A DNA stretch of 64,000 nt, taken from the IMG/VR virus record IMGVR_UViG_3300050015_000656, positions 1 through 64,000 of that record, one strand, 5' to 3'. Of this stretch, positions 1 to 64,000 are shown one piece after another. The notes under the pieces were generated by a model. It was not told the origin of the DNA. It did no database searches and saw only the letters and a program-made list of their open reading frames with translations. Both the position numbers and the translations under genes were made by a program. Positions within the stretch are counted from its first letter, which is position 1, and every line of letters starts with the position of its first letter. The stretch is from a virus.

Positions 1-2
1 GG

Positions 3-80
3 AAGCGTAGTGTAAAGCGTAAAAAAGAATTGAAAGAAGAAAAATTGAAGTTACAACAATTAAAAGACGAAATATTATGA
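3..80 (+). CDS. C-terminal end of a lysine/glutamate-rich protein (partial)
   Basis: An open frame enters from the left edge and stops at TGA 78-80, leaving 25 residues very rich in Lys, Glu and Leu, consistent with a charged helix. The stop overlaps the next start in an ATGA arrangement, which suggests translational coupling. Too little is visible to assign a function. Confidence 0.5.
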   Translation, partial: KRSVKRKKELKEEKLKLQQLKDEIL

Positions 81-259
81 CAAAAGAAATTAAAGTAAAC
101 GGGGGATATATTGTTAAATTTATTAAACCCAATAAAAAATATCCCGTATCATATACACTGGCTCAAGACGGGAGAAAGATAATGATGCCAACATGGGTTA
201 AAGGAGTTGATTTAACCGAACCTCAAATTTTTGAATTATTCGAAAAAGAATTATTATAA
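77..259 (+). CDS. Small hypothetical protein, 60 aa
   Basis: A 60-residue basic protein with no motif I recognise. Its ATG overlaps the stop of the preceding partial gene by 4 nt (ATGA), and the next gene follows after 11 nt, so it looks like one cistron in a tight + strand run of small accessory genes. Function unknown. Confidence 0.6.
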   Translation: MTKEIKVNGGYIVKFIKPNKKYPVSYTLAQDGRKIMMPTWVKGVDLTEPQIFELFEKELL

Positions 260-270
260 ATTAGTTAATT

Positions 271-633
271 ATGGAAAGACAAATTAAATTTAGAGCATGG
301 GACGAAGGTAATAAAATCATGCACAACAACTTTCAATTCATTCGTTCAGGAGAAGAAGGTAATGATTGGATAGTATTCACATCCGATAAACAAACTCTTA
401 AAGATAAACAGCATCCATTAGAAAATCCTTATTTTCAACAACAATTGAAAATAATGGAATGGTCTGGAATCGAAAACATCTTCGAAGGAGATATTGTCAC
501 ATTAGGCGAAATTGATGGAGAGGGTGTAGTTAAATACAATGAAGACAGATTTTATGTTGATTATGGAACTACGCATACAAGAGTGAGTAAAAATCATAAA
601 GTATTAGGAAATATTTACGAAAAAACTGAATAA
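271..633 (+). CDS. YopX-family protein
   Basis: 120 aa. The start (IKFRAWDEGNKIM) and the middle (GIENIFEGDIVTLGEIDGEG, then VVKY and LGNIYE) fit the YopX family: an N-terminal FRAWD strand, an (I/Y)EGDIV turn and a closing GNI(Y/H)E strand. YopX proteins are common in Bacteroides and Firmicutes phages and prophages; their molecular role is not established. The TAA is followed at once by the next ATG (635), so it is co-transcribed with the zinc-binding genes downstream. Confidence 0.8.
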   Translation: MERQIKFRAWDEGNKIMHNNFQFIRSGEEGNDWIVFTSDKQTLKDKQHPLENPYFQQQLKIMEWSGIENIFEGDIVTLGEIDGEGVVKYNEDRFYVDYGTTHTRVSKNHKVLGNIYEKTE

Positions 634-634
634 A

Positions 635-856
635 ATGAGTGGAGAAGTAGAATTCGGAAGATGTGATATTTGTAAAGAGGATAAACCTCTTGAAAGGACA
701 TACTATCATTATGACATTAAATGTGAATGTCATTCACCCCGTCATTTTGAATTGGTCAGGCATTGTAAAGATTGTGTTCCAGTAGAACCTCTTGAAACAA
801 CCTTAACTATTAAAATAGAGACATTAAGAATATTATTACACTTGCCGAAACATTAA
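635..856 (+). CDS. Small zinc-binding protein with CxxC pairs
   Basis: 73 aa with CDIC near the N-terminus, a CEC motif and a CKDC motif separated by about 15-25 residues, plus several His, consistent with a small treble-clef or rubredoxin-like zinc site. The central block (YYHYDIKCECHS..HFELVRHCKDC) looks like a phage-borne hypothetical family found in Bacteroidota phages. No enzymatic motif. It is sandwiched between two small genes with 1-4 nt gaps. Confidence 0.65.
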   Translation: MSGEVEFGRCDICKEDKPLERTYYHYDIKCECHSPRHFELVRHCKDCVPVEPLETTLTIKIETLRILLHLPKH

Positions 857-860
857 TAAT

Positions 861-1067
861 ATGAAATCACAATATAAAATAATTAAAAAATTTAAACCCA
901 CAAAAATAAACGGGATTGATTTTTATTCTGATGTACAGGTGTGGAAAATGATTGATATGGCATACGAACAAATTCGAAACAAAGAAGAAATATCAGAACC
1001 AATGGAATCAGGCGCAGAGTTTTATTGCCCTGATTGTGGTAAAAGTGTTTACAGTTGTGGATGTTAA
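861..1067 (+). CDS. Small zinc-ribbon protein
   Basis: 68 aa. The last 15 residues hold CPDCGKSVYSCGC, a compact four-cysteine zinc site; the N-terminal half is basic. No partner or function can be inferred beyond membership of the small-gene run. TnpB begins 9 nt after its stop. Confidence 0.6.
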   Translation: MKSQYKIIKKFKPTKINGIDFYSDVQVWKMIDMAYEQIRNKEEISEPMESGAEFYCPDCGKSVYSCGC

Positions 1068-1076
1068 TTTATAAAT

Positions 1077-2210
1077 ATGAAACTAATCCGTTCAACCAAA
1101 TGTAGTCTGAAATTCGCAACAGCGAAGAAGCAGAATGAACTATCGGTCATCTTGAGTGAATACTCGAAGGTTGTTAATATCTTCATTGACTATTTCTGGT
1201 TGAATGCTGATAAAGCAACTAAAGGTGAACTTCTTAAACCAGTTGTTGATATTCCCGAAACATGGTTATCAGCACGACTGAGAAAAGTAGCAGCCAGAGA
1301 AGCAATCGACATGATTAATGCCAGTAAGCAAAGGTGGAAAGAAAAAGCAGTGAAGCCAGTTCATAAAGGTAACAGAATGTATGTTAGTTGCACCATTGCT
1401 GATTTGGTATCCACAAAGAACAACGGATATAAAACCGAAGACAGTTTGAGGTTTGATGCTTGGTTACACATAGCAAGTGTTGGTAACAAAATGATAATGG
1501 ACTTACCGATTAAATATCACAAACATTTCAACAAATATAATAACATCGGTAAGAGATTGAATTCATATATCATCACCAAGAATTATGTCCAGTTCAGTTT
1601 TGAGATAATCACCGAGACAAAAAAGGAAGGTAAACATTGCATCGGTATCGACACTGGAATAAACGCACTGGCAAGTCTTAACAACGGCAATCAGTATGGT
1701 CTGGACATCAAAGGTTGTATCGAGAGAGTTAAAAGATGTAAGCAGAAGTCCAAAGGTTATTATGTTGCTAAAAGAGCGTTGAAACAAAGAATTGATGAAA
1801 CAGCGAAAGAGATATTAGTAAAAGAAAATCCAGATTTAATTGTTGTTGAACAACTAAAAAAGATGGGATATAAAAGTAAAGCCAAACGCTTGTTGGCTAA
1901 AAATATCAGGCGTTCTATCGGAACTTGGAATTGGAAGTATTGGCTCAAAAGGTTAGAAGCACAATGCGAGATTAACCGTGTTAGTTTTCGCAGTGTAGCA
2001 CCTTATTACACCAGTACAACCTGTCCAGTATGTGGTCATTCTGATAGGGGAAATCGACTCGGTGAAGTGTTCTTGTGTCTATCATGTGGTCACAAAGACA
2101 ATGCAGATATAAATGCGGGTAAGAACATTTTGAATCGGTTTCTCACGGGACAATACGGTGCTCGTTACAAGGAAATAAAGGATGTGCAAGTTTGTGCAGA
2201 TTTATTTTAA
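1077..2210 (+). CDS. tnpB: TnpB-like RNA-guided nuclease, IS200/IS605-type (copy 1)
   Basis: 377 aa. A RuvC-like catalytic triad is complete: D192 in IGIDTG, E258 in VVEQL and D344 in DNADINAG. Between the last two lies a four-cysteine zinc ribbon (CPVCGH then CLSCGH), the standard TnpB/OrfB layout. Characterised TnpB proteins are RNA-guided nucleases that use an omega RNA made from the element's right end. No tnpA transposase is adjacent. No flanking gene is visibly broken, and clear element ends are not seen, so it could be a domesticated or stand-alone tnpB. It differs strongly in sequence from the copy at 27.3 kb. All key residues are present, so activity is plausible. Confidence 0.9.
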   Translation: MKLIRSTKCSLKFATAKKQNELSVILSEYSKVVNIFIDYFWLNADKATKGELLKPVVDIPETWLSARLRKVAAREAIDMINASKQRWKEKAVKPVHKGNRMYVSCTIADLVSTKNNGYKTEDSLRFDAWLHIASVGNKMIMDLPIKYHKHFNKYNNIGKRLNSYIITKNYVQFSFEIITETKKEGKHCIGIDTGINALASLNNGNQYGLDIKGCIERVKRCKQKSKGYYVAKRALKQRIDETAKEILVKENPDLIVVEQLKKMGYKSKAKRLLAKNIRRSIGTWNWKYWLKRLEAQCEINRVSFRSVAPYYTSTTCPVCGHSDRGNRLGEVFLCLSCGHKDNADINAGKNILNRFLTGQYGARYKEIKDVQVCADLF

Positions 2211-2273
2211 CGGTAATGCAGAAGCATTGCTACAAATGCAGAAAATGGGATTAAAAATCGATTTTAATTAAAA

Positions 2274-2318
2274 AATTATAAAATTTTATAATTGTTTACA
2301 GTATTTATTGTAAACAAT
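2274..2318. promoter_or_regulatory. Two abutting palindromes around a phage promoter box
   Basis: A perfect 20-bp palindrome, AATTATAAAATTTTATAATT (2274-2293), runs into a 10-bp inverted repeat, ATTGTTTACA (2291-2300) and TGTAAACAAT (2309-2318). The 8-nt gap of the inverted repeat is GTATTTAT, the core of the recurring promoter-like box of this genome. The arrangement looks like a promoter overlaid by an operator for the gene starting at 2325. Confidence 0.55.
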
Positions 2319-2324
2319 CGTAAA

Positions 2325-2546
2325 ATGGCAAAATATATTAAAGAAACAGCAAGAATTGACGTTAAGTTCATTGACGCAGCGACAGAAGAAACTATCCTTG
2401 AAGTACCAGACAGAAACTGGATGAATGTGGGTGAGATATTGAGTGCTCGTCACGGAGATATGATACTTCAAGCAAAACTTAAAGGTAAACGATTACCAAA
2501 AAAAGTATTGATTTTGGTACTATCTGAATTGGTTCTGGAAGAATAA
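2325..2546 (+). CDS. Hypothetical protein, 73 aa
   Basis: I choose ATG 2325 over an upstream in-frame ATG at 2292 because the upstream start lies inside the palindromic promoter region, while 2325 sits 15 nt after the GTATTTATT box. The product begins MAKYIKETARIDVKF and ends in a hydrophobic/acidic helix. No known motif is recognised. It is a single-gene unit followed directly by a strong terminator hairpin. Confidence 0.6.
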   Translation: MAKYIKETARIDVKFIDAATEETILEVPDRNWMNVGEILSARHGDMILQAKLKGKRLPKKVLILVLSELVLEE

Positions 2547-2565
2547 CGTGTTTTTTAAGTGTTTT

Positions 2566-2600
2566 AAATGCGCATAGAAGTGATTTTATGCGCATTTTTT
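2566..2600 (+). terminator. Rho-independent terminator
   Basis: 11-bp perfect stem AAATGCGCATA / TATGCGCATTT with a 10-nt loop, followed by a T-run. It lies 20 nt after the stop at 2546. Confidence 0.85.
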
Positions 2601-2654
2601 GTAACATTTTTCATCGGTTTACGTATAATCAGTCATAACTTTAAAATTAATACG

Positions 2655-3638
2655 ATGAAAAAGATTTTAACAATTATGATTTTTTCGATGCTTTCAGTAC
2701 TTGCATCAGCACAAATAAAATTGTGGTTCAATAAGATAAGCGAGACTGAAATCAATCCCGACTACAATGGTGGTATTAACACTATGGAAGGTTATGTAAG
2801 ACCATTCATTGATACTTGTGGTATTACCGAATACAATAAAGTTATCGGATTACTTGGTTCTGGCGAAATCGATAAATATATGCAATATCTTAATGATTTG
2901 GGTGAAAGACGATTTGTCAGAGAAGCCAATGAAATTAAAAGTATGTTATGGAACATAAATAAAAGCAAACTGTACTTTATCAGCAACGATAAACTGTATG
3001 TTGTTACATATGACGTTACCGACCACAAGAGTTTATACTTGTTTCGCAGGGATGACGATGGTTGGAAGCCAGCTTCGGATTTAATCGCTGTAGATGATTA
3101 TCAGTTTAAAGAATATATGAAAAGGTTCGAATCTCGTACAACTCGTTGGAATGCTACAGATACTCTATATACTCTTGAAAACCAATTCTATGGTGAAGTC
3201 CGTAAGATTTCCAATGGTTCGGTATTCGTTACGTTCAGTACTGAGATATGGTATCCGAAAGAAAGCAATACATATAACAGCATCGCAATATTTGTTCCCG
3301 ATACAATCACCAAGGAAACTTATCACGTGTCGTTATTTGAACCTGAAAATAAGGCAGGTAAGGCAGTGAAAAACGTTACTTCATACTATTGTACTTGGTC
3401 GAAAGACTTCAAACCAATATGGCACAAAACAATTGGTACTGTTAAATATCCGATATTGTATGGAACACGTAATACTGATTATATGGAGTTTACCGATGGT
3501 AATACATTTAAGATTACATATTGGGATGGTAGTAGGGAAAATCCACGTATGACAGGAACAATAAATTTCAAAATTGTGGATTACAGTGCTTTTATTGATG
3601 CGGTAGGTACTACAATTGTTTTAAACAAACTGAAATGA
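2655..3638 (+). CDS. Secreted protein of unknown function with signal peptide
   Basis: 327 aa from ATG 2655. I prefer this to an upstream in-frame ATG at 2568, which lies within the terminator hairpin. The new N-terminus is a clean signal peptide: MKK, a hydrophobic core of about 14 residues, then SVLASAQ, a cleavage site typical of Bacteroidota secreted proteins. The rest is a mixed beta-rich chain with many Tyr and Trp and no recognised catalytic motif. A phage gene for an exported soluble protein may act on the host envelope or be a moron gene; this is inference. Confidence 0.65.
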   Translation: MKKILTIMIFSMLSVLASAQIKLWFNKISETEINPDYNGGINTMEGYVRPFIDTCGITEYNKVIGLLGSGEIDKYMQYLNDLGERRFVREANEIKSMLWNINKSKLYFISNDKLYVVTYDVTDHKSLYLFRRDDDGWKPASDLIAVDDYQFKEYMKRFESRTTRWNATDTLYTLENQFYGEVRKISNGSVFVTFSTEIWYPKESNTYNSIAIFVPDTITKETYHVSLFEPENKAGKAVKNVTSYYCTWSKDFKPIWHKTIGTVKYPILYGTRNTDYMEFTDGNTFKITYWDGSRENPRMTGTINFKIVDYSAFIDAVGTTIVLNKLK

Positions 3639-4075
3639 TGAAAGCCGTACCGTTCATATACACTATGGGTACTGAGAAGTTTCATCAGTTTCTCTCTGTA
3701 GAGTTTAAAGTAGATATGTTGTACCCTGTGTTTGGTGAGAAGTCTTGTGATAGACTCTTCGATGGTTGGCGTGGAAAGGATATGGGTAGCTACTATAAAT
3801 TCACAAACGAACAGGAGATTGTTCTGGAGTTTTACCCCAATCACTATGACATTTGTAAGAAAGACGGTAGAACTGTTATTAAACATAAACTGACGTTTTT
3901 ACCAAAAAACATCAACGATTTTATAAATGACATGCATCGATATGGGGTAGAACTTCAATGGAGCCAGTGGGTGGATGAACACTTTGAACCCAAGGATTTC
4001 CTGCATAAAGACGACATAAAACCGTACTATGTTGACCTCTTGCATAAACTTGATAAAGACTTTGAATTACAATAA
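3635..4075 (+). CDS. Hypothetical protein, 146 aa
   Basis: The start overlaps the preceding stop by 4 nt (ATGA), so it is probably translated by coupling to the secreted protein. The product is soluble, rich in aromatic residues and Asp/Lys, and begins MMKAVPFIYTMGTEKFHQF. No family recognised. Confidence 0.6.
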   Translation: MMKAVPFIYTMGTEKFHQFLSVEFKVDMLYPVFGEKSCDRLFDGWRGKDMGSYYKFTNEQEIVLEFYPNHYDICKKDGRTVIKHKLTFLPKNINDFINDMHRYGVELQWSQWVDEHFEPKDFLHKDDIKPYYVDLLHKLDKDFELQ

Positions 4076-4079
4076 CACT

Positions 4080-4109
4080 TGATTTTTAAATAAATTATAC
4101 TTAGATTTG
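4080..4109 (+). promoter_or_regulatory. Host-type promoter (TTG-N20-TAGATTTG)
   Basis: TTG at 4080-4082, 20 nt, then TAGATTTG at 4102-4109 match the Bacteroidota housekeeping -33/-7 consensus (TTTG, TAnnTTTG). The ATG of the next gene is 8 nt downstream. Confidence 0.6.
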
Positions 4110-4117
4110 CATCTACT

Positions 4118-4891
4118 ATGGACAGAAAAAGTTGGGAAATATGGGATGTCTTGAATAACATTACATTTAAGACACAGGGATACAGGAAGAACTTTGACCT
4201 CATTACTGAGAACGAAAACATCATCAGTGAATACGTTGGGAATATTCTCATGGCAAGATTAAGTGAAAATAAACCCGCATTGATTATTGGCGAATACACA
4301 TTTTCAGTTTGGGACATATCCATGTCGAAGATACTGAAAATTGACTTGAATAAGCTACTTGATGCACACCACATGGTCAATGCATACGTAGAGTTGATTA
4401 AGATGATAAGAGCAAAGGAAATCAACATTAACGAGTATGATAAGATTGTTCTTATACACAGTTTAGTTGTTCATCCGGAGTTCAGGAAAATGGGAATAAC
4501 CGAAGAGTTCATTGAAATGATTTACCGGGATTATCACTTCGATAAAACGGCAATCATCGCAATAGTTCAACCATTCCAAAACAACGTTAACGATTTAGAC
4601 TATTACATGATGCAGAAGACAGTATTGGTCCGCAACGATTATGGTGCACCAAATAGGTCTAACGTATTGCAAGCTGCAGAGTATTATTCTCTACAGAAGT
4701 TCATCGACAAAACCGATACTGAAATGAACGAATACAAGCTATTTGCAGTGGCAAATAGATGTGGATTCAACAGGATTAATAGTTCACATTTGTTTTTACT
4801 CACCCCGGACACAATACTTGAGAGAATTAAGAAGAAAAAGGAAATAAATAAACATATAGACGAATCATGGGAAAAGGAAGAAATAAAATAA
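4118..4891 (+). CDS. GNAT-like acetyltransferase
   Basis: 257 aa. The block VLIHSLVVHPEFRKMGITEEFIEMIYRDY resembles GNAT motif A: a beta-strand, (V/I)HPEFR in place of V.P..RG.G, then a helix. The usual R/Q-x-x-G-x-G/A acetyl-CoA loop is present only as RKMGIT, one glycine short, so activity is uncertain. The N-terminal 60 residues and the Lys-rich tail (ERIKKKKEINK) match nothing I know. It is preceded by a host-type promoter and its end overlaps the next gene by 25 nt. Confidence 0.55.
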   Translation: MDRKSWEIWDVLNNITFKTQGYRKNFDLITENENIISEYVGNILMARLSENKPALIIGEYTFSVWDISMSKILKIDLNKLLDAHHMVNAYVELIKMIRAKEININEYDKIVLIHSLVVHPEFRKMGITEEFIEMIYRDYHFDKTAIIAIVQPFQNNVNDLDYYMMQKTVLVRNDYGAPNRSNVLQAAEYYSLQKFIDKTDTEMNEYKLFAVANRCGFNRINSSHLFLLTPDTILERIKKKKEINKHIDESWEKEEIK

Positions 4892-5115
4892 AAGATTTGG
4901 ATAGATTTCACTATCACGAAGCACTCGATAGAGCATATATCATTGGTAATATGATAAATGAGCATCTAACAGAGCATCCTGTCATCATGAAACACAAGAA
5001 ATTACGAAAATTAATTAAGGTGGCTGAACAAAATGTAATGGATGTTTATCAGATGATTGGTGGTTTGGATATGAAATTATTTCCAAACGACTCGGAACAA
5101 CGTGGTAAGCAATAA
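4867..5115 (+). CDS. Small helical hypothetical protein, 82 aa
   Basis: 82 aa, predominantly helical by eye and rich in Lys, His and Met. The start lies inside the 3' end of the acetyltransferase-like gene in another frame (25-nt overlap), a normal phage operon arrangement. No family recognised. Confidence 0.55.
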   Translation: MGKGRNKIKDLDRFHYHEALDRAYIIGNMINEHLTEHPVIMKHKKLRKLIKVAEQNVMDVYQMIGGLDMKLFPNDSEQRGKQ

Positions 5116-5138
5116 GTTGTAGTTTACTTGGTGGCGAA

Positions 5139-5147
5139 GTATTTATA
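5139..5147 (+). promoter_or_regulatory. Phage box GTATTTATA
   Basis: One of the few + strand copies of the recurring box. It is 11 nt before ATG 5159 of a doubtful 61-codon frame and about 220 nt before the lytic transglycosylase gene. Confidence 0.5.
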
Positions 5148-5371
5148 TGAGATAAATAATGGACAGTAATTTAAAAATATCAACGGTTTCTCGACAAAAA
5201 ATCCCTTCAAGAAAGGTAGATATTGTTCAAAATTTGGCTTTGCAAGACTTCGCAACACCCAGGAAAACTCACATTTCTGGGCATTTTCATTTAATAACCC
5301 CAATAAATATTGAAAATCAGGCTCCTAAGTCACTGATTTTCTGATTAATAACTTTACTAAATTTTACGACT
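5148..5371 (+). other. Leader or small-RNA-like segment before the transglycosylase gene
   Basis: This stretch follows a phage promoter box. It contains a 61-codon frame (5159-5344) with no protein-like composition, so I do not call it as a gene. An 8-bp inverted repeat, AAAATCAG ... CTGATTTT, lies near 5310-5342, and there are further short stems. It may be a long 5' leader or a structured small RNA; no known RNA family is recognised. Confidence 0.3.
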
Positions 5372-6052
5372 ATGAAGAAATTATTGTTATTTTTGTTTTT
5401 AATGTTTTCGTCCTTTGGATTTACAAGTCTTCCTGTTACCAATGCAGAAAATGGCGACAAGGACGAAATGAGCGAATATTTAACGAAACAAATTGAGGAT
5501 TTAAAAACTCAAATGTATTTACAAAGTTTAATACAATACATTGAACTTGAATCAGAGGTAATAATTCCAAAATATCTTGACACTAAGTATGTGGAATTTA
5601 TTTATAACACTGCAAATCAGAATGGTGTGCCAGTTAGGACTGCATTCAGATTAGTTTTTAAGGAATCGTCTTTTAGAGATACCGTTACTTCACCAATGGG
5701 TGCAGGTGGTCTTATGCAACTAATGCCGGACACTCGCAAATTATATAGAGAGATTCTTCGTACAGATACTCTTAAATTTGATAAAAATCAAGAGGATATT
5801 TATATAGGTATATATATGGTAAAAGACTTATATAATTATTGGGTTGGCAGAGGTAATTCTGTTGGCTATTCTTGGAAGTTGTCATTAGCTTCATATAATG
5901 CAGGTAAGGGCACTGTAATCTACTATAAAGGAATTCCACCAATAGGTGAGACCACTGATTTCATTGCATTTATACTCAAGGCACATTCGAATCCAAGTTT
6001 CTATGCAAGCTATTTGAAAAAATACGGTAACGACATAAAAAATCACGCATGA
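5372..6052 (+). CDS. Exported SLT-family lytic transglycosylase
   Basis: 226 aa. An N-terminal signal peptide (MKKLLLFLFLMFSSFGF) is followed by a linker and an SLT/goose-lysozyme-like domain. The catalytic Glu is E98 in KESSF, followed by GAGGLMQLMP and ASYNAGKGTV, the three signature blocks of the family. The enzyme cleaves the MurNAc-GlcNAc bond of peptidoglycan. Because it carries its own signal peptide it may act in the periplasm at lysis, rather than on the virion. It is coupled to the next gene by an ATGA overlap. Confidence 0.88.
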   Translation: MKKLLLFLFLMFSSFGFTSLPVTNAENGDKDEMSEYLTKQIEDLKTQMYLQSLIQYIELESEVIIPKYLDTKYVEFIYNTANQNGVPVRTAFRLVFKESSFRDTVTSPMGAGGLMQLMPDTRKLYREILRTDTLKFDKNQEDIYIGIYMVKDLYNYWVGRGNSVGYSWKLSLASYNAGKGTVIYYKGIPPIGETTDFIAFILKAHSNPSFYASYLKKYGNDIKNHA

Positions 6053-6363
6053 TAACACACATTAAAGAAGTTCACACAGAGCAGTACTCTAATGGCAGTA
6101 GAACATTGGGAGTACTACTCAATTACGAAGTCACTAATAGTAATGAACATAATGACTTTAAAGAAAGTTTTGTATATATGTTCAGAGAAACAGAAGACGG
6201 TGGTATGTATGTCTTTTTTAACACAATGTTCGATATGTGGAGTTTTATGCTTTACAGTGAAGACAAGATGAAAAGAGCATACATGTCAGAAGCCGACTAT
6301 GATAAACTTTTCGATGCTCCGCACATAGACGGTAAGTTTACGAATAAATTAGTTTGGGTTTAA
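6049..6363 (+). CDS. Hypothetical protein, 104 aa
   Basis: Overlaps the lytic transglycosylase by 4 nt (ATGA). The product is soluble, acidic and rich in Met, Phe and Tyr, with a DMWSFMLYSEDKMKRAYM stretch that looks helical. Its position suggests a role with the lytic enzyme, but nothing in the sequence proves it. The + strand run ends here at a strong terminator. Confidence 0.6.
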   Translation: MITHIKEVHTEQYSNGSRTLGVLLNYEVTNSNEHNDFKESFVYMFRETEDGGMYVFFNTMFDMWSFMLYSEDKMKRAYMSEADYDKLFDAPHIDGKFTNKLVWV

Positions 6364-6366
6364 CAT

Positions 6367-6403
6367 AAAAACCCCGTCAAATTAGTGTTTTGACGGGGTT
6401 TTT
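6367..6403. terminator. Bidirectional terminator
   Basis: 15-bp perfect stem AAAAACCCCGTCAAA / TTTGACGGGGTTTTT with a 7-nt loop between two convergent genes. U-runs are available on both strands. Confidence 0.92.
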
Positions 6404-6439
6404 AGCTTATATCTGTGCAATTGCATATGTGTAGACCTT

Positions 6440-7375
6440 TTACCAATTGGTTGGCTCAAAAACTATCCTACGGTCTTCATCAAAAGCGGTTTCATATCCT
6501 TCGGTCCACCAAGCAGTCATTTCTTCCTTATTAAACACCATACAATTTGCACTTAGTTTTCTTGGTAGCCAATAAACAGTTACTTTAGTGCCTTCGTCAT
6601 TTAGTCTTTGTATCTTCTGTAGAAAGTATTCAAATTCAATGTCATATCGCATTGCATTAACGCTTGTAGTAAAATTTTCCAATATGTTGCGTATTTCATA
6701 ACCCTCATATTTTTCTACAGTATTTGTACGGTGTAATATAACATCAATTTCCTTGTATCCTTTACCCATAATTTGGTCCAAACCAACTAAGTCGGTTAAA
6801 CCACCATCAGACCATAAACCAACATGAAATTTCCCCGAACAGTCTTTCCAAGATTTTTGTACAAGTGTTGTGAAGAATGGAAAGTTAGCTGAACACCACA
6901 TCCAGTCTTTAAAATCCTCATAATTTTCTGTTTGTGAACTGAAGTAATGAATCTTCGATGGTTGTTGTGCGTAGTTCTGTGTTCCTACAAGAATTTCTTT
7001 GTTTTGTTGTTTTAGTAAATCAAAAAATTCCTGGGGAAAAAATTTGTCTATTGTTTTTCTCATGGAATTAGATGTACATATGGTTTTCTCACCCATTATG
7101 AACGAAATTAGTATTGGTAACTTCCTTAATTTACCCTCTCGTGATAATGGCGCAGGCTTATACCAATAATTATCAAACACACTGTTATTAGTCACTGTTG
7201 TATAACCTTCTTTGAGTAAATCCCATTCTTTTAAAATTGTCAATGGTGCTAAGAGACTGCCAGTTGAGACACCCACAATAGTATCGTAATCGCCATTAAT
7301 TCTTGCAAGCGTACCACCACCGTAAGCACCCCATGAACCGCCACCCGAAATAACTGCAGCTTTTTTGTTATTCAT
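6440..7375 (-). CDS. Patatin-like phospholipase
   Basis: 311 aa. The N-terminus holds the oxyanion-hole loop SGGGSWGAYGGG followed by the nucleophile elbow G35-V-S37-T-G39. A DGG motif (LWSDGGLTDLVG, about residue 190) supplies the Asp of the Ser-Asp dyad. The layout and length are those of bacterial patatin lipases, which release fatty acids from phospholipids. No signal peptide is seen, so it would act in the cytoplasm or on the inner membrane, perhaps in lysis. A GTATTTATA box lies 13 nt before the ATG. It is the last gene of the long - strand block. Confidence 0.88.
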   Translation of the reverse strand: MNNKKAAVISGGGSWGAYGGGTLARINGDYDTIVGVSTGSLLAPLTILKEWDLLKEGYTTVTNNSVFDNYWYKPAPLSREGKLRKLPILISFIMGEKTICTSNSMRKTIDKFFPQEFFDLLKQQNKEILVGTQNYAQQPSKIHYFSSQTENYEDFKDWMWCSANFPFFTTLVQKSWKDCSGKFHVGLWSDGGLTDLVGLDQIMGKGYKEIDVILHRTNTVEKYEGYEIRNILENFTTSVNAMRYDIEFEYFLQKIQRLNDEGTKVTVYWLPRKLSANCMVFNKEEMTAWWTEGYETAFDEDRRIVFEPTNW

Positions 7376-7388
7376 GAGTTTAGTTTTT

Positions 7389-7397
7389 TATAAATAC
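7389..7397 (-). promoter_or_regulatory. Phage box GTATTTATA
   Basis: Reads GTATTTATA on the - strand, 13 nt upstream of ATG 7375 (patatin gene). Confidence 0.55.
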
Positions 7398-7400
7398 AAA

Positions 7401-7961
7401 TTATTGTTTGATTTTTTGCCAGATGCGCAAATGTCTTGTTTCATCCGCAAATATCTTTAAAAATCTATCATCCTTTTCACTTTCAAATTTCCAACCACAT
7501 ACAATTACATATGCATCAAGTTTCATATTGTCTTCAACTTTTGTTTTTAACACTTTCTGAAGTTCTTCCCGGCAAAATGGCGCATAATAATAAATTATGT
7601 CATAATCATAGTAATTATTAAAATCCCGAATATCTACATTATAAAAATTAAGTGTTGAATATATTTGTTTTGCAATACCGTACAGGACTGGATTTAATTC
7701 AATACCTTCTGCAACAAGTCCCATTTGTTCTGCAACACCACACACATTACCAACACCACAACCAATATCTAAGAATTTTTTACCAATAAAATTTTCTTTT
7801 TTTATACGTTCACAAATTATACCAAGTGTATGAGTAATATACTCAATTGGTGTGGGACAATAATCACAACCAACGTCTTTAAGGCATGCATCAAAAGCAT
7901 CAGACGAAATTCTTGTAAAATATTCGTTTATTTTATTCAATATGTAATCGTTCATATCCAT
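7401..7961 (-). CDS. SAM-dependent methyltransferase
   Basis: 186 aa class I methyltransferase. Motif I is FLDIGCGVGNVCG (about residues 63-75), followed by an acidic strand end (VAEGIELNP) and NVDIRDFNNYYDYDIIYYYAPF as the post-II and motif IV region. The substrate is not evident. It sits just after two virion genes and before the patatin gene, so virion or metabolite modification are both possible. Confidence 0.8.
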   Translation of the reverse strand: MDMNDYILNKINEYFTRISSDAFDACLKDVGCDYCPTPIEYITHTLGIICERIKKENFIGKKFLDIGCGVGNVCGVAEQMGLVAEGIELNPVLYGIAKQIYSTLNFYNVDIRDFNNYYDYDIIYYYAPFCREELQKVLKTKVEDNMKLDAYVIVCGWKFESEKDDRFLKIFADETRHLRIWQKIKQ

Positions 7962-7972
7962 TTTATTATATT

Positions 7973-8872
7973 TTATGCGGGTGGACTACCACCATAACTT
8001 GCTTGGTCGTATGGCGTACCACGACAGAAACTTCCATTTACTGGAGTAACACTTAATATCTGAATTTCTGCAATTGAACTTCCACCAAAGGTAGGAATAC
8101 TTGATGCAAGTGTACAAACCATCCAACAAGAAGCACCATTAATACTTGTAATACACCAAGTACCGCTGCAAGTTTTAGTAAGGTTTGAAAGTGAACACAC
8201 GCAATATTGAAAAGCACCATTATATACTGATACCATTGAACTTGTTGCTTTACCCACATTATTACTTAAATACCATTGTAAACAAACATTATAACACTCA
8301 CTACTGATTGGATTTCCTTGAATACAAGCAAGTGCGCAACAACCACCAACACCAGTATCACATGTATATATGTTCTGAAAACAAACTGGCTTATATGAAG
8401 GTGCTGCCGTAGTAGTTGTGGTTGCTGCTATTTGACAAAGACAAATATATTTAACATCAGCACTACAAGCATTTGGTTGTAAACTGACATTTTCGGCTCT
8501 TGCACCACCAGTATTTGCATAAACACATATTTGTGGATTAACACCTGACGGTGACAATGTTGGAAGTGTTAAAATAGTACTCCAATATCCACCACCACTT
8601 TGATATGCATTGGCAGCTGGACCACATGCAGTAGCACATACAATTCCACCTGCAGCAGGTATGTTAACTATTGTTGTTGGTGTAACTTGAAAATTATTAT
8701 ATCCATACCAACAACTTGTCATATTTATTGAACCGCCTTTACCTGCGGAAGCACCTAAAGCAAGTAATGATTTAGGTCCGCTTGTATTAATACACGATGC
8801 CAAAGAAATACTACTACAGCCACCTTGCGGTGCAGATAACATTCCCATAGTACCACTACCACACATTGACAT
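7973..8872 (-). CDS. Cys-rich virion or adhesin protein
   Basis: 299 aa, rich in Gly, Ser, Thr and Cys, with Cys spread over the whole chain. A short poly-Thr linker (ATTTTTAAP, near 8403-8430) separates an N-terminal beta-rich part from a C-terminal domain. That domain ends VTPVNGSFCRGTPYDQASYGG, matching the domain ends of the large adhesin at 45.9-48.7 kb (for example VGNYQLGTPYCCCSYAGG). It is thus a short member of the same modular family. It starts 2 nt after the S74 fibre gene and is probably co-expressed with it. Confidence 0.65.
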   Translation of the reverse strand: MSMCGSGTMGMLSAPQGGCSSISLASCINTSGPKSLLALGASAGKGGSINMTSCWYGYNNFQVTPTTIVNIPAAGGIVCATACGPAANAYQSGGGYWSTILTLPTLSPSGVNPQICVYANTGGARAENVSLQPNACSADVKYICLCQIAATTTTTAAPSYKPVCFQNIYTCDTGVGGCCALACIQGNPISSECYNVCLQWYLSNNVGKATSSMVSVYNGAFQYCVCSLSNLTKTCSGTWCITSINGASCWMVCTLASSIPTFGGSSIAEIQILSVTPVNGSFCRGTPYDQASYGGSPPA

Positions 8873-8874
8873 AA

Positions 8875-10218
8875 TTATTCCTTATTTTTATAACAATCTA
8901 ATTCCATACAAAGGCAATTGACCTTTTTATCTAACTCTTTAATTGCTTCTATAAGTACTGCAGTTATTTTATCATAGGTTATTCCTAATCTACCATCAGT
9001 AATTCCATGTAAAATATCCTTATCGTCTGGAACACCAATTGTTACTACCTCTGGGAGTACCATCTGAGTATCTTGTGCAACCAAACCAATACGATTTGTA
9101 TGTGTTTCATCGTTACATTCTTCATAGTTAACACCACGTAATTGTAATACTGTTGACAATGCATTACATATTGGCGTGATGCATGTTTTAGTTCTACAGT
9201 CTGATGTTGCAATATAGTCAATTGCACATACACATGCTAAACCACCATCAGCAATACCATTAGACATTCTATATGATGTAATTGCACCCGAAGAACCTCT
9301 ATATGCCAAATATAACACACCACCTGCAAAACCACAACCTAATGTTACTTCATTACCTGAAACTATATTTACTGCATTGGCACAACATGCACATGTTGCA
9401 TAACCTGCTGCACCTGCACTATAACCACTTAAACAACTTGCAACTGCAACACTTTGTGTACTAATATTTGCACTTGTTATAATATCGTAAAAAGCATTCC
9501 AAGTAGTATCAATACCTTTTCTAATTCTAAGCCAAGGTGTTCCACCGCCATTTACTGCTGTTCCACCAAAAACTAATTGATATGAAGCATCACCAGTACT
9601 TGCAGTATTGCCATCATAAGGTGTAATTGTCATTAAACCCGCATAATTACCACCAGTTCCAACACTACCAGAACTAACGAAATTCATGTGCATTGAACGT
9701 CCATTACTATTTGGACTATAATCGTTTGCACTTCTTGTACTATTATCGCAAATGCACATAAATTGGGTATTTGCGGCAATTGCACTTACACCCAAGAAAC
9801 AAGCAGGAGTACAGCCACAAAGGGCACTTGAATTACTTGCAGTTGCAGTTGCACCCAAGAAGCAGTTTGGTGTACAAGCACAAAGAGCCAAAGCATTACC
9901 TGCAGTTGTCGCACAAGTTGCTGTGGCTGTTGCACCTAAGAAACAAGCAGGGGTACAACCACAAAGTCCTAAAGAGTTACTTGCTGTTGCAGTTGCCCCT
10001 AAGAAACAACTTGGAACACAACCACAAAGAGCCAAAGCATTGCCAGCAGTAGTTGCACAAACAGCAGTAGCACCAGTAGCAAGATATTTATTTGCCAAAC
10101 AACTACCGTTTTCAATAACCTTTACAGATGTTAAACATGATACTCCACATACAGTAGTTCCTGAAAGTAGTGTAGCAGATACAGTATTTATTTTAATCGA
10201 ACTTAAAAAATCTAACAT
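8875..10218 (-). CDS. Tail fibre with Cys-rich repeats and C-terminal S74 chaperone
   Basis: 447 aa. The first 150 residues contain four tandem units of the type N-x-x-x-L-C-x-C-x-P-x-C-F-L-G-A-T-A-T-A. A beta-rich middle follows. The last 110 residues form a peptidase S74 intramolecular chaperone: SDCRTKTCI (usually SD.R.K..I), LRGVNYE, RIGLVAQD, then TAVLIEAIKELDKKV. S74 domains trimerise fibres and cut themselves off. Several Cys stand where relatives have charged or polar residues. A phage box lies 14 nt before the ATG. The product is likely a receptor-binding fibre. Confidence 0.85.
   Translation of the reverse strand: MLDFLSSIKINTVSATLLSGTTVCGVSCLTSVKVIENGSCLANKYLATGATAVCATTAGNALALCGCVPSCFLGATATASNSLGLCGCTPACFLGATATATCATTAGNALALCACTPNCFLGATATASNSSALCGCTPACFLGVSAIAANTQFMCICDNSTRSANDYSPNSNGRSMHMNFVSSGSVGTGGNYAGLMTITPYDGNTASTGDASYQLVFGGTAVNGGGTPWLRIRKGIDTTWNAFYDIITSANISTQSVAVASCLSGYSAGAAGYATCACCANAVNIVSGNEVTLGCGFAGGVLYLAYRGSSGAITSYRMSNGIADGGLACVCAIDYIATSDCRTKTCITPICNALSTVLQLRGVNYEECNDETHTNRIGLVAQDTQMVLPEVVTIGVPDDKDILHGITDGRLGITYDKITAVLIEAIKELDKKVNCLCMELDCYKNKE
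9789..10059 (-). repeat. Four tandem ~63-75-bp coding repeats in the fibre gene
   Basis: Encodes four copies of an LC-C-P-CFLGATATA unit, two of them separated by a CATTAG spacer. The DNA copies are similar but not identical. Confidence 0.7.
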
Positions 10219-10232
10219 AGTATTCGTTTACC

Positions 10233-10241
10233 TATAAATAC
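10233..10241 (-). promoter_or_regulatory. Phage box GTATTTATA
   Basis: - strand GTATTTATA, 14 nt before ATG 10218 of the fibre gene. It overlaps the T-run of the preceding terminator. Confidence 0.55.
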
Positions 10242-10280
10242 CAAAAAAAATAAAGTAAGTCGCTCGGACTTACTTTATTT
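10241..10280 (-). terminator. Rho-independent terminator
   Basis: 14-bp perfect stem AAATAAAGTAAGTC / GACTTACTTTATTT (10248-10261, 10267-10280) with a 5-nt loop. On the - strand it is followed by eight Ts, ending the exonuclease-like gene. Confidence 0.88.
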
Positions 10281-10310
10281 AATACAATTAAAATAAATGA
10301 AAACAAAAAA

Positions 10311-11090
10311 CTACATCTGCCTTAGTTCGTTCATTAGCTGTATGACAAGATTTGTTTGATTTGCGGATTGCAAAGATACTGATTCAAGTGCTTCTTCGGG
10401 ATTATTAGTAACAGTTTCCCAATAGTGCTTACTGACTTCTGGAAGTGCAAGTAATTCAACAGATTTTTTAAATCCAAGATAGTCTGCTATTAACATCAAA
10501 GGAGTATAGTCACTACCATTGAGTTTCCACACGTTAACCGTGTCGATAACCTTAGATTCCCAAGGTTTGGCAGCCAAACATCTTTTCAAAATGAAAGGAA
10601 GTTGTTTATTCTCGAACTTATCTTTGTGTTTAATATATCGCTTGATTAATAAAGGAATATCATAACTGAGTATATTGTGTCCGCAGAAGGTCGGATAATA
10701 TTGTGGATTTGATTTCGCACCCTCTGACGATAATTGGTGTAGGACATCCATGAAAGTTGCAAGTACCATAAATTCGTCTTCGTTTGCAATTTTCTTAAAG
10801 AATCTCTGTAACTTACCGTTCTCAGAATATAGACTTGCATAGGTAATTGCAACTATTCTTGAGAACTCCGGATAGAAAATTGCCCGGTCTTGATAAACCT
10901 TCTCAGCCAAGTCCATATCTCTTTTATCAGTATCAAACTTATTCTCTGATAGATATCCCCAACGCTCATATAGTGCGGGGTTCTTATCTTTAAGGTCATC
11001 AAGTGTGGGGTGTTCTAAAACGGCTTTAATGTTGAAAAACAGCATATCGTAGATGCTTGCTCTGTTAAAAACTTCTTCGAAAAGTTCCAT
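10311..11090 (-). CDS. PolB-type 3'-5' exonuclease homologue, Exo I motif altered
   Basis: 259 aa. The Exo II motif CGHNILSYDIPLL (about residues 137-149) and a C-terminal DTVNVWKLNGSDYTPLMLIADYLGF block fit the predicted PolB-like DEDDy exonucleases. Exo I should read D-x-E at the end of the first strand, but here it is LFFN20-I-K22, so both metal-binding acids are missing. The protein is either inactive or non-nucleolytic. It ends in TAG, which helps exclude TAG recoding. A host-like TATATTTG element lies 28 nt upstream of the ATG. Confidence 0.65.
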   Translation of the reverse strand: MELFEEVFNRASIYDMLFFNIKAVLEHPTLDDLKDKNPALYERWGYLSENKFDTDKRDMDLAEKVYQDRAIFYPEFSRIVAITYASLYSENGKLQRFFKKIANEDEFMVLATFMDVLHQLSSEGAKSNPQYYPTFCGHNILSYDIPLLIKRYIKHKDKFENKQLPFILKRCLAAKPWESKVIDTVNVWKLNGSDYTPLMLIADYLGFKKSVELLALPEVSKHYWETVTNNPEEALESVSLQSANQTNLVIQLMNELRQM

Positions 11091-11118
11091 AGTTAATAAT
11101 GAATTAGATATTTATATG

Positions 11119-11126
11119 CAAATATA
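11119..11126 (-). promoter_or_regulatory. Host-type -7 element TATATTTG
   Basis: - strand TATATTTG fits TAnnTTTG, 28 nt upstream of ATG 11090. It faces away from a + strand phage box at 11129, so the 11091-11155 gap holds divergent promoters. Confidence 0.4.
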
Positions 11127-11128
11127 GT

Positions 11129-11137
11129 GTATTTATG
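11129..11137 (+). promoter_or_regulatory. Phage box GTATTTATG
   Basis: + strand copy, 18 nt before ATG 11156 of the membrane protein gene. Confidence 0.5.
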
Positions 11138-11155
11138 TGAAAAAGCAAGGATATT

Positions 11156-11614
11156 ATGGAAATAAAAATGCATGAACACAACTTTCGTAGAATGTTTTTT
11201 GATATTCTCAGAGATACCAATACTGCAAAGTACAGTATGACTAAGTTTGCAGCTTTAGTTGGCTTCATATTATTGACTGCAACAATCATTGTTGGTTTAG
11301 TTATAATGTGTCAAAAGGGAGAAATTGACCACGTATTCATTGTCGAATTAATCGGTTTTGTATTAACATTATTAGGTTTCAAAAATAGTTTTGGGTTTAA
11401 AGGTAATGGACAGACAATTACCACTAACGGTAATAATGATAATAACAGTGCAATTACCAATGAAGACACTAAAGGTAGAATGGGTGATGGTCAACATGAC
11501 GAAGACACTAAAGGTAGAATGGGTGATGGTCAACATGACGAAGACAGTATGGTGTGTACAACTGTAAATCCTAAAGAACAAGCGGATTTTGTAAACGACA
11601 CTCTTAAAGGTTAA
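11156..11614 (+). CDS. Small two-TM membrane protein with tandem repeat tail, holin candidate
   Basis: 152 aa. A basic N-terminus leads to two hydrophobic segments (about residues 31-53 and 62-78) joined by a short charged turn. A hydrophilic tail contains two exact copies of EDTKGRMGDGQHD. Two TM helices and a small size fit a class II holin or a similar phage membrane protein. The long tail is unusual for a holin. It is one of only three + strand genes beyond 6.4 kb and is converging with, and overlapping by 11 nt, the gene at 11604. Confidence 0.5.
   Translation: MEIKMHEHNFRRMFFDILRDTNTAKYSMTKFAALVGFILLTATIIVGLVIMCQKGEIDHVFIVELIGFVLTLLGFKNSFGFKGNGQTITTNGNNDNNSAITNEDTKGRMGDGQHDEDTKGRMGDGQHDEDSMVCTTVNPKEQADFVNDTLKG
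11462..11539 (+). repeat. 39-bp perfect tandem duplication
   Basis: Two identical 39-bp units (11462-11500, 11501-11539), in frame, each encoding 13 residues. Perfect identity at the nucleotide level points to a recent duplication. Confidence 0.9.
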
Positions 11615-11945
11615 AGATAAAATGAACTGCTTTACGTAATGGACGTTTACTGCGAATTTCATCGTAGATGTCCTTTACGTCTTCAAGTGAATAACTTGTG
11701 AGTTGACTTTTAATGTGGATTTTTGAATGTCTGAGGATGTATCTGATATACTTCTTTTTTTCTTTTTCTTTCCTCGTTTTTTTCGCCTCTACTTCGGCAA
11801 GTAGGTCCTCACCGATTTCCATGAAATCATTAGCAGATTTGTTTTTGTTTCTTTTGGTGTTATCTTCCATGAAGATAGTAAACGACTTAATATCTACACC
11901 CTCATCGTCAGAATCAATGGATAATATCTTCTTATCGACTTCCAT
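11604..11945 (-). CDS. Charged hypothetical protein, 113 aa
   Basis: An acidic N-terminal part followed by a Lys/Glu-rich stretch (EAKKTRKEKEKKKYIRYIL) and a C-terminal helical region. No motif recognised. The ATG is 6 nt after the stop of the upstream coiled-coil gene, so it is in the same - strand operon. Confidence 0.6.
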   Translation of the reverse strand: MEVDKKILSIDSDDEGVDIKSFTIFMEDNTKRNKNKSANDFMEIGEDLLAEVEAKKTRKEKEKKKYIRYILRHSKIHIKSQLTSYSLEDVKDIYDEIRSKRPLRKAVHFIFNL

Positions 11946-11951
11946 AAGAAA

Positions 11952-12467
11952 TTATTCCGGCAAATCCTCTAATTTTGAGCCATACATGTCTCTATTGCTT
12001 GTATCACCACTGACAACTGGAACTTTTGGAGTTCTTTTCCTTCTCTCTTTCTTTGTTGCAGCCAAGCCATTAACAAAATTATCGTTGAGTTTTCTAAACG
12101 AATTTTCTTTCAGTTCATCCAACTCCTTGAAAAATTCTCTTGCTTTTGTTTCAAGACCGCTTTTCATATCTTCCATCTGTTGCTTGAATTCCAATTCCTT
12201 TTCGGCAATTCTCTGATTGGTGTTGATAATTATTTCAACAAAAAGCACCAAGTCGTCTGCAACAACATTCTGATTTTTCGGAGAGATTTTAAGCAACTTA
12301 CCAAGGTCGTTCTCACTAAGTACTTCAATTGAAATTTCTTCGTTCTCATCGAACACCCAATTTTTAGGTATTGCAATCTCCATTTCGTACCAACCCTCTT
12401 GTGGATTTCTGTAAAGCGACTTCATATAACCTGTAATAGGTGCTAATATTGATTCTATTTCTTTCAT
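11952..12467 (-). CDS. Coiled-coil hypothetical protein, 171 aa
   Basis: The N-terminal 85 residues are beta-rich (GWYEMEIAIPKNW, EEISIEVLSE). Residues about 85-140 are a heptad-like Glu/Lys/Leu region, suggesting a coiled coil. The tail is basic (KKERRKRTPK). The composition resembles a phage structural or scaffold accessory protein, but no family is recognised. Confidence 0.6.
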   Translation of the reverse strand: MKEIESILAPITGYMKSLYRNPQEGWYEMEIAIPKNWVFDENEEISIEVLSENDLGKLLKISPKNQNVVADDLVLFVEIIINTNQRIAEKELEFKQQMEDMKSGLETKAREFFKELDELKENSFRKLNDNFVNGLAATKKERRKRTPKVPVVSGDTSNRDMYGSKLEDLPE

Positions 12468-12470
12468 CTG

Positions 12471-12665
12471 CTATATTAAATATGATAAAAATACCGACAA
12501 AGATATCCATAGCATTATCTTCTCAAAAGAAGTGAGAACAAAATGCGTGTCTTTGTTTAATTTAAACCTTCCATACATTTTTATGACTAAATCACCTACG
12601 ATGTATGCCATAAAAATGCTGGAAGATATAAATAGAAACTGATATAATTCAGTTAGTACTGTCAT
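12471..12665 (-). CDS. Small membrane protein, 64 aa
   Basis: Two hydrophobic stretches (about residues 9-29 and 45-64) separated by a basic loop (KMYGRFKLNKDTHF). It ends in TAG. The neighbours are 3 nt away on either side, so it is part of a tightly packed operon. Possibly a holin-like or envelope protein; no specific evidence. Confidence 0.55.
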   Translation of the reverse strand: MTVLTELYQFLFISSSIFMAYIVGDLVIKMYGRFKLNKDTHFVLTSFEKIMLWISLSVFLSYLI

Positions 12666-12668
12666 TTC

Positions 12669-12956
12669 TTATTCTCCGTGAGTTTGTCCCGGATGTACCT
12701 GTCCCTGTGGAGCGTTAACTACCGGACCTGTAGGTGCTGTAGTAGGAGCTGCTGCAGGTGCTGGTTCCTGGAAATACTGTTCAGCAAGACCAAGACTTGC
12801 ATTAATTAATGCGATTTCATTGAGTTTTTGCTGCATATCACTGATTTTGAAAAGATAATTGCAGTTAGGGTCTTGTGCGAGACGCACTAATTCGATTTCA
12901 GCGTAATACTTGTCGGTCCTCAGTTTATTTAAGAGGTCGAGTTTTAAATTTGCCAT
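12669..12956 (-). CDS. Hypothetical protein with Pro/Ala-rich tail, 95 aa
   Basis: I start at ATG 12956 (MANLKLDLLNKLRTDKYY) rather than 13025, because the upstream extension is a hydrophobic A/T-derived sequence unlike a real N-terminus. Residues 1-65 are helical; the tail is low complexity (EPAPAAAPTTAPTGP) and ends with His/Gly/Gln. No family recognised. Confidence 0.55.
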   Translation of the reverse strand: MANLKLDLLNKLRTDKYYAEIELVRLAQDPNCNYLFKISDMQQKLNEIALINASLGLAEQYFQEPAPAAAPTTAPTGPVVNAPQGQVHPGQTHGE

Positions 12957-13031
12957 TTTTGATTCTGGTTTAAATAATATTATTTTTATGCACGTAAAAG
13001 TACATAAAGTAAATACTATATGCAAGGATTT

Positions 13032-13454
13032 TTATACGATTTCCAAGATATTTTTCTCTTGATTTACAGAAGTATCGAAGATATTATACAATTCTATCAT
13101 GGTATTCATAACATTTTTGTTCTTGTTGGGTGTAATATCGAAAATGTTTCGCCAAAACTTTTCATAATAATCAAGTGTGATATTCTGATTTTCTCTCTTA
13201 AAATATTGGTGGTAGAAAAAGTCGTAGAAATACGCTCTCAGTGGCTCATTAACACTAAAGTCAAGACCTTCCCTTTTAAATTCATCGCAAACCTTATTAA
13301 AACACCACCTAAAATAATTATGTATGTCTGAATCTTGAGATAAAACTTCTGAGCCAAGATAATAAGCATAAATATAATTAAGCAGGTTGATAGTAAAGTC
13401 TTTGTAAATTTCAACCCTGTCTTTGATTATAATATATTTTTGTGTTGCTGACAT
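13032..13454 (-). CDS. Hypothetical protein rich in aromatic residues, 140 aa
   Basis: A soluble protein with many Tyr, Phe and Asn and no recognised motif. The start lies 2 nt after the stop of the lysozyme gene, so it is co-transcribed with it. A virion or lysis accessory role is possible but unproven. Confidence 0.6.
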   Translation of the reverse strand: MSATQKYIIIKDRVEIYKDFTINLLNYIYAYYLGSEVLSQDSDIHNYFRWCFNKVCDEFKREGLDFSVNEPLRAYFYDFFYHQYFKRENQNITLDYYEKFWRNIFDITPNKNKNVMNTMIELYNIFDTSVNQEKNILEIV

Positions 13455-13455
13455 A

Positions 13456-14136
13456 TTAAAATGTATCGAAATAATCTTTATGCATTATGTTTAAATCAAT
13501 GTCACCAATATAGCCATTGACTTGCCCCTTCTCAGTAAACTGCCAGATTTTCCATTCGGTCCAACCATTTGGAACTACAGGTAAGCTACCTTCGGGATTA
13601 TTCAAGTAAGCTGCAATCCATAGTGGATATGTGCCGAAAATCGGACTTGAATTAGTATCTAAGAAACTCTTATATGAATAAATTAAAACATCAACATTAT
13701 GTTCTTTCAGTTTTTCTATGAAAGTCTTGATAAACCTATTCATGTGGTCAACTTTGTTATCCCAGATAACCGTAGACGAATATGCTTCAACGTCAAATGC
13801 TAACGGAAATTCAACTTTTGGCAGGTAGGCAATATGACCTAAGACATTCTGTGCTTCTTCATTGGCATCGTCTTCAGGAACACCGACATTTCCTGGTCGT
13901 GCAAAGTGATAGTAGCCGACCTTAACACCGTTCTTCTGTGCTGAAAGAACTCTTGCCTTTAAATTATAAAGATTGTCTTCATGTCCGGTTGTACCTTCTG
14001 TGACTTTTACAAAAGCAAACTCAATTCCAGCAGCTTTGGCAAGACCCCAATTAATGTCTGTTTGGTATTTAGAACAGTCTAAACCCAACACACAGTTTAA
14101 GTTCTGCAGTCTTTGTTGTGATATCGTTGCTACCAT
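13456..14136 (-). CDS. GH25 (Chalaropsis-type) lysozyme
   Basis: 226 aa from ATG 14136, preferred to 14178 because a phage promoter box (GTATTTATT) lies 12 nt before it. GH25 features appear in order: LGLDCSKYQ with the first Asp, FAFVKVTEG, KVGYYHFARP, FPLAFDVEAY with the DxE pair, LWIAAYL and WQFTEKG, then DIDLNI. The enzyme hydrolyses the MurNAc-GlcNAc bond. There is no signal peptide, so export would need a holin. Together with the SLT enzyme and the amidase this gives three peptidoglycan enzymes in the window. Confidence 0.92.
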   Translation of the reverse strand: MVATISQQRLQNLNCVLGLDCSKYQTDINWGLAKAAGIEFAFVKVTEGTTGHEDNLYNLKARVLSAQKNGVKVGYYHFARPGNVGVPEDDANEEAQNVLGHIAYLPKVEFPLAFDVEAYSSTVIWDNKVDHMNRFIKTFIEKLKEHNVDVLIYSYKSFLDTNSSPIFGTYPLWIAAYLNNPEGSLPVVPNGWTEWKIWQFTEKGQVNGYIGDIDLNIMHKDYFDTF

Positions 14137-14148
14137 AATACTTTTTCT

Positions 14149-14157
14149 AATAAATAC
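14149..14157 (-). promoter_or_regulatory. Phage box GTATTTATT
   Basis: - strand AGTATTTATTAG, 12 nt before ATG 14136; it decides the lysozyme start. Confidence 0.55.
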
Positions 14158-14177
14158 TATCTTATTCGGATAACGCA

Positions 14178-14212
14178 ATAAAAAAAGGGACAGTGTATTA
14201 ACATTGTCCCTT
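14178..14212 (-). terminator. Rho-independent terminator
   Basis: 8-bp stem AAGGGACA / TGTCCCTT (14185-14192, 14205-14212) with a 12-nt loop. On the - strand it is followed by TTTTTT. It ends the membrane protein gene at 14236. Confidence 0.82.
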
Positions 14213-14235
14213 CTAATAAATTCTTCTAATATCTT

Positions 14236-14607
14236 CTAATAATATACTGACACTAAAGCATCATACTCGTCTCGTGTAATGCCAAGTTCTTTTCTGATTT
14301 GTCTGATTCTCCAATTGTTTAAAAATACTGCTGAGAATAAGTACAGCACTAATACTGCCAATAGTATTGAGTATGGAATAACGAATAAACCAACAATTTT
14401 GTTAGATAAATTCAGTATTGCTGCAATCATTCCAAGGAGAAATAATCCACCGAGAACACCCACAACTGTCTTTTTAACACCAAAATCTTTCATTTCGGTT
14501 TCCTTTGAGAAGTACTTGTATGCGAACCTAATCCAGCCATTTGGCAGATGATTGTCGTATGCCAAGTCGAATTGTTCTTTAGATATTCTATCGGTTATGT
14601 TTGTCAT
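14236..14607 (-). CDS. Two-TM membrane protein, 123 aa
   Basis: Two long hydrophobic segments (about residues 46-66 and 71-95) follow a cytoplasmic-looking N-terminus. A C-terminal IRQIRKELGITRDEYDAL segment looks like a small helix-turn-helix or amphipathic helix. Its start codon overlaps the stop of the 922-aa upstream gene by 1 nt. Function unknown. Confidence 0.6.
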   Translation of the reverse strand: MTNITDRISKEQFDLAYDNHLPNGWIRFAYKYFSKETEMKDFGVKKTVVGVLGGLFLLGMIAAILNLSNKIVGLFVIPYSILLAVLVLYLFSAVFLNNWRIRQIRKELGITRDEYDALVSVYY

Positions 14608-17375
14608 TATAGTATTTTACTCTGTTTAACAAATGTAGCGGTATTATAGCCAACAAGATGTTTCATCTTGTTCATCTGCTCGTTAACCACTGGTTTAGCA
14701 ACTTCTTTAGACTCGTTGATGCTCTTAGCTGGTGTTTTAAACACGAATACTTCAACACCGTTTGTATAGAATTTCTTACCTTCCATTGCTTTAACAACGT
14801 TTTCGTTCACACTAACCTTTTGAGTATATGTGTTACCGAGACCATCAAAACTCAAATCGCAAAGGAATTCAGCAGGTTTATCTGTTTTAAGTTCCCATAC
14901 TTCGTTTAAGTTGAAGTCAATGATTTTTCTCTTGCCGAGATAATCACGATATTTAGCTGTTACCATACCTTCTTTAAGACCTTCACGTTCATTCCAACCA
15001 GATTGTTCTTTGTTGAATTGTACCTTGTCAGATGTAGTATCTTCCACTGGCTGTGGGTCTTTATTGTACATCGGTGCTTTAGCACGGAAAGCAAGTTTAT
15101 CTTGTCTCTGTTTGTAAAGTTTGTCACCCATGTCAGCCTTCATACGGTCTTCGAAACGTTTTCCAACTTCGTTATCATAAACAAAGTCGCCAAGTCCAAG
15201 ACGATAAAGATTTACTTCATCCTGTTCTTCCTTGCTGAGATTACGCTTTGGAATTTCGTCACCTGCATCATTGGCACTGTCACCAACGTTTTTAAGTGCT
15301 TCCCCGGATTTTGCATCAGTTGCTTTGATTTCACCCTTCTCAAGTTTTTCACCCAACTCATATGGATTCTTACCTACTTCAGTCTGTTGGTCTTTCCATT
15401 GAAGTTCTTTTTCAACGTCAATAACTTCTTTAGTTCCACTGTGTTGTAGGTCTTTCTTGAAATTTTTCTCATTGTCGTTACCTAAACGGTCTTTGAGTAT
15501 TAATGCTGACGGTCTTCTATCTTCTGTCATTTTCTTTAATTTATCTTGGTGAATTGAAAATGCTTTCAACTCGTTATTTAGTTCTTCCAATAGGTTGAAT
15601 GATTCACTCATGCTACCACCACCAGATGACCTTGCACCCATGTCCATATTGCCGCTTTGCGTACCAATTGGCTGTGGTTTATTTGCCATAGTGTCAGGAC
15701 TGTCACCAATCATAGTCTGTGATTCTTCTTTGAGTTTAGGTTTAACCTTCTCTGGTAAACCTTTATGCTTAGTAGACGCAAAATCTTCTGCATCTTTTGG
15801 CTTCATTGACTTTGCTGTATCAGCAACATCACCACCAACTTTATCGGGACTAAGTTCGCCTTTTTGTACGGCATGAACCATACCCATGAATTTTTGCTGT
15901 TTCTTAGAAACGGCTTTTTCGTCTATGTTTTTATTCTCTTCCATTGAATTTAAGTTAGCTTTGTCAGGGTCACCTGTTTTTATTGTATTCATTTCAGTAC
16001 CAGCATCTTTATTGTTCCAATGTTTTACTGTATCGCTTGTGAATGCTGATGTGTCGTTAATGATTGTGTTATCTTCTTTACCCCTATTTTCTTTTATTTT
16101 ACCTGAAATTCCATCTGTAGGTAAATTAGGATTTTCGGGATGAGGGAAATATGAATGTTCTTTTGTCATGTCATTGTTTAAAATTTTAACGTCATCGTCT
16201 CTCATTTTATCAACGTCTTGACCAATATACAGAGAAGTATTGTTGTCAATACCTGCTTTTAATTTTTCACGTTTAGGTGATTGAGGTACTTCACTAACGC
16301 CCAATCCTTTATTACTGCTTGTATGATTCTTATTATAGTCATCACTCAATTTTTCTTGATAGGACAAATCAGCCTCATTAAGACTGTTGAAGAAATCTTC
16401 GAAACCTTCTGTTTCGATAAGATAATTCTTATTTTCCTGTATAATTGTACCACCTTTTATCATTGGTGTTGTTTTTACTTTAGCCTTGCCTTTGGTTTTC
16501 ATTAGGTCACCACTACCCCACATTGCAGGTCCAACATATGCACCTGATGATGCACTGCCTGTTGTTTCACTAAGAATCTTACCGTCTCTGTCAATTATGT
16601 CAGCATTTCCGTGGTCGGAGATAAACCAAATGTTTGGATAAAAATTGTTTGCTTCTTGCCAATCAACAACTGCTTTCATAGCATCTTCCCATTCAACAAA
16701 TTTGTTAATGTATTTTCCACCACAACTTACAGAATATATGTTGCCGTTTGAACTTATAACACAATCATCCTCTTCAGGTTGAGTTGGTTGTTGTTCTTCA
16801 GGTTCTTCGAATTCTACCTCATCTACCTTTTTAGCATAGCCTAAAGGTGCTGTATATTGACCAGAGCCACTGAATGCTCCACCACCACCTGCACCACCAG
16901 TGCCTGTGGTTTCATCCACGCCAATCTCTTGAATTGGTTTTGGTTTTTTGGGTTCGAGATTTCTTGTTTGCATATCTTCTCCTGCATGTTTTAATTGATT
17001 TATACCACTTTTGTCCCTACGTTTTTTCTCTTTCGGAACTGCTTGTTTGTATTTCTGTAGATACTTTGGACTATTAAGAACATAATCATTAAAAAGCATA
17101 TTCATAATAGTTTCATTGTAATGATAACCATATTTTTCCTCACCGTTCTCAGACATTTCCTCATAAATGGCTGCAAGTTTAGGGTCACCGAAAACCAACG
17201 CTTCCATCTTAGCAAGACTGAAAATCTTTTTCTTTAAAGACTGTTCTGCTTCGCCCAACATGCCGTCAATCTCATTTAAATTAGCAACACCCTTTGTATC
17301 AAATGTTCTCTGATAACCCTTAGATAAGTCGTTAACGGGTTTACTTAATGTCGGTTTAATATTTGTTTCTGCCAT
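14607..17375 (-). CDS. Large virion-associated protein with DUF3008-like segment, 922 aa
   Basis: The chain is highly charged and largely disordered-looking, with a Gly-rich linker (GTGGAGGGGAFSGSG, about residues 158-172) and repeated Asp/Lys/Pro stretches. Near residue 500 the segment SKKQQKFMGMVHAVQKGEL ... DAEDFASTKHKGLPEKV resembles DUF3008, a short conserved phage and bacterial motif of unknown role. A compact Cys-containing beta domain (CVISSNGNIYSVSCGG) lies near residue 205, and the C-terminus has another folded region. Size and composition suggest an internal virion or head-associated protein. No protease motif was seen. Confidence 0.6.
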   Translation of the reverse strand: MAETNIKPTLSKPVNDLSKGYQRTFDTKGVANLNEIDGMLGEAEQSLKKKIFSLAKMEALVFGDPKLAAIYEEMSENGEEKYGYHYNETIMNMLFNDYVLNSPKYLQKYKQAVPKEKKRRDKSGINQLKHAGEDMQTRNLEPKKPKPIQEIGVDETTGTGGAGGGGAFSGSGQYTAPLGYAKKVDEVEFEEPEEQQPTQPEEDDCVISSNGNIYSVSCGGKYINKFVEWEDAMKAVVDWQEANNFYPNIWFISDHGNADIIDRDGKILSETTGSASSGAYVGPAMWGSGDLMKTKGKAKVKTTPMIKGGTIIQENKNYLIETEGFEDFFNSLNEADLSYQEKLSDDYNKNHTSSNKGLGVSEVPQSPKREKLKAGIDNNTSLYIGQDVDKMRDDDVKILNNDMTKEHSYFPHPENPNLPTDGISGKIKENRGKEDNTIINDTSAFTSDTVKHWNNKDAGTEMNTIKTGDPDKANLNSMEENKNIDEKAVSKKQQKFMGMVHAVQKGELSPDKVGGDVADTAKSMKPKDAEDFASTKHKGLPEKVKPKLKEESQTMIGDSPDTMANKPQPIGTQSGNMDMGARSSGGGSMSESFNLLEELNNELKAFSIHQDKLKKMTEDRRPSALILKDRLGNDNEKNFKKDLQHSGTKEVIDVEKELQWKDQQTEVGKNPYELGEKLEKGEIKATDAKSGEALKNVGDSANDAGDEIPKRNLSKEEQDEVNLYRLGLGDFVYDNEVGKRFEDRMKADMGDKLYKQRQDKLAFRAKAPMYNKDPQPVEDTTSDKVQFNKEQSGWNEREGLKEGMVTAKYRDYLGKRKIIDFNLNEVWELKTDKPAEFLCDLSFDGLGNTYTQKVSVNENVVKAMEGKKFYTNGVEVFVFKTPAKSINESKEVAKPVVNEQMNKMKHLVGYNTATFVKQSKIL

Positions 17376-17376
17376 C

Positions 17377-17583
17377 TTATTTAATGTCTGATTTCCAAAA
17401 ATCTCTTTTCTGCCACAATACCTTATAAACGGCTTCCATTGAGTTCTTTATCGTCTGAATAAGTTCGTCTCTCGTAGCACTATTATTGCTATGAAGAACT
17501 TTTTTCATTTCTTTATCGAGCATGTCACCAACGAATTTCTTAATCTCGTCATTAACAATTGCTTTAACCTCAGTCTTATCCAT
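17377..17583 (-). CDS. Small helical protein, 68 aa
   Basis: A short all-helical, Lys/Asp/Glu-rich chain (MDKTEVKAIVNDEIKKFVGD) resembling small virion-assembly or scaffold proteins. It starts its own transcript from a phage box 19 nt upstream and runs directly into the 922-aa gene (1-nt gap). Confidence 0.6.
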   Translation of the reverse strand: MDKTEVKAIVNDEIKKFVGDMLDKEMKKVLHSNNSATRDELIQTIKNSMEAVYKVLWQKRDFWKSDIK

Positions 17584-17602
17584 TTTATAATTACCAGTTG
17601 TT

Positions 17603-17611
17603 TATAAATAC
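17603..17611 (-). promoter_or_regulatory. Phage box GTATTTATA
   Basis: - strand copy, 19 nt before ATG 17583. Confidence 0.5.
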
Positions 17612-17622
17612 TTGACTAATAC

Positions 17623-17654
17623 AAAAAGAACGCACATTACAATAATGTGCGTTC
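17623..17654 (-). terminator. Rho-independent terminator
   Basis: 12-bp stem GAACGCACATTA / TAATGTGCGTTC (17628-17654) with a 3-nt loop and a - strand T-run. It lies after the stop of the coiled-coil membrane gene at 17694. Confidence 0.85.
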
Positions 17655-17693
17655 CATAGAAATATTAATGTGTCCTCCACTTCAGGGAGTATA

Positions 17694-18479
17694 TTATTTC
17701 AACAAATAATGCCCTGCAACAACACCACCAACACCAACAATAATTATCGTGCCGTTTTTCTTTACCCAAGTCCAGGTTTTTTGCCATCCCGTTGGCTGAA
17801 CTATGTCCTTATTTATACCGGGAATTGCGTAACTATCGATATTGGCAATTTGAAAATATTTATTTGAATTTGAGACGCTGAAAGAAATTGGACTACCCTT
17901 TGTTTTATCGAACTGAAAACTAACAAATGTCGTATTTGGCAGATATAAGTCCTTGATGAACAACGATGGCTGTACGTTCTTAAATGCAGGGATTACGCTA
18001 CGAACTTCAAGATGATATTTAAGGTCGGGATTCTTAACTTCTGCAAATGTTATCTTTTTATTAACTGTATCAACATCAACAGTACCACCATGTAACAATG
18101 AATCGATTTTTACGTTTGCGTTAATAAGTGCTGCGGCAATTACATCACTTTTCTTGTTAATTTCTTTCACTCTGTCAATCAACTCTTTTTGTGTTTCGGT
18201 GAGTTGACCGTACATCTTTTGAAGATTTTTAATGGTTTCTTGTATTGTAAGTTTTTCTGCAGTCCATTCACCTTCTTTGTTTTTATAGATTTTCATCGTA
18301 TCTAACAAAGCGTTTTTAAGGTTAACCTCAGTATTATACTTATTCTTTAGATTTTTAATACTCAGACGTTGAAAATATACCACTGCGCCTAAACCTAATA
18401 TAATTGCAGCAATTATCACTATAAGTAAGTGATTTTTTGTCAGCAACCAACTTTTGAATTGTACTAATTTTGCGTTCAT
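17694..18479 (-). CDS. Membrane-anchored coiled-coil protein, spanin-like
   Basis: 261 aa from ATG 18479, chosen over 18515 because a CTATTTATT box lies 13 nt upstream. An N-terminal TM (about residues 17-36) is followed by a long coiled coil (about 40-120), a beta-rich periplasmic-looking domain and a second hydrophobic segment at the C-terminus (GTIIIVGVGGVVAGHYLL). N-anchor plus coiled coil recalls i-spanin or Bacteroides phage DUF6549-like proteins. Its place near lysis genes fits envelope disruption, as inference. Confidence 0.55.
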   Translation of the reverse strand: MNAKLVQFKSWLLTKNHLLIVIIAAIILGLGAVVYFQRLSIKNLKNKYNTEVNLKNALLDTMKIYKNKEGEWTAEKLTIQETIKNLQKMYGQLTETQKELIDRVKEINKKSDVIAAALINANVKIDSLLHGGTVDVDTVNKKITFAEVKNPDLKYHLEVRSVIPAFKNVQPSLFIKDLYLPNTTFVSFQFDKTKGSPISFSVSNSNKYFQIANIDSYAIPGINKDIVQPTGWQKTWTWVKKNGTIIIVGVGGVVAGHYLLK

Positions 18480-18492
18480 ATCAACTATTTTC

Positions 18493-18501
18493 AATAAATA
18501 G
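18493..18501 (-). promoter_or_regulatory. Phage box CTATTTATT
   Basis: - strand variant of the box, 13 nt before ATG 18479. Confidence 0.45.
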
Positions 18502-18551
18502 TTTAATATCAACAAATAATACGATTTTTAATAAAATTTTATAATTCTAAC

Positions 18552-19130
18552 TTATTCTGCAGCCATTTTCATTTCTGGGGAAGCAGTATTTAATATGTTG
18601 TTTCTCCAATATTTGTAGAAAATATCGAAGTACGACTCAATTTTTTCGATAATCAAATCGTTGTCAGGATTGTCTGCGGTGAAATCTGGGAGATAATTAA
18701 ACTCGATTCCCGTAGTCTTTTCATCCGGAGTTACTTTATAAACAAATTGTATTACTCCGTCAATCGTACCACCCCAAAAGATTAAATTGTCATATACCTT
18801 CAAGTCAGTAAACTTGATGTCAACATTCATGTCATTGAAATAGTTACGAAACTTTTCTTCTTCCTGTGTTTGGTCGTAAACTGTTTCTTTATTATTGCTT
18901 GGAGTCGTGTTTTCCTGACCTACGGGAACATTATCTTGCGGAGTATTTGTTGGTACAGCATCCTCATTCAACTTAACGGGATTGCGTGTAATTTTAAGCA
19001 TATCACGTACCGATAGTTCATGCTTCGTTGTTTCTTGATTTGCGTTAGGACTATATTTACCTTCACGTAATCTTTTCATTAAGACACGCATTTGGTTTGG
19101 AGCAGATTTATCGTTGATGCTATTTTTCAT
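18552..19130 (-). CDS. Hypothetical protein, 192 aa
   Basis: Residues 1-85 are polar and disordered-looking (Asn, Pro, Thr, Gln). Residues 90-175 form a compact alpha/beta region (FTDLKVYDNLIFWGGTIDGVIQFVYKV ... FDIFYKYWRNNIL). The overall form, with a disordered N-terminus and a folded C-terminus, is common among phage structural accessory proteins. No family recognised. A phage box lies 12 nt upstream. Confidence 0.55.
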   Translation of the reverse strand: MKNSINDKSAPNQMRVLMKRLREGKYSPNANQETTKHELSVRDMLKITRNPVKLNEDAVPTNTPQDNVPVGQENTTPSNNKETVYDQTQEEEKFRNYFNDMNVDIKFTDLKVYDNLIFWGGTIDGVIQFVYKVTPDEKTTGIEFNYLPDFTADNPDNDLIIEKIESYFDIFYKYWRNNILNTASPEMKMAAE

Positions 19131-19142
19131 ACTATTTTTTAC

Positions 19143-19151
19143 TATAAATAC
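19143..19151 (-). promoter_or_regulatory. Phage box GTATTTATA
   Basis: - strand AGTATTTATAGTAAAA, 12 nt before ATG 19130, immediately after the amidase-like stop. Confidence 0.6.
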
Positions 19152-19766
19152 TTAAACGAATTCATTGTGCAACATTTCGTTGAATTTTTGTATGTCGAAT
19201 AGCGGATTAATGTCACTACTGTCTTCTATGTAGTTACTTCTAAAGACTATACCTTTATATCTTACAATATCCCTGTTGAAGTGATGAAAGTCTATTGCTA
19301 CCTTTGGAATATTAAATTCTTCACACAATTTTCTGCAAAGCAATACAGTATTTTCAACCTGTTCATCGTTGATTTTCTCCCAAAATTTATAGCCAAGCCA
19401 TTGCTTTTCTACAACATTCTCGGTTTCACAAATCTCATTTATCCAATTGATATACTTGTCATCGGGAGTGACAAAGAGTGTTCCCATGTTCTCAAGAACA
19501 ACAGAAACAGACTTTTTATCTGCTTCTTTAATACCAAGAAAATCTGAATGAAACCGTGGGTCATAATGCTCATAAATTTCTCCTGTCCGGGAAACAGTAT
19601 AAGTATTCCACTTCATAGTTTTATGATAGTCCTTATTCTGTAACCTCAATATATGGTTACTACCCTTTCTTAAACTTGTGGCTAAAACTATCTGAGTCTT
19701 AGCAATTTCCGTTTTATATCTTTGGTCTTCTGTGATTGCATATGTACTACTGTCGATGTGCATCAT
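19152..19766 (-). CDS. Amidase_2/PGRP-like N-acetylmuramoyl-L-alanine amidase
   Basis: 204 aa. The fold order fits Amidase_2: a first strand TQIVLATSLRKGSNHI, YTVSRTGEIYEHYDP for the central strands, KKSVSVVLENMGTL in place of (N/S)..IGIE..N.G, then a Trp-containing segment, an LCRKLCEEFNIP helix and a final DFHH. The first-strand zinc His and the Tyr/Lys catalytic positions are hard to place, so catalysis is likely but not certain. It would cut the lactyl-Ala bond of peptidoglycan. It overlaps the deaminase gene by 20 nt. Confidence 0.65.
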   Translation of the reverse strand: MMHIDSSTYAITEDQRYKTEIAKTQIVLATSLRKGSNHILRLQNKDYHKTMKWNTYTVSRTGEIYEHYDPRFHSDFLGIKEADKKSVSVVLENMGTLFVTPDDKYINWINEICETENVVEKQWLGYKFWEKINDEQVENTVLLCRKLCEEFNIPKVAIDFHHFNRDIVRYKGIVFRSNYIEDSSDINPLFDIQKFNEMLHNEFV

Positions 19767-20211
19767 AATTCATGTATATAACCTCTACCCCGCCTTCGGC
19801 TAAAATTTGTAATGCCCGTTTAAAGCCTTCACCAAATTTGATGTTATTTAAGTCTGGTTCTTTATCACAAAATATTCTTTTAATACCTGCTTGAACGATA
19901 AATCCTGCACACGTATCACAAGGAAACCAGTTGACATATAAATCGCAATTCAATGTGCTTTTTCCTTGTCGGGCTGCATTAATGATTGCATTTGCTTCGC
20001 TGTGGATAAACCAATGGTACTTTTCGGGTCTTTCGTGTCTTTCATTTATATCATCGTCAACCCCACGTGGCATTCCATTAAAACCAGTTGTAACAATTTC
20101 CCTGTCTTTAACAATAACACACCCAACTTTACTTGAACGGTCTTTGCTCCATTGTGCCACTTCCAAATCAGCAATTTTCATAAACCTTAAATCCCATTTA
20201 TTATTTTCCAT
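19747..20211 (-). CDS. dCMP deaminase
   Basis: 154 aa zinc deaminase. H70-S-E72 in IHSEANAI binds zinc through His and supplies the proton-shuttle Glu. C98 and C101 in PCDTC complete the zinc site. GFNGMPRG near residue 46 is typical of phage dCMP deaminases such as T4 gp cd. The enzyme converts dCMP to dUMP to feed dTTP synthesis for replication. It lies in an operon otherwise made of lysis-type genes, which is a mosaic arrangement. Confidence 0.93.
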   Translation of the reverse strand: MENNKWDLRFMKIADLEVAQWSKDRSSKVGCVIVKDREIVTTGFNGMPRGVDDDINERHERPEKYHWFIHSEANAIINAARQGKSTLNCDLYVNWFPCDTCAGFIVQAGIKRIFCDKEPDLNNIKFGEGFKRALQILAEGGVEVIYMNYDAHRQ

Positions 20212-20213
20212 AA

Positions 20214-21113
20214 TTATTTACAATAAAATTCATTTAACCAATTATTTTTACGTGCATTATAATATGCACCACCATATGTTTTAGCAAATTCAGTTTTTGT
20301 TCTACATTGTTGAGCAACATCAGCACACCGTTCTTTTGTCCAATAAATGGTATTATATGGTAATTTCTCCATATGTTTACAAATTTTATCAACCCATCCA
20401 TTTTTTACCGAAGTACTGTATGCACTACTTGATTTTGTTTTAAATTCTTTTTTTGTGTTATATTTCAACGCTTCTTTTTCACACTTATCAAACGTCCAAT
20501 AAATTTTACGTTTAAATTTTTCCATGTGAGAACAAATATCATCCAACCATCCATTCATTTGTGCTGAATTATATGCAGACCCAGAGTTAATTCTAAAATC
20601 GTTTCTTGTATTATATTTTAATGCTACCGTCCCACATTTTTCTTTAGTCCAAATTAAATTATTTCCACCAATAGTACCAGTTTTTGCCACATTAAGTAAT
20701 ATCCAATTATTGTTTTTATATTTTTCAAGAAAAATACCCTCTAATTTACTTGCTTCATTAATTTCAATATAATCTGTTAGTTGAATAAAATTGGGTATTA
20801 AACCCGTTTTGGAAATATGTTTAGTGACTGCATCATCCGGGTTATTTTTTCTCCAAATTAATCTTTTTTTAATATTACCTGTCAATCCAACATAAACATA
20901 ATTATCTGAAAATTCGTGAGAATATATGCATCTATGACACTTATCGCCCAATTTAATCATATGTGAACATATTTCATCAATAAAACCATTTCTCCTTGCA
21001 CTAATATATGCAGACGGAAAATCGAGTTTAAATTCACTTCTTGTTGTATATTTAAGTGCCACAGTCATACAATTTTCTTTATTCCAATAATTTCTTCCTT
21101 TTCTTTTTTTCAT
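20214..21113 (-). CDS. GIY-YIG homing endonuclease with four DNA-binding repeats
   Basis: 299 aa. A GIY-YIG-type catalytic core occurs at about residues 63-150 (YVYVGLTGNIKKRLIWR, with the Arg, and LEGIFLEKY with the Glu). Around it are four copies of a ~45-residue unit, W.KE.C...A..Y.T..EF....SAY..A..NGW.D.IC.HM: one before and three after the nuclease. Such repeats are the modular DNA-contact elements of phage homing endonucleases. It has its own phage box 15 nt upstream, so it is a free-standing, independently expressed mobile gene. Confidence 0.85.
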   Translation of the reverse strand: MKKRKGRNYWNKENCMTVALKYTTRSEFKLDFPSAYISARRNGFIDEICSHMIKLGDKCHRCIYSHEFSDNYVYVGLTGNIKKRLIWRKNNPDDAVTKHISKTGLIPNFIQLTDYIEINEASKLEGIFLEKYKNNNWILLNVAKTGTIGGNNLIWTKEKCGTVALKYNTRNDFRINSGSAYNSAQMNGWLDDICSHMEKFKRKIYWTFDKCEKEALKYNTKKEFKTKSSSAYSTSVKNGWVDKICKHMEKLPYNTIYWTKERCADVAQQCRTKTEFAKTYGGAYYNARKNNWLNEFYCK

Positions 21114-21128
21114 AGTATCTATTTTATG

Positions 21129-21137
21129 AATAAATAC
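21129..21137 (-). promoter_or_regulatory. Phage box GTATTTATT
   Basis: - strand AGTATTTATT, 15 nt before ATG 21113 of the GIY-YIG gene. Confidence 0.55.
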
Positions 21138-21170
21138 TATGTTTTTTGAATTATCCTACTTTTATGAAAA

Positions 21171-21395
21171 TTATCTTAGAATAAAAAGACGATTTTTAGT
21201 CAATTTTTTTGCCTTTTCAATCAGTTCATCCAAATTATCCATGTCATCGTCATTATGTGAAATGTCATCGACATCCATTTTTGCCAAAGCATTCACAATT
21301 TTAAGTGAATCCTTGAGAATCTGTGCTGTTTGCCTATCATCAGATTTTTTCTGACGAGCATATTCTTCCCAATTTTCTAATTCTTTGTCTGCCAT
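21171..21395 (-). CDS. Small acidic helical protein, 74 aa
   Basis: 74 aa, helical and acidic, with a DISHNDDDMDNLDELIEK stretch. The ATG follows the stop of the large membrane protein with no gap, so the two may be translated together. No family recognised. Confidence 0.55.
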   Translation of the reverse strand: MADKELENWEEYARQKKSDDRQTAQILKDSLKIVNALAKMDVDDISHNDDDMDNLDELIEKAKKLTKNRLFILR

Positions 21396-22547
21396 TTATC
21401 TTATGTTTTCGAGTACTCTGTAAGCATCATCAAAATGCTCAATTATATTTTCCGCTTCGGGATATGTGCTTGCTATCATTCTACGTTTACCAACGGTTGT
21501 AAAAATCCCCAAATTGTCCATATCCTTTAAAAAATCGTCAACAAACTTATTGGAGTTCTGTATGTTAGCCTTTTCACTGACAATCTCTTTCAGTTGCTGA
21601 CCTGGCATAACTTGCTCACCGGGAATAAGTTTACCGTCCTTATACACAAACGCAAGTAATGCTTTATACCTGTCTTTCTTCTGATAGATTTTCTCGAATT
21701 TTTGCTGATTGATAACAAACAAATTGTACTCATACCATTCTCGGAAATATACACCGCCAATAATTATTACTTCTGCAAAGATAGCGATAATAATAAATAA
21801 AACAATGTTTTTTGAATCTTCACTGGCATTATCTGCAATTGTTGTGTTAAGACCAGATTTTAATTCTGTTACTCTCACAGTTAATTGTGCATCGATTTTA
21901 TTTACTTCTGCTTGGTTGTTTTCAATAATTCCAGCATTCTTATCGATGCTCGACTGATAATCCCTTCGTATTGAAACCCAACCCATTGGTGTTTGTGCAA
22001 GACTGTTACGTAAGTCGTTGTTGACAGTACGAAGTGCTTGATTGTCTACTTCATAGGTGTGTTTCTTTCTTTCATATTGAACTGCAAGACTGTCTTTCTG
22101 TAAGTCTACTTGAGTAGTAGCAATTGTATTTTGCTTGACGCTTGTACTTGCAAGGTTCTTTGAGCCAACGAGTGACAGGTAGAAACTCAGTAGTACAATT
22201 GCAACAGATACACCGAACCAAGCTGCAATAGGTCCAGTGATTTTTTTACTATTAGCAACATAATCACTACTGAAATTTCTGAACAAATATCTTTTGATTA
22301 TCTCGAAGATTGTCAAGAAAGTAACTGAAAATACAAGTGCTAATGCTGTGCCTAAAAAGCCAGTGACTAAGTTAATGTTAATTGCCTTAAGCAGTGCAGG
22401 GTAAAGTAGGAAGTACGAGAAGAAAATTGACCCCAAGTTTCCCACGAATGAGAAACCATAGAGCCACTTATCTAAGATTTTGTTATTGCCTTCAAAGTCT
22501 TTGACATTTATCTTGTTTCGTAGTTTGTCATAATCTTTTAAATCCAT
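21396..22547 (-). CDS. Four-TM membrane protein with central coiled coil, 383 aa
   Basis: Hydrophobic segments are at about residues 30-56, 60-84, 105-128 and 247-269. Between the third and fourth is a ~115-residue helical region rich in Gln, Asp and Lys, probably a coiled coil outside or inside the membrane. The last 110 residues are soluble and helical. This is not a known holin type; it may be a superinfection-exclusion or envelope protein. A CTATTTATG box is 14 nt upstream. Confidence 0.6.
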   Translation of the reverse strand: MDLKDYDKLRNKINVKDFEGNNKILDKWLYGFSFVGNLGSIFFSYFLLYPALLKAININLVTGFLGTALALVFSVTFLTIFEIIKRYLFRNFSSDYVANSKKITGPIAAWFGVSVAIVLLSFYLSLVGSKNLASTSVKQNTIATTQVDLQKDSLAVQYERKKHTYEVDNQALRTVNNDLRNSLAQTPMGWVSIRRDYQSSIDKNAGIIENNQAEVNKIDAQLTVRVTELKSGLNTTIADNASEDSKNIVLFIIIAIFAEVIIIGGVYFREWYEYNLFVINQQKFEKIYQKKDRYKALLAFVYKDGKLIPGEQVMPGQQLKEIVSEKANIQNSNKFVDDFLKDMDNLGIFTTVGKRRMIASTYPEAENIIEHFDDAYRVLENIR

Positions 22548-22561
22548 AATTATACTTTACC

Positions 22562-22570
22562 CATAAATAG
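22562..22570 (-). promoter_or_regulatory. Phage box CTATTTATG
   Basis: - strand variant, 14 nt before ATG 22547. Confidence 0.4.
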
Positions 22571-22574
22571 TCGT

Positions 22575-25500
22575 TTATTCCAAAACTAATGAGGAAATAC
22601 CGTCTTCATCCACAGTCACATTAATAAGGTAATCTGGGTTGATTTCTTCCTTATGTTCGATGACTAAAGTTTTCTTCATGTGGTTTTTAATAACATGAAG
22701 TATCTCAATGAATTCTTCAACGCTTTCGTCACTTAATTTACCCATAACTTCGTCAAGTAAGAACATCATTGGTTTTGCCTTGATGTTAATTTGATTCAGA
22801 GCGAACTTTAACACCACGCTTGAGAATGTTCTTTCCTTACCACTTGCTGAGATACAATCAATGACTGCGCCAGGTCTGCTGTTGTAGACTAATTTAGGTC
22901 TGAGGTCGTCTTCATCGAGCCATACCTTAAACTGTGCTACCGACAATATGTTTTCCAAGGTCAGATTAATCTTAGGCAGAATATAATTAACAAGCATTTG
23001 CTTTGGAATACCGTCACGGTGCACGCACTTCTTATATAGTGCCATAACAGAGTCTTGATATTCCTGTATTTTAAACTCGACAATCAGTAATTCGTTGTTT
23101 TTAATTCTGATTTGTCTGTCAGCAATTGCTGTTTTTTTCAGATACAAATCTTCTGTAAGTTCACGCTCATCGTTTTCAAGTAAACGAATCTTATCCTTTG
23201 CAGCGACAATACCCTTTTCAATCTTCTGATTTTCTTCGATTTGTAATATGTTATTGTCGTAATTGTCAATTTTCTGTTGCAGGATTGAAATTTTAAGTTC
23301 TTCGTTCTGAATCTTCACGGGAATCTGGTCGAGTTCTACTTGAAGTTCTTTACGCCTGTTGACATCATTCATTTCGTTGGTGAGCGTACCGATTTCTTTC
23401 AGCGTACTTTCCATTTCAAGAGCATCGTTTTCAATAATTGTCTTAACTCCAGTAATTTCCTTATTTTTAGCATCAATTACATCTTGATTATTTTTAATGT
23501 CAACACTAAGCCATTTTTTAATGTCATCGGCAAGAGGAAACATTAATGCCTCAACTGCTTTAATCTTTTCAGTGATATGGTCTTGATGCTCTGCAGTTAA
23601 TAGCTGTCCACAAGTAGGACAGATTTTACTATCTTTGAGTTCTTGAATATCTTTCTTATATTGTGCACCTTGTTGTTTATGTCTTAAAACATAGCCATTA
23701 AATATCTCAATCTGATGCTCTGCAGCCATGATGGTTTGTTCATGACCCTTGATTACCATCCTATTAGTATACTCATTAGTTTTATGTGCATCCTTTTTCC
23801 AAGTAAGTTGTTGTAACCTTTCAGCATCATATGTTTCCCGCAAAGCTGCGATACTTGTTTCAAGAATGCCTTTACGTTGATTGTGTTGCTTGATAGTCTC
23901 GTTATGTATACCAATAGTCTTCTTGACACTATCTACGCTTAAATTAGCTATTTCGGGGTCTATTTTAAACAATTTCTTCGTCAATGTCTCGACATAGGTT
24001 CTACCTGTTTGAATTTTTCCTTGAACTTCAGGGATTTTAATTGTTTCGTAATCCAGTACTTCGGCATCAAGCAATCTAATATCTTCCAAGTATTGTTGAT
24101 TTTGCGATGTGGTTGCTTCGACATTACATGTGACTCTATTTCTCTCATTTGCTTTTTTCTGATATACCTTCAAACCTTCGAGTTTCTTGTCGAAAATGTC
24201 TAAGCCAGTGTCGAAGAGTAGTGAGTCAATAAAAACTGCCATATCATTTGATAATATGCGGTTTAACGTATCAGAGGTAGTCATGACAATACGCATAAAG
24301 TTATCATAAGTGCCTAAGATGATGTCTAAGTTCTTTTGGGTTTTTATTCTGCGGTCATCATCGAGTTTTTCCAATACTGTATTATCATCCATTTCTTCAT
24401 CAGGATTTGACAGCAAATAATAACTCAATGTGGTTGGAGCACCTTTAATCTCACCAGATTTGTTTTTTTCAATTGTGGTTTTTTTCTTGATACCATAATA
24501 TTCACCATTGGCTTCGATTACAATATAACCCTCGCAAAAGGTCGCACCGTTTCTGTTGTTGACAAAACGTGAATCACCAAATTGTTTACGACTTTCTGTT
24601 TCCAATGACTTACCGAACAATATGTAGGTGATAAGTTTCATGATAGTTGTTTTCCCGGCAGTGTTTATACCTGTAATCTGAAACAAACCATCCATGTCAC
24701 GCCAATCAACGTCAATGTTAGCATATGATGCGAAATTCCTACCACCGAACTTAATCACGTTCCACTCAAGGTTGCTTACCTCATCAAGGGTAATGCTTGC
24801 AGTAATCTCTTCATCCAATGCAATTATATCTGCAACAAGTTGTGGGTCAGTACCGATTTTTTCCAAGTATTCTTTGAATATTTCGTGCTGAACAGCCTCA
24901 TCGCTGATGTTTTCAATGGTAACGTTTTCATTGACATCCATTTTATCGGCTTCAATGAATTCGTTTTTGTGCGAGATAATAACGTTTTTATGTTGTGACT
25001 TTAAAAATTCAACTAATTTTCTCTCATTATCTTTTGTCCTTGACTGCGGAAGCGTACCCCAGACAAATCTGACTCTCATGTGCTTCGTAGGATTTGGTAT
25101 GTCTAATTCCAAGTCATCAAAGTCAGTAAACGGAGTGATTTTGACGTTTTTAAATGAATAATTATTCTTAATTGGGAACTCTTCAGCACTCATAGAATCC
25201 AAATGCCACAACAGATATCCGTGGAAATTGTCGTCACCCTCACTTACGTCCTGTGCAATTAATGACCCGCAATATGCTTTGGTATGTAATGCATCGAGAT
25301 ACTGCATCCTATGTATGTCACCAAACATAGATAGGTCGCCTTTGAACTCTGAAAGTTTGTAATATGACTTACTTTTCATTTCAAACCCAGTGGTTGACTT
25401 ACAGCCACTTATCGGGTCATGGAATAGGTCAATTGCAATTTGACCATCAGTTCTTCCACTGAGAAATTCTTTACCTGCCTTGGTTTTCCAAGGATTGTTT

Positions 25501-25898
25501 TTCTGGTCACCATGATGCCAAACCGCCCAAACTACATTATCGTCTTGATATAACGTTGTTTTATCGTAGTATTCGACATTGGGATTGTTCAATGTCTTGA
25601 CGATTGCACGTATACTATCAACTCGCTTGAGATTTTTCTTCCTGCAGTCGTGATTACCTCTTGTTATCCTCACAGGAGCAATCATTGCCAAAGTATTGAG
25701 TAAATCGTGTGCTAATATAAGTTGTTCACCCTGTAAGTCAAGGTAATCGTGAACCAAGTCACCGACAACAACAATTCTGTCGGGTTTTTCTTTTTCTAAA
25801 GATTTTATGAGATTTTTAAATACTTCTTCGTATTCGTCATTTCGTACTGGTACTTTTCTGATGTGGATATCTGCAAGGTGAGCAATCTTTTTTATCAT
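22575..25898 (-). CDS. Mre11-Rad50 (SbcD-SbcC; T4 gp47-gp46) fusion nuclease/ATPase
   Basis: 1107 aa carrying both subunits. Residues 1-~340 are a calcineurin-type nuclease like SbcD/gp47: ADIHIRK, VVVGDLVHD, RGNHD, WHHGD and GDIHRMQ hold the metal ligands. From ~390 it is SbcC/gp46-like: Walker A GINTAGKTT (near 410), a coiled coil with the zinc hook CPTCGQLL (near 758), a second coil, signature region SASGKERTFSS and Walker B MMFLLDEVMG (near 1043). In T4 gp46/47 form a complex that resects DNA ends and supports recombination-dependent replication. The fusion is unbroken in frame. A host-type promoter precedes it. Confidence 0.92.
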   Translation of the reverse strand: MIKKIAHLADIHIRKVPVRNDEYEEVFKNLIKSLEKEKPDRIVVVGDLVHDYLDLQGEQLILAHDLLNTLAMIAPVRITRGNHDCRKKNLKRVDSIRAIVKTLNNPNVEYYDKTTLYQDDNVVWAVWHHGDQKNNPWKTKAGKEFLSGRTDGQIAIDLFHDPISGCKSTTGFEMKSKSYYKLSEFKGDLSMFGDIHRMQYLDALHTKAYCGSLIAQDVSEGDDNFHGYLLWHLDSMSAEEFPIKNNYSFKNVKITPFTDFDDLELDIPNPTKHMRVRFVWGTLPQSRTKDNERKLVEFLKSQHKNVIISHKNEFIEADKMDVNENVTIENISDEAVQHEIFKEYLEKIGTDPQLVADIIALDEEITASITLDEVSNLEWNVIKFGGRNFASYANIDVDWRDMDGLFQITGINTAGKTTIMKLITYILFGKSLETESRKQFGDSRFVNNRNGATFCEGYIVIEANGEYYGIKKKTTIEKNKSGEIKGAPTTLSYYLLSNPDEEMDDNTVLEKLDDDRRIKTQKNLDIILGTYDNFMRIVMTTSDTLNRILSNDMAVFIDSLLFDTGLDIFDKKLEGLKVYQKKANERNRVTCNVEATTSQNQQYLEDIRLLDAEVLDYETIKIPEVQGKIQTGRTYVETLTKKLFKIDPEIANLSVDSVKKTIGIHNETIKQHNQRKGILETSIAALRETYDAERLQQLTWKKDAHKTNEYTNRMVIKGHEQTIMAAEHQIEIFNGYVLRHKQQGAQYKKDIQELKDSKICPTCGQLLTAEHQDHITEKIKAVEALMFPLADDIKKWLSVDIKNNQDVIDAKNKEITGVKTIIENDALEMESTLKEIGTLTNEMNDVNRRKELQVELDQIPVKIQNEELKISILQQKIDNYDNNILQIEENQKIEKGIVAAKDKIRLLENDERELTEDLYLKKTAIADRQIRIKNNELLIVEFKIQEYQDSVMALYKKCVHRDGIPKQMLVNYILPKINLTLENILSVAQFKVWLDEDDLRPKLVYNSRPGAVIDCISASGKERTFSSVVLKFALNQINIKAKPMMFLLDEVMGKLSDESVEEFIEILHVIKNHMKKTLVIEHKEEINPDYLINVTVDEDGISSLVLE

Positions 25899-25913
25899 TA
25901 CTAAAAATTTTTA

Positions 25914-25944
25914 CAAATATATCTAAATCACCCTTATAATGCAA
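25914..25944 (-). promoter_or_regulatory. Host-type promoter (TTG-N20-TATATTTG)
   Basis: - strand TTG (25944-25942), 20 nt, then TATATTTG (25921-25914), 15 nt before ATG 25898. Confidence 0.65.
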
Positions 25945-25950
25945 GGGTTT

Positions 25951-26697
25951 TTATAAATTGTCAATAATCCACGAATTACTTGACTTATCTCTTTTAATAT
26001 GATATTTTTTTATCAGTCTATAAAATGTCCTTAAATTCATATTTATTTTTTTGGCTGCAATATTAATCGTACCGGATGAATTTAATGCCTTAAGCATCGA
26101 TGAAACCTTTTGAAATTCTAAATTTAATTCACCGTTATCTACCTTTCTCAAAATTGTGCTTCCACCATAATTTTTATTAAAAAGTATACCTGTTCCATTG
26201 TCTAATCTACCGAAATAATTAATAAACACTTGCTCAATATGATATGCATCAATTTCAGTAACATTTTCAATCAACTTTACGGCAGAAAAATCATTGGTTG
26301 ACTTTAATTCATTAATGCGCTCGATTAAATTAGTGTCCCTATTATTCATGTCTGAAATTCTACCGTTTTTACCCTTACCAAAATATATTGGTTCATAGTA
26401 TAAATAAAAATTACCAACTCTAATATCTACTTCTTTTCTCATATTATAATATACATAAACGTAATAATTATTGGTCGCACGATTGTTGTTGATTGTGTCG
26501 ATGATTGTAGCATCTTCGATTTTTATTTCATTAAAATAATTAATATCGGTGATTTTAATCTTATAATGTTCTAATATCGCTTCCTCAATCACATCATTTA
26601 CGCTAACGTCTTGATTTTCATCTTTAGATAATGTTATTCTAATTTCTTCAAGTTTATTAAATAAACCATCAGATAACTCATACACAATTTTTTTCAT
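25951..26697 (-). CDS. LEM3-type GIY-YIG endonuclease with C-terminal HTH
   Basis: 248 aa from ATG 26697, chosen over 26763 because a GTATTTATA box lies 13 nt upstream. The N-terminal part (KIVYELSDGLFNKLEEI ... VNDVIEEAILEHY) looks like a ribbon-helix-helix. The nuclease core has NYYVYVYYNMR then PIYFGKGKNGRISDM, matching the long-spaced LEM3/T4-like GIY-YIG class. A C-terminal INIAAKKINMNLRTFYRLIKKYHI is a helix-turn-helix for DNA recognition. It is a probable free-standing homing endonuclease. Confidence 0.75.
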   Translation of the reverse strand: MKKIVYELSDGLFNKLEEIRITLSKDENQDVSVNDVIEEAILEHYKIKITDINYFNEIKIEDATIIDTINNNRATNNYYVYVYYNMRKEVDIRVGNFYLYYEPIYFGKGKNGRISDMNNRDTNLIERINELKSTNDFSAVKLIENVTEIDAYHIEQVFINYFGRLDNGTGILFNKNYGGSTILRKVDNGELNLEFQKVSSMLKALNSSGTINIAAKKINMNLRTFYRLIKKYHIKRDKSSNSWIIDNL

Positions 26698-26710
26698 AAC
26701 TAAAATTTTA

Positions 26711-26719
26711 TATAAATAC
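26711..26719 (-). promoter_or_regulatory. Phage box GTATTTATA
   Basis: - strand CAGTATTTATATAAAA, 13 nt before ATG 26697. Confidence 0.55.
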
Positions 26720-26830
26720 TGACAATTTTGAAATTTGTCATGTTTTAATGTAAATTTTGACATTAAATACTCAATGGTATGATTTCTGATAAGTTATGTG
26801 AAAATAACTTTATTTAAAATTTTAAAAGCT

Positions 26831-27187
26831 ATGTTAGTAAGAAGAAGCACAACACCATCCATTTTGGATTTGATATTCGATGACGATTTATTTAATCCAT
26901 TCAAAGACACATCGATTCAATGCCCGATTCACGATGTTATCGAAAACGAAAAAGAATTTGTTGTTGAAGCAATGTTAGCCGGGGTTAAAAAGGAAGATGT
27001 TCTCGTTGATATCAACGCAAGGAGATTGTCAATTGAGGCAGTACGCAAGGAAGTTAAAGACCTGAAATACAACCGTAAAGAATCCTATACAGGCAAATAT
27101 AAAAGGTCTTTCATTTTACCGGATATTGCCGATGCAGAAAACATCACAGCCAACTTGGAAGACGGGGTACATGAACAGTTCGGTTAA
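26831..27187 (+). pseudogene. 5' fragment of hsp20 small heat-shock protein, interrupted by a TnpB element
   Basis: From ATG 26831 the frame gives an Hsp20/alpha-crystallin protein: a short N-terminal arm, then PIHDVIENEKEFVVEAMLAGVKKEDVLVDINARRLSIEA, YTGKYKRSFILPDIADAENITANLEDGV. The next strands, normally LTVTIPK, are replaced by HEQFG and a stop that comes from inserted DNA after 27169. The missing C-terminus is intact at 28620-28685. Small heat-shock proteins prevent aggregation; phages encode them to protect or fold virion proteins. The truncated product lacks the last beta-strands and the dimer/oligomer-forming tail, so it is likely non-functional. Confidence 0.88.
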
Positions 27188-27269
27188 ATCTACAAAAAAT
27201 TACAAGAACCTATGAAAATCTATGAAAAAAATAAATTTAAGAAAAACCGATATTTTTATTTAATATATA

Positions 27270-27278
27270 CTATTTATA
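27270..27278 (+). promoter_or_regulatory. Phage-box variant CTATTTATA before tnpB
   Basis: + strand, 32 nt before ATG 27311, inside the inserted element. The spacing is longer than at most other copies. Confidence 0.3.
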
Positions 27279-27310
27279 AAAGGGATTAAAAATTAACCCG
27301 TAAAACAAAA

Positions 27311-28603
27311 ATGATAAAAGCAGTTAAAATAAGACTTTATCCGAACAAAACTCAAAGTAGTTATATAAATCGTCTATGTGGTTCATATAGAAAGATTTAT
27401 AATATGTGTTTGGAGAAGAAAATAACCGCTTATACAACAGATAAAACAACAGTAACATTTGGTGATTTAGGTAAATATTTTCATCAAGACCTAACTAAAA
27501 ATGAAGAATTTAATTATCTTAATGAACACAATACTAAAGTATTAAAGCAAAGTATTATTGATTTAATGGATGCCTATAAACGATTCTTCATCAACAATAC
27601 TGGTTTTCCAAAATATAAATCAAAACATGACAGTAAACAATCGGCAAGGTTTCCTTTAGAAGCAATATCAAAACTAAATAGTTATTCAGATAATAAAATA
27701 ACTTTAGGTAAAAACTTACAAAAGATTGGCTTTGAATGCAGTGACAGAGATAAAAATTATTTAACTAATCATAAAGATAAAATTAAATCAGCAACTATAA
27801 GTAGAACCAAATCAGATAAATATTTTTTATCAATACTAATTGAAAATATAATTGAAAAACAAATACCAGAACCAACTAATGATATTTTAGGTATTGATAT
27901 TGGTATAAAAGATTTTATGGTTTGTTCTGATGGTCAGGTATTTGATAACTTAAAGTTAAAAAGAAATAATGAAAAGACTTTAACTAAATTACAAAGACAA
28001 TTAAGTAAAAAAGTTATTGGGAGTCATAACAGGTATAAAATCAAATTAAAATTAGCAAAGAAACACGAAAAATTAAATAATATAAAAATAAATTACATAC
28101 ATAACATTACAACTCAATTAGTTCGTGAGAACCAAACGATAGTTATTGAGAATTTAAATGTTAAAGGTATGTTAAAAAACCATTGTTTGGCAAAATCAAT
28201 TCAAGATTTAAGTATCAACGAGACATTCAGACAGTTAAAATATAAATCTGAATGGTATGGAAGAGATTTGATTATAATAGACAGATGGTTTCCTTCATCA
28301 AAATTATGTAATGTTTGCGGTTATAAGTATAAAGAATTATCATTAAAAGAAAGGTATTGGACTTGTCCAGACTGTGGAACACAACATAATAGAGATTATA
28401 ATGCCGCAACAAACATTAAAAATGAAGGTCAGAGAATTTTAAATAATAAAATAGGGACACGTTATCCCGAATTTACGCTTGAGGACAATCCAACTATGGA
28501 TGACAGACTTAGCAATAAGGTACTAAAAAGTAGTGATTGGTTGAGACAAGAAGAAAAAAGTACAAATAGTGAACGAAGTGAACTTCGTACTAATTTTTTG
28601 TAG
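27311..28603 (+). CDS. tnpB: TnpB-like RNA-guided nuclease (copy 2, inside hsp20)
   Basis: 430 aa. The RuvC triad is complete: D196 in LGIDIG, E280 in VIENL and D362 in HNRDYNAATNI. The zinc ribbon is CNVCGY ... CPDCGT. An N-terminal helix-turn-helix-like TnpB start (AVKIRLYPNKTQ) is typical. It ends in TAG. It is long for a TnpB, with a Ser/Glu/Arg-rich tail after the triad (SDWLRQEEKSTNSERSEL) that probably also encodes the start of the omega RNA. A + strand gene in an otherwise - strand region, it is carried by the element that splits hsp20. Confidence 0.93.
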   Translation: MIKAVKIRLYPNKTQSSYINRLCGSYRKIYNMCLEKKITAYTTDKTTVTFGDLGKYFHQDLTKNEEFNYLNEHNTKVLKQSIIDLMDAYKRFFINNTGFPKYKSKHDSKQSARFPLEAISKLNSYSDNKITLGKNLQKIGFECSDRDKNYLTNHKDKIKSATISRTKSDKYFLSILIENIIEKQIPEPTNDILGIDIGIKDFMVCSDGQVFDNLKLKRNNEKTLTKLQRQLSKKVIGSHNRYKIKLKLAKKHEKLNNIKINYIHNITTQLVRENQTIVIENLNVKGMLKNHCLAKSIQDLSINETFRQLKYKSEWYGRDLIIIDRWFPSSKLCNVCGYKYKELSLKERYWTCPDCGTQHNRDYNAATNIKNEGQRILNNKIGTRYPEFTLEDNPTMDDRLSNKVLKSSDWLRQEEKSTNSERSELRTNFL

Positions 28604-28640
28604 ATTTTTTTGAACGGTATTAACAGTTACAATTCCAAAA
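28500..28640 (+). ncRNA. Predicted omega RNA (reRNA) and guide
   Basis: TnpB systems make their guide RNA from the 3' end of tnpB and the right end, with the guide being the flanking DNA just outside. The palindrome at 28573-28588 is the expected scaffold stem. The guide would begin near 28620, in the hsp20 3' fragment. The boundaries are inferred, not seen. Confidence 0.4.
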
Positions 28641-28685
28641 CTTGACAAAGCCAAAGAACTAAAGACAAAAATTGAGATTAAATAA
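28620..28685 (+). pseudogene. 3' fragment of hsp20
   Basis: Encodes LTVTIPKLDKAKELKTKIEIK and a TAA stop, the last beta-strands and C-terminal I-x-I-type tail of an Hsp20 protein. It is in frame with the 5' fragment once 27170-28619 is removed. Confidence 0.88.
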
Positions 28686-28704
28686 CGCATGTCTCAAAAA
28701 CAAG

Positions 28705-28737
28705 ATGAGGTCACAAATTGTGACCTCATTTTTTATT
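28705..28737. terminator. Bidirectional terminator
   Basis: 11-bp stem ATGAGGTCACA / TGTGACCTCAT (28705-28715, 28719-28729) with a 3-nt loop and a T-run. It serves hsp20 (+) and the sigma factor (-, stop at 28733). Confidence 0.9.
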
Positions 28738-29383
28738 CGAATATGTCTTCTGGCATTGACTTCTTTAACTTTGTTTTTATGTAGTTGATTTTGTTGCTCA
28801 CAGTACTACTCGTAAGTTGGAATTCACTGCCAATTTCCTTATAGTCATACCCTTGAACATATTTCATATCAAGCAGGGCATAGTCATCGGGCGATATTTG
28901 TTTGGAAATATAGCTTAGTGCATTGCTATTCTCAAAGTTACATGAAGTTGAGTTTACAATTGAGCCAGTAACTGTGCCTGAGTTTGAAACTGAAACATTC
29001 CCATCACTCACAGTAAATGTATTGTTGAAATATCCACCCGAACCATAGTCACAGGAAGTCAGAGTAACATTTGTGTTTGCGGGTAATATGGTGGTACAGC
29101 AGACTGCAGTACAACGCCACTTATCTATCATGTAATTTTTACAGATTGTCAACACCCAAGATTTGAATTTAGCTTTGTGTTCGCTAAAGTCCTTGATGTT
29201 CATGAAGATTTTAATCAGCACTTCTGATACGTCATCGTCAATATCGTAATAGGTTTTGTATTTGCTTAAAATAAAATCTTTAACAACTTTTCTATAACGT
29301 TTATACAGTATTTCTTGTGCCGTCTGATTTCCATCCAAAATATTTTGAATTAGAACTATATCGTCCTGCTCCTTGCTTATCAT
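28733..29383 (-). CDS. ECF-like sigma factor with a Ser/Thr/Cys-rich insert
   Basis: 216 aa from the second ATG (29383); a start at 29416 is also possible. Region 2 reads from LIQNILDGNQTAQEILYKRY to SWVLTICKNYMIDKWR, with region 2.4 at the end. Region 4 is LLDMKYVQGYDYKEIGSEFQLTSSTVSNKINYIKTKLKK, a clear promoter-recognition HTH. Between them (about 28922-29113) sit ~64 residues rich in Ser, Thr, Asn, Gly and Cys, unlike a usual sigma linker. It overlaps the primase gene by about 80 nt in another frame. As the only sigma-like protein seen here, it is the candidate for reading the GTATTTATA box. Confidence 0.85.
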   Translation of the reverse strand: MISKEQDDIVLIQNILDGNQTAQEILYKRYRKVVKDFILSKYKTYYDIDDDVSEVLIKIFMNIKDFSEHKAKFKSWVLTICKNYMIDKWRCTAVCCTTILPANTNVTLTSCDYGSGGYFNNTFTVSDGNVSVSNSGTVTGSIVNSTSCNFENSNALSYISKQISPDDYALLDMKYVQGYDYKEIGSEFQLTSSTVSNKINYIKTKLKKSMPEDIFE

Positions 29384-30380
29384 AAGGTTTTGCCAACTTA
29401 TTAATAAAGTAATCATCCACAGTCAAACCCCTTGCGCTACGTAGGCTTTTCAGTACTTCGTCAATACCTCTTCTCTTACGAAGTTCATCCAAATCCTTCT
29501 CACAAGGAATTTTAACTATTTTGACCCTTTCCTCACAATCCACATAAATATTATGTAGGGTGTAATACAATTCAATAGCATTTTTATATGCGTCAGGGTC
29601 TAATAAAACCACAACATCTGGTTTTAATTCTTTCAGTTTTAAAAATAAAGTCGATGAAATTGTCTTTCCCAACATCGGTATGATGTTAACGGGGAAACTG
29701 AACATTTCAAATGCGCCTTCAACAAGATATACAGTAGAATCCCAATTTACAAATCCCTCATTAAAGATAATCTTGTCTTTATCAGACTTTGGATTATCAT
29801 AGGGTTTAATTTTCTTATTTCCAATATCATAATTTCTTGCAACGAAATAATTGACCTCACCGTTCTTATCGTATGACGGTACAATTATTCTTTTTTCATA
29901 TTTACCTGTAGTACAAAAACCAAGCCGATATTTTAAAATTATATCCCTTGATATCATTCTTTCATTAATCATGTAGTTATATGCCTCAAAATGTTCTTGA
30001 TTTGTTGCATCCATTTGACTGAATAAAATCATTTCCTCTGGCAACTTTACAGCTACATATTCTTTTTCATCATCCTCATTATATTCATAATCTGCATAAA
30101 TGCTTGCATATGATTTATAAAGGTCATAATCTATCGAAGTTCCGAATGTCCGGATTAATCTGCCAAGCGAACCACTGAACTTTGGCTCATCACACTTCCA
30201 ACACCTAAACATTCTCTTAGCAGTGTTGATTTCTAAGTTGAATTTTCCGTCAGGATAACTAAGACCCTCTCTTTCTTGGCAATGCGGACAGTTAACCTGT
30301 ACCTGTTCAGATACTTGCAAACCATTTACATCGCCAAAGACGTTCTGGATTATACTATGAAATTCCTGTCCCCGAATCAT
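29301..30380 (-). CDS. DnaG-type DNA primase
   Basis: 359 aa. The N-terminal zinc-binding domain has CPHC (C31, C34) and CWKC (C60, C63). The core includes LKYRLGFCTTGKYEKRIIVPSYDKNGEVNYFVARNY, then the TOPRIM region with VYLVEGAFEMFS (catalytic Glu) and VVLLDPDAYKNA (DxD). No C-terminal helicase domain is present, so it would work with a separate helicase, as T4 gp61 does with gp41. A textbook host promoter (TTTG-N19-TATATTTG) ends only 5 nt before the ATG, making a near-leaderless mRNA. Confidence 0.9.
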   Translation of the reverse strand: MIRGQEFHSIIQNVFGDVNGLQVSEQVQVNCPHCQEREGLSYPDGKFNLEINTAKRMFRCWKCDEPKFSGSLGRLIRTFGTSIDYDLYKSYASIYADYEYNEDDEKEYVAVKLPEEMILFSQMDATNQEHFEAYNYMINERMISRDIILKYRLGFCTTGKYEKRIIVPSYDKNGEVNYFVARNYDIGNKKIKPYDNPKSDKDKIIFNEGFVNWDSTVYLVEGAFEMFSFPVNIIPMLGKTISSTLFLKLKELKPDVVVLLDPDAYKNAIELYYTLHNIYVDCEERVKIVKIPCEKDLDELRKRRGIDEVLKSLRSARGLTVDDYFINKLAKPYDKQGAGRYSSNSKYFGWKSDGTRNTV

Positions 30381-30385
30381 AGGGA

Positions 30386-30416
30386 CAAATATAAATAAAA
30401 AAATGCTCCAATCAAA
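30386..30416 (-). promoter_or_regulatory. Host-type promoter TTTG-N19-TATATTTG
   Basis: - strand TTTG (30416-30413), exactly 19 nt, then TATATTTG (30393-30386), 5 nt before the primase ATG. It lies within the terminator hairpin of the upstream gene. Confidence 0.75.
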
Positions 30417-30428
30417 GGATTTGGAGCA
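30394..30428 (-). terminator. Rho-independent terminator
   Basis: 8-bp stem TGCTCCAA / TTGGAGCA (30404-30411, 30421-30428) with a 9-nt loop and a - strand T-run. It ends the gene at 30450. Confidence 0.82.
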
Positions 30429-30449
30429 CTCATTTTAAAATATTCTCAA

Positions 30450-30998
30450 TTAGAATCTTTTTTCTTTCTGCAAGAACGGGAAAAACAGTATCATCCTGTT
30501 CATAAAAGCTGCAGGTGGAATAATAAGATTTGGGTTATGTGTCATCGGGTCAAATCCCATTTTAATGTAGTTTGACTGTATCTCGTGAAAGAGTGTCAAC
30601 ACGCCACCTTTAAGGTCACCGTCATTCTGTATACCTGCACCATTTTTAATTGCCTGATTCTCGTTGAATATCTTCTGATAGTCAATTTTAGCAACAGCCA
30701 ATTCTGATTTAAGTACTTCGTTTTCGCTTGCAAGCAATGCAACCTGTTCTTGGAGCCAGATATCACCAGACTTTGGTTCTCCTTCTTCTACTTCGAGAAG
30801 GTCTTCTTTCTTAGGTGCAGTAATTTCCAAGTTTACGCCATCAAGTAAATCTTTTACGGTTTCTTTTGCTTTGATGTCACGTTTTTCTTCTGGAGTAAGC
30901 ACTTTTTCCACAACTTTTGTTGCAGGTTTTTTAGCAGGTGCTGCCTTCTTTGTAGCTGTACCTTTTGCTAAGTTTAATAAGTTCGTATTCTTTGCCAT
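30450..30998 (-). CDS. Lys/Ala-rich protein with coiled coil, 182 aa
   Basis: I start at ATG 30998 (MAKNTNLLNLAKGTATKKAAPAKKPATK) because the upstream ATG at 31022 overlaps the promoter box itself. The N-terminus is a basic Ala/Lys/Pro tail like histone-like or DNA-binding tails. A coiled-coil region follows (about residues 80-115), and the C-terminus is hydrophobic (LIIPPAAFMNRMILFFPFL). Function unknown; a DNA-associated or replication accessory role is possible, given the primase next door. Confidence 0.55.
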   Translation of the reverse strand: MAKNTNLLNLAKGTATKKAAPAKKPATKVVEKVLTPEEKRDIKAKETVKDLLDGVNLEITAPKKEDLLEVEEGEPKSGDIWLQEQVALLASENEVLKSELAVAKIDYQKIFNENQAIKNGAGIQNDGDLKGGVLTLFHEIQSNYIKMGFDPMTHNPNLIIPPAAFMNRMILFFPFLQKEKRF

Positions 30999-31021
30999 AT
31001 TAATAAATTTTATATTTTTCA

Positions 31022-31030
31022 TATAAATAC
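31022..31030 (-). promoter_or_regulatory. Phage box GTATTTATA
   Basis: - strand ACAGTATTTATATG, 23 nt before ATG 30998. Confidence 0.5.
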
Positions 31031-31060
31031 TGTAAAATTTTATAAAAATCTATAAAAACA

Positions 31061-31090
31061 AAAAAACTCGCACAATAATGCGAGTTTTTT
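31061..31090. terminator. Rho-independent terminator
   Basis: 12-bp stem AAAAAACTCGCA / TGCGAGTTTTTT with a 6-nt loop, after the stop of the phosphoesterase gene on the - strand. Confidence 0.88.
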
Positions 31091-31107
31091 ATTAAACATG
31101 GAATTAT

Positions 31108-32571
31108 TTAAAGTACCAAATTAGAATTCAGATGTGCCATAAGACCTGCTTCGTCATTCCAGATGAAACCTTCACCTGCTTTAATTGCGCCAACGAAACC
31201 TTTCTTGTGATGCCATTCTTCCGTACCTGTAAGACTTGAAAGATACCTTACGGTAACTCCAAGGTCTTCACTGACAGTACGTTTTCTGTCAAGAATTGCA
31301 TAGTTCACATTACGTTTTCTGTGTATGTGACCTAAATGCCATTCGTGATAAACTGTTTCGCTCCACATTGGTTTTGATTCAATGTCGGTTGCCATTAACA
31401 TTGGTAATGAAACTTCCTTTTCTTCGCCACCGTGGGTCAGACCAAGCAATACTTTACCGAATTTATAATATTTTCTTGGAGAAGCACCATTATTAACGCT
31501 AACCTGTTGGTCTTGGTTGAACCATGCTTCCAAGTATGCGCCTAAGTAATAACTACGCTCAAAGTCATGGTTGCCGGGAATTACAACTACGTCAACTGGA
31601 ACACCTGTTTGTTTCAACAAATTAATTGCATCAACAAGAAGTCTGGTTCCAACGTTGAAAGTTTTCTGCCAACGTAAGTCCTCATCCTGTGGTGTACCTT
31701 TAGTTGTTGTATTGAGAATTGTATCTGAGTTGAAGAAGTCGTTGCCGACAGGGAAGAGTATTCTTGAGAACTGATATCCGCTTGCTCTATGAATCAAAGT
31801 CTTAATTGTGTGTAAAAATCTCTCACGAGCGATTTTCACGTCATAATTCTCAAATGTTTCACCACCCCAAGCAAGTTTACCGATGTGTAAGTCAAAGATT
31901 GAAACTTCGAAAAGATTGTTTTCGATGTATGTCTTTGTTGTAAGCGGTTTTATGCTTAGTACTGGTGGCACGTAATCCTGTACCATTTCAATAAACGCCT
32001 CACCGATTGCCTGTTCTTTAACATATGCCTTATTTCTTATAAGACGTGCTTTAACCTGGAAATTCTGAAAGGTTGTTGGTACTTTGTTTACGATTGCTGT
32101 TACGTCCCATTTGTTGACGATGTGGCTTTCAACTTTCCACACATTGAGGTCAACTTTACAGATTTTAATGAGTTCGTCAAGAGTTTTAATGTGGTCGGGT
32201 GGATAGTTTGCACCCCAAGTCCAGTCGATTACTGCTTCTTCCTTTTCTTCATCAGCACTAAAGGTTGTTTTTTCACCGTCCTGAATTTTAGGAATGTCTA
32301 CGGGTTTTTCAGTTGCTTCTATGTCTGATTTTATTGGAGATACACCTAATTCTTGTTTTTCATAAGCGGTGTATGCGTCATTGAACCTTGAGAAAAGTTC
32401 ATCAGAGATTGCTTCATTTTCATATAAGTCAATAACAACTGCTTTTACGTTTTTGACGTAAGTATTGGCACGTCCGAAATTTTCGCACGCTGCTCTGACT
32501 GATATTTTGTGTTGGATTGCATAATTAATGATTTCTACTGCTTTGTCTATTCGTTCACTTTTTATTGCCAT
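31108..32571 (-). CDS. Calcineurin-like metallophosphoesterase with N-terminal HTH-like domain
   Basis: 487 aa. The C-terminal half has the metal ligands in order: SIFDLHIGK, PVGNDFFNSD, VIPGNHDFERS, LTHGGEEKEVSLP and HLGHIHRKR. The D-x-H ... GN(D/H) ... GNHD ... H ... GHxH pattern is that of Mre11-like phosphoesterases. The first ~60 residues (ISVRAACENFGRANTYVKNVKAVV) look like a DNA-binding HTH. This is separate from the Mre11-Rad50 fusion. Possible roles are DNA nuclease or nucleotide phosphatase; the HTH favours a DNA substrate. Confidence 0.8.
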   Translation of the reverse strand: MAIKSERIDKAVEIINYAIQHKISVRAACENFGRANTYVKNVKAVVIDLYENEAISDELFSRFNDAYTAYEKQELGVSPIKSDIEATEKPVDIPKIQDGEKTTFSADEEKEEAVIDWTWGANYPPDHIKTLDELIKICKVDLNVWKVESHIVNKWDVTAIVNKVPTTFQNFQVKARLIRNKAYVKEQAIGEAFIEMVQDYVPPVLSIKPLTTKTYIENNLFEVSIFDLHIGKLAWGGETFENYDVKIARERFLHTIKTLIHRASGYQFSRILFPVGNDFFNSDTILNTTTKGTPQDEDLRWQKTFNVGTRLLVDAINLLKQTGVPVDVVVIPGNHDFERSYYLGAYLEAWFNQDQQVSVNNGASPRKYYKFGKVLLGLTHGGEEKEVSLPMLMATDIESKPMWSETVYHEWHLGHIHRKRNVNYAILDRKRTVSEDLGVTVRYLSSLTGTEEWHHKKGFVGAIKAGEGFIWNDEAGLMAHLNSNLVL

Positions 32572-32644
32572 AATTAATGATTTAGATAAAATTATAAGAT
32601 ATTTTCGGTCAAAAATAATTTAAATATATCGGAAACACAAGGTT

Positions 32645-32953
32645 TTATATAAATACATTGCCATTTTTTTTAAGAAAGTTCAGTGTTTCTTCTATTTTCA
32701 TACATTCTTTTCGGAATGAAACCTCTTCAGTTATAGATAGTTCGAACCACTCACCTTCTTTATGAAAGTGAGAATAACGTCTTTGTAAAGCATGCTCAAT
32801 TTTAATTGCATGCTCAGTTAAGTATGTGTCAATGAGTTTTAATGGAGACGAGTTTCCCGTCTGCAGTTGTTGAATTCTTTTTGTGGGGTGCTTTGAAATC
32901 CCAATCTTATAATACCCGTTTTCTAATGATTGTATTAAATAAATGTATCGCAT
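32645..32953 (-). CDS. T5orf172/Mug113-type GIY-YIG protein
   Basis: 102 aa. MRYIYLIQSLENGYYKIGISKHPTKRIQQLQTG is the compact GIY-YIG core of the T5orf172 (Mug113) class, with the Arg on the following helix and a Glu in IKIEHALQRRYSHF. The domain is complete but has no DNA-binding extension, so it may be a small mobile nuclease or a host-derived accessory. It overlaps the RuvC-like gene by 1 nt. Its last codons also form a GTATTTATA box oriented toward the phosphoesterase gene, 76 nt away. Confidence 0.75.
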   Translation of the reverse strand: MRYIYLIQSLENGYYKIGISKHPTKRIQQLQTGNSSPLKLIDTYLTEHAIKIEHALQRRYSHFHKEGEWFELSITEEVSFRKECMKIEETLNFLKKNGNVFI

Positions 32954-33564
32954 TACTTAAGAATACCCAAAGTTTTCAGTCCGGCAACACCTACACAATA
33001 GCTGTCTGACATATCGAAACACATGTCTTTCAGAGTGTTGTTCCTGGTGTAAAACCATTCAATTTGGGGTTCTAATTTAGCAACTTTTTCCCAGATATAC
33101 AACTTTTTATCTTTTAAATATTTTTCCGGGAAGCTAAGTGTCTCAACTCTTTCACCCTTTTTCATGCTAACTCGCACTAACTCAGGACAAAACAATTTAC
33201 GAGACTCGTATACACTTATTTTTGCTGGCATTATATCAAACACCTTATATAATATGTATCTTGCAATGGCATTAAAACCAAGTAATAAAGCAGTGGTGTT
33301 GATATTCTTAGGTGTATTCGAAAGCGGTGCTTCGATAAAAACACTAACAATCTCACCGTTCAGTTCATCTTCGATTCTCTGTTTATATGCAATACAATAT
33401 TCTTTAAAGACTTCTGCTTTAATAATATCTCTATCCTCAACAACAGTATCTTTATCGGACTTTAAAGCAAGGTGCTTGAGTTCGATTAGCTTACCCTTTT
33501 CGTCCCAAAGAGAACACCCTACATTAGTTGTTGAAACATCTAATGACCATATGTATTTTTCCAT
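32953..33564 (-). CDS. RuvC-like Holliday junction resolvase or RNase H-fold nuclease
   Basis: 203 aa. YIWSLDVSTTNVGCSLWD at the N-terminus gives the first catalytic Asp (D9) with the usual glycine-poor RuvC strand. VFIEAPL supplies the Glu and DMCFDMSDSYCVGVAGL the terminal Asp pair. This is the D/E/D-D arrangement of RuvC-family resolvases, as in Bacteroidetes and poxvirus-like phage enzymes. It would resolve branched DNA before packaging. Its 3' end overlaps the GIY-YIG gene by 1 nt. Confidence 0.7.
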   Translation of the reverse strand: MEKYIWSLDVSTTNVGCSLWDEKGKLIELKHLALKSDKDTVVEDRDIIKAEVFKEYCIAYKQRIEDELNGEIVSVFIEAPLSNTPKNINTTALLLGFNAIARYILYKVFDIMPAKISVYESRKLFCPELVRVSMKKGERVETLSFPEKYLKDKKLYIWEKVAKLEPQIEWFYTRNNTLKDMCFDMSDSYCVGVAGLKTLGILK

Positions 33565-33565
33565 A

Positions 33566-33763
33566 TTAGTTTCTTTCCTTTAAGTCGTCAATCATTTTTT
33601 GTAGACTCTTAGAGTCGTTGATATACAACTTAATAAGGTCTTCGATGACACCACCGATTTTCATGCTTTTACCTTTGCAGAGAATTTTAAATCTGTTGTG
33701 AAGTTCTCCATCGATTATGACAGATTTTGGCTTAGTTTCTTCGTCAATGTACAATTTGCCCAT
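33566..33763 (-). CDS. Ribbon-helix-helix-like DNA-binding protein, 65 aa
   Basis: A short basic protein with PKSVIIDGELHNRFKILCKGKSMKIGGVIEDLIKLYI, a beta-strand followed by two helices in the spacing of Arc/CopG-type RHH domains. Such proteins bind DNA as dimers and often repress transcription. The ATG is 31 nt after a phage box and the stop is 1 nt before the RuvC-like gene, so it may regulate this operon. Confidence 0.6.
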   Translation of the reverse strand: MGKLYIDEETKPKSVIIDGELHNRFKILCKGKSMKIGGVIEDLIKLYINDSKSLQKMIDDLKERN

Positions 33764-33794
33764 ATATATTATAAATTTAAATTCGATAATTTAT

Positions 33795-33803
33795 AATAAA
33801 TAC
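33795..33803 (-). promoter_or_regulatory. Phage box GTATTTATT
   Basis: - strand TAGTATTTATTATAAA, 31 nt before ATG 33763. Confidence 0.45.
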
Positions 33804-33847
33804 TAAGAAACTATAAAAAAATATAAAAATTTATGATTATTTTGAAA

Positions 33848-34579
33848 TTAAAAATCAATTGCGAATAAAACCGTCCTTGAAATTTGACCATTTTTCTCAA
33901 TCGGGTCGTTGAATTTACCGATAGCTACAAGGTTTCCGTTATCATCATAGATACCAATTTCAGTCATGAAAACTGACTGACCGCCCCAAGTATTATTGTT
34001 TGACGAATTAAATTCACCAAGTGGTAATAATATCGAAAGATTTGTTGTATAGACATCTGCATGTATTTCCGCACCGACATTTCCTAAGAAGAATGTTTCG
34101 TCACCAAAACACAATTCACTGTCTGCAGCTTGTAAATTTGACGGATAGTTTAATCCGTTAATGTTTGTATTCAGACTATATGTTGGTAGAACACTATAAT
34201 TGTTTAATGCCACCTTAAATACCTGACCAGTTAATTGCTGTGGTGTTAATGGTGTTCCTGCAGTATGACCACTAATTTGACCACTTACGTCAACAATTTT
34301 CCACTTAGCAGGGTCTGGTGTAAGATTTGTAGTTGTTAAACCAGTTTGAACCAATGCATAAAGATAATTGGCTGTATAGCCAGTGCCTGCACTAACACCT
34401 GTGTTTAAAAATTTAAAATCGTTTATCTCAGGAAATATTATACGAACTTCTTCAATGTCGAGTACTTCGGTACTCACTTTTACTGGATGAATATAATTAC
34501 AATGCACTGCAGGACTATAACCGCCTGCAACAACTGTTGGTTTTAAAAGATATGTGACAAAAATCGTATAATCAGTCAT
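33848..34579 (-). CDS. Tail or baseplate structural protein, 243 aa
   Basis: A beta-rich protein ending FMTEIGIYDDNGNLVAIGKFNDPIEKNGQISRTVLFAIDF, a pattern seen in phage tail-fibre or baseplate attachment proteins (TEIGIYD followed by a hydrophobic C-terminus). Thr, Ser, Asn and Gly are abundant and there is no catalytic motif. A phage box with an ideal 13-nt spacer precedes it, as for other late genes. Next to it lies the glycosyltransferase/radical-SAM gene. Confidence 0.65.
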   Translation of the reverse strand: MTDYTIFVTYLLKPTVVAGGYSPAVHCNYIHPVKVSTEVLDIEEVRIIFPEINDFKFLNTGVSAGTGYTANYLYALVQTGLTTTNLTPDPAKWKIVDVSGQISGHTAGTPLTPQQLTGQVFKVALNNYSVLPTYSLNTNINGLNYPSNLQAADSELCFGDETFFLGNVGAEIHADVYTTNLSILLPLGEFNSSNNNTWGGQSVFMTEIGIYDDNGNLVAIGKFNDPIEKNGQISRTVLFAIDF

Positions 34580-34592
34580 ACTGTGTTTTTAC

Positions 34593-34601
34593 TATAAATA
34601 C
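34593..34601 (-). promoter_or_regulatory. Phage box GTATTTATA
   Basis: - strand GAGTATTTATAGTAAAA, 13 nt before ATG 34579; a near-consensus copy. Confidence 0.6.
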
Positions 34602-34604
34602 TCA

Positions 34605-36584
34605 TTATTCGAAAATTGCAGAGGCACAATTCTTACATATTGTCTGATATGCTAATTCAATTTTATTCTGATGTTCTTCACTTCCCCAAAAATCCCGTAA
34701 TTCCTGTGTCTTAAAACTACCAAACTTAAATTCGAACTTATAATCGTTACAACAAAGAAATGCATCGCCTGCAGCATTAATATGTATCCAGCCAATTGGT
34801 CTTCCACCAACTTCCCGACCATTACCACAACCAATTACCTTTCTGTTTAAATCGCCCTTCATCATGTATGCCTCAATTGCCCATTTATTTGACATGACAT
34901 TATCCAATAGACCTGCTCTGTCAATTAATGAAGGTACACTGAAAATCTGTAAGCCAGGAAATAGTTGCCTTGCAAGTCTTTCTTGTGTTGCTAATTCTCC
35001 GTTTATTAGGTCTAAGTCAATATCTTGAGGAAAATCCGGACCTTTAGTTAGCCAACCACCGTCTGCAACAAACGATTGTTTATTAACACCATTTACTTGT
35101 ATTGAGAATGATTTATCCTGTACTTTTTCTGGCAACATTTCCATTGCATGCCTGATATTTGCAATAAGTTTATCGAATAATTCTATGTCGAAACCTGTTC
35201 TTTTATTCCATGTCACTGCATCGAATGCGGGAATGTTAAGACAGATACCATTTACTACATGTTTATATTTTCTTATCAAATCAATCTTCTCAGGCGTTAA
35301 TGCTACTCCATTTGACAATATCATTGAGCACATGCCATATTTATCACAGATTTCCAAGAATTCTTTATAGTGAGGATAAAGCAGAATTTCGTTATAGTGA
35401 GCACTATAAAACCCGCCAAAGTTCTTAGCTACAAGTCCATCTGGTTTATTTCTTTCGTCAACCATATTCTTAATAATCTTCTCAAGCAATTCTGGACTCA
35501 TTATTTCACGTCCTTCCAAAGGATTTCCAATATATTTCACCGGACAATACCAGCACTTTGAATTACAGAAACCAAAGGGGTCTAACTGCATTTGGGTTAT
35601 TTTGAATTTATCAAGTATTGTATTTTTCTTCATGGTAAAAGTATTCCCAGAAATCAGACAAGATTTTTTTGCTGTTTTACAAACTTCTTGCCAGTAAAAA
35701 TATGATGCATATTTTGGAGATACTGAAAGGTCTTTTCCATATGGATATTCGTTCATGAAATTTGACTTGAAAAACTTATCGCTTTTAGTATCATCGGTTA
35801 CGCCTGCATTATGAAGTATCGTATACTTTTCAACGTCATCATAGCCGTTTGTTACCCAACCAAAGTCCATTCTCTTATCAACAAGAGTTTCATGACCAAA
35901 ATACCAGCCATTCCATAAAAAACTCCACATACCTGCGGTCCATTTCTGTATGGCATAGTCATATTCGTTCTTTTTAATGTGCAGATGTTCTATACTACAA
36001 AAATATTCATATAGTTTTGCACTGTCCTTTTCAACCTTATCCCAGAACTCAAAATTTGTGCCTTTCACAATATATTGAGCACCACCCGAATTACTGTTCA
36101 TGAGTTTAGGAATCAACTTGTCGATACCAACAATTTCACACATTTTTTCATATATGTGATTTCCTTTACATTGAATATAGTCGTAGTTTATGTAGAATCT
36201 CGTATCACTAATATACCAAGTGTCATTGTTCATCATTTCTTCGAAGTTCGGCTTTTTAGTAAACACAATATCAGCATCATGCAAGAATAGTACATCACCA
36301 TGAATTTCAGGATGTGCCTGCATATGTTGCTTCATCATGTTAAAATAAATTGAGGGAATATAGACTTTATTCTCTCTTGTATCGTTGTAAAAGAAAAACC
36401 TCACAGGATACGTATTGACGAGTTTTTTAAATTCTTCAGGGATTACGTCATTCTCAATTGCACAGAGAATGTCCATTTGATTAGGGTCAACGCCTTTCTC
36501 TATAAAATTGTTAATTAGTACTTCGATTTGCCAAGCATAATATTTAATGGCTGGCTGTGCACAAATATATCTTAGTTGTTTCAT
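34605..36584 (-). CDS. Glycosyltransferase-radical SAM fusion enzyme
   Basis: 659 aa from ATG 36584 (an in-frame TTG lies 15 nt upstream). Residues 1-~300 resemble a GT-A glycosyltransferase with the metal-binding D103-A-D105 in LFLHDADIVFTKKP and a Trp-rich acceptor region. From ~320 the protein is a radical-SAM enzyme: C340-NSK-C344-WY-C347 is the CxxxCxxC [4Fe-4S] site. A C-terminal Cys set (GCGNG, FLCCND, ICKNCA) looks SPASM-like and could hold auxiliary clusters. It lies in the tail cluster next to the poly-Thr adhesin at 36606. A host-type promoter ends 4 nt before the ATG. Confidence 0.85.
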   Translation of the reverse strand: MKQLRYICAQPAIKYYAWQIEVLINNFIEKGVDPNQMDILCAIENDVIPEEFKKLVNTYPVRFFFYNDTRENKVYIPSIYFNMMKQHMQAHPEIHGDVLFLHDADIVFTKKPNFEEMMNNDTWYISDTRFYINYDYIQCKGNHIYEKMCEIVGIDKLIPKLMNSNSGGAQYIVKGTNFEFWDKVEKDSAKLYEYFCSIEHLHIKKNEYDYAIQKWTAGMWSFLWNGWYFGHETLVDKRMDFGWVTNGYDDVEKYTILHNAGVTDDTKSDKFFKSNFMNEYPYGKDLSVSPKYASYFYWQEVCKTAKKSCLISGNTFTMKKNTILDKFKITQMQLDPFGFCNSKCWYCPVKYIGNPLEGREIMSPELLEKIIKNMVDERNKPDGLVAKNFGGFYSAHYNEILLYPHYKEFLEICDKYGMCSMILSNGVALTPEKIDLIRKYKHVVNGICLNIPAFDAVTWNKRTGFDIELFDKLIANIRHAMEMLPEKVQDKSFSIQVNGVNKQSFVADGGWLTKGPDFPQDIDLDLINGELATQERLARQLFPGLQIFSVPSLIDRAGLLDNVMSNKWAIEAYMMKGDLNRKVIGCGNGREVGGRPIGWIHINAAGDAFLCCNDYKFEFKFGSFKTQELRDFWGSEEHQNKIELAYQTICKNCASAIFE

Positions 36585-36588
36585 ATTA

Positions 36589-36618
36589 CAAAGATACAAT
36601 TATTTTTAATATACGCAA
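36589..36618 (-). promoter_or_regulatory. Host-type promoter (TTG-N19-TATCTTTG)
   Basis: - strand TTG, 19 nt, then TATCTTTG (36596-36589), 4 nt before ATG 36584. The -33 element lies in the end of the upstream adhesin gene. Confidence 0.6.
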
Positions 36619-39146
36619 CCACATACAACAACATACGAAGAACTGCTATCATATGAAAAACATTGTGTACACCAACTGGTTCCAGTTCCACCTATATTAA
36701 TATATGTATTAATACCTGTATGTCCTTGAGGACCACTTTGATACAAAAGAATGTTATCGTACTTCACATAATAACAACCTGTTGCAGGATTTACTGTGCA
36801 AGATTTTGAACTTGCAATTGGTGGAACACCTAATGTATAAACAACACTATCGTTAGAACACATTAAGCACATTGCACCACCAACACAATAACCTAAAACA
36901 TCTGTACACGTATTAATGGTCAAGGATGGTGGTAGTGTTGTAGTGGTTGTTGTCGTAGTTGTGGTAGTAGGTGGTGTTTCTGGAACACAATTAGTAACAC
37001 AATCACCATAGCACTCAGTTACACCAACACTCCAACCGTCATTGGTATGTAATACGAATTCACTATATGAACCCGCATCACCACCGACCCAGTTTGTCCA
37101 ACCAATTACATCACCATGATTAACAGGCTGTAATAATCCACCCGTATGACATGTAAATTGGTCTGAACATATTGTACATATTATGTTTGTATTACAAGTA
37201 AATTGGATACAAGAATATGCAAGTCCCGGATTTGTTGTTGATAGGTTTGCGGTGAACTGTAAGCCAAGTGAATTTCCCGGTGCTAATACTGGTGACAAGT
37301 TAATATATCCAAATTGATTGTTTGCACTACCGCCTTGACATTGAACACATAAATATGTTGGTGTTAATGGTGGTGCAGTAGTTGTACTTGTAGTTGTTGT
37401 CGTAGTAGTTGTACTTGTTGTTGTACTCGTTGTTGTACTTGTAGTGGTCGGCAACGTAGTTGTACTTGTCGTAGTTGTACTTGTCGTAGTCGGCAACGTA
37501 GTTGTACTTGTCGTAGTTGTACTTGTCGTAGTCGGTGCAGCCGGTGTAGTAATTGAGAATCTATTACTTGATGAAACAGTATCAGTACCATTCCAAGTAG
37601 CATATGCCATGTAATTATACAAAGTACTTGGGGCTAATCCATTAATTGCCGTACTGAAATGATTAACACCTGCAGGAAGTGTAGTTCCCACAACCAATTT
37701 ACTCCAAACACTATCTACGGCTTTCTTATAGTACATACCGTGTTCAGTAACAAGTTCTGGTGAGGTTATTTGAGCACCACCTGTACCTGCAATACTACCT
37801 GGAAATCCTTCGATTGTCAACAATGAAAATCCTGCTTCTCCAACATAACCACCACCACCTAAAGTTGCGATGTAGTCTGGATAAGTCCAACTTCTGTTTG
37901 ATTTGTATGACAAAGCAAAAAGTAATTCTTGGTCTTCGATAACAAATATTTTTAAATCGGTGAAACACTTACCAACAGGATTGCCATATGGGTCGGCTAA
38001 GACATAATATTCTAAGTTTAGAGATTTTGTCAAACCTGTTAAAAGTAATGGTGCACCAGTTGCTTTTAATTTCAATCCAAGCGTTTTTCCTGATGACTTA
38101 TGCCACATAATTGTTGGAATATTCAACTCAGGAGTCTTTAAATAAAATCCTTCTCCATATACATTAGCGGGTGAAGGGTTGGTATAGTGAATTATACCTA
38201 ATTTCTTATAAAGTGGTGCTTGATTTTGTATATACGAAACAAATCCACCAAATATTTTACTGTTGTATTTTGTGAAAGTTCTATTATTACCTGTGAGTCC
38301 TGCAATATTATCGGTAAAAACAATTGACATGTTCCAAAATGGAAAAGCTGCAGTATCACACTGACTATTTGTTAAAAATGACAATACACTTTCCTCAACA
38401 TATTGAGTAGAATATTGATTTAAGATTGTGTCTCCGGTTAAATTCAATACGTTTGCATAAATCATTGCACCTGCTAAACCAGTTGGAGTATAACCACTGA
38501 AGTTCGGTAATTCTCTGTCAACAACAACAGTTAAATTGTTATTTGCTAATGTACCTGTCTTACTTACAACTTGATACATCAAATACGGTGTAGGTCTTGC
38601 TATATTTATTAAGTACGGTGTTGTGTCGCCATTTAAGGTCCACTTAACCAATACAAAGTCACCAATTGCTGGTTCTTGACCACTTGCACCATAAGTCGGA
38701 GATTTGCGTAACTGCAAACTGTTTCCACCTGTAACGGTGTTCATATAAACCATTGCATCGGGTTGTTTACAGTGATTGCTGTCATTTAAAAATGTTGTAG
38801 CACCACTATTAAAAAATCCTACGGGTTCTATTGGGTTTGTTACCAAATATGCAGAAGTTGGTACGCTTGGAATCACATTGTACGGATTTCCACTAATATT
38901 TCTTGGAATAAATGACAATAAACTTGGGTTAGCATCTGCAGCTCTTAATATTCTGGCATAGTATGGACTTGCTGTTGGGTCACTTGGATTATCAAGTAAT
39001 ACTTGACTGTTGAAAACATAATCCATTTCGCTGTCACCGATAGCAAAAGATTTAAAATTCAAATTACCCGTAGATAGTAATTCTCTACCACATGAAGTCA
39101 ATTTAATGTTCAATACCACAGGGTCTTTTTTCTCAATGAATGCCAT
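36606..39146 (-). CDS. Tail protein with FN3-like, poly-Thr and Cys-rich modules, 846 aa
   Basis: Residues 1-~430 look like a virion attachment domain starting MAFIEKKDPVVLNIKLTSCGRELLSTG. An FN3-like module follows (~430-530). Then comes a Thr tract (37375-37545) of repeated TTTTST and LPTTTS units, a Cys-rich beta domain (YLCVQCQGG ... DCVTNCVPE), a second Thr tract (about 36935-36975) and a C-terminal Cys-rich domain (CTDVLGYCVGGAMCLMC). The build is that of a bead-on-string adhesin. Thr codons in the tracts are mixed, so selection rather than slippage keeps them. A phage box is 16 nt upstream. Confidence 0.75.
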   Translation of the reverse strand: MAFIEKKDPVVLNIKLTSCGRELLSTGNLNFKSFAIGDSEMDYVFNSQVLLDNPSDPTASPYYARILRAADANPSLLSFIPRNISGNPYNVIPSVPTSAYLVTNPIEPVGFFNSGATTFLNDSNHCKQPDAMVYMNTVTGGNSLQLRKSPTYGASGQEPAIGDFVLVKWTLNGDTTPYLINIARPTPYLMYQVVSKTGTLANNNLTVVVDRELPNFSGYTPTGLAGAMIYANVLNLTGDTILNQYSTQYVEESVLSFLTNSQCDTAAFPFWNMSIVFTDNIAGLTGNNRTFTKYNSKIFGGFVSYIQNQAPLYKKLGIIHYTNPSPANVYGEGFYLKTPELNIPTIMWHKSSGKTLGLKLKATGAPLLLTGLTKSLNLEYYVLADPYGNPVGKCFTDLKIFVIEDQELLFALSYKSNRSWTYPDYIATLGGGGYVGEAGFSLLTIEGFPGSIAGTGGAQITSPELVTEHGMYYKKAVDSVWSKLVVGTTLPAGVNHFSTAINGLAPSTLYNYMAYATWNGTDTVSSSNRFSITTPAAPTTTSTTTTSTTTLPTTTSTTTTSTTTLPTTTSTTTSTTTSTTTTTTTTSTTTAPPLTPTYLCVQCQGGSANNQFGYINLSPVLAPGNSLGLQFTANLSTTNPGLAYSCIQFTCNTNIICTICSDQFTCHTGGLLQPVNHGDVIGWTNWVGGDAGSYSEFVLHTNDGWSVGVTECYGDCVTNCVPETPPTTTTTTTTTTTLPPSLTINTCTDVLGYCVGGAMCLMCSNDSVVYTLGVPPIASSKSCTVNPATGCYYVKYDNILLYQSGPQGHTGINTYINIGGTGTSWCTQCFSYDSSSSYVVVCGCVY
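37375..37545 (-). repeat. Poly-Thr coding tract
   Basis: Encodes a long run of Thr with regular Ser and LPTT interruptions. All four Thr codons are mixed. Part of it is a ~48-bp tandem repeat. Confidence 0.85.
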
Positions 39147-39162
39147 TTTATATGAATTTAAT

Positions 39163-39171
39163 TATAAATAC
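39163..39171 (-). promoter_or_regulatory. Phage box GTATTTATA
   Basis: - strand TTAGTATTTATAATTAA, 16 nt before ATG 39146. Confidence 0.6.
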
Positions 39172-39179
39172 TAATATTT

Positions 39180-42100
39180 TTAAATACTACAATCTAAAGT
39201 TGGCGTAAAATCTGTACCACTACCTTGAAGTCTATTATTGCACTTAATTGTTACTCCACCAATGTTTGCGACTACTGAAATTATTTCTACCCAGAATCCA
39301 CCATCAGACGAATCACTGAAACCAGTGCTCCAAGACCAATTTCCTCTAAATCTAATCTTAGCAATATCTGTTGCAGCTACTGTTACTGTTGTTGTTCCCG
39401 TTGCTTCTGCATAGCCTCCACTCTGTGGTGGATTTACATCACATGATACAGCATCTATCATACCAAAATTAACACCATCTGTACTCATTTCGAATTGTGC
39501 TTGTGATTGATTATAACCACCAGAATATTCGTTACCACAAGTAGCAGAAACAAAATATTTAAATGTTATTGTAAATGTTTGAGTAGTTGCATTATCGGCA
39601 GCCATTATACCTGACTGTTGTATGTTATTAACTGAACCAAAATAAACTTGTGGTGTTGCAGGTGTAATAAATGACACTTCATTACCATAAGAAGTTCCAA
39701 CGGCACTTGTCGCATATGCTCTAACATAGTATGTTGTATTTGGTGCTAAACCAGTCATACTACTAACAAATGCACCTGTTCCACTACCATCTACAGTATG
39801 TGAACCAGCAATTGTCGGACCACTTGATACACCCCAAGCAATACCACGTGCAGTCACAGGTTGAGTACCTGCATCAGTGACATTACCACCGCCAGTTGCT
39901 GTTGTTTGTGCGATTGATGTTATTGTATTCGTTGTAACGGTTGGTGCTACTGGTGTTATCTGTGCTGTCGCTAATGTCAGAACATTTCCATAGTATTCAA
40001 CACCACCAATAACCATATATGAACGATATTCATATGTTGTATTGGCAACTAAACCATTAATAATATAACTATAAGTACTGCCAATTATTGGACCTGCAAC
40101 TAATGGTGTGGTTGACCATGCGCCAGATATTCTGAATTGCATACCATACCAATTGGCTGAATTACCACCAATTACATTAATACCACCTGTTGAAATTGTT
40201 GTTTGTGTTGAAGTACCTGCAAGTGTTTCAAGACTTGGAACAATCGGAACTGCAAGTGTTGTTGCTTGCAATGTTGCACCCGATGCCGAATATATTCCAG
40301 ATTGTATATATGCAAAATAATAATATAATGTATTTGGAGTTAATGGCGATGGCGATGCCGACATAGTATAACTATTCGTAATAGGTGCACCCAATTCAAA
40401 TACTTTTTGCCAAGGACCTGTTGGTGATGTACTGTATTTCACGCCATATTCGGTAATCGTATTAAGACCAGTACTTATACTGATATTATTACCACCAAAA
40501 TTATTAATGCTTCCGATTCCCGGACTACCTGCTGTTGTTTCAACAAATAGTGTTGGGTCAACTGGTGGCGGTGGAGCATTGATTTCTTGATTTATTAAGA
40601 ATGTACTGCCATCATCACCCAAATAATGTACCATTGGCATACCTCTCATGTCCATAGTCGTTGAATTACCCGAATATAAATTTACACCCCTTCTGTACAT
40701 GAATTTTTGCTTGGTGAAGACCGTATTTCTTACAAGTAATCCACCCTGTTTCAATATTATTGTTGCTGATAGTAATTCGTCAACAAATCTCTGAAAAAAC
40801 GCATTATATTTACTTAAGAACGGATAAAGATTTTCAAAAGTATAACCATTAGAATGTAACGGGTCGTTATAAGGCAACTGACCTCTGATAAGATACTGAA
40901 TATAAACATTTAAAAGTGTTGGATACCAACCACCTTTGAAGTCCGAAATAGTCTTACGAGTTTTTGCGTTTATAAGTCTTCTCTGAATTAATTCAATAAA
41001 TTCCAAGAAAGAAAGTTTACTTATGTCGCCAACACCAAAACTATCGTGAACAATTGGCGTGAAATATGCACTGCCACCAACAAGATAATATACGCTAATA
41101 ACCGAACCATAGTTGATACCTCTTGGTAAAAAGATTTCAAATAGATTCATAGGATTAATGTCATAGTCCATTCCTGGCTCTAAAGCGATACCATCGACAA
41201 GTACTTTAACATCTGAGGCACTATTTGCCTTGTAGTTCATTTTATAAACATACTTGTTAGCTGAAACGTTGAAATATATTTTACTTGTGTTAAAACTATC
41301 AACCCTCTGTACTTCACTACGTGCATTAATGTCGTTACTACCACTAACTTCCAAATATGCAACAACAACACTTTGGTTTTGTATTGATGCAAGATATGCA
41401 ATTACTTCGGGGTTCTGAATAATAATATTATTTAGACCACCAACAGAATTAGCGGGGTCAACAATATAATCGGCAACAAATTGTGGTGTACCCTTTGTCA
41501 TTGCAATACCATTCATCGTCACCTGTACATCACCACGTGGATAACCCGGTAATGGAATATATGTGCCAAGTTGTGTCAATGTTGGTTTAATTCTCGCAAC
41601 AATATATTGAACGGTAATACCTGTAACTGGGTGTGTGCCACCAGAATAAACAAACGTTGCTTGTATTACGTCTCTTTGATTTCCTTGATTTATTGCACTT
41701 CCTCTAACTAAATAAATTTTATTAGTAATCTTACTATATGTATAATCATATGCGGGTACAGGCACATCAAATGGCGGTGTTGGTGCGTCATGTATTCCAG
41801 TCTCATCGTAATATTTATTTGGTGTTAATAAAATACCGTTATAACGAACCTCTAAATATCCCCCAACCTTATTTGCATTAAACGGTAAAGTAAATTCGGT
41901 TTGTCCGCTTAATGCTGTTCCAGTTACTGGTAACGATATGTTCACGTAAGAGAATGGCAATGTATATCCACTTGAATTGGCTGCAAAGTCTTTCTCAATG
42001 TAAGTATAAACATCATATTCAATACCACGTGCAGTATCAAGTGCAACGTCAACTTCTTTGGTATTTAAAACTAATTTGCTGTCGGCTTGATTGTATTGTG

Positions 42101-43790
42101 GTGTACTATAATGAATTCTTGTTGTTGCACCTGTTTGTATCCATGACTTTTTATTGTCAACGGTTCGCATAAGATTAAATCCGGCTTGACGAAAATTATC
42201 CATGTATGCTTGACCACTATCAGTATCACCGCTAATCTGAAAATAAAATGCAGGTGATTCTAATGGTGCTACAGGATATCCACTATTGTCATATGGTAGA
42301 GAATTATTCGGAAAATCTGCCTGTGTTAGTGGTACTGTATTCGGATTAATCTTACCTTGTACAGTATAAACGTATTCAGTTATATTAATAAAGGGTTCTG
42401 GAATACCAATAAGTAAGAATATTGATTTAATTGCTTGTCTTGTACCTTTAGACTTCCAAAGATAATTGGTGTTTATTAGAATCCTTCTCCAAAGTTCTAT
42501 GTTTACTTCGGCAGGCATTAAGTCTGTGCCTAAAACTCTTTCGGTGCTGTCAATGCTTAAAAAATTATCAACAAGTTCGCCTTCGTTGACCAACGTGAAA
42601 TAATCCCAACCAAATGTTCTTGCTAAGTTGCTCACTAATTGGTCGGGTATATTATTTAATTTATCGTATGTGACTGTGTTTATATTAACCAAAGAGTCAA
42701 TAAATTTTCTTAATTGGTCAAATTCCCAACCATAAACTCTCAAAAGTTTAGTCATCTTACCGTCTTCAGTAAGGTCATAAGTCTTAATTGAGGCGGGTGT
42801 TAAGAATCTTGCAATTAAGTCGGTCTTAACTGCATCGTACTTAGCACCAATTGCCAACATAGATGTTAAAAACTTCTGATATGGAGTAGTACTAATATCT
42901 ATATTATATCCGTCTGTTGTGGTCCACAACATTGAAGTTGTACTATATACAACACTACCGTCATCAAGTAGTGATGGTTCATTTATTGTAAACTGAAAAC
43001 CGCTTGTAAATTGTCTTTGTGAAACAATATATTGCTCATAACTTGTCAGTAATGCTCTGAATTCCTCAAAAACAAAATTATTTGGCTTGATATGAAAGTC
43101 AAGTTTATTGGTCATACCAGTATTGAACAGGAATGGGTTGCCTTGAGTTTTCACCCAAACATATGGTATGCCCGATGTATCGCCAGTAAAACCAATTAGT
43201 GGATATGCATTATTCGGGTCATATTTTGACCAAATTACATATTTCTCATAAGATAAGTTTAAGTTTCTGATTACCATGTCATTTGGTTGACTTAAATTAC
43301 CCATATTAAAGACTAATCCGAATGTATTTGCAATACATGCTGAAGGAATCTGGATTAATGACTCGTCAGTAATAACATTGTAGTTAAAATTAAGAATAGT
43401 TGGATTACCACCAAGAATTATATTTGAATTACAATAAAGACTTCCCGGATATTTTAAAATAATTTCCTGTATTGTAACTCTGAAGAATTCATATGTGCTA
43501 CCAAATCTAACAAACGTATTAAGGTTGGATTTATCAAGATTTAGCACTGCGTTTACTTGATATTGATGCAATACTGCAGATTGTACGTCAGTAACACCAA
43601 GAGTTTCCAGTGTAACAGGACGCACAAAAGAATCTAAGGTGTTTGTGTAGTCAATTGGTATTCTACCACTAAAGTTAGAGGTAACAGAAAACGTACCAAA
43701 CTGGAAAATGGTTTCTGATGCCGTGTTATTAAAATTTGTACCGTTTAAATTTTGGTCAAGACCTGTACCTACTACTTTTACTTTTGCCAC
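39180..43790 (-). CDS. Giant tail/baseplate protein with P2 I-like region and FN3-like tail, 1536 aa
   Basis: GTG start at 43790, 16 nt after a near-consensus phage box. Residues ~310-500 (LLRVYGWEFDQLRKFIDSLVNI ... LVSNLARTFGWDYF ... LWRRILINTNYLWKSKGTRQAIKSIFLLIGIPEP) match the tail protein I type of baseplate component. The centre (~500-1060) is beta-rich. From ~1090 to 1430 are FN3-like modules with the repeated AxTATGGGNVTDAG ... YYVRAYATSAVGTSYGNEVSF pattern. The last ~110 residues form another beta domain with several Cys. It likely joins baseplate to host-binding domains. Confidence 0.8.
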   Translation of the reverse strand: MAKVKVVGTGLDQNLNGTNFNNTASETIFQFGTFSVTSNFSGRIPIDYTNTLDSFVRPVTLETLGVTDVQSAVLHQYQVNAVLNLDKSNLNTFVRFGSTYEFFRVTIQEIILKYPGSLYCNSNIILGGNPTILNFNYNVITDESLIQIPSACIANTFGLVFNMGNLSQPNDMVIRNLNLSYEKYVIWSKYDPNNAYPLIGFTGDTSGIPYVWVKTQGNPFLFNTGMTNKLDFHIKPNNFVFEEFRALLTSYEQYIVSQRQFTSGFQFTINEPSLLDDGSVVYSTTSMLWTTTDGYNIDISTTPYQKFLTSMLAIGAKYDAVKTDLIARFLTPASIKTYDLTEDGKMTKLLRVYGWEFDQLRKFIDSLVNINTVTYDKLNNIPDQLVSNLARTFGWDYFTLVNEGELVDNFLSIDSTERVLGTDLMPAEVNIELWRRILINTNYLWKSKGTRQAIKSIFLLIGIPEPFINITEYVYTVQGKINPNTVPLTQADFPNNSLPYDNSGYPVAPLESPAFYFQISGDTDSGQAYMDNFRQAGFNLMRTVDNKKSWIQTGATTRIHYSTPQYNQADSKLVLNTKEVDVALDTARGIEYDVYTYIEKDFAANSSGYTLPFSYVNISLPVTGTALSGQTEFTLPFNANKVGGYLEVRYNGILLTPNKYYDETGIHDAPTPPFDVPVPAYDYTYSKITNKIYLVRGSAINQGNQRDVIQATFVYSGGTHPVTGITVQYIVARIKPTLTQLGTYIPLPGYPRGDVQVTMNGIAMTKGTPQFVADYIVDPANSVGGLNNIIIQNPEVIAYLASIQNQSVVVAYLEVSGSNDINARSEVQRVDSFNTSKIYFNVSANKYVYKMNYKANSASDVKVLVDGIALEPGMDYDINPMNLFEIFLPRGINYGSVISVYYLVGGSAYFTPIVHDSFGVGDISKLSFLEFIELIQRRLINAKTRKTISDFKGGWYPTLLNVYIQYLIRGQLPYNDPLHSNGYTFENLYPFLSKYNAFFQRFVDELLSATIILKQGGLLVRNTVFTKQKFMYRRGVNLYSGNSTTMDMRGMPMVHYLGDDGSTFLINQEINAPPPPVDPTLFVETTAGSPGIGSINNFGGNNISISTGLNTITEYGVKYSTSPTGPWQKVFELGAPITNSYTMSASPSPLTPNTLYYYFAYIQSGIYSASGATLQATTLAVPIVPSLETLAGTSTQTTISTGGINVIGGNSANWYGMQFRISGAWSTTPLVAGPIIGSTYSYIINGLVANTTYEYRSYMVIGGVEYYGNVLTLATAQITPVAPTVTTNTITSIAQTTATGGGNVTDAGTQPVTARGIAWGVSSGPTIAGSHTVDGSGTGAFVSSMTGLAPNTTYYVRAYATSAVGTSYGNEVSFITPATPQVYFGSVNNIQQSGIMAADNATTQTFTITFKYFVSATCGNEYSGGYNQSQAQFEMSTDGVNFGMIDAVSCDVNPPQSGGYAEATGTTTVTVAATDIAKIRFRGNWSWSTGFSDSSDGGFWVEIISVVANIGGVTIKCNNRLQGSGTDFTPTLDCSI

Positions 43791-43806
43791 AATCTTTACA
43801 TTTTAC

Positions 43807-43815
43807 TATAAATAC
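43807..43815 (-). promoter_or_regulatory. Phage box GTATTTATA
   Basis: - strand CGTATTTATAGTAAAA, 16 nt before the GTG start at 43790. Confidence 0.6.
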
Positions 43816-43819
43816 GATA

Positions 43820-43854
43820 ATAAAAAAAATCCCAATTGTTTACATCGGGATTTT
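43820..43854 (-). terminator. Rho-independent terminator
   Basis: 8-bp stem AAAATCCC / GGGATTTT (43826-43833, 43847-43854) with a 13-nt loop and a - strand T-run, after the stop at 43881. Confidence 0.75.
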
Positions 43855-43880
43855 CTCGTTAATTTCTGTTGTTTGTACTA

Positions 43881-44780
43881 TTATATGTCTGCAATTACAT
43901 CTTTAAAGTTTTGTGTCTCATCGATATTTGTCCTTTTTTGCTTTACTTCATATAGTGGAACATCGGTTACTGAGTCTTTAATTTCAAATAAATTAAACTG
44001 GTCTGTGATGACATTATTTTGGTCATAGTATGTTAAAATACCTTTCTGAACGTCTTTAACTTGATTTCCCGCAAGAATATTAGCAAGTGTATCAATGGTG
44101 TTCTGAACTAAGTCGATTTCAATAGCAAGCGGTGAAAAAAATGTGTTTGACATTAAAATTGTTTGTCCGGGATTACCAATGAACGGAAATACGTTTGGTT
44201 TCACATCGGAAGAACTGCTTGGAGTCAATTGTAAGAAAAGTAGTGTGCCTGCATCGTCAAAACGATATCTGATTGCCTTTTGAGTTGTATTTCCTACGTT
44301 TTCACTTATCAGAACTGCTTTATTTGATGTTGCAACATATCTTACCACATTTCTTAACTTAGTACCGTCTGTATTAATATATTCGATTCTATACCCCTGC
44401 AATGCGTTATTTGCCTGTAATGTTGCTGGAATAGTGTTGATATCAATCACAATTCCTTTGACGCTTGGAAGCGATGATAATACGCTACAGTCGATAATAA
44501 CAGTACTATAAGTTTTAGGTTTGATGTAAATCGTGTAAATTCCCAACTGGTTAAATATTGTTGCAGGCAGTTTAAGATTATACAAACCCTCTAAAAGGTT
44601 TTCATTACCCACAATTTGTTCGGTATCCGGAAGATAGTTATAAGAAAGAATTTCTTGTGGAACTAATGGGTAAATTATATCGTTCTGAATTTCTCTGCTT
44701 GGCGTATAATTATAATACATGCTGATATCGTTTAAATCAACATCAGAAGGTCTAACCACACCATAAACACCTATCGCCAT
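43881..44780 (-). CDS. Tail/baseplate structural protein, 299 aa
   Basis: MAIGVYGVVRPSDVDLNDISMYYNYTPSRE at the start and repeated beta-strand-like Ile/Thr/Asn blocks fit a baseplate or tail component of T4-like gut phages. No catalytic motif. It ends in its own terminator. A homing endonuclease gene sits directly before it (1-nt gap), so originally it followed the gene at 45435. Confidence 0.6.
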   Translation of the reverse strand: MAIGVYGVVRPSDVDLNDISMYYNYTPSREIQNDIIYPLVPQEILSYNYLPDTEQIVGNENLLEGLYNLKLPATIFNQLGIYTIYIKPKTYSTVIIDCSVLSSLPSVKGIVIDINTIPATLQANNALQGYRIEYINTDGTKLRNVVRYVATSNKAVLISENVGNTTQKAIRYRFDDAGTLLFLQLTPSSSSDVKPNVFPFIGNPGQTILMSNTFFSPLAIEIDLVQNTIDTLANILAGNQVKDVQKGILTYYDQNNVITDQFNLFEIKDSVTDVPLYEVKQKRTNIDETQNFKDVIADI

Positions 44781-44781
44781 C

Positions 44782-45438
44782 TTAAACTTTTATTAATTCT
44801 TCTTTACTTATCGAACATTTTGTTCTCTTAACAACATTATCTCTCCAAGGTATAAATACAAGATTATTTAAACTTGCAATTATTTCTGGTTTAATGTCAT
44901 TTTTAAATCCCTCAAAAATTGAATATTTATGGTCCAAACAATATGCACCGTCAATTCCAGAAACACCCCTTTTCTCATAATTTTCCAATAAACTAATTGG
45001 TTGTTTATTGGTTAATTTAACAACCAATAATCTATATTTTTTATATTCGGGTAAGTTTTTTAAATATGTGTTATATTCAATACCTGTGCGTTTAACTAAA
45101 CCTACAGAAACTCCTTCACTAACAGTTCTCCTATAATTAACGGTAGTTAAATATTTATCTAAATATGAAGCATTTATATTCAACACTTTACTGATTTCCT
45201 TAGCACTTTTATATTCAAACAAATATAATTTACGTATTTCATCCCTTTGTTTTTCGCTTAATATAATTTTAATACCATTACTTTTCCCTTTTCTTAATAC
45301 ATGTTCTCTTTTTAAAATCCTGTTTATCGGAGTGAGACTTGTGTTAAGTAGTTCTCCAATTTTTTTCGTACTTAATCCATCAATCAAATAATAATTTTTG
45401 ATTTTATTAACTTCAATATCAGAAAATTCTATCCTCAT
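44782..45438 (-). CDS. HNH homing endonuclease with two N-terminal HTH motifs
   Basis: 218 aa. Two HTH units occur at the N-terminus (NYYLIDGLSTKKIGELLNTSLTPINRIL and KLYLFEYKSAKEISKVLNINASYLDKYL). The HNH nuclease lies at the end: YCLDHKYSIFEGFKNDIKPEIIASLNNLVFIPWRDNVVKRTKCSI, with D-H, the first N and the final N/K positions in the phage-type spacing. It interrupts a pair of virion genes, overlapping the upstream one by 4 nt and leaving 1 nt before the next. This fits a free-standing mobile gene placed precisely in an operon. Confidence 0.85.
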   Translation of the reverse strand: MRIEFSDIEVNKIKNYYLIDGLSTKKIGELLNTSLTPINRILKREHVLRKGKSNGIKIILSEKQRDEIRKLYLFEYKSAKEISKVLNINASYLDKYLTTVNYRRTVSEGVSVGLVKRTGIEYNTYLKNLPEYKKYRLLVVKLTNKQPISLLENYEKRGVSGIDGAYCLDHKYSIFEGFKNDIKPEIIASLNNLVFIPWRDNVVKRTKCSISKEELIKV

Positions 45439-45878
45439 GTGTTATTAACTATATTAAAGAAATTACCGCCAGCATATGTCGTCAAATCAACCAAACTTTG
45501 AATATATTCAAGTCTGTAGTTTTGGTCAAAAGCCGACAATTCTTGTCTTACTATAAATACATCATCATAAATTTTTGGGTTACTGATAATGTTTTCTTTA
45601 TTCGGGTCTTTATAAATCGGTGCAGTAATGAAGTCTGGACTGCTATATCCTTGTCCAATAAAGCTAAACGTAGTCCCACTTGTTTCACCTGTGAGAATGT
45701 CTGTATATTTTATGCCACCAAGATAATACACTACTTTTGAACCTGCTGTTGAGACAAAATAATCTACACCATCAAATGTCGGACTACCGTTACCAACATA
45801 TTGCAATAGAAAATTACTTGTGATTGTATATTTTCGCAATTCTGTTAATCGACTACTTGATGAACCTGTTACTACCAT
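45435..45878 (-). CDS. Virion structural protein, 147 aa
   Basis: A beta-rich protein with VVYYLGGIKYTDILTGETSGTTFSFIGQGYSSPDF and a C-terminal LEYIQSLVDLTTYAGGNFFNI. It resembles small T4-like tail or baseplate accessory proteins but no named family is recognised. It is expressed from a strong phage box 11 nt upstream. The following gene is an inserted HNH endonuclease overlapping its end by 4 nt. Confidence 0.6.
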   Translation of the reverse strand: MVVTGSSSSRLTELRKYTITSNFLLQYVGNGSPTFDGVDYFVSTAGSKVVYYLGGIKYTDILTGETSGTTFSFIGQGYSSPDFITAPIYKDPNKENIISNPKIYDDVFIVRQELSAFDQNYRLEYIQSLVDLTTYAGGNFFNIVNNT

Positions 45879-45889
45879 TTTAATTTTAT

Positions 45890-45898
45890 TATAAATAC
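45890..45898 (-). promoter_or_regulatory. Phage box GTATTTATA
   Basis: - strand ATAGTATTTATAATAAAA, 11 nt before ATG 45878. It touches the stop codon of the upstream adhesin gene. Confidence 0.6.
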
Positions 45899-48750
45899 TA
45901 TACTGGTGCTATATCACCTGCATATACATCATTAGGACTACCTATGACATAATTACCAACAATATTTGACACACCCACCAAGTATGCATCGGCAGATGCT
46001 GCAGACTCTGGACAAATACTTGCAGCTCGTGTTGTAAGATATAAATTATCTCCTGCATTAACTATAAACGGACCCCAAATTCCACCAATATATCCACTGA
46101 AACTACTTGCAATACTACAGCTACATTTGGTTACACCATTACATACGATACAAACACCTGCAGTGCCTTTAAACGCATTTTTACCAAGACTATATGCAAC
46201 ACATAAATTAAATGAATCTCCTGCACACATAGATGGACACAATTGACCCTCACACGTAGAATTAAATATATCCAAATATATCTGACAAACATATGATGCA
46301 GTGGTTGTGGTTGTTGTAGTAGTTGGCAACGTAGTTGTCGTTGTAGTTGTTGTCGTAGGTGGAGGACCGCCTGCATAGCTACAGCAACAATATGGATTAC
46401 ATCTTGCAAAATTGCCAGAAATTGGTGTAACACCAATACATACTGCTGACATACTACCACCATGACAAGAAATATTTCCCACTTCAGTATAATTAAACAT
46501 ACGAACATCGTCACCAGGAAGAACTTGGAATGAAATTGAAGGCATTAAACAAACCTGTGCTTCGGTTATGCAACAACATAGCATTGGATTACCATTACAC
46601 ATTACACAGAAACGTGAGAACGAACCCGGTGCTTGGTCATAATTAACACATAAATCACCAGTTATGCATGCACAATAACATTCACCTGCGCTCATTGGAT
46701 ATGATGAAGCCAAGCAAAAATCTCTTGCACTATAAATACCACCATCATTGCCTGGAGCAACATATGTCATACATAAATCAATATATTTTACCGCAGGTGG
46801 TGGAAGTGTTGTGGTAGTCGTGGTAGTTGTTGTTGTTGTGGTTGTCGTAGGTGGAGTTCCCCCTGCATAACTACAGCAACAATAAGGCGTTCCTAATTGA
46901 TAATTGCCAACAATCGGAGCAACTGAACGAATACATATGCCTGACATTGTACCACCCGGACATGTAATGTTTGCTACTTCCGTATAATTACACATGTACA
47001 CCGTATCACCTTGATGAACAATAATTGTGGTACTTGGTATAGCACAAACTTCTGTTTGGTCTATGCAACAAGTTAAACAACATGACCCATTATGACCTAT
47101 ACCCGCACGTGAGTATGAACCCGGTGCTTGGTTATAATTAACACATAAATCAGCCATTAAACAAACAGAATAACTATCGCCCGGAGCCATTGGACTCGAT
47201 GTTGCTAAACAAAATTCTCTTGTACTATAAACACTACCGTCATTACCGGGAGCAGCATATGTTTGAAATAAAGTAACATAATTCGGTGGTGGTGCAGTAG
47301 TCGTTGTGGTAGTTGTTGTCGTTGTAGTAGTCGTTGTAGTACTTGTTGTGGTTGTCGCCTCTGTTGTAAACACCGATTGACCATCATATGCAGTTCCTGC
47401 ATTATTGGTTGCATATACACCTACATAATAGGTTGTAGCTGGAATTAAACCAGTCATTAAACTTGCAAAGCCGACACCAACAGTATTATTGCCATCAGTT
47501 GTTTTAAAATTCGCAGTTGTTGGGTTTGGACTTGTACTCCAAACAATACCACTTACAGTTATTGGTGCGCCACCGTCACTAAGTATGACTCCACCGCCTT
47601 GTGCTGTTGTTTGAGTTACACTACCTGCGCCACCAGTTGCTACTGTTGGTAAATCTGCTGCTGTTTTGAACAATACTTCATTACCATAAGCGATACCCAC
47701 AGCATTAATTGCATATGCTCGTACATAATATGAAGTAATCTTAGTCAATCCTGTGATTGAAGACGTAAATGTTCCAATACCTGTTCCATCGACAACAACA
47801 TTGTCCAGAATTGTCGGAGTACTACTTGTGCTCCAAACTATTCCTTTCTCAGTTACAGGATTACCACCTTCTGAAGTCACATTACCACCACCTGTTGCAG
47901 TTGTTTGTGCAATTGCAGTAATACTGCTTGTGGTTACAGTTGCAAGTCCCCAAGTACTGAATGACAATTCACTACCGTACATAATATCTGTATTATTAAC
48001 TGCATATGCTCGAACAAAATATGTTGTTGATGTAGTTAAACCCGTCAAATAACTATTAAAATTACCAATTCCAAACCCATTCGTTGTTGTATTGCCTGCA
48101 ATGGTAGGTCCAGAGAATAATCCCCAAGCAACACCACGTCTGATTATCGGACTACCGCCATCAGCAGTTATTTCACCACCAGTGGTTGCACCACTTGACG
48201 TAATATTTGTTATTGGTTTTGTAGAAATTGTAGAAATTGCTAATGTCGTGAAATTTACTTCCTCACCATAAACAAGTCCAGCACTATTAATAGCATATGC
48301 ACGTGCATAATATGTAGTAAGATTTGTTAAACCGCTTATTGGCACTGTAAAAGTACCTAATCCACCTGCAACAATTATTTTTGTACTTGCTGTTGTCGGA
48401 TTTGGACTTGTACTATATACAAGACCTCTTTGTGTAACAGCATGTCCACCGTCTGCAAGAACCGCACCACCGCCAATTGCAGAGTTTTTAGTAATTGTTG
48501 AAAATGTGTTTGTTGATACTGTTAAAGTAGTTAAAGGCGGTGCTATATAAGCACTAAAGAAACCAATATCTTCGGCATCCTGTGTCAAACTAAATTTGAC
48601 ATAGTATGTTTTGCTCAAATCGGGAACAAGCGTCATTGTGGTTGCCGTACAGCCAGTAATGAGAATACCCGTTTCCGGGTCTCTGTACGAACACGGAGCA
48701 GTTGTTCCGGTTGTCATTATCCGATATATTGTTTTCTTTATGAGTTCCAT
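45898..48750 (-). CDS. Modular adhesin: four FN3-like modules and three Cys-rich domains on poly-Thr linkers
   Basis: 950 aa. After a ~70-residue N-terminal domain come four ~97-residue FN3-like modules (about 73-465), each with a T(T/S)(A/G)xGGG(x)(I/V) ... YY(V/A)RAYAxN pattern. Then three Cys-rich beta domains follow, each preceded by a Thr run (near 47294-47357, 46805-46852 and 46295-46360). Domains 1 and 2 are close relatives: both start with Y(I/V)xLxxTYxAPGNDG and end PYCCCSYAGG, with about 14 and 18 Cys. Domain 3 is more diverged. It overlaps the gp6-like gene by 1 nt (TAATG) and is most likely receptor binding. Confidence 0.75.
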   Translation of the reverse strand: MELIKKTIYRIMTTGTTAPCSYRDPETGILITGCTATTMTLVPDLSKTYYVKFSLTQDAEDIGFFSAYIAPPLTTLTVSTNTFSTITKNSAIGGGAVLADGGHAVTQRGLVYSTSPNPTTASTKIIVAGGLGTFTVPISGLTNLTTYYARAYAINSAGLVYGEEVNFTTLAISTISTKPITNITSSGATTGGEITADGGSPIIRRGVAWGLFSGPTIAGNTTTNGFGIGNFNSYLTGLTTSTTYFVRAYAVNNTDIMYGSELSFSTWGLATVTTSSITAIAQTTATGGGNVTSEGGNPVTEKGIVWSTSSTPTILDNVVVDGTGIGTFTSSITGLTKITSYYVRAYAINAVGIAYGNEVLFKTAADLPTVATGGAGSVTQTTAQGGGVILSDGGAPITVSGIVWSTSPNPTTANFKTTDGNNTVGVGFASLMTGLIPATTYYVGVYATNNAGTAYDGQSVFTTEATTTTSTTTTTTTTTTTTTTTAPPPNYVTLFQTYAAPGNDGSVYSTREFCLATSSPMAPGDSYSVCLMADLCVNYNQAPGSYSRAGIGHNGSCCLTCCIDQTEVCAIPSTTIIVHQGDTVYMCNYTEVANITCPGGTMSGICIRSVAPIVGNYQLGTPYCCCSYAGGTPPTTTTTTTTTTTTTTLPPPAVKYIDLCMTYVAPGNDGGIYSARDFCLASSYPMSAGECYCACITGDLCVNYDQAPGSFSRFCVMCNGNPMLCCCITEAQVCLMPSISFQVLPGDDVRMFNYTEVGNISCHGGSMSAVCIGVTPISGNFARCNPYCCCSYAGGPPPTTTTTTTTTLPTTTTTTTTASYVCQIYLDIFNSTCEGQLCPSMCAGDSFNLCVAYSLGKNAFKGTAGVCIVCNGVTKCSCSIASSFSGYIGGIWGPFIVNAGDNLYLTTRAASICPESAASADAYLVGVSNIVGNYVIGSPNDVYAGDIAPV
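46295..47357 (-). repeat. Three poly-Thr tracts and duplicated Cys-rich domain
   Basis: Thr tracts at about 47294-47357, 46805-46852 and 46295-46360. The DNA between the first two and between the last two encodes homologous ~140-residue Cys-rich domains, so a linker-plus-domain cassette has been duplicated. Confidence 0.8.
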
Positions 48751-50597
48751 TATACAACAGACTTTCTCAGATATACTTTAATGTCCTTTTCGGGATATTT
48801 TATTTCAAACATACCGTCTTCGGTAGAATAAATAGTGTTGTTGATTATTTTAATCTCACCAGTTGTGGTATTCAAGATTTCCTGAGAAACAACGTTGTTC
48901 GAATACTGACCACCAACTCTATTATAAACCTTAATACTGATGACGTTTATAACACCATTTGCAGAGAGTATTTGTTTCTGAAGTCTACCAAGGAAAATAT
49001 TTTCGTCCATTTCGTAGTTGTTCACATCAAAATAATCTCTGACAATTGTAATAATGCTATTGGCTATCTGATTATCTGCAATGTTTTCCACATATACGTC
49101 AATATCGAATGCCAAGTTGTAAATTTTACCGTCTTTAATCTCCACATAGTCATTTACCATGCGGAATTCGGTTAGGTATTCCGCAATATTATCTTTTAAC
49201 AGAGTATTGCTTGTATTTGACAACTTACCGTCCACACCAATGCCGAGCATCGAAATAACTACCTTATTATTGTATTTAAAAGCATTTGCCCTAAAAGGTG
49301 AACCAAACTTACCTGGCATTTTATAGAGTTGTAATAAATAATCTGTAAGCGTGACATCCCTTGTTTGACTTGCAAAATTAAACTTGATTAACTGTCTTAT
49401 TTGCTCAATGCTCAAACCATCATTACCGCCAATGGCAGGTATTGGATTATTAGTTTTTAAACTTCTCTGTACACTCTGATTAAAGTCAGAACGTGAACCT
49501 GCAACTCTCAGAGAATATCCACCGAGTTGTGTAAGGGTTGCTGCACCGAGATTTGAATTAATACCGCCACCAACTCTATATCTCACAAATAATGTATAGT
49601 TTGGTTTAAGTTTTTCACCCAAAGCGGTGTTATTTAAGAAGTTATCGAGAAAATACTTATTACTTACACCAACTTTAATAAAGCCGTTTTTAAATGCGTC
49701 AGCATCTGCATCGCCACTACCGAAGGTCAGTTTACAATAACCGTTTGGGGTATATTCTTTAATGAATTTCTTCGTTATGTCAATCCAACGAGCAGCTTTA
49801 ATACCCGTATTCTGTGTGTTAACCGAACTGCTGAAGTTCTCAACAAAAACTCTTTGCTGTGCAAGCCACTCCACTTCATAAAATCTATTTTCACTTGTAT
49901 ATAAATCTGAAAGCGGTGGATTGTTAGTATAATTTGTACCTTCGAGCAAAATAACGTTTTCTATTTCAATTACATCTGGGTCTGGAAGTGTTATACTAAA
50001 AAATGATGTAACGTCTTGTGGATTAATTATTCTTTTATATATGCTTGTTGAACCATTGATAACTACTTCTCTTTTGGTAACATTATAGCTTACGATAATA
50101 CCATTTGAGTTTAAGTTTGGTATAATTGAACGATTAGGGTCACCAAGATTGCTCATAGGTGAATTCCAGTCAATTGTGTCTTGTGTTTCAAATATTTTAC
50201 CACCACCAAGTACCTGTGCGCCAGGAGCAAGCGTAGGATAATAACTGGCATCGGGTCTATCACCAAGTACAGGAACAGTTACAGAAAAGTCTACTACTGT
50301 TACAGAAGGTCGTCTGCCGGGAATATTAAATCCCATATTTTTTGCAATATTTAATATTGATGACCTCAATTGTGCATACTCCAATTGTGTTTCTTGAAAT
50401 GCTCTGTCAGTATTAACGCTCAAGTTATTACCAACACCCGCATTTAAGTCGATTAACATAGCACCAACGGAACTATCGGTAAAATCAGATAAAACTTCTG
50501 GATATGCTTGACGAATAAACGAAATCAAATCTGTTTTGATTTCCCCAAATGTTCGTGAGCCATATTGAATTATGTTTGTTGAATTGTCAGTAGCCAT
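48750..50597 (-). CDS. Baseplate wedge protein, T4 gp6/P2 J-like
   Basis: 615 aa. The start TFGEIKTDLISFIRQAYPEVLSDFTDSSVGAMLIDLNAGVGNNLSVNTDRAFQETQLEYAQLRSSILNIAKNMGF and the C-terminal repeat-like IEQIRQLIKFNFASQTRDVTLTDY are hallmarks of the gp6/J baseplate wedge family. In T4, gp6 forms the inner ring that clamps the wedges and links to gp25 and gp53. The gp25-like gene is two genes upstream; a homing endonuclease lies between them. Confidence 0.88.
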   Translation of the reverse strand: MATDNSTNIIQYGSRTFGEIKTDLISFIRQAYPEVLSDFTDSSVGAMLIDLNAGVGNNLSVNTDRAFQETQLEYAQLRSSILNIAKNMGFNIPGRRPSVTVVDFSVTVPVLGDRPDASYYPTLAPGAQVLGGGKIFETQDTIDWNSPMSNLGDPNRSIIPNLNSNGIIVSYNVTKREVVINGSTSIYKRIINPQDVTSFFSITLPDPDVIEIENVILLEGTNYTNNPPLSDLYTSENRFYEVEWLAQQRVFVENFSSSVNTQNTGIKAARWIDITKKFIKEYTPNGYCKLTFGSGDADADAFKNGFIKVGVSNKYFLDNFLNNTALGEKLKPNYTLFVRYRVGGGINSNLGAATLTQLGGYSLRVAGSRSDFNQSVQRSLKTNNPIPAIGGNDGLSIEQIRQLIKFNFASQTRDVTLTDYLLQLYKMPGKFGSPFRANAFKYNNKVVISMLGIGVDGKLSNTSNTLLKDNIAEYLTEFRMVNDYVEIKDGKIYNLAFDIDVYVENIADNQIANSIITIVRDYFDVNNYEMDENIFLGRLQKQILSANGVINVISIKVYNRVGGQYSNNVVSQEILNTTTGEIKIINNTIYSTEDGMFEIKYPEKDIKVYLRKSVV

Positions 50598-51289
50598 TAT
50601 ATTATGTTTTTTAAAATTCGATTAATATTATTTATTTCGCTGTATTTTATTCTCAACAATAAGATATTTTTACTGTTGGCATATAAATTTTTTGCTTCGT
50701 CATTACTTTGTCTTATGTTAAGTTTAGCACTACCGCCCCAATATTCGATTGGTTTAAAGTGTTGTTCTCCGTCATACTCAATAAGTATGTTTACCGTTGG
50801 TAAATAGAAATCGAATGATAGTTTATTTTTACCACAATCAGCAAATCTTTTTTCTTTAACATATTCAATCATATGCATATCCAAATATTTTTTTATTAAT
50901 AATTCGCCTTTAGATAATTTACATATTGAGCAACCTTTACCGTTTAAATGACCGTTTGGTGTCTGATTGAATATGCCGTGTTCTGGACAAATTATATTAA
51001 TTTTATTATGTGCATTAACGTATTCAACTAAAGAATACCCATATCTATTGTTGTGTATTAAGTTTGCTTTATCAATAAATTCATTTAATGTTATATAATT
51101 ACCAGCACATTTGGGACATCCATGATTACGTAAATGATGTTTTGGTATTTGTTCGAAAACTCCATGTTCTGCACACACTATTTTAATTCTCGAAACATTA
51201 TTAACATAGTCCACTAACGAATAATCGTATTTCTCGTCATGAATTTTCTTAGCCTTTTCAATAAATTCTTCAGTGGTATATTTTTTCAT
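50597..51289 (-). CDS. Vsr-like (EDxHD-type) homing endonuclease with zinc-ribbon repeats (copy 1)
   Basis: 230 aa. Two ~50-residue repeats, each (F.(E/D)KA..IH...Y.YSLV.YVN...KI.I.C..HG.F.Q.P..HL...GC..C), bind DNA through zinc. The C-terminus carries FDFYLPTVNILIEYDGEQHFKPIEYWGG and NILLLRIKY, a Vsr-like nuclease of the I-Bth0305I type. It sits exactly between the gp25-like and gp6-like baseplate genes, overlapping gp6 by 1 nt, so it spreads next to conserved late genes. Confidence 0.82.
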   Translation of the reverse strand: MKKYTTEEFIEKAKKIHDEKYDYSLVDYVNNVSRIKIVCAEHGVFEQIPKHHLRNHGCPKCAGNYITLNEFIDKANLIHNNRYGYSLVEYVNAHNKINIICPEHGIFNQTPNGHLNGKGCSICKLSKGELLIKKYLDMHMIEYVKEKRFADCGKNKLSFDFYLPTVNILIEYDGEQHFKPIEYWGGSAKLNIRQSNDEAKNLYANSKNILLLRIKYSEINNINRILKNII

Positions 51290-51292
51290 ATT

Positions 51293-51691
51293 TTAAAAGT
51301 TTAAATCTAATTGACCTGATTCGCTGAAGCTATCTTCGGTATAAGTGAATAATATTGTTACGTTAAGTTGATTTTCAGATATTGGTTGACCATTATCATC
51401 GAGATTCCAATTAAAATTTATTTTATTGATTTTTAAGTTTGGAATGTACTTCGACACAGTAGTTTTGATTTCTTGCTCAACATCTGTAGCGTTTAAAGTA
51501 TCGTTAGGTTCGAAAATGTATTTCAGTAAGTTTGTACCGTATTCCGGCTCATAATACCTTTCTCCTTTCTGAGTGAGCAACAGCAAAAGCAAGTCAGAAC
51601 TAAACGCTTCCTTAGTTACTTGTGTCAGTAAGAAATACGTGTTTTTACTTAAATCGTCATTCAAAGGAAATTTGATATTGTACGTAATCAT
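51293..51691 (-). CDS. Baseplate wedge protein, gp25/GPW-like
   Basis: 132 aa. LLTQKGERYYEPEYGTNLLKYIFEPND is the conserved gp25 core (usually ..T.PGER...P.fG..l...lFep), followed by a helix with VEQEIKTTVSKYIPNLKI and a final strand pair. gp25 seeds baseplate assembly in contractile-tailed phages and is homologous to type VI secretion TssE. A phage box (CATAAATAC read in reverse) lies 13 nt upstream. Confidence 0.92.
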   Translation of the reverse strand: MITYNIKFPLNDDLSKNTYFLLTQVTKEAFSSDLLLLLLTQKGERYYEPEYGTNLLKYIFEPNDTLNATDVEQEIKTTVSKYIPNLKINKINFNWNLDDNGQPISENQLNVTILFTYTEDSFSESGQLDLNF

Positions 51692-51704
51692 ATAAAGTAT
51701 TTTC

Positions 51705-51713
51705 CATAAATAC
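51705..51713 (-). promoter_or_regulatory. Phage box GTATTTATG
   Basis: - strand AAGTATTTATGGAAAA, 13 nt before ATG 51691 of the gp25-like gene. Confidence 0.55.
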
Positions 51714-51720
51714 TTATAAA

Positions 51721-51752
51721 TAAAAAAATCCCGACATCGATTGCCGGGATTT
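51721..51752 (-). terminator. Rho-independent terminator
   Basis: 8-bp stem AAATCCCG / CGGGATTT (51726-51733, 51745-51752) with an 11-nt loop and a - strand T-run, after the stop at 51776. Confidence 0.82.
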
Positions 51753-51775
51753 GTCTAAACTTGTCCGAATTGTTA

Positions 51776-52258
51776 TTATACTTCTGCGGTTTTTTTACCA
51801 CGCTTGCCTTTCTTCTGTGCTTTTTCTTCGTCTTCCTGCTGTTTCTTCTTGTCATAGAGACTTTTTATCGACTCGTGTAATACGATGATAGGTTTGTCGC
51901 CATACTTAGCAAGAACGCCTGTATGAGTGTTGAAATTTGGTTTTTCGAGTGTCAGAACATCAGCATCGCTGATACCAACACCTGCAAGGCACTCATCAAT
52001 TGCAATTACCTGCATGTCTTCTGGTAATTCAGAGAAAATCGATTCGTTGATAACCACAACAAAATTAATACCACCACCACCATCTGTATTGGTAAGTGCT
52101 TCAATGAGGTCATTTGCTTTAAAAAGTTTGCAGGGGTCATTCTTCTGTTTGTCGTTACAAAGAACCTCAATTTCCACCCACTGTGGAATGCTGGTCTTCT
52201 CACGAACTTCTTCAAAAAGTAATTTTACTTCATCGGATGCTTTTGAAAGTTTTGCCAT
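51776..52258 (-). CDS. Phage metallopeptidase-like protein lacking the zinc motif
   Basis: 160 aa. The pattern FVVVINESIFSELPEDMQVIAIDECLAGVGISDADVLTLEKPNFNTHTGVLAKYGD is that of a phage putative metallopeptidase family, where the helix normally reads LLDHELCHI. Here it reads AIDECLAGV, so both zinc-binding His are gone. The Lys-rich C-terminus (KKGKRGKKTAEV) is unlike a peptidase. It may keep a structural or binding role. It is in the operon preceding the baseplate genes. Confidence 0.6.
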   Translation of the reverse strand: MAKLSKASDEVKLLFEEVREKTSIPQWVEIEVLCNDKQKNDPCKLFKANDLIEALTNTDGGGGINFVVVINESIFSELPEDMQVIAIDECLAGVGISDADVLTLEKPNFNTHTGVLAKYGDKPIIVLHESIKSLYDKKKQQEDEEKAQKKGKRGKKTAEV

Positions 52259-52272
52259 TTCGTAATTTGTTT

Positions 52273-52701
52273 TTAATTGTTAATAATAGAACTATATTTA
52301 TTTTTAATCAGTTCAACTTCAGCCAATAACTCTGCGAAATTTGGATTGTTCTTGTCAAATGTTTCATCAAGAGTTTTAAGAAAATCACGCATGTCATATA
52401 CACTTAGTCTTACTGTTTCTTCGATGTCACGTAACATCGCCAATTGTTGCAAAGCTAAGTCTTTTTCTTTAATTACTTGCATTTTGTCAAAATCTTCCTT
52501 AATTGTTGCAGCTTCTGCCTCTGTGACGGTTTTAATCTCTTTATTTGCAGTTGCTTTTTCATATGCACTGCTAAGAGCACCCGAAAATAACGGATTGTCT
52601 GCAAGTTTGTTGACTTCAATGATTTTTTTTGCTGCGTCAGAATTAAATTCTCCTGTATCGACAGACTTTTTTAAGTTTTCTAAAAACGGTGATAGTGCCA
52701 T
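52273..52701 (-). CDS. Helical hypothetical protein, 142 aa
   Basis: An all-helical, Lys/Glu/Ala/Leu-rich protein (LSSAYEKATANKEIKTVTEAEAATIKEDFDKM) with likely coiled-coil stretches. It resembles head or tail assembly accessory proteins but has no recognised family. Neighbours are 11-15 nt away. Confidence 0.55.
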   Translation of the reverse strand: MALSPFLENLKKSVDTGEFNSDAAKKIIEVNKLADNPLFSGALSSAYEKATANKEIKTVTEAEAATIKEDFDKMQVIKEKDLALQQLAMLRDIEETVRLSVYDMRDFLKTLDETFDKNNPNFAELLAEVELIKNKYSSIINN

Positions 52702-52712
52702 GTTATTTGATT

Positions 52713-53609
52713 TTAGTGTATACCCATGTTTTCCATTTCGATTCCTTCGAATATCAGAACATCGTGAGTATTGTTATGAATTATTCTTTTGAAATATTTA
52801 GTAACGCCAAAGCCGTGTAACTGACCATATTCGTCTTTAACATAAACTTCTTTAATGTCAATAATTTCTTTGAAAATGTCTGAATCCTCAGATATTTCGA
52901 GTGTTTTGAACTTAAGCGGAATTAAGAATTCGAGTTGACGATGCTCAAAGCCGATTTTTTTAACGTGAAGGAATTCTGCAAGTTGTTCGATTTTATTAAC
53001 TGCGTCTTTATTCTCACGTTCAACTTTAAGTGGAAATTCCCAAGACTTAACAACTGCAACCTCAAACTCAATCTTTTCTTCCTGTGCCTTCTCCATTGCC
53101 TCATATAATTTTCCCATTCCAGCCACAATTGGCTTATTGTTGAAGATGTACAGTAATTCCAAGTCATCGTCTTTGGTACGTCTTTCTTCGTATTCCTTGA
53201 GAAATACTTCTTCCATTGTCTTCCCGGCATTTTTATGTTTCTCATCGTAAAATCCATAATGCTCATGTGTTCTACCTTGAGTATCTTTCATGCCATATGA
53301 AGTGCCGTACTTGTCTGCAGCAACCGCCATTTGATGTGGTGTTGCAGTACGCATGAATTTATCGGCTTTCTTGAGAATTTCGTAATAATCTTTCACGTAC
53401 TTTTCGTCTGTTTGTCCTTGATAGAATTTTTCAAGAGTTTGATTTCTATGAAGTTTACGAGTTTCTTTTTTATCTCTCTCACCCAAATCATTTGGGTCGG
53501 CTTTCAGAATTTCCTGTTCGGTGTTATATAATGCAATAGTAATTGCAATTATCATGGTGTGGACCTTGATATAACACCAGAAATATATTTTCTTGAAGAA
53601 GTCTATCAT
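52713..53609 (-). CDS. Hypothetical protein, 298 aa
   Basis: I start at ATG 53609 (MIDFFKKIYFWCYIKVHTMIIAITIALYN), which overlaps the upstream stop in an ATGA arrangement; an extension to 53669 would overlap that gene by 64 nt. The N-terminus has a hydrophobic segment (about residues 9-28) that could anchor it in a membrane. The rest is charged and helical, with Asp/Glu/Lys-rich stretches and a compact C-terminus. No family recognised. Confidence 0.55.
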   Translation of the reverse strand: MIDFFKKIYFWCYIKVHTMIIAITIALYNTEQEILKADPNDLGERDKKETRKLHRNQTLEKFYQGQTDEKYVKDYYEILKKADKFMRTATPHQMAVAADKYGTSYGMKDTQGRTHEHYGFYDEKHKNAGKTMEEVFLKEYEERRTKDDDLELLYIFNNKPIVAGMGKLYEAMEKAQEEKIEFEVAVVKSWEFPLKVERENKDAVNKIEQLAEFLHVKKIGFEHRQLEFLIPLKFKTLEISEDSDIFKEIIDIKEVYVKDEYGQLHGFGVTKYFKRIIHNNTHDVLIFEGIEMENMGIH

Positions 53610-54268
53610 TTTTGCATGTCGGCTATTATCTGAGACACACTGTCCGGTAATTTTCTTTTCATTGTCCATTGTGAACCAAATGTTCCGGGAGTTTCATACT
53701 TTTTCGCATTGCGTTCTTCGACAACCTCCAACGGTATTCTGTTAACAATTACATCCAAGTCGTCTTTGAAACTCTCGTATGAGATAATTCCAAGCGCATG
53801 CATTCTTGACAATCTCTGCTCTGGAGTGGTCTTGGCAATGTATTCGTCCATTCTTTTGGTAAGACTGACAACACCTGCAGAAACAACTTCGAAGGTTTTG
53901 ATTTTCTTGTAAAGTTCTCTTTCGAAAACAAATACGTATGCCTTAGATATGTTATAAATAACCTTATCAAATGCTCGTACATACCATTTTACTGGCAGTG
54001 GCTTAAGTTCACCACGTTTATAGTCAACAGCATTATAGAAAAATTTTCTATACTTATCACTGTCGAGAATCTTCATGATTTCCTTATACCTTCTTGCTCT
54101 TGCATCGTTCCATACAGAAGCAGTTGTAATGTTATTTACCGCAAGGTATTGCATGAATACCGGATGACAATCGTTTACATAACGACCTGCGAGACTTCTA
54201 CTTAAATTAGTAAGCCATCTAAAGAGTATGAATCTCTTTTTTTCTTTGTTTTTAGTTGGTATTTTCAT
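53606..54268 (-). CDS. Hypothetical protein, 220 aa
   Basis: A basic, helical protein beginning MKIPTKNKEKKRFILFRWLTNLSRSLAGRYV with several Arg/Lys-Trp-Tyr clusters (KWYVRAFDKVIYNISKAY). It overlaps the next gene by 4 nt. It might be a tail-completion or head-to-tail joining protein, going by its position before the baseplate genes, but this is not supported by sequence. Confidence 0.5.
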   Translation of the reverse strand: MKIPTKNKEKKRFILFRWLTNLSRSLAGRYVNDCHPVFMQYLAVNNITTASVWNDARARRYKEIMKILDSDKYRKFFYNAVDYKRGELKPLPVKWYVRAFDKVIYNISKAYVFVFERELYKKIKTFEVVSAGVVSLTKRMDEYIAKTTPEQRLSRMHALGIISYESFKDDLDVIVNRIPLEVVEERNAKKYETPGTFGSQWTMKRKLPDSVSQIIADMQK

Positions 54269-54279
54269 TGTTTTTAGTT

Positions 54280-55662
54280 TTAAACTACTGCCAAAGATTT
54301 CATAACTGCAGCTTTGTAAAATTCCGCACGTTTTTTAGTAACTTCGGCAAGATTATATTCTTCTTTAAAGTCCTCATATAGCTGTTCCCCAAGTTGTTTA
54401 CGAAGGTCTGCATCTAATATCAGTCTCTTTAAATACTTCTGCCAATACTTTCTGGCATTTTTTTCTGCAGGAATCAACACACAATTTTCCATGTGTCTAC
54501 CATCCACATCGTATGGTGGAATATCTGAACAGACAATTGGAAGTTTCCTTGTCCAACATTCAACCTGTTTCAAATTTGACTTCATCCTGTTAAATGGATT
54601 GTCGGCAAGTGGTGCGATTACTATATCGGTTTCATCCAATACCTGTGCGTATGTATTGGCTTTCTGTGTCCATCTACGAGCAAAGTTACCTTCATTATCA
54701 TACTTCACATTTCTTTCGAAGTTGCCGAGCCATTCGAGATAATCTTTGTCTTGAATATTTCTGTGATTATCGGTCAAAATCTTTTCGTAAACAAGATATA
54801 CGCTTTCTTCTGACTTAATATCACGTTGTTCCTGATTGAAAACTTTACCCCTGTACTTTTCTTTTAATGCTTCAGGTAAACCAGGAATTAAATCAACATT
54901 ACCACGACTTTTGTTAATTATTTTAACATTACCAATGGTCCAAAGTCCTAATTTCTGCAATTCAGTACCAAATTCCTGGTTGAATGTAATATCAGTTGTA
55001 TTACCTTCTGTGTCCCAACCTGCAATAATGACTTTGAATTTATCATGGAGCATTGGGTCACCATTAAGTACATTGAATACTCCATCGAGTTGTTCAACGT
55101 CACCCATGTGAGAAGAACCTGCCATGTAAGTAATTCTTACACGACCATCTGGGTCGGGTTTCCAGTTGTTCTGAAACTGCTTCATCCAAGTAGGGTCAAT
55201 ACTGTTATAGAACACCATGACATTATCCTTACCTGTCACTTTACGAATTTCGTCCGCAAATATGTCCGTAGTTGTAGTAACATAGTCAGCAATCTTTAAG
55301 TTTTCCAGAATTGGAATATGCATTTTCTTTTCCTGTGCAAGACCATAGAACGGGTGATTCTTATGTAGTTGCCAGTAGTCGTCAATGTCCACAATCAATA
55401 TTACACCTGACTTACGCAATTCAGTTGCAAGTAACTGCATCTGTTTTGGGTCGGGAAGAAATTGACGGTGATAATGTATAATGTGAAATGTTTTGAGATA
55501 ATCAATTGTCTTAGGGTCATTAAAGTCTAATTCGGGGTTGATTTCAACATAAAAATCTTCTGAATGATTCCTATCGAGTTCCGTTGCCGGGGTTAATGTT
55601 CTGAAGTAGTTTACACCTGCTCCATCTAAGTTGTAGAATAAAATTCTAATTTTTCCGTCCAT
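54280..55662 (-). CDS. GT-B glycosyltransferase (GT4-like)
   Basis: 460 aa from ATG 55662. The N-terminal half (KIRILFYNLDGAGVNYFRTLTPATEL ... VILIVDIDDYW ... IADYVTTTTDIFADEIRKVTGKDNVMVFYNSID) is the acceptor-binding Rossmann domain. The second half (ITYMAGSSHMGDVEQL ... DIVIAPLADNPFNRMKSNLKQVECWTRKLPIVCSDIPPY) is the donor-sugar domain with a GT4-like E-x7-E region (KQVECWTRK). It would transfer a sugar from a nucleotide donor. It lies in the virion operon and could decorate virion proteins or host surface. A phage box lies 38 nt upstream. Confidence 0.82.
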   Translation of the reverse strand: MDGKIRILFYNLDGAGVNYFRTLTPATELDRNHSEDFYVEINPELDFNDPKTIDYLKTFHIIHYHRQFLPDPKQMQLLATELRKSGVILIVDIDDYWQLHKNHPFYGLAQEKKMHIPILENLKIADYVTTTTDIFADEIRKVTGKDNVMVFYNSIDPTWMKQFQNNWKPDPDGRVRITYMAGSSHMGDVEQLDGVFNVLNGDPMLHDKFKVIIAGWDTEGNTTDITFNQEFGTELQKLGLWTIGNVKIINKSRGNVDLIPGLPEALKEKYRGKVFNQEQRDIKSEESVYLVYEKILTDNHRNIQDKDYLEWLGNFERNVKYDNEGNFARRWTQKANTYAQVLDETDIVIAPLADNPFNRMKSNLKQVECWTRKLPIVCSDIPPYDVDGRHMENCVLIPAEKNARKYWQKYLKRLILDADLRKQLGEQLYEDFKEEYNLAEVTKKRAEFYKAAVMKSLAVV

Positions 55663-55700
55663 CTTGTGTTTATAAAATATTATAAAATTATGCAATTAAT

Positions 55701-55709
55701 TATAAATAC
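55701..55709 (-). promoter_or_regulatory. Phage box GTATTTATA
   Basis: - strand ACGTATTTATAATTAA, 38 nt before ATG 55662 (5 nt before an alternative ATG at 55695). Confidence 0.45.
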
Positions 55710-55748
55710 GTAAAAATAGCGGAAAATCTGCCAAGTGGCAAGACATTT

Positions 55749-55777
55749 TAAAAAAAAAGCCAACAAATCGTTGGCTT
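55749..55777 (-). terminator. Rho-independent terminator
   Basis: 8-bp stem AAGCCAAC / GTTGGCTT (55757-55764, 55770-55777) with a 5-nt loop and a - strand T-run, after the stop at 55800. Confidence 0.82.
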
Positions 55778-55799
55778 AATATCGTTAAATTAGATTAGG

Positions 55800-56168
55800 T
55801 TACTCATTACCAGGAACTTCGGTGTCGTGTAATTTCTTCCCAATCTTTTTTCTTGGAGTAGTGTCAACCCTCATATCAATATTTTTGGGTTCTTCCACAG
55901 GTGCTGTTGTAACAACTGGTTTACCTGCATTCATACTATTGTTCAACTCGTTAGTGCTTACTTCGATGACGCTAATGAGTTTCTTCACTCTTAATTTATG
56001 TACTGAGAGTGGTAATGAATGTATTTGTAAGAAAATAGTTTCACCGGGTTTAACCTGAATACTTTTTCTCTGCATAGAATCAACATAGTCAATCGACAGT
56101 GTTGTGTTGAATTTCAAATCACGCTTTCCTGCGGTATTTGTTAAGTTTGTTATTTTGTAGTTTGCCAT
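55800..56168 (-). CDS. Hypothetical beta-rich protein, 122 aa
   Basis: Residues 1-70 are beta-rich (YKITNLTNTAGKRDLKFNTTLSIDYV, KSIQVKPGETIFLQI), with a disordered Pro/Val/Thr and Lys-rich C-terminus. The PGETI(F/Y)LQ and short beta strands recall small virion decoration or tail-completion proteins. No family recognised. Confidence 0.55.
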   Translation of the reverse strand: MANYKITNLTNTAGKRDLKFNTTLSIDYVDSMQRKSIQVKPGETIFLQIHSLPLSVHKLRVKKLISVIEVSTNELNNSMNAGKPVVTTAPVEEPKNIDMRVDTTPRKKIGKKLHDTEVPGNE

Positions 56169-56176
56169 TGTAGTAG

Positions 56177-57016
56177 TTATTTAAGTCCTTGTATTAATGT
56201 ATCGCCATATTTAATGCCATCATATCCCATATGCTGTGCTTTTTCGGCAATTGCTTTATTTTTTAAGTTAATTGGTGGAACTTTATATTGTTCACCTAAT
56301 TTTTCAAAGTTTACGTGCGGAAACCATGCTTTAGCAAGTACTTCTGCAGGTATTTGGCTGTCCTTATACTCGATGCCTAAGTCATTGGTATCAAGTAAGT
56401 TTTCAAAATCAATCTGATATTTAATAAATCCTTCAACAGGTGTTAATGTAAAGAAATTTCCAATGACGGACCTTTCTTTAATTGGTTCTCTACGATACGC
56501 AATTATCGACTGGTCATTTTTGCTTGGATTTTCTGATTCAACGCCTGCATTATTTTCTTCAAGTGCTGAAAGAAATTCATTGTAGCTTACACCTGAGTTT
56601 GTTTGATTATTTGCATTAAGAACATCCTGTCCGACCACTTCTTCCATTTTCTGCACTTCGGTATAGTCATAAACGTCCTGTATTTTATTTAAAAGTCTGC
56701 AGGCATCTTTAAATTCTAAGTCGATTTTAATTGCTGTCAACGGTAAGTTATCTGTTGTGGCAAAAACATACCGATGATGCCCGTCACAGATGGTATTTTC
56801 TTTATCAAGCCAAATTGGATTCATATCATTTGGCTTTGCTTTTTCAACATCATCAGAAAAAGTAAATCCTTGTGACACATTTAAATTTTTTAACTCTTCT
56901 GGACTAATTTGAATGTATTCATAATCAACACCCTCCTCATCGAGTTGTTTCACGACAGCATCAACAGGTGCGCTAATCTGTGGCAAATAGTACGGCTTGT
57001 GTTTCATTCTTATCAT
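56177..57016 (-). CDS. ParB-like N-terminal domain protein with C-terminal polyvalent-type domain
   Basis: 279 aa. Residues ~20-110 include NPIWLDKENTICDGHHRYVFATTDNLPLTAIKIDLE, matching the ParB/sulfiredoxin fold with the G-H-H-R nucleotide-binding motif. The C-terminal 100 residues (SIIAYRREPIKERSVIGNFFTL ... AIAEKAQHMGYDGIKYGDTL) look like the ADP-ribosyltransferase-like or GYDGI-ended domain of polyvalent phage proteins. It overlaps the homing endonuclease upstream by 4 nt. It may act on nucleotides or DNA early in infection; this is inference. Confidence 0.6.
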   Translation of the reverse strand: MIRMKHKPYYLPQISAPVDAVVKQLDEEGVDYEYIQISPEELKNLNVSQGFTFSDDVEKAKPNDMNPIWLDKENTICDGHHRYVFATTDNLPLTAIKIDLEFKDACRLLNKIQDVYDYTEVQKMEEVVGQDVLNANNQTNSGVSYNEFLSALEENNAGVESENPSKNDQSIIAYRREPIKERSVIGNFFTLTPVEGFIKYQIDFENLLDTNDLGIEYKDSQIPAEVLAKAWFPHVNFEKLGEQYKVPPINLKNKAIAEKAQHMGYDGIKYGDTLIQGLK

Positions 57017-57756
57017 ATTACTGACAAATTTTTTAATTCACATTCTAATGCTTCTTTAACAGTGCCTAATACAGAATAAGGTATTTTAATTAATTTATAG
57101 CCATTGTTAATAGCATAATTAATTTTAATTTTGTCACGTTTTTTTGTATCCAATAAAGCATTGTCACCACCAAAAAAATCAACAGATTTATAATGTTGAA
57201 TTCCATCGAACTCTATGAATATTTTATGTTTGGGTAGATAAAAATCATAATATAAATTCGAAACAGATTTTAAATTATTAAATGTTACTTCACGCTCAAA
57301 GTTAATGTTGTGTTTCAACAAAATATTTGCTATTTGTTCTTCATTATGTGAAGCACGACATTTTCTACATCCATATCCATGTAAATGTGCATGGGGCGTT
57401 TGTTCAAATTTACCATGCTTATTACAAATAATCGTTATTTTGTTTTCATATCCACCATATTTTACTAACGAATAATCAAATCTATTGCCGTGCATTTCTT
57501 TTGCTTTTTCAATAAAAGTTTCATTGGTGAACCTATTTTCTTTTGAGATTTTTTCGTATTGACATTTCTTACACCCATATCCCGTTAAATGGTCATTCGG
57601 TGTTTGCAAAAATTCTCCATGTTTAGTACAAATAATAATAACTTTATTTTTGTTGCCAACATACTCAACTTTCGAATAATCATATTTATCACCATGTTTA
57701 TTTAGTGATTTTAATATGAATTCTCCTGTGTTTGATTTTTTTGTTGACCTAATCAT
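57013..57756 (-). CDS. Vsr-like homing endonuclease with zinc-ribbon repeats (copy 2)
   Basis: 247 aa with the same layout as the gene at 50.6 kb: two zinc-binding repeats (each with HG.F.QTP..HL.GYGC.KC) and a C-terminal YYDFYLPKHKIFIEFDGIQHYKSVDFFGG / KLIKIPYSVL nuclease. Identity to copy 1 is clearly partial, so the two are separate acquisitions or old duplicates. A phage box lies 13 nt upstream, and it overlaps the ParB-like gene by 4 nt (ATGA). Confidence 0.82.
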   Translation of the reverse strand: MIRSTKKSNTGEFILKSLNKHGDKYDYSKVEYVGNKNKVIIICTKHGEFLQTPNDHLTGYGCKKCQYEKISKENRFTNETFIEKAKEMHGNRFDYSLVKYGGYENKITIICNKHGKFEQTPHAHLHGYGCRKCRASHNEEQIANILLKHNINFEREVTFNNLKSVSNLYYDFYLPKHKIFIEFDGIQHYKSVDFFGGDNALLDTKKRDKIKINYAINNGYKLIKIPYSVLGTVKEALECELKNLSVI

Positions 57757-57769
57757 AGAATTATTTTAC

Positions 57770-57778
57770 TATAAATAC
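57770..57778 (-). promoter_or_regulatory. Phage box GTATTTATA
   Basis: - strand GTATTTATAGTAAAA, 13 nt before ATG 57756; near the consensus. It abuts the stop of the HAD gene. Confidence 0.6.
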
Positions 57779-57779
57779 A

Positions 57780-58349
57780 TCAGATTATAATTTTTTTTAG
57801 TTCGTCTTGAATAATGCATAATGCATTCTGACTTCGACTTGTTTCTGTCAAAGCAATAGTACCTTCAGTTGCACGATAAATATTAAATTCAACACCCGAT
57901 GGTAGTTTACTTCTGATTTCTTCGTATGCTTCAATATCAACATCACGGTCCTCATAGACGTTTATTACCTTCAAGTCTGGTAGTTGCTGTACATAACGCA
58001 TAACCTTAACACCTTTGTTGCCTTCTGCACGTTTCATGTCAAATTTATCGACTTTGATTTTATTTGCATCAAGTACTGCTTCAACTTCTGAACGTAGTTT
58101 TTCCATTCTCGATGTTAAAACAATAACATAAGTTCCGGGAGTTACAATCTCTTTTTTGAGTTGTTTTAACACACTTGGAAATGGTTTGATGTCAAAAACC
58201 TCTAAGTCCAGGCTTTCTGGTCTACCCCACCATCCACTAAATGGATATTCTTTATCCATTTTCTCCGACCATTCTTTTTTACCTGTTTCTGGCATAGGAG
58301 AATTCATAAGTGTCCCGTCAAAATCAAATACTGCTAATCTCTTAATCAT
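57780..58349 (-). CDS. HAD-superfamily phosphatase, SAK RNA-repair-like
   Basis: 189 aa from ATG 58349 (ATGA overlap with the upstream nuclease gene). FDFDGTLMNSP gives the DxD nucleophile pair of HAD enzymes, VLTSRME the Thr/Ser of motif II, and NVYEDRDVDIEAYEEI the acidic motif IV. The D-R-D spacing and a Lys/Arg between them recall the HAD domain of Swiss-Army-Knife RNA-repair proteins. It would remove phosphates, possibly from RNA ends. The neighbouring giant protein contains CCA-adding and 2H domains, consistent with RNA-end metabolism. Confidence 0.75.
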   Translation of the reverse strand: MIKRLAVFDFDGTLMNSPMPETGKKEWSEKMDKEYPFSGWWGRPESLDLEVFDIKPFPSVLKQLKKEIVTPGTYVIVLTSRMEKLRSEVEAVLDANKIKVDKFDMKRAEGNKGVKVMRYVQQLPDLKVINVYEDRDVDIEAYEEIRSKLPSGVEFNIYRATEGTIALTETSRSQNALCIIQDELKKIII

Positions 58350-58843
58350 AACAAACAATTATATTTTATTTCATTAATATTGCTTATCTCTGAGCAATAC
58401 GGTGCAAATATATCTTTTTTTATTAAATAAATGTTCATTTCCTTAGTAATATTTCCTTCTTGTTGAACGCTAAAGGTTTCATATCGAGTTTCAGGATGCT
58501 CAACAATACAATCGTGAATTCTTTGCTTCTCAATTATGTATGCTGTTTCTCCGTCTGCAATAAGCCAATAATCTGCTTTGGTAATCAATAAACCCGACCA
58601 CCTGCCATTACAGCCAACCTCAATACAAATATTGCCCGTAATATAAGACATTTCATCATACTTACATTCAAGAGTCTTTGAGGATTTACTGAAATCTCCG
58701 TTGAAAAGAATTATGTCGTAGAAACTATAATCTTCTCTTTTCATGTTTTTGTATGCGAGAGGTAATACCTTACTATTGATATCTTCTAAGACGAATTTTT
58801 CAAAATCAAATCCTTTTGCAGATGCTTCTTTCCAACTTGGCAT
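58346..58843 (-). CDS. PD-(D/E)XK nuclease-fold protein
   Basis: 165 aa. The middle reads YDIILFNGDFSKSSKTLECKYDEMSYITGNICIEVG, the D ... E-x-K signature of the PD-(D/E)XK superfamily, followed by WSGLLITKADYWLI, a conserved beta strand and helix in phage members of this family. The metal ligands are Asp, Glu and Lys as expected. Substrate unknown; it may degrade host DNA or process phage DNA. It starts 2 nt after the giant polyvalent gene. Confidence 0.7.
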   Translation of the reverse strand: MPSWKEASAKGFDFEKFVLEDINSKVLPLAYKNMKREDYSFYDIILFNGDFSKSSKTLECKYDEMSYITGNICIEVGCNGRWSGLLITKADYWLIADGETAYIIEKQRIHDCIVEHPETRYETFSVQQEGNITKEMNIYLIKKDIFAPYCSEISNINEIKYNCLL

Positions 58844-58844
58844 A

Positions 58845-61800
58845 TTATTCTACTTCGGTTACTTTTCCTGTTAATATCAATGGTTCACTCAAATTTACCC
58901 ACATGCTTAATTGATTTGACATCATTGGTTTACCACCCTGTGCACGATTTACGGCAATAGTTATATGTGGCTTCTTATTCTTTGTGAGATATTTATCCAC
59001 CACCACACCAACTGCCATAACCATATCATCCATAGAAAATTCTGTGGCTTCCATAACAATAGTCATGCCCAAGAATTTCAAATACTCTGGAGCAATCGGA
59101 CCTAAGTTCATTGTCATGTGATGTGCAATAGTTTCCCAACCTTCGGGAATCATATTACCAAGTCTCTTAAGCAATGCTGTACGGGATTTGTCATCAAGCA
59201 CCACGGCAGTATATTTCACATTTTTATTCATGTCTTCGTCAAGTACTTCGTTATCAACTAATTTGTGATATAAATCGTGTTTTAATTTTTCATCATGGCT
59301 GAAATCCTCATAATTATTCTGTAAGAATTCCAATACGGATTTATCTGATGCACTTTCATATCCACCTTGATTCCACTCATAATATTTATCCGTAAAGAAA
59401 TTAATATCAACCTGTTGTCCATTTACGTTCCAAGTAGGCTTCTCTTGACCTGTTTCAGGATAACTATATTCGTTAAGTGTAATTGGTTCGCCTTTAACAT
59501 TCTCATAATACTCCGGATAAAAATTATATTGAGGATTACGTCTTTTTGCAGCTCTTAAGAAGTCATTAACAATTTTTATGTTGTCATAATCATATTCATC
59601 TGCAGCAAAATCATAACTACTGTCAGCCAAACCGAAATCATTTGTGCTTCCAATTCTGTTTACAAGCATCCATTCAGTCAAATAATTATACATGGCTTCT
59701 GTATCACCCTCAATAAATCCCAATGCTCTACCAATATTACCATGATTAAAATAACCGTCCTTTTGTGCAAGAAATAAATTGCCCTCTTGGTCAATTATTC
59801 CTCTGACTCCCGGACCGATATTCCGTAATGATTTAGGATTTTCATATATTGGTGACTTTTTACCATTTCTATCTCTTACCATAGCAACTGGTTCTTCTTC
59901 CTGTGCCTGTACTGCACCCCTTGCAATCACGTCTTGTTCTGCACTCTGATTTGGCATGTTAAACATCCTTTCAGCAGCTTTATCGGCAATACTTTCATCT
60001 ACACTACCGTCAAGCATAAGTTTATCGCCATCATTGCCTTTATGACCTTTCCAAGTATAAACCAATTCAGTACCGTTAAGCATTCTGTTCTTCTCGAATG
60101 GTTTAATGTACTTCTGTCCTTCTCCGGGTTTAACATACGCAATTGTAATATGTGGATGATAATCGGGGAATGCACTTGTATGTGGTAATGCTTTCATTAT
60201 CTCATTTAATTTTGTAAGTTCTGGAGATTCAACATCGAACTTAACAACATCAAACTTAGGATTACCAGTGAAAAACGATATGCCCTTAATTCCTATCTTA
60301 ATTGGTTCTATCGGCATATTTTTTTCAAACAAACTAAAGCAATCTTCTGAAGTTACTTCATCGTGAAAACCATATAATATTGTAGTATGTGGTTCTGTTT
60401 CAATTCCATATCCTGGCTCGTCATAAACATCATCAGGAGAAATTATTGACGTAATTTTTGTCCAAATCGGAACGTCAAGAAACAACATCAGACATCCATA
60501 TTCTATTTTGTCCGTGGGTTTTACTTCTTCCTTAATCATTTCGCCATTTTGTTTCGCCAAAGCTAATAAATCTTCACGATTATTCCTAACCTTATCTGCA
60601 TAAACCTTTAGCAATAATGATTTTTGCATGTCGCCAATTGCCTTACCCTGTAAACCAAGTTGTGACAAATCATTACCATTAACAGCTAATTCGTTGACAG
60701 TTTTAGGATATTTGCCCTGTTGAAATTCTTCTGAGGCTTTTTGAAGTCCCATTGGAATTATCTGACTCTGTAATGCCTGTGGACTTAGCAGATACATATT
60801 ATGTGCAATTGACCTATCGAGAACATCATGTGTTATGTCGGGTAATGTAAACGCTAATTCAAGTGCTTTAATTTCCTTATATGTTGGGATATCACCTTTG
60901 AGATTATTCTTGTAAAATTCCGAAGGACTCTGAACAGTACCAACTGCCAACAGATAAATAAATTCACCCATTGTTTTAACATCGGCAATTCTATCGCTAA
61001 TCTGCTTTGGCTGTCCACCGAAAATCTGTTCATATAAGCCAGTATTCACAAGTAAATCCGCACCCATTTTCACATTACCCTTCTTGATTATCTTATCGAA
61101 TTCCGTTAAAATTCTCTCTGGTGCAATTTCTTTAACCCTCTGGGCATTTTCTTTTATCATCTGCATAGTCTGTGGCTCAATTGTAAACCCGAAACGTGAT
61201 GCAAATTGTACTGCACGCAACATTCTCAATGGGTCATCACTGAATGCCTGTGGATTAACAATACGAATAATTTTGTTTTTAAGGTCTTCTTGACCACCAA
61301 ATGGGTCAACTATATTACCCTCTGAATCTTTTGCAATAGCATTAATTGTAAAATCCCTGCGTTCCAAGTCTTTTTCAATCGGTAGTGCATGGTCAGACTT
61401 AACATCAAAACCTTGATGACCACCTTCACCCGTAGCTGTTTCAGTACGTGGAATAGCAATGTCAATATCATCGGTAGCACCCTTTGGCTTGAATTTCAAC
61501 ACACCAAATGATTTACCAACAGCATCTACACGACCATATTTGCCAAGAAGTTGTTCAAGTTCTTCAAACGGCACACCAGTAATAAGCACATCCAAATCTT
61601 TGGATTGTTTACCAAGAAATTCATCCCGGACCGCACCACCAACACTATAAATTTTACCACCAAGTTGCTCAACCTCTTGTTTGAAAGGCAAGTCTTGTAA
61701 TGACATTATTTCCGCTTCGTTCATGACTGATTCTTCAAGTGCATTATCTCCATAAAAACGTATTGATTCCGCTATGAATTCCATAGTCGGATTTTTTTCT

Positions 61801-64000
61801 TTTGCCAAAGATAAGAATTTTTCGTAATATGGCAACGCTTCTTCTCTTTTTGGTACAGTTTCCCAATAACTTGAATGAAAGTTTCTTTTTTCTTCTGGAT
61901 ATAACGGTGCATTTGACTCTCCAACTAAGATGATATTATCTCTTTTATATCGTTGAACAGTCAAAAAATTAGTTGGTGGGGTTTTATCCCAATGTTCCTC
62001 ATTTTCAATGACTCCCAAGCTATTGAGGGTATAGAGTAATTCGAAGTGTATAACAACACTTTTTTGTTCAGTGTATAAGTTTCCTTCTTTGTCAACAACA
62101 CCCCGGACATCACCCCAAATATTTTTCCAAGATTTCGGATTTTTTATTATTACCAACCCATTTTCGGGATTATTGTAAACGATATCTTCGGAATCCTGCT
62201 CCCTGTTGAACCTATCGTTGAATTCTGCATCAGGATTCGGAACATTAAACATTTTTTCCGCAGCAACATCCGCTACACCTTCGTCAACACTTACTGGTTC
62301 TCCTTCAATAAAAGTATAATATTCTTCATAAAACTCATATTGTGGATTTCGTCTTTTTGTGGCTTTCAATATATCAATTGCATTGTCATAGTTATGCGCA
62401 TTTGAATTAATATATCTTGAAGAAATGTCCCCCAAACCGAAATTATTTGTTAAGTCAACCCTATTAAGTAATTGATATTTATCTAATTCTGAATATATTC
62501 TTGCATCAATCGTGAATAATCCCAATGCTTTTGCTATATTACCGTGGGTAAATGAATAATCTGCTTGTGCAACATATAGATTTCCATCTGTATCTGCGAT
62601 TGCCCGTACATCCCTTTGAAATCTTTCTAAGGATTTGGGATTTTTATAAATTTGACTAACTCTTCCAATGGTATCTACTACTTCTCCAACAGGTTCATTC
62701 GTATTTTTTTCTATCTCACCCTGTGCTTGAACGTCTTGTTCTGCATGTGGGTCGGGAATATTAAATGCTTTCTCAGCATATTTATCAGCCACACCTTCCA
62801 TTTGATATTTCTTACCACCCGTAGGTTTGAAATTCTTCTTAAATGCAGTGTACATCAGACTTGAAATTCTTTCAGATTCTCCTTCTTCACTGATACTCTC
62901 TGTTCTTTTTCTGAAAAGCAATTCAACTTTATTTGCAATGTCATGGGCGTTATCGTATGTATAACCATAATGCTTGATAAGATAGCTTTCAACCCTTTCA
63001 TGAAGTAAAATCCCTTCAAAGTCGTTTGGCTTTGTCAAATGTACGTCATCAACCCAAAGTTCGTCTGCTGGAATGTGCTTAGCATATTTTTGCTGTGATT
63101 TTGGTAAGTCATAGTCAACCCAATGATTGCCACCTTCAACCCACTCAATAAAACCACTGTCACGCACTTCGTCACCATTAACTGCATAAACGGGATTGAC
63201 ATCAATACCGTCATTGTATGTACGGATTAATTTCTTATCCAATTCATGTGTAGTATTGTCTTTCTCAATCTGTGGTTCACTTACAGGAAATTCTTCTTCG
63301 TGTATTGTGTTTTTCATTTTATCGAGATACTGCTCATAGTCTGTATCTTGAAATATTTCAGAAGTTTCTTCGTCTGGCTCATCGTATGCTTCTAAACCAT
63401 TAATCTCATAGAAAGCATTCATTCTCTTTTTAAAATCATCAGTAATATCGACTTTGCCAATATAATGACCTTGTACTGCCCTTCTGAATCTAACTTCTTT
63501 TAAATAAGTAAAATCACCTATTTCCCAATGAGAAATGTCCGCATCGGGTTTTTCGTTTATTTCATAAACATAAAAAACTCCCGGATTTTTACCGTGTTGC
63601 ATAAACATCGAATACAGTCCCATTAAAGCACCACCAACACTTTTACTTGCAGCAATTTCTGGTGTTTCACTAACCCAAAACGTATCATACTTATATATTG
63701 GATTACCGTCATCGTCAATTGCTTCGTAATAACCTTCGGGTTCAAATTCAATCGTTTCACCCATATATTTTTCAACAGCACGATAATATTTTTCACCACC
63801 ACTTGTTACCACTTCATTTATTGCAGTATTGGGAAGTCTGTACATCAACTGCATAGTCTGGAAGTCCTTATTCCTGCCTTTGTTCATGATAAATCCCAAT
63901 GATTTATACCATGCAGTTAGTTTAGACTTACTTGCGCCCCACATACTATCGGGAGTTAATGTAACAATTAATTTATTTCTGTCGGCATAGTCAAAGATAA
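58845..64000 (-). CDS. Giant polyvalent protein: ART-like, zincin-like, CCA/poly(A) polymerase and two 2H phosphoesterase domains (5' end outside window)
   Basis: More than 1716 aa; the frame stays open to the right edge, so ATG 63944 is probably internal. Edge to C-terminus: a GNAT-like tail (SKLTAWYKSLGF..NKGRNKDF); an ADP-ribosyltransferase-like region (YYRAVEKYMG ... FWVSETPEIAASKS); a zincin-like LLHERVESYLIKHYGYTYDNAH; three ~150-residue repeats (NPKSL..VR.I.D..GNLY.AQ ... A.KRRNPQY.FY.EYY); a CCA-adding/poly(A) polymerase domain (SVGGAVRD, KDLDVLI, RRDFTINA, RMLRAVQFASRFGF; near 60990-61700); a 2H phosphoesterase (HTTILYG, HPHITIAYV; near 60130-60390); and a second 2H domain (HHMTMNLG, KPHITIAV; near 58950-59125). 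It may be injected with DNA. Confidence 0.85.
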   Translation of the reverse strand, partial: IFDYADRNKLIVTLTPDSMWGASKSKLTAWYKSLGFIMNKGRNKDFQTMQLMYRLPNTAINEVVTSGGEKYYRAVEKYMGETIEFEPEGYYEAIDDDGNPIYKYDTFWVSETPEIAASKSVGGALMGLYSMFMQHGKNPGVFYVYEINEKPDADISHWEIGDFTYLKEVRFRRAVQGHYIGKVDITDDFKKRMNAFYEINGLEAYDEPDEETSEIFQDTDYEQYLDKMKNTIHEEEFPVSEPQIEKDNTTHELDKKLIRTYNDGIDVNPVYAVNGDEVRDSGFIEWVEGGNHWVDYDLPKSQQKYAKHIPADELWVDDVHLTKPNDFEGILLHERVESYLIKHYGYTYDNAHDIANKVELLFRKRTESISEEGESERISSLMYTAFKKNFKPTGGKKYQMEGVADKYAEKAFNIPDPHAEQDVQAQGEIEKNTNEPVGEVVDTIGRVSQIYKNPKSLERFQRDVRAIADTDGNLYVAQADYSFTHGNIAKALGLFTIDARIYSELDKYQLLNRVDLTNNFGLGDISSRYINSNAHNYDNAIDILKATKRRNPQYEFYEEYYTFIEGEPVSVDEGVADVAAEKMFNVPNPDAEFNDRFNREQDSEDIVYNNPENGLVIIKNPKSWKNIWGDVRGVVDKEGNLYTEQKSVVIHFELLYTLNSLGVIENEEHWDKTPPTNFLTVQRYKRDNIILVGESNAPLYPEEKRNFHSSYWETVPKREEALPYYEKFLSLAKEKNPTMEFIAESIRFYGDNALEESVMNEAEIMSLQDLPFKQEVEQLGGKIYSVGGAVRDEFLGKQSKDLDVLITGVPFEELEQLLGKYGRVDAVGKSFGVLKFKPKGATDDIDIAIPRTETATGEGGHQGFDVKSDHALPIEKDLERRDFTINAIAKDSEGNIVDPFGGQEDLKNKIIRIVNPQAFSDDPLRMLRAVQFASRFGFTIEPQTMQMIKENAQRVKEIAPERILTEFDKIIKKGNVKMGADLLVNTGLYEQIFGGQPKQISDRIADVKTMGEFIYLLAVGTVQSPSEFYKNNLKGDIPTYKEIKALELAFTLPDITHDVLDRSIAHNMYLLSPQALQSQIIPMGLQKASEEFQQGKYPKTVNELAVNGNDLSQLGLQGKAIGDMQKSLLLKVYADKVRNNREDLLALAKQNGEMIKEEVKPTDKIEYGCLMLFLDVPIWTKITSIISPDDVYDEPGYGIETEPHTTILYGFHDEVTSEDCFSLFEKNMPIEPIKIGIKGISFFTGNPKFDVVKFDVESPELTKLNEIMKALPHTSAFPDYHPHITIAYVKPGEGQKYIKPFEKNRMLNGTELVYTWKGHKGNDGDKLMLDGSVDESIADKAAERMFNMPNQSAEQDVIARGAVQAQEEEPVAMVRDRNGKKSPIYENPKSLRNIGPGVRGIIDQEGNLFLAQKDGYFNHGNIGRALGFIEGDTEAMYNYLTEWMLVNRIGSTNDFGLADSSYDFAADEYDYDNIKIVNDFLRAAKRRNPQYNFYPEYYENVKGEPITLNEYSYPETGQEKPTWNVNGQQVDINFFTDKYYEWNQGGYESASDKSVLEFLQNNYEDFSHDEKLKHDLYHKLVDNEVLDEDMNKNVKYTAVVLDDKSRTALLKRLGNMIPEGWETIAHHMTMNLGPIAPEYLKFLGMTIVMEATEFSMDDMVMAVGVVVDKYLTKNKKPHITIAVNRAQGGKPMMSNQLSMWVNLSEPLILTGKVTEVE

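What the first reader, a model, noticed from the sequence alone, without database searches (positions are those of the whole stretch)
26831..28685. A TnpB-only element has split a phage hsp20 gene and both halves remain readable
Sequence: hsp20 stops making sense at 27169 (..LEDGV) and resumes at 28620 (LTVTIPKLDK..) in a frame that joins perfectly when 27170-28619 is removed. The insert carries a catalytically intact tnpB and no tnpA. No nonsense mutations are visible in either half, so the insertion looks recent. It is a clean natural case of an IS200/IS605-type element hitting a phage chaperone gene.
Basis: seen in the sequence. Interest (0 to 1): 0.85.

Follow-up and report, generated by a model that had tools for sequence, protein, structure and literature searches.

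The report
TnpB-only IS607 element in phage hsp20
A small jumping element that carries an RNA-guided DNA-cutting gene but no transposase has landed inside a phage's heat-shock gene; it belongs to the IS607 type rather than the IS605 type, and was probably moved by a transposase supplied by related elements in the same phages.

Summary
Confirmed: this phage's hsp20 is split by a 1450-bp insert (27168-28617) carrying an intact tnpB and no tnpA. Three relatives hold an uninterrupted hsp20 at the same place.

The classification needs correcting. Ends, target and transposase-bearing kin are IS607 (serine recombinase), not IS200/IS605. Copies sit after GGG and end in ACGG, and the next host base is T in 21 of 21 right ends. 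No Y1 transposase was found in either record of this phage, while IS607 tnpA elements share the left end. The phage with the empty hsp20 (G002) carries a tnpA-bearing IS607 element whose ends match ours at 31/37 and 28/30 bases (random maximum 24 and 21).

A second copy (86% identical TnpB) splits mazG in the same phage; both belong to a TnpB-only clade found at several unrelated sites. The right end encodes a guide-RNA scaffold with strong covariation. Group I splicing was tested against a T4 control and not found. "Recent" cannot be shown.

More unusual is something beside the finding: the window's first 2.2 kb is the right part of an IS607 element with cargo genes between tnpA and a distant TnpB. 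Near-identical relatives carry different cargo.

The parts
26831..27167 (+). hsp20 5' part, up to the crossover GG; its reading frame runs on into the element and stops at 27187
   Evidence: Pfam HSP20 E 1.1e-15, profile positions 1-80 of 102; uninterrupted homologues L004-L006
27164..27168 (+). target/TAM-like GGGG|T; last GG (27166-27167) is the inferred IS607 crossover dinucleotide
   Evidence: GGG[T/C] precedes the left end in every copy where the end was located; IS607 GG exchange from PMC6188088 and PMC10711439
27168..27202 (+). left end (LE): AACAGTT motif at 27174-27180 and AAATCTACAAAAAATTA, inverted relative to the right end; probable TnpA-binding repeats
   Evidence: 31/37 identity with the LE of the tnpA-bearing element L052 (random maximum 23); same motif 276-347 bp upstream of tnpA in 21 of 22 tnpA loci
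27168..28617 (+). whole inserted element, 1450 bp
   Evidence: junction comparison with L004-L006
27311..28603 (+). tnpB, 430 aa, RuvC triad D196/E280/D362 and zinc ribbon intact
28450..28618 (+). inferred omegaRNA (reRNA) scaffold, overlapping the 3' end of tnpB; the flanking T at 28618 is inferred to be scaffold, as in ISXfa1
   Evidence: 19 homologues: 21 of 30 pairs with double changes, 94.8% of cells paired vs 74.5% in shuffles and at most 57% when slid
28589..28617 (+). right end (RE), ..TTTTTTGTAGATTTTTTTGAACGG
   Evidence: 28/30 identity (with the flanking T) with the RE of L052 (random maximum 20)
28619..28640 (+). predicted guide, taken from the interrupted hsp20 (ATTAACAGTTACAATTCC..)
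   Evidence: inference from the IS607 TnpB literature (PMC10711439) and the element boundary
28618..28685 (+). hsp20 3' part: last strand of the alpha-crystallin domain and IEI(K) tail
   Evidence: sequence and homologues
1..2213 (+). right part of a separate tnpA-bearing IS607 element (tnpA 3' end 1-80, YopX-like cargo 271-633, distant TnpB 1077-2210, right end with GG 2212-2213); the rest is G001:114593-119330

Best explanation
A non-autonomous IS607-family element, consisting of tnpB, its guide RNA and the two ends, inserted at GGG|T inside the hsp20 of a large myovirus-like phage. Inferred mechanism: a serine-recombinase TnpA made by a related IS607 element in the same phage population bound the repeats at both ends, excised the element as a circle joined at GG, and inserted it by exchange with the GG of GGGGT in hsp20. 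TnpB with its RNA then carries a guide copied from the hsp20 3' flank; it would cut a restored or incoming empty hsp20 allele that has the GGG(T) motif and so favour retention of the element. The junction at its own right end reads ACGGT, not GGGT, which would protect it. Shown: the split gene, the empty sites, the ends, the fixed T, the RNA fold, the intact nuclease residues, a second copy in mazG, and tnpA elements with matching ends. Inferred: movement in trans, TnpB activity, the TAM, loss of Hsp20 function.
For: Empty hsp20 in L004-L006. Second copy, TnpB 86% identical, splits mazG in the same phage; the rejoined protein aligns over all 86 residues at 58% with Gordonia phage MazG. No Y1 transposase in 34 of 36 records carrying the element or hsp20 relatives, including both records of this phage; the two that have one carry it outside the element. 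Serine recombinases scoring as IS607 transposase above cut-off stand next to homologous tnpBs (L017/L102) and in G001. 21 of 22 tnpA loci carry the same LE motif. L052, in the phage with the empty hsp20, has LE 31/37 and RE 28/30 identical to ours. Base after CGG is T in 21/21 right ends and in the tnpA elements with the distant TnpB, the fixed right-flanking nucleotide reported for IS607 (PMC10711439). hsp20, mazG and three further TnpB-only copies plus one unresolved row form a fully supported clade at different sites. omegaRNA covariation.
Against: No tnpA is in the element, so the family call rests on the ends and on kin. By profile the TnpB resembles IS200/IS605 TnpB more than IS607 TnpB. 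The closest matching ends (L052) come from a related phage, not from this one; the tnpA of this phage (G001:114885-115487) has more diverged ends and in G001 its tail is interrupted by a second IS607 element. Movement and nuclease activity were not observed.
Confidence: 0.87

Rival explanations
1. IS200/IS605 TnpB-only (IS1341-type) element moved by a Y1 HUH transposase.
For: TnpB profile scores favour IS200/IS605 TnpB. Two of 36 records contain a Y1 transposase somewhere.
Against: No Y1 in either record of this phage or in 34 of 36 records. The target is GGG|T, not a T-rich tetra- or pentanucleotide. The base after the right end is fixed. tnpA-bearing kin encode IS607 serine recombinases.
Confidence: 0.05
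2. An IStron: the insert is spliced out of the mRNA, so hsp20 stays functional and the two open halves are maintained by selection.
For: Both copies sit in conserved genes and both halves are open. IS607-type IStrons exist, also in phages (PMC4227781). The two ends are complementary.
Against: Rfam with permissive settings finds no group I intron at E<=1 in 2.1 kb around the element, while the T4 td intron, with its own ORF, is found by the same setting and length at E 2.6e-8. Only 143 nt lie between the left end and tnpB. Complementary AT-rich ends are normal for IS607 (PMC4227781, PMC6188088).
Confidence: 0.04
3. A domesticated TnpB acting as a fixed phage gene (for example a regulator), no longer mobile.
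For: Phage TnpB-derived regulators (TldR) are known (abstract of PMC13418256). The hsp20 insertion is the same in two assemblies.
Against: The RuvC triad is intact and both ends are complete. Close copies occupy different sites in the same and other phages.
Confidence: 0.05
4. The element now spreads mainly by TnpB-driven homing, that is cleavage of empty hsp20 alleles and copying by recombination during mixed infection, rather than by transposition.
For: Intact TnpB and a guide taken from hsp20. A gene-drive role of TnpB in plasmids is stated in the title of PMC11870625.
Against: Homing cannot explain the mazG copy or the other sites. The known relatives' hsp20 alleles lack GGGT at the site (GGTGT, GGAGT) and mismatch the guide. 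Not exclusive with the best explanation.
Confidence: 0.1

Closest known systems
IS607 family (IS607, IS1535, ISXfa1)
   Same: GG at both ends and at the target with (G)GG preference; AT-rich inverted and repeated subterminal motifs; fixed base after the right end; reRNA at the right end; ISXfa1 TnpB depletes a GGG motif (PMC6188088, PMC10711439)
   Different: no tnpA inside this element; TnpB profile closer to IS200/IS605 TnpB
ISBth15 (Bacillus thuringiensis)
   Same: TnpB-only element filed under IS200/IS605 from its ORF B but with IS607-like ends (PMC4227781)
   Different: bacterial host; ends match group B IStrons, not this family
IS607-type (group B) IStrons, including those in Clostridium phages
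   Same: IS607 ends, ORF B with ORF A lost or degraded, some in phages (PMC4227781)
   Different: no group I intron found here
TnpB elements of Lak megaphages
   Same: homologous TnpBs at up to 48% identity, 2-5 places per phage
   Different: hosts and sites differ; ends not compared here

Membership tests
IS607 | serine-recombinase TnpA with N-terminal MerR-type HTH | tested here: not met
   absent from the element itself; present in homologous elements (L017/L102, L074, L081, L109, L140) and in L052 and G001, scoring as NF033518 where tested
IS607 | GG at both termini and at the target, no longer target duplication | tested here: met
   GGGG|T on the left, ACGG|T on the right; the 4-bp GGTA identity is GG plus a fixed T plus a chance A, as the mazG copy shares only GGT
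IS607 | imperfect AT-rich inverted/subterminal repeats | tested here: met
   AAATCTACAAAAAATTA at both ends in opposite orientation
IS607 | fixed right-flanking nucleotide | tested here: met
   T in 21 of 21 right ends
IS200/IS605 | Y1 HUH transposase in the element or its kin | tested here: not met
   0 of 10 and 2 of 30 records (4 records in both sets), neither inside the element
IS200/IS605 | insertion 3' of a T-rich tetra/pentanucleotide with a variable base after the right end | tested here: not met
   GGG|T target, fixed T
IStron | group I intron core | tested here: not met
   none at E<=1; T4 td control found at 2.6e-8
TnpB RNA-guided nuclease | RuvC D-E-D triad and zinc ribbon | tested here: met
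   D196, E280, D362; four cysteines
TnpB RNA-guided nuclease | structured right-end RNA | tested here: met
   covariation well above shuffles and slid controls
TnpB RNA-guided nuclease | guided DNA cleavage next to a TAM | not testable with these tools
   needs an assay; GGG(T) is predicted

The most novel reading that the evidence does not exclude
Large phages host a divided IS607 system: tnpA-bearing carriers with exchangeable cargo genes between tnpA and a distant TnpB, and TnpB-only satellites such as the hsp20 and mazG copies, all using one set of ends and the same GGG|T sites, so that one transposase moves both kinds and the two TnpB lineages compete or cooperate for retention.
Probability: 0.5. 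Interest if true: 0.62.

Novelty: new member of a known kind. Interest (0 to 1): 0.45.

Why it matters
It gives a clean, natural, testable case of a transposase-less TnpB element persisting in phages: an empty-site allele, a second copy in the same genome, and a candidate helper transposase with nearly the same ends. It also shows that filing TnpB-only elements by TnpB similarity can give the wrong transposase family, and it points to IS607 elements as carriers of exchangeable genes among large phages.

Tried and rejected
Splicing: considered because the ends are complementary and both known copies sit in conserved genes. Rfam at gathering cut-offs found nothing, but the T4 td and nrdB introns were also missed at that setting, so that negative was worthless; the permissive search with the td control was used instead. 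Group I splice-site rules also do not fit, since an intron ending in G would not restore the frame (own reasoning).

Exact empty allele in IMG/VR by 20-mer: none. An empty mazG in the hsp20 relatives: none found, so reference phages were used. Weak Rfam hits RAGATH-30 and rliI lie far below their cut-offs and are taken as chance. A second hsp20 in this phage: none.

LE similarity of the more diverged tnpA elements (L038, L048, L102, L074) does not exceed the random maximum over 37 bases, so only the short motif, not the full end, links those to the hsp20 element.

Full report
What is there. The hsp20 gene starting at 26831 follows its homologues to ..LEDGV and then runs into five unrelated residues and a stop at 27187. 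The missing tail lies at 28620-28685. The 5' part covers Pfam HSP20 positions 1-80 of 102. Three relatives from IMG/VR (L004 77%, L005 62%, L006 56% identical) have a whole hsp20 and the same sigma-factor neighbour, and their DNA runs straight through the site. Neither record of this phage has another hsp20. What is lost is the last strand of the alpha-crystallin domain and the IEI tail; loss of function is inferred, not shown.

Exact boundaries. GGTA occurs at both junctions (27166-27169, 28616-28619). Comparison with other copies shows that only GG is the likely exchange point: every located left end follows GGG (T or C next), and every right end reads ACGG with T after it. The element is therefore 27168-28617, 1450 bp, not a multiple of three.

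The family. The element has no transposase, so family must be read from ends and kin. Y1 transposases (IS200/IS605) are absent from both records of this phage and from 34 of 36 records searched; the two found are not inside the element. Homologous tnpBs in L017/L102, L074, L081, L109, L140 and others are preceded by serine recombinases; those tested score as IS607 transposase above NCBI's cut-off, with a MerR-type HTH. A scan for relatives of the tnpA in G001 gave 24 loci; 21 of the 22 examined have the motif GGG[T/C]-N3-8-AACNG[T/C]T 276-347 bp upstream of tnpA, the same motif as the left end of the hsp20 element. L052 is the clearest: it lies in the phage whose hsp20 is empty (G002), and its LE matches ours at 31 of 37 bases and its RE at 28 of 30, against random maxima of 23-24 and 20-21. 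Published IS607 features fit: GG ends, (G)GG target, AT-rich inverted and repeated motifs (PMC6188088), a fixed base after the right end and a GGG motif for ISXfa1 TnpB (PMC10711439). The TnpB itself scores higher with the IS200/IS605 TnpB profile; ISBth15 shows the same conflict (PMC4227781).

More than one copy. G001, a 299-kb record identical to the window over 10,339 bp, has a second copy with a TnpB 86% identical. It splits mazG at AAGGGT: the rejoined protein aligns over all 86 residues at 58% with Gordonia phage MazG, and the 3' half matches Pfam MazG. In a maximum-likelihood tree hsp20, mazG, L094, L063 and L067 form a 100/100 clade with one row of unknown state; in all five the left end directly precedes tnpB. 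Since these close relatives occupy different sites without tnpA, help in trans is the simplest reading. That step is inferred.

TnpB and its RNA. D196, E280 and D362 align with D191, E278 and D361 of the ISDra2-type chain, and all four zinc-ribbon cysteines are present. The 3' end of the element folds alike in 19 homologues: 21 of 30 pairs show changes on both sides, 94.8% of cells are paired against 74.5% in shuffles and at most 57% when slid. Relatedness inflates the shuffle control, but the slid control keeps relatedness and also fails. The guide would be hsp20 sequence from 28619. The relatives' hsp20 alleles read GGTGT or GGAGT at the site instead of GGGGT, so they should be poor targets both for insertion and for the nuclease.

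Is it spliced? The permissive Rfam search finds no group I intron in the element, and the T4 td intron is found by the same setting at E 2.6e-8. At gathering cut-offs even the T4 introns are missed, so only the permissive result is used.

Age. 'Recent' is not established. Open halves are expected for long periods when one is 21 codons, and no empty allele of the same strain was found.

The neighbouring element. Window 1-2213 is the right part of another IS607 element, G001:114593-119330. Its order is left end, a ~70-aa ORF, tnpA (its 3' end is window 1-80), cargo including a YopX-like gene, a 377-aa distant TnpB and a right end of the same type. Its rejoined flanks give one ORF, and homologues in L244, L247 and L251 span the junction. 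Near-identical tnpA (95-98%) and TnpB (about 94-95%) occur in L039-L043 and L045 with different cargo and different flanks; L039 has an 878-aa helicase, L041 two short ORFs. In G001 a further IS607 element (115463-117314) has hit the tail of this tnpA and replaced about 195 bp; the window's record starts at that junction and has the uninterrupted sequence.

Verdict. The finding is real and correctly read as a TnpB-only insertion; its family is IS607. As an insertion it is an ordinary event of a known kind. The matched helper element, the TnpB-only clade and the cargo-bearing carriers raise it somewhat.

Noticed in passing
window 1-2213 (G001:114593-119330); L039-L053: IS607 elements in large-phage contigs with cargo genes between tnpA and a distant 377-aa TnpB (YopX-like, helicase, M24 peptidase, others); near-identical tnpA and TnpB flank different cargo at different sites.
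   Followed up: partly
L054-L056: tnpA loci with the same left-end motif but with a DNA methylase gene (L054) between tnpA and a different TnpB, about 41% identical to the TnpB of the second IS607 element in G001.
   Followed up: partly
L036:488-700, L035:2108-2362, L039:4805-5020 and others: A conserved ~70-aa ORF (VVRVxKxEFELDNGDxYP) between the left end and tnpA, overlapping tnpA; no Pfam match.
   Followed up: no
G001:115463-117314 (L036:1262-3113) versus window 1-200: A second IS607 element inserted into the tail of tnpA with about 195 bp replaced; the window's record starts at that junction and lacks the insert, suggesting both forms exist.
   Followed up: partly
L086, L092, L095, L098 (3300031993_000026): At least four TnpB copies of this family in one 128-kb phage contig.
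   Followed up: no
L012 and L013: Same element with identical left flank but different right flanks; L013 ends a few bases on, so it may be an assembly error or an adjacent rearrangement.
   Followed up: no
window 25951-26763 (-): ORF next to hsp20 that looks GIY-YIG-like by eye (YVYVYYN...PIYFGKGKNGR) but has no Pfam match at 0.001.
   Followed up: no
L140, L141: Closest cellular relatives found are tnpA+tnpB elements in Bacteroidota MAGs, hinting at a Bacteroidota host.
   Followed up: no
L233 (T4 td and nrdB): Rfam gathering cut-offs miss both T4 group I introns with ORFs; a caution for intron negatives at that setting.
   Followed up: yes
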